Assembly (NCBI GenBank): GCA_025363015.1
Contig: JANYEQ010000022.1
Span: 1 to 39,384, forward strand
Direction: 5' to 3'
From: Bacteroidota bacterium
GTDB lineage: Bacteria; Bacteroidota; Bacteroidia; B-17B0; Aurantibacillaceae
DNA length: 39,384 bases
Shown: one piece after another, positions 1 through 39,384 of the stretch
Position numbering within the stretch: the stretch's first letter is position 1
Layout of the letters: the number at the start of each line of letters is the position of its first letter
Notes under the pieces: generated by a model
Databases searched by the model: none
What the model saw: only the letters and a program-made list of their open reading frames with translations
What the model was told of the DNA's origin: nothing
Made by a program: the position numbers and the translations under genes

Positions 1-41
1 GGCAAGTTATTCAATAGGTTATTGTTTTAAAAAATTAAAAA

Positions 42-668
42 ATGAGCAAAAAAAAATACAAACTTATAGTAATACTTCTTATTAGTAGCAAGGTATTACT
101 TAGCCAAGGCAAGGATACAACTATTTTTAAAGACTATTATATTAGTGCTAATTTTGTATCGAGGTTAGCCGAAGTGTGGGATATAGGGATTGAACGCATA
201 AAACCCTTAAAAAAAAATATGTATTATGCCTCTCAGTTTTCGGTTAGGTTAAATAAATATGCTTTTGGTGCAGTTTCAAATTCTTTTCATAATCCTGCTT
301 ATTATGGTTTTGTAATTCAACCTTTTCATTTATTAATTGGCAAATCTTTAAAATACGAAGTTGGTGCCGCCGCCGCATTTACTTTTTATAGATACAAAGG
401 CAGGCAATACCCGATAGCAGAAGACACTGCTAAAGGTGCTAGCAATACATTTTATTTTATTCACGATTTTGTGATACTTTGTTTTACAAATGGCTTACGA
501 TATACATTCAAAAAATCTCAAATTTCTATTAAAGTAATTTTTGGGTTAAGAGCAATAATTAATTTACAAAAAAACGACCCTGTTTACTTAAATTATAGAA
601 CTGGCAGTGGCGAAATAGGTATTAACTGGCGTATTCGCAAAAAAAAATATAGTTCTATTAGGCATTAA
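42..668 (+). CDS. Hypothetical secreted, probable outer-membrane protein
   Basis: I do not recognise a named family. The 208-residue product starts with Lys residues and a hydrophobic stretch (about residues 8-20) ending in LLSQ|GK, which fits a Sec signal peptide with the SQ-type cleavage site common in Bacteroidota. The rest alternates short polar and aromatic/hydrophobic segments (for example the Tyr/Phe-rich part around residues 60-160), as expected for a small outer-membrane beta-barrel, and it ends in a basic tail. The ATG at 42 follows an A-rich leader, normal for this phylum. It stands alone upstream of carB, 257 bp away, and nothing ties the two functionally. Short hairpins (12-24 and 671-683) flank it. 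A barrel protein is my inference; a periplasmic protein is the alternative. Confidence 0.6.
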   Translation: MSKKKYKLIVILLISSKVLLSQGKDTTIFKDYYISANFVSRLAEVWDIGIERIKPLKKNMYYASQFSVRLNKYAFGAVSNSFHNPAYYGFVIQPFHLLIGKSLKYEVGAAAAFTFYRYKGRQYPIAEDTAKGASNTFYFIHDFVILCFTNGLRYTFKKSQISIKVIFGLRAIINLQKNDPVYLNYRTGSGEIGINWRIRKKKYSSIRH

Positions 669-670
669 AA

Positions 671-683
671 CAATAGCTTATTG
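671..683. terminator. Short hairpin after the first gene, possible weak terminator
   Basis: CAATA-GCT-TATTG forms a 5-bp stem with a 3-base loop directly after the stop codon. A near-identical hairpin (CAATA-GGT-TATTG followed by TTTT) lies at 12-24, upstream of the same gene. The stems are short and A/T-rich, so terminator function is uncertain. Confidence 0.3.
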
Positions 684-839
684 ATAAACCCAAATTAAGA
701 TTTAAAACACCTTATTTTTTACTACCCTACTGTTCCTATTAAAAAAATAATTAAGCAGTAAATTTTTAATAACTCGTCAATATCTTTTTTATTAAGAAAC
801 AACTCTCTTAGCCTATCTTTACCAAGTTTGTTTTTTTCC

Positions 840-847
840 TAAGTTTG
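840..847 (+). promoter_or_regulatory. Candidate -7 box for carB
   Basis: TAAGTTTG matches the Bacteroidota -7 consensus TAnnTTTG exactly and lies 79 bp before the carB start. No TTG stands at the expected -33 spacing, so the call rests on the -7 box alone. The region 847-917 between box and gene is a run of AAGTT units followed by AACTT units that could fold on itself. Confidence 0.3.
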
Positions 848-925
848 GAAAGTTAGTAAGTTAAAAAGTTGTAAGTTCAGCTTTATAACTTTCATAGCTT
901 TCAAACTTTTATAACTAAAAAAAAT

Positions 926-3736
926 ATGAAAGATATATCTATAAAATCGGTTTTAATTATTGGCTCTGGTCCTATTGTTATTGGGCAGGCATGCGAATTT
1001 GATTACTCTGGCTCACAAGCCGCTAAAAGTTTAAGAGAGGAAGGGATTGAGGTGACTTTAATAAACTCTAATCCCGCCACTATTATGACGGATAAAGTAA
1101 CCGCCGATAATATTTATTTATTGCCTTTGGAAGTAAAATCCATCATAAAAATTTTAGAAGAGCGGCAAATAGATGCTGTGCTGCCTACCATGGGCGGACA
1201 AACAGCTTTGAACCTAGCCTTAAAGTGCGACGATTTAGGTATTTGGAAAAAGTATAACGTGCGGATGATTGGCGTAGATATTGATGCCATAAAAGTAACC
1301 GAAGACCGCGATTTATTTCGTATTCGAATGAACGAAATTGACGTGGCTATGGCGCCAAGCAAAATTGCAAAAAGTTTTTTAGAAGGCAAAAGCGTAGCAC
1401 AGGAATTTGGTTTTCCATTAGTAATTCGCCCTTCGTTTACCCTTGGCGGAAGCGGCGGAAGCGTTGTTTATGAAAAAGAAAACTTTGATGCCTTGTTAAA
1501 CCGTGGTTTACAAACATCGCCCATTCACGAAGTATTAATTGATAAAGCCGTTTTAGGCTGGAAAGAATACGAGCTAGAATTACTACGCGATAATAACGAT
1601 AACGTAGCCATTATTTGTTCGATAGAAAATTTTGACCCCATGGGCGTGCATACAGGAGACAGTATTACCGTTGCTCCAGCCATGACCTTGAGCGATAAAA
1701 CTTATCAAAAAATGCGTACTATGGCCATTAAAATGATGCGTAGTATTGGTAATTTTGCAGGAGGCTGTAACGTACAATTTGCAGTGAGTGATGATGATAA
1801 AGAAGATATTATTGCTATTGAAATTAATCCACGTGTATCTCGCTCATCAGCCTTGGCAAGTAAAGCCACGGGCTACCCTATTGCGCGTATTGCCAGCAAA
1901 TTAGCCATAGGTTACCAGCTAGATGAATTAATTAATCAAATTACAAAATCAACATCTGCTTATTTTGAGCCGACTTTAGATTATGTCATCGTAAAAATAC
2001 CACGTTGGAATTTTGATAAATTTAAGGGTTGTAACCGCGAATTAGGTTTTCAAATGAAATCGGTTGGTGAGGTTATGGGCATTGGGCGCTGCTTTCAAGA
2101 AGCCTTGCAAAAAGCTTGTCAAAGTTTAGAAATAAAACGTAATGGTTTAGGTGCCGATGGCAAAGAAATTACTGATCAAGCAGAATTATTAAGAGCCTTA
2201 GAGCGCCCAAGCTGGAACCGTTTATTTATGATTTACGATGCCCTAAAAATGGGCATCTCTATAAAAACCATTCAAAAATTAACACGTATTGATATGTGGT
2301 TTTTAAATCAAATAGAAGAATTAATTGCTCTTGAGAATGAAATTTCAAAATATTCTTTAAATAACCTTAGCAAAGATTTATTATATGAAGCTAAACAAAA
2401 AGGCTATGCCGACAGACAAATAGCGCATTTATTAAAGTGTTTAGAAAGTGAAGTATATAATAAACGAACAGATTTGGGTATTAAACGCGTTTACAAATTA
2501 GTAGATACTTGTGCTGCTGAATTTGAAGCAAAAACTCCATACTATTATTCAACCTTTGAAGATGAGAATGAAAGTATAAAAAGTGATAAAAAGAAAGTTG
2601 TTATTTTAGGAAGCGGGCCTAACCGAATTGGTCAAGGCATTGAGTTTGACTACAGTTGCGTGCACGGTGTATTAGCGGCTAAAGAAATGGGATATGAAAC
2701 TATTATGATTAATTGCAACCCCGAAACCGTTAGTACCGATTTTAGCACTGCCGATAAACTGTATTTTGAACCCGTTTTTTGGGAACATATTTACGATATT
2801 ATTTTACACGAACAGCCCGAGGGCGTTATAGTACAATTAGGCGGACAAACAGCTTTAAAGTTAGCTGAAAAGTTAGAAAAATACGGCATTAAAATTATTG
2901 GTACCGATTTTAAATCGTTAGACTTAGCGGAGGATAGAGGTGCTTTTTCTAATCTTTTAAAAAATAATAATATTCCTTATCCTAAATTTGGAGTGATTAA
3001 CGATGCTGAAGAAGCCATAACTTTATCAAAAGAATTAGGCTTTCCGTTATTGGTACGCCCAAGTTATGTATTGGGTGGACAAAGTATGAAAATTGTAATT
3101 AACGAGACTGAATTAGAACAGCATGTTGTAAAATTACTAAATGATTTGCCCGATAATAAAGTATTGTTAGACCATTTTTTACAAGGTGCAATTGAGGCTG
3201 AAGCCGATGCTATTTGTGATGGCAAAGATGTGTATATTATTGGGATGATGGAACATATTGAGCCTGCAGGCATTCATAGTGGCGATAGTTATGCCGTATT
3301 ACCCACGTTTGATTTAAGCGATGATGTATTAAGACAAATGGAAGAACACACTAAAAAAATTGCCGTAGCTTTAAAAACTGTTGGCTTATTAAATATACAA
3401 TTTGCAATTAAAGATGGTGTGGTGTATATTATTGAGGCAAACCCTCGTGCCTCACGCACTGTGCCATTTATAGCAAAAGCCTACGATGAACCGTATGTAA
3501 ACTATGCAACAAAAGTAATGTTGGGTGCAAAAATAAAAGATTTTAATTTTAAGCCTAAAAAGAAAGGGTATGCCATTAAAGTACCCGTATTTAGCTACGA
3601 AAAATTTCCAGAAATACAAAAAGAATTAGGCCCCGAAATGAAAAGCACAGGCGAAGCCATTTATTTTATTGATAGTTTACAAGACGAGTACTTTCAAAAT
3701 ATTTACAGCGAGCGTAATTTGTATTTGAGCAAGTAA
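926..3736 (+). CDS. carB: Carbamoyl-phosphate synthase large subunit, short form without MGS domain
   Basis: This subunit makes carbamoyl phosphate from bicarbonate, ammonia and two ATP for pyrimidine and arginine synthesis, working with the glutaminase subunit CarA, which is not in the window. The 936-residue protein has the expected duplicated architecture: first ATP-grasp half with FPLVIRPSFTLGGSGG near residue 165, the oligomerisation region around 410-540, and a second half opening with VVILGSGPNRIGQGIEFDY and containing FPLLVRPSYVLGGQSM near 705. It stops close to residue 936, where the allosteric MGS-like domain begins in the roughly 1073-residue E. coli enzyme. As I recall, other Bacteroidota also carry this short form. 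The last 34 codons are repeated at 6739-6844. The next gene is convergent, 11 bp away, so no room remains for a terminator. Confidence 0.97.
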   Translation: MKDISIKSVLIIGSGPIVIGQACEFDYSGSQAAKSLREEGIEVTLINSNPATIMTDKVTADNIYLLPLEVKSIIKILEERQIDAVLPTMGGQTALNLALKCDDLGIWKKYNVRMIGVDIDAIKVTEDRDLFRIRMNEIDVAMAPSKIAKSFLEGKSVAQEFGFPLVIRPSFTLGGSGGSVVYEKENFDALLNRGLQTSPIHEVLIDKAVLGWKEYELELLRDNNDNVAIICSIENFDPMGVHTGDSITVAPAMTLSDKTYQKMRTMAIKMMRSIGNFAGGCNVQFAVSDDDKEDIIAIEINPRVSRSSALASKATGYPIARIASKLAIGYQLDELINQITKSTSAYFEPTLDYVIVKIPRWNFDKFKGCNRELGFQMKSVGEVMGIGRCFQEALQKACQSLEIKRNGLGADGKEITDQAELLRALERPSWNRLFMIYDALKMGISIKTIQKLTRIDMWFLNQIEELIALENEISKYSLNNLSKDLLYEAKQKGYADRQIAHLLKCLESEVYNKRTDLGIKRVYKLVDTCAAEFEAKTPYYYSTFEDENESIKSDKKKVVILGSGPNRIGQGIEFDYSCVHGVLAAKEMGYETIMINCNPETVSTDFSTADKLYFEPVFWEHIYDIILHEQPEGVIVQLGGQTALKLAEKLEKYGIKIIGTDFKSLDLAEDRGAFSNLLKNNNIPYPKFGVINDAEEAITLSKELGFPLLVRPSYVLGGQSMKIVINETELEQHVVKLLNDLPDNKVLLDHFLQGAIEAEADAICDGKDVYIIGMMEHIEPAGIHSGDSYAVLPTFDLSDDVLRQMEEHTKKIAVALKTVGLLNIQFAIKDGVVYIIEANPRASRTVPFIAKAYDEPYVNYATKVMLGAKIKDFNFKPKKKGYAIKVPVFSYEKFPEIQKELGPEMKSTGEAIYFIDSLQDEYFQNIYSERNLYLSK

Positions 3737-3737
3737 G
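3632..3737 (+). repeat. 106-bp direct repeat, copy 1 (carB 3' end)
   Basis: This stretch, from CCCGAAATG to the carB stop codon plus one base (TAAG), recurs at 6739-6844 in the same orientation with 105 of 106 identical positions. The single difference, C at 3691 against T at 6798, is synonymous (TAC/TAT). Copy 1 is the functional end of carB. Confidence 0.97.
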
Positions 3738-3747
3738 CTTATCTGTA

Positions 3748-6525
3748 TCAATATTTTTTAATTATTTTAAAACTTCTTTTTGTACCGTTATACAATTCAA
3801 GGCATAAAAAATATATTCCTTCGCAAACATTTGAAATGTCTATATTAATTCTTGTAACGTTATTATTGTTGAAATTTTCTGAAAGCATTGCTTTACCCAA
3901 AATATCATTTAGTTTATAAAATTTAATGGGCTGTTTTGCATCTACGGTAAATATTTTTTGTGTTGGATTAGGAAACAATAACATCTCGGGTATTGCCTTA
4001 ATACTGTCTAAATATCTACAAGAAAATATGATGATGTTAGTGGTGTCAAAATAATTACCAAGTCTATTTAAAACACATCTATATTGGTATATACTCATGT
4101 CTGACAAATTTTTTGAAATTTGTAATTGAGAAGAGTTAGCTCCTGCAATACCGTTGCCATTATTTATATTTTGAAAAAAATCATTGTTCGTATTAATTTG
4201 CCATTGGTAGCTTAGTGCATTTGAAACGTTTACTTTTATGGTGGCTTGATTACCATAGCAACTATCAATAAACGAATTCATATTTGCCAAAGCAGGTAAA
4301 TCAATAGATTTAAGCCAACCTCCCATATTGCTATAAAACACAAATATTTTGTTACTGTTTACAGCGCCGTTAAATACATTAATGGGAAATTTGCTAACAA
4401 AATCGTTTCCAACCTTTTGCCACACATTATTTTTTAAATAAAATAAACTTAATTTACTTGTATCGTTTTGGTTAGTTCCAAAATAAAATGGGTTGCCAAG
4501 GCTGTCAAAAAATAAGTTTCGTGCATTGAAATCATTAGCATCAGCTCTGTTAAAATTAAACGTAGTCCCAACATTTACCCAGTTTTTAGAATTGAATTTT
4601 TGTAATTGGTAATAACCCGAACTATTTAAGTTTTTTGTAACATAAACTTCATTTTGAGATTTTTCAATTTCAAAATCATAAAAATTATAATGATAGTCGG
4701 TTATACTTTCGTTTACTGTGTTAAAATTATTTCCGTCAAATTTTGATATTCCAAAATTGTTTAAATTAATATTGTTTCCATAGTATAAAATAGTATTAAG
4801 AATATTATTAGTGTCAAAAGCAAATTTTTTTTGCTTTTGAATGGCGTAGTATGAAGAACTTAAATACCAATTACTGATACTGCTTGTTATAATTTGCCAA
4901 TTATTGTTTTTGTATTGGTAAATGTTTAAATCATTAGTAACGCCATTAATTGTTTGAAAATAATAGTTATTATTTTTATCAATTATTAATTGGGGTTTAT
5001 TTTGAAACCAGTTTGATTTAAAATTTATGTTTCCTAACCTTGTCCAAACATTATTTTCATATTTTTTTATAATTACGTTTTCAGAATCGCACACATTAGC
5101 ATAGGCAATTAAAGGATTGTTATTATTATCTAGTTCGAATTGATAATAATAAGACGAACCTGCCAAATTATTATTATTCAGTGCTGGAAAATCAATTAAA
5201 GTATTTGCAGTTATGTTTTTTATTTTTATGCTATCAAAATCTATTGACTTGGTATACGCCAAAATCATATTATTATTTTTATCAAACTTAATATCCGTTT
5301 GATAAGTTGGTGATTCTGTTATTCCTATATCATACTTTGATATAGGTTGCCATTTGGTAGTTGTGTTATTGCTAAAAAGTGGGGTAAATTGTTGATATAA
5401 TGAACTGTTATTAAGATATAATATTGCGGCATTTTGCTTTTTATTTAAAGAAAAATTGTTTTTATAGTTTATATTAGAATATAAAGTATTACCAACATTT
5501 TTCTTTATTGTAAAATTATTTGTCCACTTTACAAAGTTTAAATGTTGGTAATCGCTACAATTGTTTTGAATAGGATATTCTAATCTGTAAGGAATTATAT
5601 TATTTACTGTATCAAACACAAACTTCAAATTACTACTTAAGGTTACTGGCTGGGTTGATATTGTATTATTAATAATACTTGGGCAGGCAAAAACGGAAGA
5701 AAGGCTGGCAGAAGAAAAACTACAAAGTTGATAGGTTTTATTACTATCTAAATAACATACATATGGCTTATAGTAATTGTTTGAATTTAACGCAACATAA
5801 CTATTGCTTTTTAAACTGTTGGTTAATTGCCAGCTTGTACCATTGTATATGTAAATATTTAATTTTGTGTTTAAACTTGTAGTTAAAACCGAACCCACAA
5901 TTATATTTGAGGCAGAGTCAATTGTAAAATCAAAGTAATCATCAGCATTTTGGTCTACATAGTAAAATGATGTATTTGAAATAGATGCTGCAAATTTTGT
6001 CTGCCCAACTGTTTGCCAGCTTGCACTGTTGAATTTTTTTATGGTAAGTTTAAGCGAATCTGTTGTATTAGTATAGAGTACAAAAGGCACATTGTTTTTA
6101 TCAAATTTTAGTTTAAAAAAATTGCTAGAATTTCCATAAAAAGCGGTTGTAGTAAATGTTGGTAAGCTAGTCCACATGGCGCCTGTATAAGTAAAAATTT
6201 GATAATTTTGGCTCGATTGAAGGGCGAGGCAAGGGCTTTCGTTTCTATCTAAAACCAACTGTACATTTTGTCCATAATAAAAATTACTGATTGGACTCCA
6301 TCGATTATTAATATATTTTAAAACTCTATAGTTTTGGCCATACCAATAATAACTTAAAGCATAAAACTGTCCAGTGTTTGATTGAAGAATAGAAACAATA
6401 TTACTTGCTCGTTTATTTAGATTAACTATGTTGCTACTGTCTTGGCTAGGACCAATATATGTCCAAACCTTTTGTGACTTAACCGATAAGGTTAATAAAA
6501 TTAAGACTATAAATATTTTATTCAC
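3748..6525 (-). CDS. Large secreted T9SS surface protein, Asn-rich
   Basis: The 925-residue product has a signal peptide (MNKIFIVLILLTLSVKSQ) and a C-terminal T9SS type A sorting domain over about the last 75 residues: PNPTQKIFTV, a hydrophobic strand ending in LNDILGK, then VCEGIYFLCLE and a final KRSFKIIKKY. It should therefore be exported through the type IX pathway and attached to the cell surface or released. The body contains many repeats of the type 'FDKNNNPIIAY...W..VG', suggesting a beta-propeller-like fold, with a short Ig-like segment (SYQWQIN near residue 780) before the sorting domain. It is unusually rich in Asn, Tyr and Ser. The start is a GTG at 6525 directly after an in-frame TAG. 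The gene sits between two copies of the carB tail, opposite to carB, suggesting recent acquisition. Ligand and function are unknown. Confidence 0.85.
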   Translation of the reverse strand: MNKIFIVLILLTLSVKSQKVWTYIGPSQDSSNIVNLNKRASNIVSILQSNTGQFYALSYYWYGQNYRVLKYINNRWSPISNFYYGQNVQLVLDRNESPCLALQSSQNYQIFTYTGAMWTSLPTFTTTAFYGNSSNFFKLKFDKNNVPFVLYTNTTDSLKLTIKKFNSASWQTVGQTKFAASISNTSFYYVDQNADDYFDFTIDSASNIIVGSVLTTSLNTKLNIYIYNGTSWQLTNSLKSNSYVALNSNNYYKPYVCYLDSNKTYQLCSFSSASLSSVFACPSIINNTISTQPVTLSSNLKFVFDTVNNIIPYRLEYPIQNNCSDYQHLNFVKWTNNFTIKKNVGNTLYSNINYKNNFSLNKKQNAAILYLNNSSLYQQFTPLFSNNTTTKWQPISKYDIGITESPTYQTDIKFDKNNNMILAYTKSIDFDSIKIKNITANTLIDFPALNNNNLAGSSYYYQFELDNNNNPLIAYANVCDSENVIIKKYENNVWTRLGNINFKSNWFQNKPQLIIDKNNNYYFQTINGVTNDLNIYQYKNNNWQIITSSISNWYLSSSYYAIQKQKKFAFDTNNILNTILYYGNNINLNNFGISKFDGNNFNTVNESITDYHYNFYDFEIEKSQNEVYVTKNLNSSGYYQLQKFNSKNWVNVGTTFNFNRADANDFNARNLFFDSLGNPFYFGTNQNDTSKLSLFYLKNNVWQKVGNDFVSKFPINVFNGAVNSNKIFVFYSNMGGWLKSIDLPALANMNSFIDSCYGNQATIKVNVSNALSYQWQINTNNDFFQNINNGNGIAGANSSQLQISKNLSDMSIYQYRCVLNRLGNYFDTTNIIIFSCRYLDSIKAIPEMLLFPNPTQKIFTVDAKQPIKFYKLNDILGKAMLSENFNNNNVTRINIDISNVCEGIYFLCLELYNGTKRSFKIIKKY

Positions 6526-6738
6526 CTACTGAATTTTTATTTAAAACGGCATGTAGTATATTTGATACAAATATATAAAAAAATTCACAAAAATATTTTT
6601 ATCGTAACGAAATAAATTTTGCGTAGATACTAAATTAAAGGAGAATCATTTTAAGTTTGTTATGCGATTAATAGTTTACTTTTAAATAATCTTTAATTTG
6701 AAATTGTTTAATTATAGTTAAATATTATTAATTTAAAA
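6526..6738. other. A/T-rich intergenic stretch upstream of the T9SS gene
   Basis: No gene is seen here. Together with the second carB-tail copy (6739-6844) it fills the 322 bp between the T9SS gene and the ligase gene. It contains an 8-bp inverted repeat, TATATTTG-ATA-CAAATATA (6557-6575), each arm of which is a -7 box on one strand, and otherwise low-complexity A/T sequence without codon structure. Confidence 0.6.
6568..6575 (-). promoter_or_regulatory. Candidate -7 box for the T9SS gene
   Basis: Read on the minus strand this is TATATTTG, an exact TAnnTTTG match about 43 bp upstream of the GTG start at 6525. A TTG lies upstream, but at only 12 bp rather than about 19-20 bp, so the -33 element is not convincing. 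Confidence 0.4.
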
Positions 6739-6844
6739 CCCGAAATGAAAAGCACAGGCGAAGCCATTTATTTTATTGATAGTTTACAAGACGAGTATTT
6801 TCAAAATATTTACAGCGAGCGTAATTTGTATTTGAGCAAGTAAG
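6739..6844 (+). pseudogene. Detached second copy of the carB 3' end (repeat copy 2)
   Basis: The 106 bp encode the last 34 residues of CarB and its stop codon, identical to 3632-3737 except for a synonymous T at 6798. No start codon or promoter would produce it as a protein. It lies 3 bp from the convergent ligase gene. This is probably where carB ended before a 3107-bp unit was inserted; alternatively the fragment arrived with the unit. Confidence 0.93.
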
Positions 6845-6847
6845 GGT

Positions 6848-9553
6848 TTAAGCCAGCTTAGTATTCTTTTCTAATCGCTTTTTTCCAAACTCTAAAATAT
6901 TATCAATAAACTGATACGGCTTGTAATTATTTATAGCCGCTTGATGAAAGATGCAGGTGGCAGGTGTCATTCCCGGTAAGGAATTCACTTCAATAAAAAT
7001 AACTTCAGTTTTACAATTATCGTAAATACGTACAAAGGCATCAATACGACAATAGCCACTAACACCCAACGCCTTTGCCGCTTCTCCTAGTGTTTGTTTA
7101 ACTTGATTACTAACCGTTTGCCTATCTGCACTATTTGTTGCATAACGTGCGGGCGTTATGTTTTGGCCCTGTCCTGCTAAAAATTTTTCTTCTAAACTTA
7201 AAATATCCCCGTCTGCAAGCGCTTCACTGGCTTCAAATACTTCGTAATCTAAATCACCGCTTTTATTAAATTTAGTAAGCATGCCACCCGTTACTTCTAA
7301 AAAATGTTTAGCGTTTTTTTTACTAATTAATTCCTCTACCAATATTACCTGCTTTTGCGGAAACTCTTCTTTTGCTTTCATGTGCAATATGTTTGCGGCA
7401 GTTGCATCTAATTCTTCCGACGTTCTAAACATCAGTTTACAAAAAGCTTCAAACTCTACAAAGGTTTTTATTTTTTTTACAGCGCTGCTACAACCATCAT
7501 CAACAGGCTTAGCAATAAAAGGATAGCTAATTTTTGTTTTTATGTTTTCTTCGATTTCAGCTTTCTTGTTTTCCCAATCATTTTTAGTTACTAAAAAATG
7601 CTCGGCAACTAAAAAACCGTTTTGTTTTAAAATTTCGTTGGTACGGTATTTATCAATTGTAATACTCGAACTCTCTTTACTACTGCCATTGTATGGCAAA
7701 TTTAATTCATCTAATTTTTGTTGAATAGCTCCGTCCTCGCCCGGGCGACCATGCAGGGCAATAAATACCTCATCGGCCTTTTGTTTTAAATCATTATATG
7801 ATAATTGAATTGGTTTTGTAATCGTATTTGCTAATGCATATTTGTGTGTAATACTTTCGCATTGTTGTATAATTTTTTGTATAACGGCATGCAGCTTGTA
7901 ATATTCCACCTTTTCTTTTATGTCATCTGCATTATCTTTTAATAAAAGGTTTATGGGGATGTGATACATTTTGTGTTCCTCATTAGTACCCGTTAAAAAA
8001 ATAGGAAATGGGGCATATTTTTCACTCGAAGCTAATTTTTCAAATACGTTTCTACCACTTTCTACCGAAATATGACGTTCGCTAGAATAACCACCCAACA
8101 CCACTGCAACACGGGTTTTGTGAGTTGTAGCGTGTTTATCTTTTAAAATTAATTCGTCTAAATTGCTTAATAATTTTTTATAGGTAACATTGCCTTTGGC
8201 TTGTATAATACGTTTAGCAAGAGACGTACGAATAATAAAACTTAAAAACTGCGAGGGGTTTAAGCCAATTTCGGCCGCCTGATGAAAGAAAAACGACGAG
8301 GGCATCATACCACTAGTTGTATTTGGATCGTTTAAAAATAGTTTGCCATTGGTACTCAAAAACCCGTCAATACGAGCATACACGTCAAAATGCAATTCGT
8401 AAAATAATTTTTCGCACTCTTTTCTTATGGCTTCTATTTGTTCGTCGGGTAAATCAATCGGTGTAATTTTTCGGGATAAACCTGGTAAATATTTACTGCG
8501 GTAATCAAACAATTCTTTTCCTTTTTTAATTTCGGTGGGTGGTAAAGCAATAGCAGTGCCGTTTTCGTCTTCTAATACAATACAGCTAAATTCTTTTCCT
8601 TCAATAAATCCTTCTACTAACACTTTACTTTCACCATCTAAAGCTTCTAAAATAAACCCATCTGTTTTTAAATTTAAATCTAAAAATTCTATTAATACCG
8701 TTGGATCGTAAATTACTGGTGCATTTAATTCTTTTGGATGTGTAATGGCAACAGGCATTCCAATGCCATCGCGGATATCAGAAAGTGTTTTAACATAATT
8801 TATTTTGTCTTCTGCTGAAAGATCTTGCCACTCTTTAGCATCTACCCAACGGGTAAAAAATGCTTTTTCAACGGCACGCATATACTCCTGTTCATTATCA
8901 TTATTTAAAATACTTATACCTATGCTACTGCCTTGATTGGCAGGTTTTACCACGCAAGGAAATCCAATGGTTTCTTTTATGGTTTTAAGTACGTTATTTG
9001 CCTTTCCCTCAATATAATCTTGCCTGTTAATAGTTATGTATTTGGGGCTATTAAAGCCTTTGTTTATCATTAATTCTTTTTGTACACTTTTATCAATACC
9101 AATGGCAGAAGCTAAAATTCCTGAACCACTATAGGGAATTTGATTATACTCAAACACGCCTTGTATTCTACCATCTTCACCATTAGGGCCGTGTAGACAT
9201 AAAAATGCAAAATCAATTTTTTTAGCTAAATCACTAATCGCTAGTTTTTTTCCAATTTTAAAAATTAAATCGTTTTGTTGTTGCTCGTTTAAGTTTCCTA
9301 ATTGCTCAGCATAAAGCTGAAAGTGTGAATTGGCAGGTAAAAACTCCACGGGCGGATAAAAATCGCGAATGGTGCCTTTATAAACAAACTCCCAATTCAA
9401 TTCAATAAAATTACCAAAACTATCCACAAAAATGGGAATAGCTTCAAACAGGGCTTTGTTTAAATTATCGTAAACGGTTCGCCCACCAGCAAACGATATT
9501 TCGCGCTCTTTACTTTGTCCACCAAAAACAATACCAATTTTTAATTTAGTCAT
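6848..9553 (-). CDS. ddl: Tandem (fused) D-alanine-D-alanine ligase
   Basis: D-Ala-D-Ala ligase joins two D-alanines for the peptidoglycan stem peptide in the cytoplasm. The usual enzyme has about 300-370 residues; this one has 901 and consists of two complete Ddl-type ATP-grasp modules. Module 1 (about 1-470) has GGQSKEREIS, HGPNGEDG (near 122), GSSIGIS (near 205), FDYRSKY (near 350), ARID (near 392) and DPNTTSGM (near 410) where EVNxLPGM is usual. Module 2 (about 478-901) has GGYSSERHIS, HGRPGEDG (near 602), GCSSAV (near 688) in place of GSSxGx, no DYxxKY match, but canonical RID (near 835) and EVNSLPGM (near 857). The modules thus deviate at different places. Whether both are active is open. 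It is convergent with carB's ancestral end. Confidence 0.9.
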   Translation of the reverse strand: MTKLKIGIVFGGQSKEREISFAGGRTVYDNLNKALFEAIPIFVDSFGNFIELNWEFVYKGTIRDFYPPVEFLPANSHFQLYAEQLGNLNEQQQNDLIFKIGKKLAISDLAKKIDFAFLCLHGPNGEDGRIQGVFEYNQIPYSGSGILASAIGIDKSVQKELMINKGFNSPKYITINRQDYIEGKANNVLKTIKETIGFPCVVKPANQGSSIGISILNNDNEQEYMRAVEKAFFTRWVDAKEWQDLSAEDKINYVKTLSDIRDGIGMPVAITHPKELNAPVIYDPTVLIEFLDLNLKTDGFILEALDGESKVLVEGFIEGKEFSCIVLEDENGTAIALPPTEIKKGKELFDYRSKYLPGLSRKITPIDLPDEQIEAIRKECEKLFYELHFDVYARIDGFLSTNGKLFLNDPNTTSGMMPSSFFFHQAAEIGLNPSQFLSFIIRTSLAKRIIQAKGNVTYKKLLSNLDELILKDKHATTHKTRVAVVLGGYSSERHISVESGRNVFEKLASSEKYAPFPIFLTGTNEEHKMYHIPINLLLKDNADDIKEKVEYYKLHAVIQKIIQQCESITHKYALANTITKPIQLSYNDLKQKADEVFIALHGRPGEDGAIQQKLDELNLPYNGSSKESSSITIDKYRTNEILKQNGFLVAEHFLVTKNDWENKKAEIEENIKTKISYPFIAKPVDDGCSSAVKKIKTFVEFEAFCKLMFRTSEELDATAANILHMKAKEEFPQKQVILVEELISKKNAKHFLEVTGGMLTKFNKSGDLDYEVFEASEALADGDILSLEEKFLAGQGQNITPARYATNSADRQTVSNQVKQTLGEAAKALGVSGYCRIDAFVRIYDNCKTEVIFIEVNSLPGMTPATCIFHQAAINNYKPYQFIDNILEFGKKRLEKNTKLA

Positions 9554-9671
9554 AGCCTAAATGTAAAAATAAAGCTTATTTAAACCACTTATAAAATTTG
9601 GAATTAATTAACATTGGTTTGTAAATAGAAAGGGTGAAATTATTAGTAATTTTATACTTTATTTAATCCTT

Positions 9672-10916
9672 ATGTTTTTTAGATTTTTAATTTTTTTTAT
9701 AATAATACTTCTTGTAGAGTTTTATTTTTTTCAAGCGGTAAAAACGTTTGTACAAGACTTTAGTGCTAGTAAAAAAGGCACTGTTTTATATGTTGCGTAT
9801 TTTTTAATTGGATTTAATGTATTAATAGGTTTAATATCGTTGTTTTACCCACCACCACAGTGGAATAATTTTTTTAGATTTATTTCTTCTGCTGCTTTAA
9901 TTTTACTTGTATGTAAACTACTTGGCTGTAGCTTTTTAATTATAGATGATGTTATCCGATTATTTAGATGGTTATTTTCTTTACTAAAAAGCACCCCTGC
10001 TGAAACTACCGAAACGATTCATAAAATTTCACGCTTAAAGTTTTTAAGTCAGTTAGCCATTACCTTCACAGTAGTGCCAGCTGTTGGCTTTTTGTATGGC
10101 ATGGTACGTGGTGCCTATAAATATAGGGTTCATAATGTTAAAGTTCCATCCTCAAAAATACCAAAAGAATTTAATGGCTTTAAAATTGTACAAATTAGTG
10201 ATATACACACTGGTTCGTTTTTAAATACCAATGCACTTGAAAAAGCCTTTGAAATTGTAATGCAGCAAAATGCCGATATTATTTTATTTACTGGCGATTT
10301 AGTAAATACTCAAACAGACGAGACGAATGGCTTTGAAAACGTTTATAATAAATTAAAGGCGCCTTATGGTGTGTATTCTGTTTTAGGAAACCACGATTAC
10401 GGTGACTACAGAGAGTGGGATAGCGCTGAAGAAAAACATAAAAATTTAGAAAATTTAAAAGCAGTTCAAAAAGCAAGTGGTTGGAAATTATTAATGAACG
10501 AACACGTTGCCTTAGAAAAAAATGGCGAAAAAATTGCATTATTAGGGATAGAAAATTGGGGCGGGAGTATGCGTTTTCCAAGATATGGAAAATTAGATGT
10601 AGCTTATAAAGGCGCAGAAGATTACCCATTTAAAATATTAATGAGCCACGACCCAAGCCACTGGGATGTGCAGGTTACAAAAGAGTATCCAACTATTGAT
10701 TTAACCTTAAGCGGACATACACATGGTATGCAGTTTGGTATTGAAATTCCTAACTTTAAATGGAGCCCTATACAATATTTATATAAAAACTGGGCTGGTT
10801 TATACAAACAAGGCGAACAGTTTTTGTACGTTAACAGAGGCTTAGGATTTTTAGGTTACCCCGGTAGATTAGGCATTTGGCCTGAAATTACAGTAATGGA
10901 ACTGCAAAAGGTATAG
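9672..10916 (+). CDS. Membrane-anchored metallophosphoesterase (YkuE/YaeI-like)
   Basis: A calcineurin-type phosphoesterase of 414 residues. The first 150 residues carry about four hydrophobic membrane segments (beginning MFFRFLIFFIIILLVEFYF), followed by a catalytic domain with all metal-binding signatures: QISDIHTG (near 174), TGDLVN (near 211), LGNHDYGD (near 238), SHDPSHWD (near 325) and SGHTHGMQFG (near 345). Related enzymes include the lipid pyrophosphatases of the LpxG/YkuE type, so a role in envelope lipid hydrolysis is possible but not shown. The ATG at 9672 opens directly on the first membrane segment. The gene diverges from the ligase gene and converges with the BamA-like gene 30 bp downstream. 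Confidence 0.88.
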   Translation: MFFRFLIFFIIILLVEFYFFQAVKTFVQDFSASKKGTVLYVAYFLIGFNVLIGLISLFYPPPQWNNFFRFISSAALILLVCKLLGCSFLIIDDVIRLFRWLFSLLKSTPAETTETIHKISRLKFLSQLAITFTVVPAVGFLYGMVRGAYKYRVHNVKVPSSKIPKEFNGFKIVQISDIHTGSFLNTNALEKAFEIVMQQNADIILFTGDLVNTQTDETNGFENVYNKLKAPYGVYSVLGNHDYGDYREWDSAEEKHKNLENLKAVQKASGWKLLMNEHVALEKNGEKIALLGIENWGGSMRFPRYGKLDVAYKGAEDYPFKILMSHDPSHWDVQVTKEYPTIDLTLSGHTHGMQFGIEIPNFKWSPIQYLYKNWAGLYKQGEQFLYVNRGLGFLGYPGRLGIWPEITVMELQKV

Positions 10917-10946
10917 GCTTGTATTTACAAAAGCACTGGGGGTAAT

Positions 10947-12371
10947 TTAAAATCCAACCGTAGCATGAATAAAAAAACCTGATTGTAATTGTTTGTTAAA
11001 ACTGTACTCTAAACGTAGCACCACATCATAATAGGTTATTAAATCAATACTAGCGCCATAACCACATTGCCAGCTATTTACATGTGTATTTGTTTTATAA
11101 AAAAATTTATCTTGTACATAACCTGCATCAAAAAATACATTTGCAAAAGCATAAAAAGGTATGGTATTAAACTGTTTAGCGTGGGTTAAATATTTTGGTT
11201 TAAATACTTTAGGTTTTATAATTTGATAGCGCAAACTATTTTTAGATAAAAAATAGTTTTGGCCTTCTATTACAAAATATTCGTAACCTCTTATTAAATC
11301 ATTATAACCAAGTGCTCTATTAAAATTATACGAAAGTTTGTCACTATTCATATAACGCGCTTTCATCAAATTAGCACTATAAAACCTATTTTTTAACGGT
11401 GTGTGCTTTCTAATATTTACACCAACGTATAAATTGTTTATGGGCGAATTATCTTCATAATTAAATCCGTCTTTTACTATTTGTCCTTCAAAAGCCCAAC
11501 CTTTTAGTGGGTACGATTTATTATCTCTGTTATCAAACGTATAACGGTATTGTAAACTTAAATATTGGATGCATAGTTTGGCATCATTAAAATAATTTGG
11601 ATTAAGTTTAGCAACCGTATCGCCAATGCTAACATTTTTATATACTAATTCGGCAGTAGTTTGTTCATATAAATTTGGGCGATAAATTATACCTGCTTTT
11701 GCTTCATGCTCGGTTCGTAAATAATTTTTGTAGCTACGTACAAATTGTGGCGCATTGTTTTGTGTAATAAAATTTACTTCGTTATTTCTATTAAAAACAT
11801 ACAGTAAATTATAACCTATTGTTTGGGTTTTGTTTACGTAAGGGGTGCGATAACTAAAGCCATACTTTTCAGAGTACCCCCGTTGAACCAATAAAATTAA
11901 CCTATCCTTTACTCCCGTAAAATTTTCGAGGGCTAATGCAAAACCATAATTTAATCTAAAAAAATCTTTTGTTCTCCACCAGGTATTAAAGTTACGGTCT
12001 TGAACCTCAATTACGGGAGTAGGAAAAACATACCAGCGCTCTTTTACAACAATGGTTAAATTAATTGTTTTTAGTGTATCATTTATGGTTGGATAAATTG
12101 TGTCATAAATAAAAAGCTGAGTATTAAAAATATTTTGTTCGCTACGTCTTTTAACGTAATTAATAGTGTTTAGGCGTAAGGTGTCATTTTGTTTTATTAC
12201 TAATTCGCGCGTAATAATTCTATCTTTTGTTTTTTTGTTTCCATTAATGGTAATGCTTTTAATAGTATAGATGCTATTACTATCAAGCGTTTGAGCAGAA
12301 ATAAATTTAATGCTAAAAAATAAAATAAAAAATAAACGTAGTTTAGATATTGAGAAAGTGTAAAAACTCAT
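10947..12371 (-). CDS. BamA/TamA-like outer-membrane protein (Omp85 family)
   Basis: The 474-residue protein has a signal peptide (LRLFFILFFSIKFISAQ), one recognisable POTRA-like domain (SITINGNKKTKDRIITREL, about residues 38-115) and a C-terminal barrel of the bacterial surface antigen type, with YRYTFDNRDNKSYPLKGW near 280 and a final strand ending in Phe (FIHATVGF), typical of outer-membrane proteins. Omp85 proteins insert or translocate proteins or lipids across the outer membrane. BamA itself normally has about five POTRA domains and is much longer, so this is more likely an accessory Omp85 member. The start codon lies inside the end of the upstream CBS gene, overlapping it by 29 bp in another frame, so the two genes are probably transcribed and translated together. 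Confidence 0.85.
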   Translation of the reverse strand: MSFYTFSISKLRLFFILFFSIKFISAQTLDSNSIYTIKSITINGNKKTKDRIITRELVIKQNDTLRLNTINYVKRRSEQNIFNTQLFIYDTIYPTINDTLKTINLTIVVKERWYVFPTPVIEVQDRNFNTWWRTKDFFRLNYGFALALENFTGVKDRLILLVQRGYSEKYGFSYRTPYVNKTQTIGYNLLYVFNRNNEVNFITQNNAPQFVRSYKNYLRTEHEAKAGIIYRPNLYEQTTAELVYKNVSIGDTVAKLNPNYFNDAKLCIQYLSLQYRYTFDNRDNKSYPLKGWAFEGQIVKDGFNYEDNSPINNLYVGVNIRKHTPLKNRFYSANLMKARYMNSDKLSYNFNRALGYNDLIRGYEYFVIEGQNYFLSKNSLRYQIIKPKVFKPKYLTHAKQFNTIPFYAFANVFFDAGYVQDKFFYKTNTHVNSWQCGYGASIDLITYYDVVLRLEYSFNKQLQSGFFIHATVGF

Positions 12372-13005
12372 CTAACTTATCTTTAATATTTTTACTATAA
12401 TCACCATTTTGAAAAGCAGCTTTTACAGTATAATTATAGCGACTAAACGTTTGTAGTAAACCCGATAAATCTTCTCTATTTACTTTTAAGGTTACCTCTA
12501 TTTTTGTGCTATCGGGGCTTGATGAAACATGTAAGCTTAATAATTTAGCATCATTTCCTTCAATAATATTGCCAATTTGCGTTACGGAATAATCGTGTTG
12601 ATTCATTTCTAAAACAATAACCCCACCAGAATTTTGTACGGCTGTCATACTACTTAAATTTTGAACCAATCCTTTTAAAGTAATACAACCTTTGTAGTGT
12701 TCATTTTCATCTAATACCGGAATAAGAGTTAAGTTAAGGCTTCCCATTAATTTAACTAAATCATAGGTGTGTTGATAATGGTGTAGCACAGGTCGCATAA
12801 AATGTAATTTACTGGTGTTTATTACCTCCTCTGGGTGCTCGTAATCCATTAACTCATTTTCAGAAATAAGCCCCACTAACTCTCGATCATTAACTACAGG
12901 TAAATGCGATACTTTAAATTGTTCCATCCAATCTAAAGCCATCTCCACTGTATCTGTAACTTTTAAGGGAGGTATTTCGTCTGTTATTAAATCGCCAACT
13001 ATCAT
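12343..13005 (-). CDS. CBS-domain pair protein with ACT-like C-terminus
   Basis: The first 125 residues form two CBS motifs: VTDTVEMALDWMEQFKVSHLPVV with GLISENELMDY, and a second around residues 68-120 with LTLIPVLDENEHYKGCITL. CBS pairs bind adenine nucleotides or related ligands. The last 90 residues (VIVLEMNQHDYSVTQIGNIIE and VTLKVNREDLSGLLQTFSRY) look like an ACT-type regulatory fold, as in AcuB-like proteins. No catalytic domain is present, so it is probably a small-molecule sensor whose partner is unknown. The gene ends inside the BamA-like gene (29-bp overlap) and diverges from pdxJ 52 bp away. Confidence 0.85.
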   Translation of the reverse strand: MIVGDLITDEIPPLKVTDTVEMALDWMEQFKVSHLPVVNDRELVGLISENELMDYEHPEEVINTSKLHFMRPVLHHYQHTYDLVKLMGSLNLTLIPVLDENEHYKGCITLKGLVQNLSSMTAVQNSGGVIVLEMNQHDYSVTQIGNIIEGNDAKLLSLHVSSSPDSTKIEVTLKVNREDLSGLLQTFSRYNYTVKAAFQNGDYSKNIKDKLDEFLHFLNI

Positions 13006-13016
13006 ATTTCTTTTAT

Positions 13017-13024
13017 CAAAAATA
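13017..13024 (-). promoter_or_regulatory. Candidate -7 box for the CBS/BamA-like pair
   Basis: On the minus strand this reads TATTTTTG, matching TAnnTTTG, 12 bp upstream of the CBS start codon. No TTG is found at -33 spacing, and the leader would be very short, so confidence is low. Confidence 0.3.
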
Positions 13025-13057
13025 CTAATAATTTAATTAGTTTTATAGCATTAAATT

Positions 13058-13774
13058 ATGACTAAACTAAGTGTAAATATTAATAAAATTGCTACTTTAC
13101 GTAATGCGCGAGGTGGCAATATTCCAAATGTACTAACAACAGCCTTAAATATTGAACGGTTTGGCGCACAGGGCATTACCGTGCATCCTAGGCCCGACGA
13201 GCGCCACATTACCTACCAAGATGTAAGAGATTTGAAACCACTTTTAACTACCGAATTTAATATTGAGGGCAACCCCACCGAAAAAAAATTTGTTGATTTA
13301 GTATTGGAAGTAAAGCCACACCAAGTAACACTAGTACCCGATACACAAGGCCAATTAACCAGCAACCATGGTTGGAATACTATTAAACATAAAAACTATT
13401 TACAAGAAATAATTGCACTTTTTAAATCGCACAATATTCGCACCTCCATATTTGTAGATGCAAATTTAAAAATGATTGAAGGCGCCAAAGAAACTGGTAC
13501 AGATAGAATTGAATTGTACACGGAAGAATATGCTCGTTTATTTTTAACCGAAAAAGAAAAAGTAATACAGCCATTTATTAATGCTGCAAGCCTTGCACAG
13601 CAATTAAATATGGGCGTAAACGCTGGACACGATTTAAGTTTAGAAAATTTACAATACTTTAAACAACAGTTACCCAATTTGTTAGAAGTGAGTATTGGCC
13701 ACGCCCTAATTGCCGATGCTTTATATTTAGGTTTAGAAAATACGGTACAACTATATTTAAGACAATTGAAATGA
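13058..13774 (+). CDS. pdxJ: Pyridoxine 5'-phosphate synthase
   Basis: PdxJ condenses 3-amino-2-oxopropyl phosphate with 1-deoxyxylulose 5-phosphate to give pyridoxine 5'-phosphate, the last ring-forming step of the DXP-dependent vitamin B6 route. The 238-residue TIM barrel shows the family motifs in order: [16 protein letters not shown] at the start, [13 protein letters not shown] (near 38-50) with the catalytic His and substrate-binding Arg, [11 protein letters not shown] with the catalytic Glu, [33 protein letters not shown] and VSIGHALI. Length and start agree with the family. The stop overlaps the next gene's ATG by 4 bp (ATGA), so the two are translationally coupled. Confidence 0.97.
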
Positions 13775-14574
13775 AATTAGCATTCAGAGAATTTGGCAGC
13801 GGACAACCACTAATTATTTTACACGGTTTGTTTGGGCAAAGTGATAATTGGAACACGCTAGCAAAAAATTTTGGCGAAAAGGGTTTTCGTGTTTTTACTT
13901 TAGACCAACGTAACCATGGGCTTTCGCCACATAGCGATGAGTGGAATTACGAGGTAATGGCCGCTGATTTAAAAGAATTTATAGATGACCACCAACTACA
14001 AAATCCTATTTTATTAGGGCACAGCATGGGTGGAAAAACCGTTTTATTTTTTGAATTAAACTATAGTGGGGTAGCACAAACATTAATTATTGTTGATATA
14101 GCAGCACGAGCTTATGAACCGCACCACAACGATGTATTAAAAGCCTTACATGCTGTAGATTTTAACACCATTACTACTCGTAAAGAAGCGGAAGCTTTAA
14201 TGAATACCTATTTAACCGATTTTGGCACCAAACAATTTTTATTAAAAAATATTTATTGGAAAGACGATATCTCACTGAGCGGAGTCGAAGTGGGAATAAA
14301 AGAAAAACAAATGGCTTGGCGTTTTAATTTAGAGGCAATAACTAAAAATTATGATAATATAGGTATTGCGGTGCCTAATTTTACAAGTGCTACAGAAACA
14401 TTAATAATTAATGGCGAAAAATCTAACTATATAAAAGAACACGATAAATTAGATTTTGAAAAACGTTTTACAAACCTACACTTTAGTACTATTTTAAATG
14501 CAGGGCATTGGGTACATGCCGAAAAACCTAAAGAGTTTTATGAAGTAGTCATAAATTTTTTACTGCCCCACTAA
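13771..14574 (+). CDS. Alpha/beta-hydrolase fold esterase (YbfF-like)
   Basis: A 267-residue alpha/beta hydrolase. [10 protein letters not shown] gives the oxyanion-hole HG motif, LGHSMGGK the nucleophilic Ser elbow near residue 91, and [11 protein letters not shown] the catalytic His near 247. This pattern is typical of YbfF-type short-chain acyl esterases; the real substrate cannot be told. It overlaps pdxJ by 4 bp and converges with the amidase gene, the two 3' ends sharing 15 bp. A dispersed hairpin repeat (14273-14292) lies inside the cap region and is read as LSGVE, in line with an element inserted where extra residues are tolerated. Confidence 0.88.
14273..14292 (+). repeat. Dispersed hairpin repeat, copy A (inside the hydrolase gene)
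   Basis: CACTGAGCGGAGTCGAAGTG. The outer bases CACT/AGTG pair, and the stem extends outward with further pairs (about 7 bp including one G-T). It shares the 14-base core CTGAGCGGAGTCGA exactly with copy B in the amidase gene and, with one change, with copy C in the nuo operon. It is read in frame as L-S-G-V-E. Confidence 0.8.
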
Positions 14575-16095
14575 TTTCTTAGCCTCATTTAAATCTACCC
14601 GGTCGCCATTTTTTAGGGCAATTACAAAGCAATCGCTAAAGCCATTTTTACGTAAAAAGTTTTGGTGTTTAGTAGCCTCGTTTACATTTGTATAATTACC
14701 CGATGTATATTTTAAATTCGTATTTACTTTATAAAAATCACCATCAACAATATTTTTAAATTTATCTTGTTTTAAATCTAATTTAGTATCGCTGGTAGCA
14801 AATTGTACTTTAAAAATAATGCCCTTTGTATCTTCTATTCCCTTGTTCTCTTTCTTTCCATCGACTCCGCTCAGGGCAACATCCTTCTGTTCTATTTCTT
14901 GTTTCTTAGTATCATTTTTAAATTTTTCTACTATTTTTTTTGCAGTTATACTATCATTGTTAGCCCCTTCACTAACTTTTGTCTCTTCAATCTTTTTACC
15001 ACCATCAATAGTTTTCGTTTCTTTAAATTCTTTTGTTTTTATAGTATCTTTTTTCGTTCCTTCAGTCTCTTTTATCTCTTTCTTTTCTTCCTCCTCATCA
15101 TCGTCATCATCGGGGTCTTTGGTTCGTTGTCCGGCTAAATTTCCAGCCTTAATGTTTTCGTTTTCTAATGGTTTTTGATTTTCAATATCATCATTATATT
15201 CTTTTTTTAAGCCTTCAAGTTCATCTTTATATTTTCTAAAACCTCTAAAAATAGCTTTTGCTAAATAATCTTGTCCTTCTTTACTTCCTAAAAATTGTTC
15301 TTCTAAAGGGTTGGTTAAAAAACCAAGTTCGGTTAAAATACTTGGCATGGCTGTACGCCAAAGCACCCAAATACTTTGGCGATGCACGCCCCCTTCTCCT
15401 TTATTAATTCTACCTGCTTTAGTGGTGTATTCTTGTTGTATTTTTACTGCTAAATTTGCACTTTGTATAACGTAAGCACTGGTGTAATTACTCATTATAA
15501 TGTAGCTTTCGGGGCTATCGGGGTCAAAACCCGCATACTTTTTTTCGTAATCATCTTCTAAAAAAATAGCTGAGTTTTCGCGGGTTGCTACTTTCATTTT
15601 ACCCTCTTCGTTTTTTAGACCCATCACGTAGGTTTCGGTACCAAAGGGTTCGGGGTTAGGTTTTTCAACAACTACAATTTTACCTTTTTTATTTTTATAC
15701 GTTTTTTTACGTTTTTTTCCTGTTTTTGGGTCTTTTATAATTACAGCTTTCCCAGCAGCATTACAGTGTATGGATATAAATAAATCGGCCTTGGCTTTAT
15801 TTGCAATTTGGGCACGTTCTTCTAACTCCACAAAAACATCAGTAGTTCGGGTATAAATTACTTTTATATCCTTATAATTTTCTTCAATTAATTTACCAAG
15901 TTTTAATGCTACTGCCAACGAAACATCTTTTTCTTTATGTGTTACGCCATTACAACCTGGGTCTTTTCCACCATGGCCTGCATCTATTACAATTGTTTTT
16001 AAGGTTTTGGTTTTAGATTTTTTATAAATACTAAACGATGTTATCACTAAAATAATGATACTTAAAACTCCTAAATATTTTAATTTTTTAACCAT
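14560..16095 (-). CDS. N-acetylmuramoyl-L-alanine amidase (Amidase_3) with C-terminal SPOR-like domain
   Basis: The enzyme cleaves the bond between MurNAc and the peptide in peptidoglycan, probably at the division septum. The 511 residues comprise an N-terminal signal anchor (YLGVLSIIILVITSFSIY), a zinc amidase domain of about residues 33-290 with the zinc ligands in VIDAGHGGKDPG, KEKDVSLAVALKLG and ISIHCNA and the catalytic Glu in LTELGFLTNP, and a basic insert (GKKRKKTYKNKKGK) frequent in Bacteroidota homologues. A low-complexity acidic and Lys/Thr-rich linker follows (about 290-425, with a D/E run), then a SPOR-like domain (about 427-505, FKVQFATS to the end) that would bind denuded glycan. 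The linker contains dispersed repeat copy B. The gene diverges from the LptD-like gene, 77 bp away. Confidence 0.93.
   Translation of the reverse strand: MVKKLKYLGVLSIIILVITSFSIYKKSKTKTLKTIVIDAGHGGKDPGCNGVTHKEKDVSLAVALKLGKLIEENYKDIKVIYTRTTDVFVELEERAQIANKAKADLFISIHCNAAGKAVIIKDPKTGKKRKKTYKNKKGKIVVVEKPNPEPFGTETYVMGLKNEEGKMKVATRENSAIFLEDDYEKKYAGFDPDSPESYIIMSNYTSAYVIQSANLAVKIQQEYTTKAGRINKGEGGVHRQSIWVLWRTAMPSILTELGFLTNPLEEQFLGSKEGQDYLAKAIFRGFRKYKDELEGLKKEYNDDIENQKPLENENIKAGNLAGQRTKDPDDDDDEEEEKKEIKETEGTKKDTIKTKEFKETKTIDGGKKIEETKVSEGANNDSITAKKIVEKFKNDTKKQEIEQKDVALSGVDGKKENKGIEDTKGIIFKVQFATSDTKLDLKQDKFKNIVDGDFYKVNTNLKYTSGNYTNVNEATKHQNFLRKNGFSDCFVIALKNGDRVDLNEAKKLVGQ
14858..14876 (-). repeat. Dispersed hairpin repeat, copy B (inside the amidase gene)
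   Basis: On the minus strand this reads CCCTGAGCGGAGTCGATGG. The 14-base core is identical to copy A, and the flanks CC/GG can pair. It lies in the low-complexity linker of the amidase and is read as L-S-G-V-D, the same frame as copy A relative to its host gene. Confidence 0.8.
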
Positions 16096-16113
16096 TTAGC
16101 ATTATAAAAACAT

Positions 16114-16142
16114 TTGCAATAAGCTAAAGTATTGTAGCTTTG
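16114..16142 (+). promoter_or_regulatory. Promoter of the LptD-like gene
   Basis: TTG (16114-16116), an 18-bp spacer and TAGCTTTG (16135-16142) match the Bacteroidota promoter pattern TTG-N18-20-TAnnTTTG. The -7 box lies 30 bp before the TTG start codon at 16173. No in-frame ATG lies between the box and that codon. Confidence 0.6.
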
Positions 16143-16172
16143 TGAGTTGCATATAAAATTATACCATTAAGT

Positions 16173-18728
16173 TTGATAAAACACCCATATAGTAAAGTAG
16201 TTTTCTTCTTTGTAATGTTAATATCTTTAAACGTTACAAACTTATTTGGGCAAAGCACACCAATAGATACTTTAAAAAAAGTAACCGTTGATACCTTAAC
16301 AACAGATGATAATAGCGAAAGCCTTGAAGAGGCCATAAATTACAGTGCCCAAGATAGTGTAGTTTTTTTAGCGGTGGCAAAAAAAATATTTTTATACGGT
16401 AAAGCCAAGGTAAATTATACTACTATGAATATGGAAGCAGAGTTTATTGAAATAGATTATACTACCAACATTGTTAAAGCTTATGGCAAAAAAGATAGTT
16501 TGGGTAAACCCGAAGGAAGGCCAGATTTTAAAGATGGCGAACAGACGATGCGAGCAGATACTATTAAATATAATTTAAAATCTAAACGTGGTAAAATTTA
16601 TAATGCGTTTACACACCAAGGCGAGTTATTAGTTTTTGGAGAACAAATAAAAAAAGATAGCACCAACATTGTATATTTAAAAAACATGAAATGTTTGCCT
16701 TGCCAAGATGAAGATGCGCGCACAGCCTTTAGAGCCACAAAAGCAAAAATAATACCCAACGATAAAATTATAACAGGCCCCATGTATTTAGAAATTGGGG
16801 GGGTGCCCACACCTTTAGCCTTACCTTTTGGTTATTTTCCAAACACTAAAAAGCAACACAATGGTATTTTATTACCTACGTTTGGCAACTCGGCCTCGCA
16901 GGGTTTTAGTCTACGAAACGGTGGTTTTTATTGGGGTATAAATGATAAAACCGATATGATAATTAATGGCGATATTTATACAAATGGTAGTTATGCATTA
17001 CGCACTACTAATAATTATAACGTGCTTTACAAAAGTAACGGCAATGTAAATTTAGCCTTTAGTCAATTTAATATTGGCGATAAGGATATTCCAGCAACAT
17101 TTACAAAACAACAGTCGTATAGCGTTAAATGGATACACATTCAAGATAATAAAAATAACCCCACTATACGTTTTAGTGCCAATGTAAATTATGTAAAAAA
17201 CCAAGCTTTTAATAGGCTCACAACTATTAACTCCAATCAGTTTTTACAAAATAGTTTTAATTCAAATATTAATTTTACAAAAACATTTAAGCTAAGTGCA
17301 TTAAGTTTAAATGCCTCGCACAACCAAAGTGCTGTGGGTTTAAAACCTATAAGTTTTACATTTCCGCAATTAACCTACAATGTGAATCGTTTTTTTCCGT
17401 TTAAACGCGAAGATGCTGTAAAACAAAATGTATTTGATAAAATTGGTGTAAATTATTTATTTGAAGCGCGTAATACATTAAACGGATACGATTCTACCAT
17501 TTTTAAAGGAGACATTGAAAAACGAATGGCATATGGTATTAAGCACAGTTTACCAATATCTACAAATTTTAATTTAGCTAAATATATTACCGTAACTCCT
17601 GGCTTAAACTTAAATGCAGTTATGTACACAAAAAGTATTAGGCAGCAATTTGTAACCGATGTTACAACATATACTAGTAGTATAAAAACCGATACTATTA
17701 ATGGCTTTGTGGGTGGCTACGACGCCAACTTTACTACCTCGTTTAACACTAAGGTATTTTTTGATTATGTTTTTAAAAAAGGAAAAGTAAAACAAATTAG
17801 GCATTTACTAATTCCTACGCTTACTTACGCTTACCGCCCCGATTTTGGTAAAGAGCAATATGGCTTTTGGAAAAGTGTACAATCTAATACCATTGGGGGT
17901 ATTAACCGCTATTCTATTTTTCAGAATAATATTTTTGGTGGGCCAGGTATTGGCGCACAAAATGCACTTAGTTTAAACTTAAGTAATAATATTGAGGCTA
18001 AAATTCGTAAAAAAACCGATACTGGATTTGTATATAATAAAACTACCTTGCTTCAAAATATTAGCGCAACGGGTAGTTATAATTTTGCAGTAGATAGTTT
18101 TCAAATGCAAGTGGTAACCCTAAGCGCACGGACTGTTTTATTTAAAAATATTGATATTGTAGCAAGCGGTAACCTAGACCCATATGCTTATAGCAATATT
18201 ACTAAGCGACGTATAACAAGCTATCAATACTCACAAAATGCACAATTAGCACGTTTAACAGGTGCAAATTTTGTAGTAAATACAAGCATTAGTAGTGATA
18301 AAATTGCGGCAGCTAAAAAATTACGCGAAGCCCCCAACCAAAGTAATGGCGCTGAAAAAGGAACAAAAAATGATTTAGACCCAACCGCAAAACTACCGTG
18401 GAACATTGCTTTAAATTATAATTTAATGCTTATTAATAGTGATAATACAAAATTACAACCCACCCATTCTATTAATTGCCGAGCAGATATAATGCCTACA
18501 AAGTATTGGAAAGTAGGGGTTACAACAGGTTATGATTTTAACCGTCAAAATTTAAGTTACACAAGCGTTAATATTTATCGCGATTTAAAATGTTGGGAAA
18601 CACGGATAGATTGGGTGCCGTTTGGCTTTAATAAAGGCTATTATTTGACTATAAATTTAAAAAGCAGTGTGTTTAATACGCCATTTAATTACGGCAATCG
18701 AAATTTTATTAAAACAGCAGGGTTTTAA
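16173..18728 (+). CDS. lptD: LptD-like LPS-assembly outer-membrane protein
   Basis: LptD forms the outer-membrane pore that places lipopolysaccharide in the outer leaflet. The 851-residue product has a signal peptide (VVFFFVMLISLNVTNLFGQ), an OstA/LptA-like beta-jellyroll (about residues 55-200: DSVVFLAVAKKIFLYGKAKV, then TMRADTIKYNLKSKRGKI), a Cys pair (KCLPCQDED), the conserved PLALPFGYFPN near residue 215, and a long barrel of polar/aromatic strands ending in a terminal Phe. The start is a TTG; the first in-frame ATG would remove half of the signal peptide, and an in-frame TGA lies 28 bp upstream. The divergent amidase neighbour is, as I recall, a common arrangement in Bacteroidota. Confidence 0.88.
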   Translation: MIKHPYSKVVFFFVMLISLNVTNLFGQSTPIDTLKKVTVDTLTTDDNSESLEEAINYSAQDSVVFLAVAKKIFLYGKAKVNYTTMNMEAEFIEIDYTTNIVKAYGKKDSLGKPEGRPDFKDGEQTMRADTIKYNLKSKRGKIYNAFTHQGELLVFGEQIKKDSTNIVYLKNMKCLPCQDEDARTAFRATKAKIIPNDKIITGPMYLEIGGVPTPLALPFGYFPNTKKQHNGILLPTFGNSASQGFSLRNGGFYWGINDKTDMIINGDIYTNGSYALRTTNNYNVLYKSNGNVNLAFSQFNIGDKDIPATFTKQQSYSVKWIHIQDNKNNPTIRFSANVNYVKNQAFNRLTTINSNQFLQNSFNSNINFTKTFKLSALSLNASHNQSAVGLKPISFTFPQLTYNVNRFFPFKREDAVKQNVFDKIGVNYLFEARNTLNGYDSTIFKGDIEKRMAYGIKHSLPISTNFNLAKYITVTPGLNLNAVMYTKSIRQQFVTDVTTYTSSIKTDTINGFVGGYDANFTTSFNTKVFFDYVFKKGKVKQIRHLLIPTLTYAYRPDFGKEQYGFWKSVQSNTIGGINRYSIFQNNIFGGPGIGAQNALSLNLSNNIEAKIRKKTDTGFVYNKTTLLQNISATGSYNFAVDSFQMQVVTLSARTVLFKNIDIVASGNLDPYAYSNITKRRITSYQYSQNAQLARLTGANFVVNTSISSDKIAAAKKLREAPNQSNGAEKGTKNDLDPTAKLPWNIALNYNLMLINSDNTKLQPTHSINCRADIMPTKYWKVGVTTGYDFNRQNLSYTSVNIYRDLKCWETRIDWVPFGFNKGYYLTINLKSSVFNTPFNYGNRNFIKTAGF

Positions 18729-18735
18729 AAATAAA

Positions 18736-18773
18736 AACCACTAACAGAAAATCTCCATAATCTATTAGTGGTT
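18736..18773 (+). terminator. Hairpin after the LptD-like gene
   Basis: AACCACTAA (18736-18744) pairs with TTAGTGGTT (18765-18773) across a 20-base loop, starting 8 bp after the stop codon and followed by AATTTTG. A second inverted repeat, TTTTGTT/AACAAAA, follows directly. The long loop and short T-tract make it a weak terminator candidate. Confidence 0.4.
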
Positions 18774-18859
18774 AATTTTGTTGTTATAAACAAAACCCTT
18801 GATAAAGAACGTATTATAAAATTACTATAGATAAAAGTAAACTATTAAACTATTTATTA

Positions 18860-18911
18860 AGTGGTAGGTTTTTTTGTATAACTGGTAGCTTTTTTTAAAT
18901 AACTGGCGATG
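18860..18911. repeat. Three direct repeats at 21-bp spacing, candidate LytTR sites
   Basis: TGGTAGG, TGGTAGC and TGGCGAT have their TGG at 18862, 18883 and 18904, exactly 21 bp apart, each preceded by AAG or AAC and the first two followed by a T-run. On the minus strand the units read CCACTTAAT, CCAGTTATA and CCAGTTATT, close to the direct-repeat pattern bound by LytTR regulators. The stretch lies directly after the LytTR regulator gene, and a two-unit version stands upstream of the sensor gene (22679-22707). Binding is inferred. Confidence 0.5.
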
Positions 18912-19658
18912 TTAATGGTTAAGTTTATCCATAAAGGCATCTTTTTTTCGGCGCGAAATTTCGAGCTTTGAATTGTCACTCATTACGGCATAACCACTAT
19001 CTTCTTTTAAAAATCTAATCACATGGTTCATATTAATTAAATGGTGGTTGTGAATGCGAATAAAGTTTTTTTCGGGTAATAAATCCTCGTAATGTTTTAA
19101 GCCATAACTTGCTAAAAGTTTACGTTTATCATCCATAAAAAAAGTAGTATAGCCCCCATCAGCTTCGCAACGAATAATATCCTTTAAATTTAAAATTTCG
19201 AAACCATTGCCTGTTGGCACAGTAATTTTTTGAAAATTATCATCAGGTTTTTGTAACTGCTGAATTAAAAAATTTAGGTTATCCATATTTGGAACCTTGT
19301 TTCGTTTTTGAATAACTTTATCTACTGCAATTTTTAATTCTTCAACATCAATAGGTTTTAATAAATAATCGCAGGCGCTATATTTAATGGCACGAATGGC
19401 GTGTTGGTCGCTAGCGGTAGCAAATATCACTTCAAATTTATGGCCTTGTACTTGCTCTAATAAATCAAAACCACTGCCATCAGGCATACTAATATCTAAA
19501 AATACTAAATCGGGTTTATAGGTATTTATTAGTTCAACACCTTCTTTTACGTTTTTTGCTTGGCCAACTACGTTTAAAAATTCACAATTTTTTTCAATCA
19601 TTGCTACCATCATCGCACGGCTTTTTTGTTCGTCTTCAATTATTATTACTTTTATCAT
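18912..19658 (-). CDS. LytTR-family response regulator
   Basis: The 248-residue protein has a receiver domain (residues 1-120) with the acidic pocket IIIEDEQ, the phosphoacceptor Asp55 in VFLDISMPDG, the Thr of ATASD and the Lys of LLKPID, followed by a LytTR DNA-binding domain (about 140-245) with ITVPTGNGFEILNLKDIIRCEA, YTTFF and FIRIHNHHLINMNHV. LytTR regulators bind as dimers to two direct repeats about 21 bp apart. Its partner is the sensor kinase encoded 18 bp upstream on the same strand. Candidate sites lie immediately downstream of this gene and upstream of the sensor gene, which suggests autoregulation. Confidence 0.95.
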   Translation of the reverse strand: MIKVIIIEDEQKSRAMMVAMIEKNCEFLNVVGQAKNVKEGVELINTYKPDLVFLDISMPDGSGFDLLEQVQGHKFEVIFATASDQHAIRAIKYSACDYLLKPIDVEELKIAVDKVIQKRNKVPNMDNLNFLIQQLQKPDDNFQKITVPTGNGFEILNLKDIIRCEADGGYTTFFMDDKRKLLASYGLKHYEDLLPEKNFIRIHNHHLINMNHVIRFLKEDSGYAVMSDNSKLEISRRKKDAFMDKLNH

Positions 19659-19676
19659 AGTGTTAATTTTAAATTT

Positions 19677-22583
19677 TTATTCGTTTAATGGAATGTATAA
19701 TTCAACTTTTGTTCCTAACGCATAACCCTTTTCGTCTTTTAAATCGCTAATGTTTACGCTTAATGCCGAATTATTTAATTCGTTTAAAATGCGTAATCTA
19801 TCTTCGGTAATTTTCATCCCTAACGATTTATGTTTTTTACCTGGCATAGTGTGTTTTATTTGCGAGGCTTTTTCCCGCCCAATACCATTATCAGTAATGG
19901 TACAAATTAAAAAATTATTTTTATAGGATAAATGTATTGTTAATAAGCCTTTTTCGGGTTTAGGGTTTAAGCCATGCAAAATAGCATTTTCAACATATGG
20001 CTGCATTAAAAGTGGGGGCATAATATCGTAATCTGTATCTACATTATCATCTATACTAACTTTATATTCAAACTTACCTTCAAAACGCATTTGTTCTAGC
20101 TCTAAATATAATTTTAGGGCTTCAATATCTTCTTCAACGGTTACAGTAGGTTTATCTGAATTATTTAAAATAATACGCACCAAGCGCGCAAATTTATTAA
20201 GGTATTTTATAGCCTCGTCGCTCTTATTATTGTATATATAGTGTTGAATAGAATTAAGCGAGTTAAAAATAAAATGCGGATTCATTTGTGAGCGAAGAGC
20301 TTTTAATTCTATTTTGCTCATTTCTACTTTTCTATCAAAATCTTGTTTTTGTTTTTTGCGAATTGATCGAATTCGAATTTTGAAAATTAAATAAATTACT
20401 AATGCAATACTTAAAAATAATATTAAAATAAACCACCACGTTAAATAATATGGAGCGTTTATTGTAAACGAAAATGTAGTTTCTTTACTATCCCAAACCC
20501 CTTCGTTATTGCAACTTTTTAGTTTAAAGGTATATTTTCCAGGCGAAAGATTAGCATATTTACTATAATCTTCGGCACTAGGCAGGCTCCACTTTTTTTC
20601 TAAACCTTCTAATTTTTTTATATATAAAACCTTATCAGGGTTAGTTAAACAAATGCCTTTGTAGTAAAACGAAATAGAGTTTAGGTAATAAGGCAAATTG
20701 CAATTTTGTGCTAATAAAGTATCTTCGTTTGCTAATTTTATCGTTTGTATTAGCGTTGAATTTTCAATTTTATTTTCTTTTAAATTATAGGGTTCGTGCA
20801 CTACTACGCCACTAACGGTGCCAAACCAAAGGGTTTTGTCGTTATCTTCCCAAATACCATTAGTATTGCATTCTACACCTACGAAACCATCTTGCTTGGC
20901 AAAACTAGCTATTTCTATTTTGTTTTGAGTTAGGTATTTTTTTAAATTTAATTTGTTGATGCCTTGGTTAGTGCCTAGCCACAGGTAATTTTTATTTTGT
21001 GCAAACGCTATTGAGTAAACAAATTCTGAATTTAAACCATCTTCTTCGGTAATATATTTATAAGTGTTTGTTTTTATATTAAATACAATTACGCCATTTA
21101 ATGTGCCGGCAAAAATTAAATTATTTATATATTTTAATGAAATAAAATTTTCTTCAGGTAGTTTTAATTGTTTGCTAATGTTGTAAATACTATCGTTTTT
21201 TAATTTTAATAAGCCGTATCCAAAAGTTCCAATCCATAGGTTGTTTTCGTCGTCTTCGGCCAAGCCATATACTGCAGTATTAGTATTTTTTTGAAACGCA
21301 TAAAATTTTGTTTGGGCTATGTTGCCATTAAAAACTACCGAACAAATACCGTTACTACCCCCCACCCATATAGTATTGTTAGTTGCTAGATAAAGCATAT
21401 CGTAAGGGCCTACAAAATTTTTTGGCATGGGAATATTATAAAATTTTTCGTTTTTAAACTCCATTAATGAGTTGGCTGTGCCAAAAATTAAACGCCCTGC
21501 TTTATCTTGTATACCAGCACGGCAGGTATTTGTGGATAAGCCATCTATAGTGCTGTAACGTTTGTAATAGCCTTGCGAATATTTATAAATACCATTATTT
21601 TCGGAACACATCCAAACATCACTTTTAGTATCTCTAAAAATTTGATAAACAAATGCGTTACCAGGTCCATTAATTTTGTCAAACGTTGAAAACGAATTAT
21701 CGCGATATTTATATAAACCACTATGCGACCCTATCCATATATTGTTTTCCTTATCCTTTATTAATTGCCTAATAATATTTGAATTATTATCGGCACCAAT
21801 ATTATAATAATAAAATTGCTCCCCATTAAATTTTAATAAACCTGTTTGTGAGCCTATCCATAAAGTCTCTTTATCTTGCGTTAATAAACAGGTTATATTT
21901 TCGTCAATTAATCCGTTTTCAATAAAATAGTTTGTAAACTTTTTAGTAAGTTCATTATAAAAACTTAAGCCTTTACTTGTACCAATTACAACGTAATTTT
22001 TATACCTTACTAAAGCGTTAATTTGGTTAGATGGTAGGCCATTAGCCATTTTTAAAGTAGTAAGTTTACTATTTGTATAAATTACTAAACCACTATCCGT
22101 ACCAATATATAAAACTGAAGTATCCGTTTTATACAAACAATTAATTTTAAAATTATTACGTTTAAAAAAGGGTTTAATTTTATTTTGATTAAACGTAAAT
22201 AAACCACGTATGGTACCAATATACATTGTATTATTTACATTACTTAATGCCGTTATTTGAGAGTTTAAACCATTTGCACCGTCAAAATTTACAATTTTAT
22301 TTTTTTGTAAAATGCTTAGCCCTTTGTTGGTTCCTACAAAAACAAAACCACTATCATTTTCGCAAATGGTATTTACGTTATGGTCTATTAAGCCCTTTTT
22401 TTTATTAAAGTTTAAAAATGTTTTTCCGTCAAACCGGCTTAAACCGCCATAGCCACCGCTCCACAGATAACCTTTACTGTCTTCAAATAAGGCTGATACT
22501 TGTACAAAAGGCAAACCACTTTCGGCACTATAATTTTTAAAAAAATATTGTTGTCCTATTATTTTAGTGCAAAATAAAACCAA
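19677..22583 (-). CDS. Two-component sensor: propeller, Y_Y_Y and LytS-type histidine kinase
   Basis: A periplasmic sensor of at least 968 residues. The region to about 630 is a series of two-component-regulator propeller repeats (units such as LFEDSKGYLWSGGYGGLSRFDG and DKENNIWIGSHSGLYKY), then a Y_Y_Y-type domain (about 630-705), one membrane helix (WWFILILFLSIALVIYLIF) and a LytS-type kinase with MNPHFIFNSLNSIQHY (phosphoacceptor His near 768) and an ATPase domain with ENAILHGLNP and ITDNGIGR. It is paired with the LytTR regulator just downstream. The coordinates use the nearest conventional start, a TTG, but this cuts the signal peptide; in frame upstream an ATT at 22616-22614 would give a complete one (KTHLYIFNLLLVLFCTKIIG). 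The ligand is unknown; polysaccharide is sensed by many propeller hybrids but is not shown here. Confidence 0.93.
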   Translation of the reverse strand: MVLFCTKIIGQQYFFKNYSAESGLPFVQVSALFEDSKGYLWSGGYGGLSRFDGKTFLNFNKKKGLIDHNVNTICENDSGFVFVGTNKGLSILQKNKIVNFDGANGLNSQITALSNVNNTMYIGTIRGLFTFNQNKIKPFFKRNNFKINCLYKTDTSVLYIGTDSGLVIYTNSKLTTLKMANGLPSNQINALVRYKNYVVIGTSKGLSFYNELTKKFTNYFIENGLIDENITCLLTQDKETLWIGSQTGLLKFNGEQFYYYNIGADNNSNIIRQLIKDKENNIWIGSHSGLYKYRDNSFSTFDKINGPGNAFVYQIFRDTKSDVWMCSENNGIYKYSQGYYKRYSTIDGLSTNTCRAGIQDKAGRLIFGTANSLMEFKNEKFYNIPMPKNFVGPYDMLYLATNNTIWVGGSNGICSVVFNGNIAQTKFYAFQKNTNTAVYGLAEDDENNLWIGTFGYGLLKLKNDSIYNISKQLKLPEENFISLKYINNLIFAGTLNGVIVFNIKTNTYKYITEEDGLNSEFVYSIAFAQNKNYLWLGTNQGINKLNLKKYLTQNKIEIASFAKQDGFVGVECNTNGIWEDNDKTLWFGTVSGVVVHEPYNLKENKIENSTLIQTIKLANEDTLLAQNCNLPYYLNSISFYYKGICLTNPDKVLYIKKLEGLEKKWSLPSAEDYSKYANLSPGKYTFKLKSCNNEGVWDSKETTFSFTINAPYYLTWWFILILFLSIALVIYLIFKIRIRSIRKKQKQDFDRKVEMSKIELKALRSQMNPHFIFNSLNSIQHYIYNNKSDEAIKYLNKFARLVRIILNNSDKPTVTVEEDIEALKLYLELEQMRFEGKFEYKVSIDDNVDTDYDIMPPLLMQPYVENAILHGLNPKPEKGLLTIHLSYKNNFLICTITDNGIGREKASQIKHTMPGKKHKSLGMKITEDRLRILNELNNSALSVNISDLKDEKGYALGTKVELYIPLNE

Positions 22584-22657
22584 TAATAAATTAAATATGT
22601 ATAAATGTGTTTTAATACTATTATATAAACTTTTTACTAATGTATATGTAAATTTTT

Positions 22658-22665
22658 AAAAAGTA
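22658..22665 (-). promoter_or_regulatory. Candidate -7 box for the sensor/regulator operon
   Basis: On the minus strand this reads TACTTTTT, one mismatch to TAnnTTTG. It lies about 42 bp before the possible ATT start. The TTG of the -33 element is missing; in its place, ending about 14 bp upstream of the box, stand two candidate LytTR repeats, the position expected for an activator-dependent promoter. Confidence 0.35.
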
Positions 22666-22678
22666 AATAATATTAAAT

Positions 22679-22707
22679 AATTGGTAGCTTTTGTTTTATA
22701 TCTGGTT
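22679..22707. repeat. Two direct repeats at 21-bp spacing upstream of the sensor gene
   Basis: The TGG of each unit stands at 22682 and 22703, 21 bp apart. The stretch aligns with 18880-18906 at about 22 of 27 positions (shared core TGGTAGCTTTT and distal CTGG). On the minus strand the units read CCAATTATT and CCAGATATA, similar to LytTR half-sites. They lie between the divergent sensor and idi genes, next to the candidate sensor promoter. Confidence 0.5.
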
Positions 22708-22725
22708 AATTAATGAAGATAGTTG

Positions 22726-22733
22726 TACTTTTG
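22726..22733 (+). promoter_or_regulatory. Candidate -7 box for idi
   Basis: TACTTTTG matches TAnnTTTG exactly. It ends 13 bp before the first ATG (22747) and 31 bp before the second (22765); the very short leader for the first ATG slightly favours the second as the start. No TTG lies at the usual -33 spacing. Confidence 0.4.
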
Positions 22734-22746
22734 TGGGCAGTAAAAA

Positions 22747-23268
22747 ATGCTGTTTACAAACAACATGTTAAAAGAAGAAGTAATATTAGTAAACCAAAAT
22801 GATGAGGCCATTGGCATAATGGAAAAATTAGAAGCGCATCAAAAAGGCTTACTACACCGTGCTTTTTCAATATTTATTTTTAATGATACTAAACAATTAC
22901 TTTTACAGCGTAGGGCATTAACAAAATACCACAGCGCTGGGTTATGGACAAACACCTGCTGTAGTCACCCGCGCCCCAACGAAACTACCTCAGACGCTGC
23001 CAACCGAAGGCTTTTTGAAGAAATGGGAATGCACACCCAACTAATACATAACACCAGCTTTATTTATAAAACTAAATTTGATAATGGCTTAATCGAACAC
23101 GAATTTGACCATGTTTATTTTGGTACAAGTAACGCCAGCCCACTTATAAATAAAGAAGAGGTTGATAGTTTTAAATGGATAGCTATTGACGAGTTAAAAA
23201 ACGAAATTCAATTAAACCCAACTGCGTTTACATCGTGGTTTAAAATTGCAGTTACAAAATTGTTTTAA
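22747..23268 (+). CDS. idi: Isopentenyl-diphosphate delta-isomerase, type 1 (Nudix)
   Basis: The enzyme interconverts isopentenyl and dimethylallyl diphosphate for isoprenoid (quinone, carrier lipid) synthesis. The 173-residue Nudix-fold protein shows the family signatures: VNQNDEAIG, HRAFSIFIFN, LLQRR, the catalytic Cys in NTCCSHPRPNE (near residue 71), RLFEEMG of the Nudix-like helix and the catalytic Glu in EHEFDHVYFG. The first ATG is at 22747, but MLKEEVILV starting at 22765 resembles usual family starts. It converges with the rhomboid gene, with 19 bp between the stop codons. Confidence 0.96.
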   Translation: MLFTNNMLKEEVILVNQNDEAIGIMEKLEAHQKGLLHRAFSIFIFNDTKQLLLQRRALTKYHSAGLWTNTCCSHPRPNETTSDAANRRLFEEMGMHTQLIHNTSFIYKTKFDNGLIEHEFDHVYFGTSNASPLINKEEVDSFKWIAIDELKNEIQLNPTAFTSWFKIAVTKLF

Positions 23269-23287
23269 ATTAGTGTTTAGTTGGTAC

Positions 23288-23917
23288 TTAAAACACACCC
23301 AACACCTTATCAATAAAATGTTTTAATACGGCGGGTTTTAAAATTAAAATAAAAGCTACGCCAAACAATGCACCCCAAAAATGCGATTCGTGGCTAATAT
23401 TATCATTATAACTCGTAGTTTTTTTGCGCCTAATTAAATAATAACTTACGCCCAATAGTAAAATACCTGCTATCCAGCCCTGCATTGGAAAAAAGAATAA
23501 TGAAATTTGACTTAATGGGCTAACCATTATATAACAAAACATTATACTCGAAATAGCCCCACTTGCCCCTAAAGACGAATAATCAGGATTGTTTTTGTTT
23601 CTAAAATATTCGGTAAACGAGGCGGCATAAATACCCCCAGTAAATAATAAAATATAATACACTTTGCCTAATTTTTCTCCAAAATAATATGGAAAAACTT
23701 GTTCCTCTAAAGCTAAACCAAAGCTGTATAATGCCAAACAGTTAAACAATAAATGTATATAATCACCATGTATAAAGGCGTGCGTTAAAAAACGGTAATG
23801 CTCTTTATTGTGGTTAATAGAATAGGGATGAAACAAAAATTTATTCATAAGCCCTTTATCATTAAAACAATACACCGAGCAAACAACTATTATGGCTAAA
23901 AAAGTATAGGTTATCAC
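23288..23917 (-). CDS. Rhomboid-family intramembrane serine protease
   Basis: A 209-residue membrane protein with about six hydrophobic segments. The rhomboid signatures are present: HAFIHGDYIHLLFNCLALYSFG in the second helix region, the catalytic Ser in LGASGAISS (near residue 119) and the catalytic His in the last-but-one helix, SHFWGALFG (near 175). It should cleave other membrane proteins within the bilayer; substrates are unknown. The start is GTG at 23917 (MITYTF); the ATG one base further upstream is out of frame and followed at once by TGA. Confidence 0.92.
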   Translation of the reverse strand: MITYTFLAIIVVCSVYCFNDKGLMNKFLFHPYSINHNKEHYRFLTHAFIHGDYIHLLFNCLALYSFGLALEEQVFPYYFGEKLGKVYYILLFTGGIYAASFTEYFRNKNNPDYSSLGASGAISSIMFCYIMVSPLSQISLFFFPMQGWIAGILLLGVSYYLIRRKKTTSYNDNISHESHFWGALFGVAFILILKPAVLKHFIDKVLGVF

Positions 23918-24003
23918 ATTACAATATTAATTAAAAAATTATGTATTTTTTTATGCCTTTAAATATAATTTATGTATTTTTAAAGTTGTATAAAAACTAA
24001 CAA

Positions 24004-25629
24004 ATGAAGCAATTACTATCTATCCTTATTATTTTTAGCACTTTATTATCTTTTTCACAAAAAGAAAAAAAGAACAACGTATTTACCGATGCTGGCGATG
24101 CCGCTAAAATACTAGTAGCTAAACAAAAAATGTTAGGCGGACAATATGTTGGAGCTTTAAATTCGTTTCGCGAACTTGAAAAAAATCATCCAAACGATGC
24201 CAACATTTTATTCTACATTGGGCAATGTTATTTTAGCTTAAAACAAAACGATAAAGCCAAAGAATACCTTATCAAATCTATTGATACCAAAACAAACGTA
24301 AAACCCGAATCCTATTTAACTTTAGGTAAAATATACCAAATTGAAGAAAATTTTGATAAAGCCATTGAAGAGTTTAATACCTTTAAAACAGCACCAAAAA
24401 CCGATAAAGAAAGTAACGAAGATGCCGATGTATTATTAAGCCAATGCCAAAATGCTAAAAATTTTATTGCCAATCCGCTTGATGTAGAAGTAACCAACTT
24501 AGGCCCTGATATTAATAGCAAGTATGACGACAAAAACCCTTGCATTACTGCCGATGGACGCAAACTTGTATTTACAACTCGCCGCCCCGAAGGCACTAAC
24601 GACGAGGTGGATGCCGATGGCGATGGAAAATACTTTGAAGATATTTATATTTCTAATTACGATTCTACTAACAAAAAATTTGGCGTAGCTGATGAAGTAC
24701 CTGGCTCTATAAATACCAAAGCTCACGATGCCTGTACGAGTATTAGCCCCGACGGTAAACAAATTTATATTTACAAAAACGATATTAACGATAAAGAAAG
24801 TATGGGAGGCGATATTTTTGTAAGCAAAGTAAGCAATGGCAAGTGGCGTAGCCCCGAACCGATTGGTAAGCCTATTGCATCTAGCTATTGGGAGGGTGGT
24901 GCTTGCATTAGCCCCGACGGTAAAAAAATATTTTTCTTTAGCGAACGTAACGGTGGCTTAGGCCGTAGCGATATTTACAGCGTTGAAAAAATTAATAAAA
25001 AAGAATATGGCAAGCCCATAAACTTGGGCGCACCTGTAAATTCAGCCTTTGACGAAGGAGGTATGTTTTTAGCTCCAGATGGCAAAACTTTGTTTTTTTG
25101 CAGCAATGGCCCAGCAAGTATGGGTAGTTACGATGTGTTTAAAACCGTATTTGAAAACGGTAAATGGAGCGAACCTATTAATTTAGGCTATCCCATAAAC
25201 AGCGCGGCTAAAGAGGGGCAGTTAACCATAAGTGCCGATGCAAAATATGCCTACGTTAGTAGCGAGCGCAAAGGTGGTTTAGGCGAAAGCGATATTTATA
25301 AAATAGATTTGAAAGATTATGCCATATTAGAAAAAGATGGAAAACGTAAAGTTAGCAACGGCTTAAGTATTTTAAAAGGCACCATTCGCGATGGCTTTGA
25401 AGGCTATGGCATACCCGATGTGGAGGTTATTTTAACCGATGATGCAGGCATTCAAGTGGCATCTACCAATACCAACGAAAACGGCGAATATTTTTTTACC
25501 TTAAAAGGTGGCAACTACACCCTATCCATAAAGAAAAAAGGCTTTAAAGAAATTACCGAAAAAATAGAAGTAAAACTAAGTACTAAAGAAACCATTACTT
25601 TAGAAAAAGGCTATTTGCTAAAAAAGTAA
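24004..25629 (+). CDS. TPR / PD40 propeller / carboxypeptidase-regulatory-like protein (PorE-like, no OmpA domain)
   Basis: The 541-residue protein has a signal peptide (LLSILIIFSTLLSFSQ), TPR repeats (about residues 30-145, for example NILFYIGQCYFSLKQNDKAKEY), a PD40-type beta-propeller (about 165-440, with repeated 'ISPDGKKIFF' and 'GGLGRSDIY' units) and a C-terminal carboxypeptidase-regulatory-like beta-sandwich (about 455-535, LKGTIRDGFEGYGIPDVEVIL). This is the domain order of PorE-type T9SS accessory proteins, except that those continue into an OmpA-like peptidoglycan-binding domain. Here the stop codon follows the sandwich directly and recF begins 23 bp later on the other strand, so no OmpA domain can be encoded. 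Periplasmic or outer-membrane location is inferred; many similar proteins have unknown roles. Confidence 0.85.
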   Translation: MKQLLSILIIFSTLLSFSQKEKKNNVFTDAGDAAKILVAKQKMLGGQYVGALNSFRELEKNHPNDANILFYIGQCYFSLKQNDKAKEYLIKSIDTKTNVKPESYLTLGKIYQIEENFDKAIEEFNTFKTAPKTDKESNEDADVLLSQCQNAKNFIANPLDVEVTNLGPDINSKYDDKNPCITADGRKLVFTTRRPEGTNDEVDADGDGKYFEDIYISNYDSTNKKFGVADEVPGSINTKAHDACTSISPDGKQIYIYKNDINDKESMGGDIFVSKVSNGKWRSPEPIGKPIASSYWEGGACISPDGKKIFFFSERNGGLGRSDIYSVEKINKKEYGKPINLGAPVNSAFDEGGMFLAPDGKTLFFCSNGPASMGSYDVFKTVFENGKWSEPINLGYPINSAAKEGQLTISADAKYAYVSSERKGGLGESDIYKIDLKDYAILEKDGKRKVSNGLSILKGTIRDGFEGYGIPDVEVILTDDAGIQVASTNTNENGEYFFTLKGGNYTLSIKKKGFKEITEKIEVKLSTKETITLEKGYLLKK

Positions 25630-25652
25630 CACTAATTTTTTATTACATTATT

Positions 25653-26756
25653 TTAAAGCAGCTTTCTTTTACCATCTTCTACTAAAAAAATTTTAGCTTC
25701 AATTTGTTTTTTATTAAGTAAAATTTGTATGCGTTCGGGGTGTGTGTCAGTTATAAATACTTGTCCAAAATTTTCTCCGCTTACTAAATCTAATAATTTG
25801 GTAAAGCGTTGTTCATCTAACTTATCGTAAATATCATCTAACAACAACAACGGTTTAGTGTTTTTTTGTTCTTTAATAAACTCAAACTGGGCCAATTTTA
25901 AAGCTAATAAATAACTTTTTTGTTGGCCTTGGCTAGCAAATTTTTTTAAACTAAAATTAGTAATTGTAAATTCTAAATCATCTTTATGTGGCCCTACTGT
26001 AGTATAACCCACTGCTCTGTCGCGAGGTAAAGCATTGGCTAAAGCAGTTTTAAAATTATTTTCGCCCAAACTGTTTTGGTAATGCAATGCTACCTTTTCT
26101 TTACTATCGCTAATAAAATGGTAATAGCTACTAAATAGCGGTATAAATTGTTTTAAAAAATGTACCCTAATTTCCAACACAATTTGCCCGTAAGCTATGA
26201 GTTGTTCATCCCAAATATCTAAAGACTCGCTGTCAAAACTTCGGGTTTCGTAAAAATGTTTTAATAAGGCATTGCGTTGTTTTAGTATATGATTGTAATG
26301 TATAAGCTTATCCAAATATAGTTTGTCATATTGTGCAATAATACCATCTAAAAAACGACGGCGCACCTCACTACTTTCATTAATTAAATCCGCATCGCTT
26401 GGCGAAATCATTACCAGTGGAAACTGCCCAATGTGCTCGCTTAAACGTTCATATTCCTTTTTATTTTTTTTAAATATTTTTTTTTGATTGCGTTTTAAGC
26501 CGCAATAAACCTCTACTTCATCGTCTAACTTATTAAACCAACCTTGTAATACAAAAAATGCTTCGTTGTGTTTTATATTATGGCTATCTATAGAATTAAA
26601 AAAACTTTTACAAAACGATAAATAATGTATGGCATCTAATAAATTAGTTTTACCCATACCATTATTACCAACAAAGCAATTTATTTTTTCGGAAAATTGA
26701 GCTTCAAATTCTTCGTAATTTTTAAAATTTATGAGCGATAATTGCTTTAAATACAT
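25653..26756 (-). CDS. recF: DNA replication and repair protein RecF
   Basis: RecF is an SMC-like ATPase that helps load RecA at single-strand gaps through RecO and RecR. The product has 367 residues when started at the ATG at 26756 (MYLKQLSLINFKNY), which matches usual family N-termini better than the in-frame TTG four codons upstream. Walker A is GNNGMGKTN (near 31), the ABC signature is FASQGQQKS (near 275) and Walker B is LLLLDDIYDKLD (near 315). It converges with the PorE-like gene and diverges from the TPR gene, a recF/TPR neighbourhood I recall from other Bacteroidota. Confidence 0.96.
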   Translation of the reverse strand: MYLKQLSLINFKNYEEFEAQFSEKINCFVGNNGMGKTNLLDAIHYLSFCKSFFNSIDSHNIKHNEAFFVLQGWFNKLDDEVEVYCGLKRNQKKIFKKNKKEYERLSEHIGQFPLVMISPSDADLINESSEVRRRFLDGIIAQYDKLYLDKLIHYNHILKQRNALLKHFYETRSFDSESLDIWDEQLIAYGQIVLEIRVHFLKQFIPLFSSYYHFISDSKEKVALHYQNSLGENNFKTALANALPRDRAVGYTTVGPHKDDLEFTITNFSLKKFASQGQQKSYLLALKLAQFEFIKEQKNTKPLLLLDDIYDKLDEQRFTKLLDLVSGENFGQVFITDTHPERIQILLNKKQIEAKIFLVEDGKRKLL

Positions 26757-26813
26757 AATTTGGCTCAAAAATACGCTTATTTTAACCGTTTTTAATACAT
26801 TTTGGCTTTAATG

Positions 26814-26843
26814 TTGATTTTAATAAAAAAATTGGTATCTTCG
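26814..26843 (+). promoter_or_regulatory. Promoter of the TPR-protein gene
   Basis: TTG (26814-26816), a 19-bp spacer and TATCTTCG (26836-26843), a common variant of TAnnTTTG, end 23 bp before the ATG at 26867. This is the best spaced promoter in the window. Confidence 0.6.
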
Positions 26844-26866
26844 CCCTCTAAATTTTTACAAACAAA

Positions 26867-27622
26867 ATGGCCGATTTAAAAGAAGAAACTACTGTTGATA
26901 ATAACATTAATGAAGTAGAAGAAACTGTTGAAGAAACAAAAAAAACGATAGACCCAAGTTTAGAGGGGATTCAACTTTTTTACGAAACAAACAAAAAAAT
27001 GATTACTTACGTGGGCGGTGGCTTAGCGTTAATTATAGGTGTTTTTTGTTTCTTTAAACTATATTACTTGCCAGCACAAGAAGAAGAAGCTGCTAACGAA
27101 ATTTTTTGGGCACAAACTTATTTTGAAAAAGATAGTTTTAGCATTGCTTTAAAAGGTGGTAAAACAGTTATAGCGCCTGAGGGGCAAAAACAAATGTTAG
27201 GTTTTGAACAAATTGCCGAAAACTACAGTATGACAAAAAGTGGTAGCCTTGCCAACTATTGTGCAGGTATTTGTTTATTACGCACAGGTAAGTTTGAAGA
27301 AGCTACTACATTTTTAAGTAAATACGATGGTAACGATGAAATGATTGCTCCAATTGCTATTGGCGCTATTGGCGATTGTAATATGGAGTTAAATAAAATT
27401 GACGAAGCCATTAATTATTATTTAAAAGCTGCCGAAAAAAGTCGTAACAACTTTACAACACCTTTGTATTTAAAAAAGGCAGGTTTTGCTTACGAACAAA
27501 AAAATAATTATACCGAAGCATTAAATATTTACCAACGCATTAAAACCGAGTTTAGCAAAAGCAACGAGGGTAAAGAAATAGAAAGAGATATTGCCAAAGT
27601 AAAAGCCTTAGGTAATTTGTAA
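26867..27622 (+). CDS. Membrane-anchored TPR protein (YfgM-like topology)
   Basis: A 251-residue protein with an acidic cytoplasmic N-terminus (residues 1-44, many Glu), one membrane helix (MITYVGGGLALIIGVFCFF, about 45-65) and a C-terminal tetratricopeptide region (about 130-245; units such as GSLANYCAGICLLRTGKFEEATTF, MELNKIDEAINYYLKAA and EQKNNYTEALNIYQRI). The layout resembles YfgM-type periplasmic chaperone-like proteins, but sequence alone does not fix the role. It diverges from recF and is followed by a strong bidirectional terminator. Confidence 0.82.
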   Translation: MADLKEETTVDNNINEVEETVEETKKTIDPSLEGIQLFYETNKKMITYVGGGLALIIGVFCFFKLYYLPAQEEEAANEIFWAQTYFEKDSFSIALKGGKTVIAPEGQKQMLGFEQIAENYSMTKSGSLANYCAGICLLRTGKFEEATTFLSKYDGNDEMIAPIAIGAIGDCNMELNKIDEAINYYLKAAEKSRNNFTTPLYLKKAGFAYEQKNNYTEALNIYQRIKTEFSKSNEGKEIERDIAKVKALGNL

Positions 27623-27672
27623 GAACTACGAAACTAAGCACACAATAAAAAAGCATTATATTATCACAAATC

Positions 27673-27706
27673 AAAAAGCCTATTCATTAAATTGAATAGG
27701 CTTTTT
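27673..27706. terminator. Bidirectional intrinsic terminator
   Basis: A perfect 14-bp stem, AAAAAGCCTATTCA (27673-27686) with TGAATAGGCTTTTT (27693-27706), and a 6-base loop. It has a T-run on either strand and sits between the convergent TPR-protein and typA genes, so it can end transcription from both sides. It is the clearest terminator in the window. Confidence 0.9.
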
Positions 27707-27728
27707 TACTTTGGTATTATTTATAAAC

Positions 27729-29540
27729 TTATTGAGCTTCTAATTTTTTACCCATACGTTTGCGTTCATTTTCTTCTAAGTAAATTTTACGTAAACGTAT
27801 AAATGATGGCGTAATTTCCACATACTCGTCTCCTTGAATGTATTCCATCGATTCTTCTAAACTAAATTTTATTTTAGGTACAATACGCATTTTCTCATCT
27901 GTACCACTGGCACGCATATTGGTTAATTGTTTTTCAGTACAAATGTTTACCACTAAATCATCAGGGCGAATGTGCTCACCAATAATCATACCTGGGTAAA
28001 TTTCGTCGCCAGCCTCAACAAAAAACTTGCCTCTGTCTTGTAATTTATCAATACTATAAGCAACAGCAGTACCTTTATCTTTACTAATTAATACACCTGC
28101 AATACGACTTGGTATTGGACCCTTCCAAGGCTCAAACGCTTTAAACCGGTGTGCCATAATAGCCTCGCCAGCTGTAGCAGTTAATACGTTGTTACGTAAA
28201 CCAATAATACCACGACTTGGAATTTCAAATTCAATATGTGTTAAATCTCCTTTCGGTTCCATAATTAATAAATTACCTTTACGTTGGGTAACTAAATCAA
28301 TTACTTTACTAGCCGATTCTTGTGGTACATCTACTGTTAAAACCTCTATTGGCTCATGTTTAACGCCATCAATTTCTTTAATAATAACTTGTGGTTGCCC
28401 TAATTGTAGTTCGTAACCCTCGCGACGCATCGTTTCAATTAAAACGGATAAGTGAAGAATACCACGACCAAATACTAAATACGAATCTGGTGAACCCGTT
28501 TCTTCAATACGCATGGCTAGATTTTTTTCTAACTCTTTGTATAAACGGTCGCGTAAGTGGCGTGAGGTAACAAATTTACCATCTTTGCCGTAAAAAGGTG
28601 AGTTGTTAATGGTAAATAACATACTCATAGTTGGCTCATCAATATGCATGGTTGGCATACCTTCTGGGTTATCAAAATCAGCAACTGTATCGCCAATTTC
28701 AAAGCCTTCAATACCTGTAAAGGCACAAATATCTCCTGTTTGCACTTCGGTAACTTTTACTTTACCTAAGCCATCAAATATGTACAACTCTTTTATTCTC
28801 GATTTTTGTATACGACCATCGCGTTTTACTACGCTTACAGGCATGTTTTCTTTTATTAAACCTCTGTAAACACGGCCTACCGCTATACGTCCAATAAACG
28901 ACGAATAATCTAACGAGGTAATTTGTATTTGTAAAGTACCTACACGCTCTGGCGCTAAAGGAATTTTATCTAAAATGGTATCTAATAAATAGGTAATGTC
29001 TGTAGTTGGATTTTTATAGTCTGGCCCCATCCAGCCTTGTTTGCTACTACCATAAACGGTAGGAAAATCTAATTGATCTTCAGTAGCATCTAAGTTAAAA
29101 AATAAATCAAATACACTATCGTGTACCTCTTCAGGGCGACAGTTTGGTTTATCTACTTTATTAATTACTAAAATGGCTTTTTTACCAGCAGCAATAGCTT
29201 TTTGCAACACAAAGCGAGTTTGTGGCATTGGACCTTCAAAAGCATCTACTAATAAAATAACACCATCGGCCATGTTCATTACACGCTCTACCTCACCACC
29301 AAAATCGGCGTGACCAGGAGTATCAATAATGTTAATTTTGGTGCCTTTGTATTGTACCGAAACATTTTTAGCTAAAATGGTAATACCGCGTTCGCGTTCC
29401 AAATCGTTATTATCTAATATAAGTTCGCCTGTGGCTTGGTTTTCGCGAAACAAGTTACAAGTGTGTAAAATTTTATCAACCAAGGTAGTTTTACCGTGGT
29501 CAACGTGGGCAATAATTGCGATGTTACGAATAGCTGACAT
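27729..29540 (-). CDS. typA: Translational GTPase TypA/BipA
   Basis: A ribosome-associated GTPase of the EF-G family involved in ribosome assembly and stress responses. The 603-residue protein has the G motifs AHVDHGKTT (G1, near residue 11), RGIT (G2), [12 protein letters not shown] (G3) and NKVDKP (G4), then the EF-Tu-like domain II, the EF-G-like domains, and the BipA-specific C-terminal part with [20 protein letters not shown]. Length and start are typical. It has its own promoter (29562-29592) and ends at a terminator shared with the convergent neighbour. Confidence 0.98.
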
Positions 29541-29561
29541 TTAATTGTTTTTTTAAGGGCG

Positions 29562-29592
29562 CAAATATAGTAATTTTTTGGCAATAAGCCAA
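29562..29592 (-). promoter_or_regulatory. Promoter of typA
   Basis: On the minus strand, TTG (29592-29590), a 20-bp spacer and TATATTTG (29569-29562) match the Bacteroidota promoter pattern. The -7 box is 21 bp upstream of the ATG. Confidence 0.55.
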
Positions 29593-29667
29593 TTACAAAC
29601 GTTAAACAATTGCTATAATTTTTTATATCCTCTTATTTAGTACAATTATCAAACCAATTTACATTTT

Positions 29668-29698
29668 TTGTAAGCTTGTAAAATTGTACGTATCTTTA
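29668..29698 (+). promoter_or_regulatory. Promoter of the second T9SS gene
   Basis: TTG (29668-29670), a 20-bp spacer and TATCTTTA (29691-29698; one mismatch to TAnnTTTG) end 20 bp before the ATG at 29719. Confidence 0.5.
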
Positions 29699-29718
29699 TA
29701 ATTCTTAACTATTTTTTA

Positions 29719-32700
29719 ATGAAAAAATCACTTTTAATTACCATTCTTTTTTGTGTATTATTTTTGGGTACAAAGGCTCAAAAATGGACAGAAATGCTGC
29801 AAAATCCCAACGCTAATTTTTATGATATTGTAAAAGAATTTGATGCCTATTGGAAAGATAAACCTTACGAACGCGGCAAAGGTTACAAAGCATTTAAACG
29901 TTGGCAATGGTATATGGAACCTAGAGTTTACCCTACAGGTAATTTAAAATTTGCTTCCCGCGGTTATGCTTTAGAAAAGTATAACGAATATTTACAACAA
30001 AATACAAGCTTTAAAACCTTAAATACTGCTGCAATAACCGCTACTACTGCCAATTGGTCGCCATTAGGGCCTTTTGGTTCGCCATTTGGTGGCGATGCTG
30101 GGCGTTTACAAGTTATTCGCTTAAAGCCAGGCGACCCTAACACCATTTACGTGGGTACTTCAGCTGGAGGCTTATGGGAAAGTAGAGATGCGGGTGTTAC
30201 TTATACTACTACCACCGATCAAATAGCGTCGTTAGGCGTTTCAGATATTGCTATTAACCCCTTAAGTACAAACATTATTTATATTTCTACTGGTGATAAA
30301 GATGCTGGCGACACGTATGCCACGGGCGTTTTAAAATCTACAGATGCTGGCTTAACATGGGGTGCAACAGGCTTGGTATTTAACACATCGCAACAACGCC
30401 GTATTTATAGGTTATTAATAAATCCTATAAACCCTAATACCTTAATTGCTGCTACAAACAACGGTATGTATAGAAGTATAAATGCAGGCACAACTTGGAG
30501 CATAGTAGCAAATGGTGCTTTTGTAGATGCTGAATACAAACCTAACGATACGACTGTTGTGTATGCGGTGGCAGGGTCTAGCATTTCAAAATCAACTAAC
30601 GGCGGGGCAAGTTTTGTAAACGTTACTATACAAAATGGGCTTACTACTGCCCGAATGAATATAGCTGTAACCCCCGCTAATAGTAATTATTTATATGTAT
30701 TGGTAAGCAATACTGGCAATGGTTTTGGGGGCTTGTACCGTTCTATAAACGCAGGCTCGTCGTATAGTTTAATGAGTAGTAGCCCTAATATCTTTGATTG
30801 GAGCAGTAATGGTAGTTCGCCTGGGGGGCAAGGTTGGTATGATATTGCCATAGATGCTTCTCCCACCAATGCGGATGAGATTACCTGTGGTGGCGTTAAT
30901 TCCTGGAAATCTACTGATGGAGGAATAAATTGGAATTTAAACACCCATTGGTATGGTGGGGGTGCACCCTATGTGCATGCTGATTTACATTGTGTTTTAT
31001 ATGCCAGTGGTACTACTTGTTACTTAGGTACTGATGGGGGTATAGCCCGCACAACTAATAGTGGTGCCTCATGGACCACCATAAACGGATTAATGAATAT
31101 TTCACAAATATATAAAATGGGTTTATCGGGTAGTAATGCTGGGGTAATTGTTACAGGGCATCAAGATAATGGTACCAATTTATTAAGTGGAGGTAGTTGG
31201 AGCGAAATATATGGTGGCGATGGCGCCGATTGTTTTATTGATTGGAGTAACGATAATAATATTGTGGCATCTTACATCAATGGCGATTATCAATTTTCTA
31301 ACGATGGAGGAACTAGTTGGTCATCCATATCAAATGGCATAACGGGTACTGGAGCTTGGGTGGCACCAATAGTGCAACATCCTACCCAACCCAATACGTT
31401 TTATGCGGGTTACCAACATGTTTGGAAATCGACAGACCAAGGTGGTACTTGGACACAGCTTGGCAGTATTGGCGCACAGTTAGACGAAATAAAAATAGCC
31501 CCTTCTAATACTAATATTATTTATGCTACATCTACCAGCGGTGTATGGAAAACCCTAAACGCAGGGCTAACGTGGTCCAGCATAATAGGTTCAATACCTG
31601 CAGGTACCGGCCAAGTAAGTGATTTTGCAATAGATAATTTAAATCCAAATAATATTTATCTTACGCTCTCGGGTTATGCTTCGGGCAATAAAGTATTTGC
31701 ATCCAGTAATGGCGGTGCATCGTGGGTAAATTATTCCGCAGGCTTACCTAATATACCTGTAAATTGTATTGTATATTCTAATAATAGCCCACAAGCATTA
31801 TATATTGGTACCGATGTAGGCGTCTATTACCGCGAAGCAAGTATGACGGCTTGGATACCATATTTTAATGGTCTTCCAAACGTTACCGTACACGATATGG
31901 AAATTTTTTACCCTACAAATAAACTACGTGCCGCTACTTATGGGCGTGGTGTTTGGGAAACTAATTTATATAGTAACCCATCGGCGGCACCAGTTGCGGC
32001 ATTTAATACCGCGTTTTCGCCAGGATGTATAAGTACGGCTTTGCAATTTAACGATGTATCGGGCAATATGCCTACCGCTTGGAGTTGGAATTTTAGTGGA
32101 GGAAGCCCAGCAACATCAACACTTCAAGCGCCAACTATTACGTATACAAGTTCAGGTATTTATACCGTTACTTTAATTTCTTCTAACACTAATGGTACAA
32201 GTACGCCTTTTACAACCACGGTTGCAATAGTAAATACACCAACTGTTATGCCTATACCAGGCTCAGTATGTATTGGGCAAAGTGGGCAAATTAGTGTAAA
32301 CACAAACGCTACATTAGTTAATTGGCAAACGGGGCAGCAGGGTTTAGCAGTAAATGTTACGGCAACTGCCAATACCGTTTATTCTTTTACCGCATCGTTA
32401 GGGGCGTGTAATACCATTGGCACCTCTACTATGTTTGTAAATCCGCCACCAGTAACACCTATCGTAATTGTTGGAACAGGCATTTTATCTACAACAGTAG
32501 TAGCTACTACCTATCAATGGTACTTAAATGGGTCGGCAATAGTTGGCGAAACGTCTAACACCATTACACCAACGCAAGATGGTTATTATAGTGTTTGGGT
32601 GGCAAATGGTAATTGCTTAGCTTCATCAGACCCTGTTCAAATAACATCTGCAGGTATAAAAGAAACAGCTTTATTAGTAGGCATTAAATTAGGGCCAAAT

Positions 32701-32922
32701 CCAACAAAAGATATATTAACACTAACCTTTAATTCCTATTCAAATAACGATGTTTATTACGAAGTAGAAAATGAAGTGGGGCAAGTAATTATAAAATCTA
32801 AATTTAAAATAAATGCTGCTAACGAAGCCAAAATAAATACACAAAACTTAGCACAAGGCGTTTATTATTTAAGTTTAAAAAGTGAAAATAAACGTGCGTC
32901 GTACAAATTTATAAAAAGTTAG
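29719..32922 (+). CDS. T9SS-secreted BNR-like propeller protein with PKD and Ig-like domains
   Basis: The 1067-residue protein has a signal peptide (SLLITILFCVLFLGTKAQ), then a long series of BNR/VPS10-type propeller repeats (about residues 110-745; units such as STDAGLTWGATG, SINAGTTWSIV, STDQGGTWTQLG, SSNGGASWVNYS), a PKD domain (about 755-845, WSWNFSGGSPATS), two Ig-like segments (one with TYQWYLNGSAIVGE near 932) and a T9SS type A sorting domain (about 985-1067, GPNPTKDILTLTF ... LAQGVYYLSL). It should be secreted and surface-anchored. Similar propellers occur in glycan-active and adhesive proteins, but I see no catalytic residues that would name an enzyme. It has its own promoter and a terminator before nuoA. 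Confidence 0.9.
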   Translation: MKKSLLITILFCVLFLGTKAQKWTEMLQNPNANFYDIVKEFDAYWKDKPYERGKGYKAFKRWQWYMEPRVYPTGNLKFASRGYALEKYNEYLQQNTSFKTLNTAAITATTANWSPLGPFGSPFGGDAGRLQVIRLKPGDPNTIYVGTSAGGLWESRDAGVTYTTTTDQIASLGVSDIAINPLSTNIIYISTGDKDAGDTYATGVLKSTDAGLTWGATGLVFNTSQQRRIYRLLINPINPNTLIAATNNGMYRSINAGTTWSIVANGAFVDAEYKPNDTTVVYAVAGSSISKSTNGGASFVNVTIQNGLTTARMNIAVTPANSNYLYVLVSNTGNGFGGLYRSINAGSSYSLMSSSPNIFDWSSNGSSPGGQGWYDIAIDASPTNADEITCGGVNSWKSTDGGINWNLNTHWYGGGAPYVHADLHCVLYASGTTCYLGTDGGIARTTNSGASWTTINGLMNISQIYKMGLSGSNAGVIVTGHQDNGTNLLSGGSWSEIYGGDGADCFIDWSNDNNIVASYINGDYQFSNDGGTSWSSISNGITGTGAWVAPIVQHPTQPNTFYAGYQHVWKSTDQGGTWTQLGSIGAQLDEIKIAPSNTNIIYATSTSGVWKTLNAGLTWSSIIGSIPAGTGQVSDFAIDNLNPNNIYLTLSGYASGNKVFASSNGGASWVNYSAGLPNIPVNCIVYSNNSPQALYIGTDVGVYYREASMTAWIPYFNGLPNVTVHDMEIFYPTNKLRAATYGRGVWETNLYSNPSAAPVAAFNTAFSPGCISTALQFNDVSGNMPTAWSWNFSGGSPATSTLQAPTITYTSSGIYTVTLISSNTNGTSTPFTTTVAIVNTPTVMPIPGSVCIGQSGQISVNTNATLVNWQTGQQGLAVNVTATANTVYSFTASLGACNTIGTSTMFVNPPPVTPIVIVGTGILSTTVVATTYQWYLNGSAIVGETSNTITPTQDGYYSVWVANGNCLASSDPVQITSAGIKETALLVGIKLGPNPTKDILTLTFNSYSNNDVYYEVENEVGQVIIKSKFKINAANEAKINTQNLAQGVYYLSLKSENKRASYKFIKS

Positions 32923-32928
32923 TTTTAG

Positions 32929-32962
32929 ACAGATTCTAAATATAATTAATCTGTTATTTTTT
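32929..32962 (+). terminator. Intrinsic terminator after the second T9SS gene
   Basis: ACAGATT (32929-32935) pairs with AATCTGT (32948-32954) across a 12-base A/T loop and is followed by TATTTTTTT. It separates the T9SS gene from the nuo operon. Confidence 0.6.
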
Positions 32963-32981
32963 TAACATTTTTTTGACGGTT

Positions 32982-33001
32982 AGTTTAAAAATGGTTAAAC
33001 T
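32982..33001. promoter_or_regulatory. Small hairpin in the nuoA leader region
   Basis: AGTTTAA (32982-32988) and TTAAACT (32995-33001) pair around a 6-base loop, 26 bp before the nuoA ATG. No clear TAnnTTTG box was found here, so the nuo promoter remains undefined; the hairpin may be an operator or may mean nothing. Confidence 0.25.
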
Positions 33002-33027
33002 TACAGTCTAAAATAACAACATTTTTT

Positions 33028-33402
33028 ATGAATTCAGCTTCATCGCCTTTAGATTATCTTCCTATAATTTTAATGTTTTTAGTTGCATTGGGTTTTGTAG
33101 TAACCACAATGGTTGCATCGCACAAATTAGGGCCTAAAAAAAAATCGAAAATAAAGTTAGATGTGTTTGAGTGTGGTATTGAAGCGCAAGGCAATGCCCG
33201 TGTGCCCTTTGCCATTAAATACTTTTTAGTAGCTATTTTATTTGTGTTGTTTGATGTAGAAGTAATTTTTATGTACCCTTGGGCTGTAAATTTTAGAGAA
33301 CTTGGCTTATTAGGCGTTATAGAAATGTTTAGCTTTGTAGCCTTATTGCTAGTAGGATTTTATTATATGCTGGCAAAAAAAGCAATTAAGCACGAGGAAT
33401 AA
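33028..33402 (+). CDS. nuoA: NADH-quinone oxidoreductase subunit A
   Basis: A 124-residue membrane subunit of respiratory complex I. It has three hydrophobic helices (about 9-30, 66-86 and 93-115) and the conserved loop DVFECGIEAQGNARVPFAIKYF between helices 1 and 2, followed by FVLFDVEVIFMYPWAV. It is the first gene of the nuo operon and is preceded by a terminator of the upstream gene. nuoB follows after 75 bp of A/T-rich sequence. Confidence 0.97.
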   Translation: MNSASSPLDYLPIILMFLVALGFVVTTMVASHKLGPKKKSKIKLDVFECGIEAQGNARVPFAIKYFLVAILFVLFDVEVIFMYPWAVNFRELGLLGVIEMFSFVALLLVGFYYMLAKKAIKHEE

Positions 33403-33477
33403 ACTAAAAATAGTTATTAGTGTTGAGTTATTAATTTTTAATAATTAAGCACTAAACATTAAAAACTAAAAACTATT

Positions 33478-34038
33478 ATGAAAGAAATAATTAAACGTAC
33501 AAAATTAGAAATAGCCAAAAGTCCTGAAGGGCTTGAAGGACCTGGTTTTTTTGCTACAAAGTTAGAAGACGTTATAGGGCTTGCACGTGCAAATTCCTTA
33601 TGGCCACTGCCTTTTGCTACATCGTGTTGTGGTATTGAGTTTATGGCAACCATGGCAAGTAATTACGATTTAGCCCGTTTTGGTAGTGAGCGCTTAAGTT
33701 TTAGCCCTCGCCAAGCAGACATGCTAATGGTTATGGGTACTATTGCTAAAAAAATGGGGCCCATCTTACGTCAAGTGTACGAACAAATGGCCGAACCAAA
33801 ATGGGTATTATCAGTAGGTGCCTGTGCTAGTAGCGGTGGTATTTTTGATACTTATAGCGTTTTACAAGGTATTGACAGAATCATTCCTGTAGATGTATAT
33901 GTGCCAGGTTGCCCACCCCGCCCAGAACAAATAATTGATGGTGTTTTAAAAATTCAAGAATTGGCAAAAAATGAATCATTACGCAGAAGAGATTCGGCTG
34001 AATACAAACAATTATTAAATAGCTATGGCATTGAATAA
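33478..34038 (+). CDS. nuoB: NADH-quinone oxidoreductase subunit B
   Basis: This 186-residue peripheral-arm subunit carries the terminal [4Fe-4S] cluster N2, the direct electron donor to quinone. All four ligands are present: the adjacent Cys50-Cys51 in ATSCCGIEF, Cys116 in VGACASSGG and Cys145 in PGCPPRPEQ. Length and motifs are standard. It lies between A/T-rich gaps of 75 and 67 bp inside the operon. Confidence 0.98.
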
Positions 34039-34058
34039 ATAATTTTTAATGTTAAATT

Positions 34059-34084
34059 TTTAGTTTTTAATATTAAAAACTAAA
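34059..34084. repeat. 26-bp perfect palindrome between nuoB and nuoC
   Basis: The two 13-base arms, TTTAGTTTTTAAT and ATTAAAAACTAAA, are perfectly complementary with no loop bases. Related A/T sequences (TTAAAAACTAAA-type) stand in the nuoA-nuoB gap. The nuoC leader that follows contains TTATAACTAAAAA, which is also found just before carB. Confidence 0.75.
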
Positions 34085-34105
34085 CACTTATAACTAAAAA
34101 CGAAT

Positions 34106-34600
34106 ATGGAATTACTAAATAAAATAAAAGATACACTAAACACACACTTTCCCAATGCTATTGAAGTGGCTGAGATGAGTTACGATTTTCCAGTATTTAC
34201 AATTAAACATGATAAAATTCACGAAGTACTTACATTTTTAAAACAAGATGAAGAACTTAACTTTCATTTTTTAACCGATTTAACAGGCATCCAAACGGCA
34301 GATGAAAAACAATTAGGTGTTATTTATCACTTACATAATTTTCCTAAAAATTTACGTATTCGCTTAAAAACATTTTTTGATATTAATAAGCCCGAAATAG
34401 CAACTGCTACTGATATTTACCCAGCTGCAAATTGGATGGAGCGCGAAACCTACGATTTTTTTGGAGTACGATTTAAAGGGCATCCCAACTTAGTACGAAT
34501 TTTAAATGTTGATGAAATGGATATCTTTCCAATGAGAAAAGAATATCCCTTAGAAGACCAAACCCGCGATGATAAAAGCGACAAAATGTTTGGAAGATAA
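34106..34600 (+). CDS. nuoC: NADH-quinone oxidoreductase subunit C
   Basis: A 164-residue subunit of the complex I peripheral arm (30-kDa family). The family signature is present: WMERETYDFFGVRFKGHPNLVRIL (about residues 112-135), followed by FPMRKEYPLED. It is encoded separately from nuoD, unlike the fused NuoCD of E. coli. A methyltransferase gene starts 3 bp after its stop codon. Confidence 0.96.
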   Translation: MELLNKIKDTLNTHFPNAIEVAEMSYDFPVFTIKHDKIHEVLTFLKQDEELNFHFLTDLTGIQTADEKQLGVIYHLHNFPKNLRIRLKTFFDINKPEIATATDIYPAANWMERETYDFFGVRFKGHPNLVRILNVDEMDIFPMRKEYPLEDQTRDDKSDKMFGR

Positions 34601-34603
34601 ACT

Positions 34604-35299
34604 ATGATCGCTGTAGCTGAAATAAAAAATAAAGTTGATTTACCCGATGACATAAAATCATCTGCTGTAAAATTTAGCGAAGGTGAGTTTTTACATACTA
34701 TTATTAAAAAAAATAATTTTAAAAAAACGTTAGAAACCGGTTTTGGCCTCGGGCTTTCAGCCTGTCATATTATCACAGCCACAAACTCCATGCATGTGGG
34801 TATAGACCCTTTTCAGGCAAACTACAACAGTACAGGACTTAAAAATGTAGAAAAATTAGGACTTAAACCCTTACTAGAATTTTATGCCGATTACTCGCAC
34901 AATGTACTACCCAAATTATTAAATGAAAAACGAACTTTTGATTTTATTTTTATTGATGGCGACCATAAATACGATGGGCAATTTATAGATTTTTATTATG
35001 CCGATTTATTACTTGAAAAAAATGGCAATATTGTTTTGCATGATACTTGGATGCGGAGTACAGCTTATTTAGTAAATTATATAAAAACAAATCGTAAAGA
35101 TTATGAATTTGTAACTCAGGAATTAAGAAACATTGCCGTGTTTAAAAAAATAGGTACTGATACCCGCGATTGGCTCTATTTTAAAGGCTTTGGCACATCA
35201 AAATCATTTTTTACACATAAAACAATTGCTTGGTTACACAACACAAACGATTCGTTTTTAAAACGTACAGTAATTAAATTAAAAGATATTTTAAAATAA
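34604..35299 (+). CDS. Class I SAM-dependent methyltransferase between nuoC and nuoD
   Basis: The 231-residue protein has a Rossmann-type methyltransferase core: motif I LETGFGLGLSAC (about residues 45-56), an acidic residue ending strand 2 in VGIDPFQ, FDFIFIDGDHKYDGQFIDFYYAD (about 113-135) and NIVLHDTW. This resembles the Methyltransf_24 group, whose members modify varied substrates. It is joined tightly to the operon: its ATG lies 3 bp after nuoC and its TAA touches the nuoD ATG, so all three are probably translated together. A methyltransferase here is not part of the standard nuo gene set. A role in modifying a complex I subunit is my hypothesis; an unrelated substrate is possible. Confidence 0.88.
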   Translation: MIAVAEIKNKVDLPDDIKSSAVKFSEGEFLHTIIKKNNFKKTLETGFGLGLSACHIITATNSMHVGIDPFQANYNSTGLKNVEKLGLKPLLEFYADYSHNVLPKLLNEKRTFDFIFIDGDHKYDGQFIDFYYADLLLEKNGNIVLHDTWMRSTAYLVNYIKTNRKDYEFVTQELRNIAVFKKIGTDTRDWLYFKGFGTSKSFFTHKTIAWLHNTNDSFLKRTVIKLKDILK

Positions 35300-36514
35300 A
35301 TGGCTAAAAAAGAAACAATAATTAATCCTGAAATGGAGGCTGAAGAAAAAGAGTATTCTACGCTTAACCTAGGTCCTACACATCCTGCCACACACGGTAT
35401 TTTTCAAAATATTTTAAAAATGGATGGCGAAATTATTCATTCTGCCACACCTACTGTTGGCTACATTCATCGTGCTTTTGAAAAATTAGCCGAGCGCCGT
35501 CCTTACAATCAAATAAAACCAATTACCGATCGATTAAACTATTGCTCATCACCTATTAATAATTTGGGTTGGGATATGACTGTAGAAAAACTTATTGGTT
35601 GCACCGTTCCAAAACGTGTAGATTATATGCGTGTTATTATTATGGAATTAGCGCGCATTGCCGATCATTTAATTTGTAACTCCGTAATTGGCGTTGATAC
35701 TGGCGCTATGACAGGGTTTTTATATATTTTTCAATGGCGTGAAAAAATTTACGAAATCTACGAATCAATTTGCGGTGCCCGATTAACCACTAATATTGGC
35801 CGTATTGGCGGTTTTGAAAAAGAATGGACAAAAGATACTTGGGATAGAATTGATAATTTTGTGAAAGAATATCCAAAAGCCCTACAAGAATTTGCTAATT
35901 TATTAGAACGTAATAAAATTTTTATGGATCGCACCATTGGATGTGGGCCAATATCTGCCGAAATGGCCTTAAGTTACAGCTTTACAGGCCCTAATTTACG
36001 CGCTGCTGGTGTTGATTATGATGTACGTATAATGAACCCCTATTCTTCTTATCAAGATTTTAAATTTGATGTGCCAATTGGTACACAAGGCGATACCTAT
36101 GATCGTTTTATGGTTCGCCAACACGAAATGTGGCAATCGTTAGAAATTATAAAACAAGCCATTGCAAAAATGCCAAAAGATGAGCCTGTACACGCCGATG
36201 TGCCCGACTTTTTTCTTCCACCAAAAGAAGATGTATATAATAATATGGAAGCATTAATTTACCATTTTAAAATTATTATGGGCGAAATGGATGTGCCAAA
36301 AGGTGAAGTATATCACTGTGTAGAAGGCGGTAATGGCGAACTAGGCTTTTATTTGATAAGTGATGGTGGCCGAACTCCATTCCGTTTACATTTTCGTAGA
36401 CCTTGTTTTATTTATTACCAAGCGTACCCCGAAATGGTAAAAGGTATAATGTTAAGCGATGCTATTATTACTATGAGTAGTATGAATGTAATTGCAGGAG
36501 AGTTAGATGCATAA
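35300..36514 (+). CDS. nuoD: NADH-quinone oxidoreductase subunit D
   Basis: The 404-residue 49-kDa-type subunit shapes the quinone pocket together with NuoB. Conserved elements include LGPTHPATHG with His28 and His32, GYIHRAFEKLAE with Arg58, TDRLNY with Arg78, RIGGFEKEW, RAAGVDYDVR, DRFMVRQHEM, GEVYHCVEGGNGELG and the C-terminal GELDA. In the usual HPAAHGVLR segment the Arg is replaced by Gln36 (HGIFQ). The start is immediately after the methyltransferase stop (TAAATG). A 115-bp A/T-rich gap precedes nuoE. Confidence 0.97.
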   Translation: MAKKETIINPEMEAEEKEYSTLNLGPTHPATHGIFQNILKMDGEIIHSATPTVGYIHRAFEKLAERRPYNQIKPITDRLNYCSSPINNLGWDMTVEKLIGCTVPKRVDYMRVIIMELARIADHLICNSVIGVDTGAMTGFLYIFQWREKIYEIYESICGARLTTNIGRIGGFEKEWTKDTWDRIDNFVKEYPKALQEFANLLERNKIFMDRTIGCGPISAEMALSYSFTGPNLRAAGVDYDVRIMNPYSSYQDFKFDVPIGTQGDTYDRFMVRQHEMWQSLEIIKQAIAKMPKDEPVHADVPDFFLPPKEDVYNNMEALIYHFKIIMGEMDVPKGEVYHCVEGGNGELGFYLISDGGRTPFRLHFRRPCFIYYQAYPEMVKGIMLSDAIITMSSMNVIAGELDA

Positions 36515-36629
36515 AGAAATTATGAATGTTAGGTTATAAATTTTAAATTAATAAAATGAAACTATTTTAGATGAAAAACGGGTAAATAAAATTTATCATT
36601 TATCATTTAAAATTTAAAATTTCGAAAAT

Positions 36630-37211
36630 ATGAGTAGTCAAGTACACGGAACACAACACTTTGATAAAGCTAAACGCGCCCAAATTGCCTTTAGCGAAAT
36701 TGCAATGAATACGGTGCAAGTAATTATTTCGCATTATCCGCCCGAAAAAATAAAATCGGCTTTATTGCCCGTTTTGCATGTGGCGCAAGCCGAATTTGGC
36801 GGCTGGTTGAGCCCCGAAACAATGGATTATGTGGCTTCTATATTAAAAATAAAACCAATAGAAGTATTTGAAGTCGCTTCGTTTTACACCATGTACAACT
36901 TAAAACCAATGGGTAAATGTGTATTAGAAGTGTGCCAAACATCCTCGTGTTGGTTAATGGGAGCAGAAGATATTGTAAAATATATTGAGAAAAAATTAAA
37001 TATTAAAGTAGGCGAAACCACTAAAGACGGAATGTTTACTTTAAAAACAGCCGAATGTTTAGGTAGTTGCGGAACCGCACCCATGTTACAATGTGGCGCT
37101 AGTTATCACGAAAACTTAACCTACGAAAAAGTAGATAATTTATTAGAAAATTATAAAACCGAAAACAGATTAAGAAGCTATACAGACTTAGATTATAAAA
37201 ATACATTGTAA
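36630..37211 (+). CDS. nuoE: NADH-quinone oxidoreductase subunit E
   Basis: A 193-residue thioredoxin-like subunit of the NADH-oxidising module, carrying the [2Fe-2S] cluster N1a. The four ligands are Cys102 and Cys107 (CQTSSC) and Cys143 and Cys147 (CLGSC). VASFYTMYN and the N-terminal helical region are also conserved. nuoF follows after 70 bp that contain dispersed repeat copy C. Confidence 0.97.
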   Translation: MSSQVHGTQHFDKAKRAQIAFSEIAMNTVQVIISHYPPEKIKSALLPVLHVAQAEFGGWLSPETMDYVASILKIKPIEVFEVASFYTMYNLKPMGKCVLEVCQTSSCWLMGAEDIVKYIEKKLNIKVGETTKDGMFTLKTAECLGSCGTAPMLQCGASYHENLTYEKVDNLLENYKTENRLRSYTDLDYKNTL

Positions 37212-37236
37212 ATTATTTGTCAACTTAAGTGATTAT

Positions 37237-37255
37237 CCTGAGCGGAGTTGAAGGA
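37237..37255 (+). repeat. Dispersed hairpin repeat, copy C (nuoE-nuoF gap)
   Basis: CCTGAGCGGAGTTGAAGGA. The core differs from copies A and B by one base (TTG for TCG). Its flanks TCCT/AGGA pair with each other, while copy A has CACT/AGTG at the same places, so the flanks vary but stay complementary. It lies 27 bp before the nuoF ATG. Confidence 0.75.
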
Positions 37256-37281
37256 GTAGATGAATAGCAAAAAAATTAAAC

Positions 37282-38619
37282 ATGGGCAAAAAATTATTAA
37301 TACATAACGATAAAGTACCAGGTATTCATACCTTAGAGGTATATCGTGCGCACGGCGGTTATGCTTCTGTTGAAAAAGCATTAAAAACAATGCAACCCGA
37401 CCAAGTTACCGATGAGGTAAAAAAATCGGGTTTACGTGGCCGTGGCGGCGCAGGTTTTCCTACAGGAATGAAATGGAGCTTTTTGGCAAAACCCGAAGGC
37501 GTACCTCGTTACTTGGTTTGTAATGCCGATGAAAGTGAGCCGGGTACATTTAAAGACCGTTACCTTATGGAAGTAATTCCTCACGCGTTAATTGAAGGAA
37601 TGATTACTTCCTCCTATGCACTTGGAGCAAAAACATCTTACATTTATATTCGTGGCGAATATTTTTACGTTGCCCGAATTGTTGAAAAAGCTATTGCAGA
37701 AGCCTATGCCGCTGGTTGGCTGGGTAAAAATATTTTAGGAACTGATTTTAGTCACGATTGCTATGTACAAGTTGGTGGTGGCGCTTATATTTGTGGCGAA
37801 GAAACTGCTTTATTAGAATCGTTAGAAGGTAAGCGTGGTAACCCTCGCATTAAACCGCCATTCCCTGCAGTAGCAGGCTTGTGGGGTTGCCCAACAGTTG
37901 TTAATAATGTTGAAACAATTGCAGCCGTTGTTCCTATTGTAAATATGGGTGGCGAAGAGTATGCTAAAATTGGAGTTGGAAAATCTACTGGTACAAAATT
38001 AATTTCAGCCTCGGGGCATATTAATAAACCTGGCGTTTACGAAATTGAATTAGGAATTACTGTTGAAGATTTTATTTACAGCGATGAATATTGTGGAGGC
38101 ATTCGTAACGGAAAAAAATTAAAAGCAGTAGTAGCAGGCGGTTCATCAGTTCCCATTCTTCCAACCGAATTAATTTTAAAAACAGCCAAAGGCGAGCCGC
38201 GTTTAATGACGTACGAAAGTTTGGCAGACGGAGGTTTTGCAACAGGCACCATGTTAGGTTCGGGTGGTTTTATTGCCATGGACGAAGACACAAGCATAGT
38301 TAAAAATTTATTTACGTTTACGCGTTTTTATCATCACGAAAGTTGTGGGCAATGCTCACCTTGCCGCGAAGGAACAGGTTGGATGGAAAAAATATTACAG
38401 AAATTTTTAAACGGAACAGCTAACGAAAGTGATGTGGATTTACTGTGGGACATACAAAGTAAAATAGAAGGCAAAACCATTTGCCCTTTAGGCGAAGCGG
38501 CAGCATGGCCAGTAGCGGCAGCTATTCGCCACTTTAAACACGAGTTTTTAGAAATTGCACAAAAGAAAAAATTTGTAGATGTAAGCCATTATAACCGATT
38601 AAATAAAGTAGTAGCGTAA
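37282..38619 (+). CDS. nuoF: NADH-quinone oxidoreductase subunit F (FMN and NADH binding)
   Basis: The 445-residue catalytic subunit oxidises NADH through FMN. GLRGRGGAGFPTGMKW (about residues 49-64) and NADESEPGTFKDR form the FMN/NADH site, YIRGEY and GAYICGEETALLESLEG are conserved, and the [4Fe-4S] cluster N3 is bound by Cys355, Cys358 and Cys361 (SCGQCSPCREG) and Cys401 (ICPLGEAAAWP). Length is standard. It is the last standard nuo gene in the window; an ORF6N gene starts 4 bp after the stop where nuoG would be expected. Confidence 0.98.
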   Translation: MGKKLLIHNDKVPGIHTLEVYRAHGGYASVEKALKTMQPDQVTDEVKKSGLRGRGGAGFPTGMKWSFLAKPEGVPRYLVCNADESEPGTFKDRYLMEVIPHALIEGMITSSYALGAKTSYIYIRGEYFYVARIVEKAIAEAYAAGWLGKNILGTDFSHDCYVQVGGGAYICGEETALLESLEGKRGNPRIKPPFPAVAGLWGCPTVVNNVETIAAVVPIVNMGGEEYAKIGVGKSTGTKLISASGHINKPGVYEIELGITVEDFIYSDEYCGGIRNGKKLKAVVAGGSSVPILPTELILKTAKGEPRLMTYESLADGGFATGTMLGSGGFIAMDEDTSIVKNLFTFTRFYHHESCGQCSPCREGTGWMEKILQKFLNGTANESDVDLLWDIQSKIEGKTICPLGEAAAWPVAAAIRHFKHEFLEIAQKKKFVDVSHYNRLNKVVA

Positions 38620-38623
38620 TTAA

Positions 38624-39169
38624 ATGTTAGTTAAAAACATACAAAGCAAAATACACGAAATCCGTAACCAAAAAGTTATGTTGGATTTTGATTTGGCGCA
38701 ATTGTATGAGGTAGAAACACGAGTTTTAAATCAGTCGGTAAAACGTAATATTGATAGATTTCCTATAGATTTTATGTTTCAGTTAACAAAAAAAGAATGG
38801 GATGCCTTGTTATCACAAATTGTGATATCAAAAGGTAATTTAAATATGTCATCACAATTTGTGATGACATCACCTAGCAAAAGACCATTAACATCATTAC
38901 CTTATGCTTTTACCGAACAGGGTGTTGCTATGCTATCTTCAGTTCTTAAAAGTAAAAAAGCAGTACAAGTAAATATATCTATTATGCGTGCTTTTGTTGT
39001 AATGAAACAATATATTGTTGATTATGCAGAGCTATTTAAAAAAATTCAAGATATTGAAACAAAATACAATAAGCAATTTGCCGATGTATACGATGCATTA
39101 AATTATTTAATGGGTATTAAAAAAGAAGAAGTACAGAAAAAAAGAATTAAAATTGGATATAAAAAATAA
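38624..39169 (+). CDS. ORF6N-domain DNA-binding protein
   Basis: The N-terminal 100 residues match the ORF6N domain: IRNQKVMLDFDLAQLYEVETRVLNQSVKRN, RFPIDFMFQLTKKEW and YAFTEQGVAMLSSVLKSKKAV. The remainder is helical (IMRAFVVMKQYIVDY, a short coiled coil around IQDIETKYNKQF) and ends with Lys-rich residues; 181 residues in total. ORF6N is found in phage antirepressors and in many Bacteroidota chromosomal genes of unknown function, often near mobile DNA. Here it begins 4 bp after nuoF, apparently transcribed with the nuo operon. The gene contains two related palindromes (38811-38827 and 38846-38870) in the segment coding SQIVIS ... SQFVMTS. Confidence 0.88.
   Translation: MLVKNIQSKIHEIRNQKVMLDFDLAQLYEVETRVLNQSVKRNIDRFPIDFMFQLTKKEWDALLSQIVISKGNLNMSSQFVMTSPSKRPLTSLPYAFTEQGVAMLSSVLKSKKAVQVNISIMRAFVVMKQYIVDYAELFKKIQDIETKYNKQFADVYDALNYLMGIKKEEVQKKRIKIGYKK
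38811..38827. repeat. 17-bp palindrome inside the ORF6N gene (first)
   Basis: TATCACAA-A-TTGTGATA: 8-bp arms around one central base. Its inner 15 bases are the exact reverse complement of the inner 15 bases of the second palindrome at 38846-38870. Confidence 0.8.
38846..38870. repeat. 25-bp palindrome inside the ORF6N gene (second)
   Basis: Arms ATGTCATCACAA and TTGTGATGACAT, 12 bp each, flank one central T. It is complementary to the first palindrome, so the two could also pair with each other. It looks like a repressor-type operator but lies in coding sequence. Confidence 0.8.
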
Positions 39170-39384
39170 GTGAAAATAGTTTTTTACATATTTGTTTTGT
39201 TAAGTTGTTTAAAGTCCTTTTCACAAGAAAATTTTAAGGATACAACTTGGTATGATGTAGATTGGAAAACTTCAAATAAATCAAACGCTAAATTTTATCG
39301 AGTATATAAAAAAACAGATAAGGGGTTTGTTGTTTATGATAAGTATTTAAGCGGAAAAACTCAAATGATGGCAGAAGCATCGGC
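39170..39384 (+). CDS. Secreted small protein, 3' end outside the window
   Basis: A GTG directly after the ORF6N stop (TAAGTG) opens a frame that stays open to the window end (71 codons). The start encodes a signal peptide (MKIVFYIFVLLSCLKSFSQ|EN) that could alternatively be read as a lipoprotein signal (LLSC). The visible mature part, with WYDVDWKTSNKSNAKFYRVY and VYDKYLSGKTQMMAE, resembles the N-terminus of Bacteroidota proteins with MORN-like/YwqK-type repeats ('YLSGKxQM'). That assignment is tentative because the remainder is missing. It appears to be transcribed with ORF6N and nuoF. Confidence 0.55.
   Translation, partial: MKIVFYIFVLLSCLKSFSQENFKDTTWYDVDWKTSNKSNAKFYRVYKKTDKGFVVYDKYLSGKTQMMAEAS

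Follow-up and report, generated by a model that had tools for sequence, protein, structure and literature searches.

A recent duplication of the carB 3' end brackets a predicted T9SS surface-protein gene in a Bacteroidota genome

Genomic islands, ICEs and IMEs located at gene 3' ends keep the gene intact, the attL/attR repeat corresponding to the gene end. In Campbell-type insertion-duplication, a circle that carries part of a gene integrates by one crossover; the insert then lies between two copies of that fragment, and one gene is left intact. Repeats are also found around smaller segments: according to PMC2884548, direct repeats, most of them shorter than 30 bp, flank 10-18% of the short variable segments in E. 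coli, S. aureus and S. pyogenes. The same article describes how incoming DNA is joined illegitimately, with the help of homology on one side, in the naturally transformable S. pneumoniae, Acinetobacter and P. stutzeri, with de Vries and Wackernagel and Prudhomme et al. cited as the primary reports. Among the matches listed in the open-licence literature, none described T9SS genes lying between duplicated ends of neighbouring genes, and the parts of PMC3784515, PMC8116780 and PMC4432121 considered here do not change our reading of the locus described below.

The locus lies in a window of 39,384 nucleotides, which is one entire contig (JANYEQ010000022.1, positions 1-39,384) of assembly GCA_025363015.1 (3.33 Mb in 143 contigs) from a Bacteroidota bacterium (GTDB Bacteroidia; B-17B0; Aurantibacillaceae). 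We compared it with 39 relatives of the same genus and with a set of 87 family genomes that includes its own, and inspected 20 carB loci (8-19.5 kb) and 15 ligase loci (11-19 kb) of relatives. The features are collected in Table 1.

Table 1. Features of the carB-ligase region in the window (coordinates from the first base of the contig).
Feature	Coordinates	Strand	Description
Orphan 208-aa protein gene	42..668	+	Precedes carB in the window; no Pfam or NCBIfam match
carB, carbamoyl-phosphate synthase large subunit	926..3736	+	936 aa, intact; aligns to the last residue with relatives
Repeat copy 1	3632..3737	+	Final 105 bases of carB including the stop codon, plus one base; rarer C at 3691
Added unit	3738..6844 (equivalently 3632-6738)		3107 bp, from the repeat spacing
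T9SS surface-protein gene (predicted)	3748..6525	-	925 aa; Por_Secre_tail at residues 850-916; 27.5% GC
Region upstream of the surface-protein gene	6526..6738		213 bp, 17% GC
Repeat copy 2	6739..6844	+	carB tail without its own reading frame; adjoins the ligase stop codon; T at the position matching 3691
Double D-Ala-D-Ala ligase gene (two Ddl modules)	6848..9553	-	901 aa, convergent to carB
Metallophosphoesterase gene	9672..10916	+	Adjoins the double ligase gene in 12 of 15 relative loci

The two copies of the carB tail form a direct repeat with 105 of 106 bases identical and a spacing of 3107 bp (self-BLAST E = 4e-49). The sole mismatch, at position 3691, is C in copy 1 and T in copy 2 and falls at the wobble position of a Tyr codon; the single difference is therefore synonymous, as the first-pass annotation of this DNA had described it. 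At E <= 0.001 the 3.33-Mb assembly contains these two copies and no third, and the runner-up direct repeat within the window reaches only 51 nt at 73% identity. In a non-overlapping set of ORFs, none of at least 60 aa overlaps copy 2, in agreement with its earlier description as non-coding debris. When the 3107-bp unit was removed in silico, the CarB protein was unaltered, which bears out the proposal that recombination between the repeats would leave carB intact; reversible switching of the gene content by such recombination may be possible. Without the unit, the carB and ligase stop codons would stand 4 bases apart. The near-contact of the two genes predicted in the annotation holds, and the distance of about 3 bp given there needs a small correction.

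To place the duplication among relatives, we searched the 39 same-genus genomes with a query made up of copy 2 and the adjoining end of the ligase gene, scoring 17 candidates per genome. The carB tail was detected in 34 of them, with one match each, and in none of these 34 did a match join the tail to the ligase. In G054, the match extends 15 bases beyond the tail, and the ligase match of this genome is on another contig. The five remaining genomes (G001, G004, G020, G022 and G056) gave no tail match in this search, and carB itself was found in G001 and G020 by a separate search. The tail bases were then compared at 19 of the 20 carB loci, L070 being excluded for its split carB match: between 77 and 91 of the 106 bases are conserved in the relatives, which corresponds to 15-29 differences. 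Since the two copies differ from each other at one base only, the duplication is therefore recent, and it appears from these comparisons to be private to this genome among those examined. The annotation had offered a recent event or conversion as reasons for the likeness of the copies; the first is supported, and conversion is not required to account for their identity. At position 3691, 18 of the 19 relatives have T, as in copy 2, and the C inside the working carB is probably the derived base.

The neighbourhood of the two housekeeping genes is itself peculiar to this genome. Both carB and the ligase gene could be placed in 34 relatives (32 by the tail search, G001 and G020 with the separate carB search), and they are apart in all of them: in 33 they occupy separate contigs, and in G001 some 2.2 Mb lie between them. 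Likewise, neither gene is near the other in the 20 carB loci and 15 ligase loci, and gene order around carB and ddl is variable in the genus. Some of the relative contigs are short, and fragmented assemblies could conceal an adjacency in a few. On these gene orders, the carB-ligase adjacency is to be regarded as a novelty of the own lineage. An empty site with a single tail between carB and ddl, for which the annotation proposed to look in relatives, was not found in the 34 genomes, and it can only be inferred since the adjacency is seen in this genome alone. Other parts of the region vary too. The same small gene, RRM-like from its sequence by eye, precedes carB in 15 of the 20 relative loci and is absent there in the window; the 208-aa protein gene occupying the upstream side was not found in any of the 20 loci and has homologues in 3 of the 39 relatives. 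We detected no RNA family at gathering scores in positions 1-12000, no terminator in a scan of 3500-7100, and no PHROGs match for the 208-aa protein or the surface protein. A neighbourhood seen nowhere else, in an assembly of 143 contigs, also raises the question of an artefact, in which the second tail would have been misjoined, or two strains merged, in a short-read or metagenome assembly. The copies are distinguishable by one base, however, and both flanking genes are complete, so that we consider such an error very unlikely.

The single gene between the copies runs on the reverse strand, and its stop codon is separated from that of carB by 11 bases. Its product bears a type A sorting domain at the C-terminus (PF18962, E 5e-9, above the cut-off) and a hydrophobic N-terminus that looks signal-like by eye, and on these two features it is predicted to be T9SS cargo, in line with the secreted protein recognised in the first reading. 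The NCBIfam scan at 0.001 gave no family for the protein, no solved structure was related to it at E 0.01, and its AlphaFold model was unusable (mean pLDDT 33). A PNP motif close to the C-terminus was used to pick out 68 other T9SS-like ORFs of the genome (35.5 +/- 2.2% GC), and the gene is poorer in GC than any of these. In the non-T9SS stretches (225 ORFs of 250 aa or longer, mean 32.9%), 8.4% of the ORFs have a GC content as low; since the value is thus not extreme genome-wide, composition does not establish a foreign origin.

At E up to 1e-15, with at most 10 candidates scored per genome, the surface gene is present in 2 of the 87 family genomes, its own and G015, and a scan of GTDB contigs, which may omit the own genome, returned only the G015 record, a groundwater MAG. 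On this distribution we class the gene as accessory. The 3.3-Mb genome has 131 sorting-domain matches at E <= 0.01, and apart from C-terminal-domain matches of this kind no second copy of the surface gene was found. This bears on a tandem duplication of a segment comprising the surface gene and carB, followed by loss of most of the second carB and of the first surface gene. Such a duplication would yield a direct repeat of a gene end without a foreign donor, and tandem T9SS genes do occur in these genomes. It requires three steps, however, a second surface-gene copy was not found, and BLAST detects no similarity between the sequences that precede the surface gene and carB. We therefore regard it as unlikely.

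The homologue in G015, which is another species, is 34% identical and has 30% GC, and it lies between accA and efp, both of 41% GC. In order to establish the usual order at this place, we surveyed accA in the genus: 37 matches were obtained, of which 30 were given as loci, 29 besides that of G015. In 27 of these 29, efp is next to accA, including the locus of G000, two of the 27 being cut by the contig end within efp. The exceptions are L241, which ends 258 bp after accA and has no efp match, and L260, also without an efp match. Judged by this gene order, the G015 homologue is a clear single-gene insertion between accA and efp. No direct repeat was found at its edges, which indicates that the surface gene does not bring a duplicated neighbour end with it, and that the repeat at carB is better seen as the by-product of one event. 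The annotation had proposed to look in other genomes for the T9SS gene beside a carB tail or other duplicated gene ends; the only homologue found has no flanking repeat.

The G015 insert is also the main argument against attachment sites. The annotation had likened the repeat to the left and right sites of an integrating element, and the locus does have a direct repeat at the end of a gene whose reading frame stays whole; a non-autonomous element with attL and attR at the carB 3' end, relying on an integrase from another locus, would restore the gene in this way, and its exact excision would leave CarB unaltered. The Pfam scan, which covered the window's 28 main ORFs, found no integrase or transposase; for the unit, the annotation had already noted that it has no integrase. 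The carB tail has no dyad and folds no better than its shuffles (z 0.15), only two copies of the repeat exist in the genome, and neither the site nor the repeat was found with other units, the 34 relatives having a single tail and the G015 homologue being elsewhere without a repeat. The att-site reading is thus extremely doubtful. A transposon or IS with a target-site duplication was rejected as well, for lack of a transposase and of terminal inverted repeats and because 106 bp is over-long, usual target-site duplications being far shorter. No inverted repeats were found at both ends of the unit; inverted pairs of 70-77% identity exist, one with an AT-rich arm (6698-6737) beside copy 2 and its partner (4760-4799) within the surface gene.

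The locus resembles the trace of one recent mishap in DNA repair or uptake more than a self-moving element. Tentatively, we favour a recent, one-off insertion of the accessory gene after carB, anchored by homology on one side, with the repeat as its scar and not an att site; we hold this to be plausible, if short of probable. We infer a donor DNA in which the surface gene stood beside a carB tail, for instance from a strain with the gene after carB, or a circle derived from such DNA. It would have joined the chromosome through carB homology on one side only, and its other end would have been joined, in the absence of homology, to a point 106 bp upstream within the carB tail of the recipient. 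A single crossover of the whole DNA, as a circle, could replace the closing of two ends with an equivalent result, and a template switch would be a variant route of capture that duplicates the carB tail; homology anchor, template switch and circle are indistinguishable by sequence alone. The outcome would be an intact carB, a new gene and a leftover second carB tail against the ligase gene.

Several observations are in favour of this insertion. At 19 of the 20 carB loci (all except L070, with its split carB), the sequence 3' of carB differs among species by eye from the stop codon onward. Since species share carB and not the DNA downstream, a repeat brought by such a donor would end at the carB stop, and the repeat indeed ends one base after this codon, where the relatives diverge. 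The C of copy 1, against the T of copy 2 and of most relatives, fits copy 1 as the newcomer, although one site is weak evidence. To these are added the GC content, odd for the T9SS class, the rarity of the gene and the fact that the G015 copy is an AT-rich insert too. The genome encodes a ComEC-like protein, which says little since ComEC is also present in 10 of the 14 genomes used as controls. No donor with the surface gene behind carB was found among the 87 family genomes, in which the own genome is the only one of its species.

The insertion would also require a pre-existing carB-ligase order, which has to be assumed as the two genes are not neighbours in any relative in which both were placed. 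This novelty, which argues against the gene having simply entered a long-standing junction, gives its weight to a rearrangement with templated filler. According to this alternative, the surface gene already stood next to carB when the ligase region arrived on the side away from carB, and template switching placed a 106-bp copy of the carB tail in the new junction. A single event would then account for both the new neighbourhood, found in this genome alone within a genus of variable gene order near carB and ddl, and the repeat. However, it would be a coincidence for the copied piece to end one base past the carB stop, where interspecies similarity stops anyway, and the rarity of the gene would still demand its gain at some point. 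We judge the rearrangement rather unlikely, and keep the homology-anchored insertion as our working explanation.

Finally, we surveyed four sets of sequences for other genes bracketed by direct repeats (at least 30 bp, at least 84% identity, 0.4-12 kb apart). The first set comprised 60 of 78 planned T9SS regions of the own genome (428 kb, 77 of the 131 sorting-domain matches). Two further brackets outside genes were found there: L152, of 56 bp and 93%, with two copies only in the genome, and L193, of 101 bp and 99%, with one copy at a contig end and a palindrome. Pfam gave no family at L193, and the gene remnant beside it is one that we take to be a REP-associated transposase remnant. Pairs at L131, L133 and L136 and two further pairs at L152 were discarded as repeats within or between genes. 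L192 (297 bp, 92%) joins the ends of two homologous T9SS genes and looks like conversion or a shared sorting domain. The second set, 20 stretches of the own genome mostly off T9SS genes (one T9SS match) and from longer contigs, gave no bracket outside genes in 398.5 kb; the L174 pair (99 bp) represents a common end of two paralogous sensor-like genes, and the L181 pair lies within one ORF.

The third set consisted of 36 stretches of relatives (612 kb). L080 in G002 has a repeat of 48 bp and 96%, a terminator-like stretch beside atpG present in two copies only in that genome. L064 in G007 contains four pairs of 35-48 bp (85-95%) outside genes, including a 43-bp pair at 3003/6724; these were provisionally set aside as dispersed, several of them also occurring inverted. 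Pairs at L060, L062, L070, L074, L078 and L083 are inside genes. In the fourth set, 20 stretches (400 kb) of the single-contig genome G001, only L226 was retained (45 bp, 84%, one copy outside genes), around four genes of which at least three are T9SS-like; the other pairs were tandem paralogues and within-protein repeats. The further candidates for bracketed cargo are the T9SS gene between the two terminator-like copies beside atpG in G002 and, in the own genome, a T9SS and TPR gene pair on contig C64 and the gene of a 393-aa protein on contig C47. We make no claim of enrichment, the samples being small and uneven: the T9SS set was targeted, the controls came from longer contigs and the window was chosen for its bracket.

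With such weaker look-alikes (48-101 bp) at three places in the own and one related genome, a recurrent process is possible. That single surface-protein genes are repeatedly placed beside gene ends without an integrase, sometimes leaving a 50-100 bp copy of the neighbour end or terminator, seems to us quite improbable. If it were so, the brackets would allow the cargo to be lost by homologous recombination with the neighbour unharmed, and their recurrence at T9SS genes would suggest how Bacteroidota could build and trim large secreted repertoires. If the carB repeat is only a scar, the locus still offers a clean snapshot of the entry of an accessory surface gene without a recognisable mobile element. 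Its importance is modest unless the brackets prove recurrent.

The duplication scar at carB is real, recent, unusually long and of a known kind. It shares with Campbell-type insertion-duplication the two copies of a homologous fragment that flank the insert and the one intact gene copy, and differs in being a natural case with a single cargo gene and a putative circle and donor. It differs from genomic islands, ICEs and IMEs in that no integrase was found, no second unit was found using the site and a homologous insert elsewhere lacks the repeat. In the KLIKK proteases of Tannerella forsythia (PMC4404884), the genes are likewise reported as absent in a relative, but the shared end is the cargo genes' own, whereas here it belongs to an unrelated housekeeping gene. 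The segments described in PMC2884548 are also strain-specific stretches between conserved genes, with direct repeats at their edges and no mobile element; they measure 20-500 bp with repeats mostly below 30 bp, whereas the carB locus has a 3-kb gene unit and a repeat of 106 bp, which is the coding end of the neighbouring gene.

Direct repeats of at least 30 bp, at least 84% identical and 0.4-12 kb apart, were found in the genome to which the window belongs (G000) and in those of two relatives, G002 and G007. The 3.3-Mb G000 genome holds 131 matches to the T9SS (type IX secretion) sorting domain at E <= 0.01. The L152 repeat, present in only two copies across this genome, encloses the gene of a T9SS protein (1040 aa, with a sub-threshold match to CehA/McbA metallohydrolase) together with a TPR-like gene (210 aa). 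At L080 in G002, two repeat copies enclose a T9SS gene whose protein (559 aa) is SBBP beta-propeller-like; the repeat itself is a terminator-like stretch, one copy of which adjoins atpG, and it too was counted only twice in its genome.

At L193, the repeat contains a GC-rich palindrome, and the enclosed gene encodes a 393-aa product that matches PDZ below the threshold. An apparent transposase remnant, for which no family match was obtained, comes after the second copy. The L064 copies in G007 enclose two ORFs (969 and 144 aa), and further repeats of 35-48 bp, in both orientations, lie close to them.

Similar sequences were also found at the ends of neighbouring genes in G000. At L192, two adjacent T9SS genes (696 and 1240 aa) have ends that are 92% identical, the common end consisting of the sorting domain and a terminator-like stretch, and the proteins are only 37-55% identical over their aligned parts; this perhaps indicates conversion of the gene ends. 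Two tandem sensor-like genes at L174 share 94% identity over their last 99 bases and 32% overall.

Location of the repeats and genes discussed
Feature	Coordinates	Contig	Description
L152	2108-2163, 6076-6130	G000 C64 (17711-17766, 21679-21733)	direct repeat, 56 bp, 93%
L193	1-101, 1596-1696	G000 C47, contig end	repeat, 101 bp, 99%
L192	1988-2280, 6217-6510	G000 C41	repeat pair
L174	5842-5940, 7280-7377	G000 C68	repeat pair
L080	7325-7372, 9190-9237	G002 C172	repeat, 48 bp, 96%
L064	3003-3045, 6724-6766	G007 C64, outside genes	direct repeat, 43 bp, 88%
CarB	926-3736	window	936 aa
Double D-Ala-D-Ala ligase	6848-9553	window	901 aa, two Ddl modules in a single protein
ORF6N-domain protein	38624-39169	window, near contig end	181 aa
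G002 carB match	L070 5906-7993	G002 C177

The window CarB matches only positions 4-925 of the 1058 of the NCBIfam model, so the usual C-terminal region is missing from it; the carB genes of the relatives are of similar length. In G002 the carB match breaks near residue 680 into two pieces that overlap and lie in separate frames, which is a frameshift or a sequencing error. The double ligase is matched at E <= 1e-100 in 18 of the 24 other genomes searched, nearly over its full length in 16 and partially in 2. Finally, the ORF6N-domain gene comes after a block of NADH dehydrogenase genes; this domain is frequent in regulators of phage or mobile elements.
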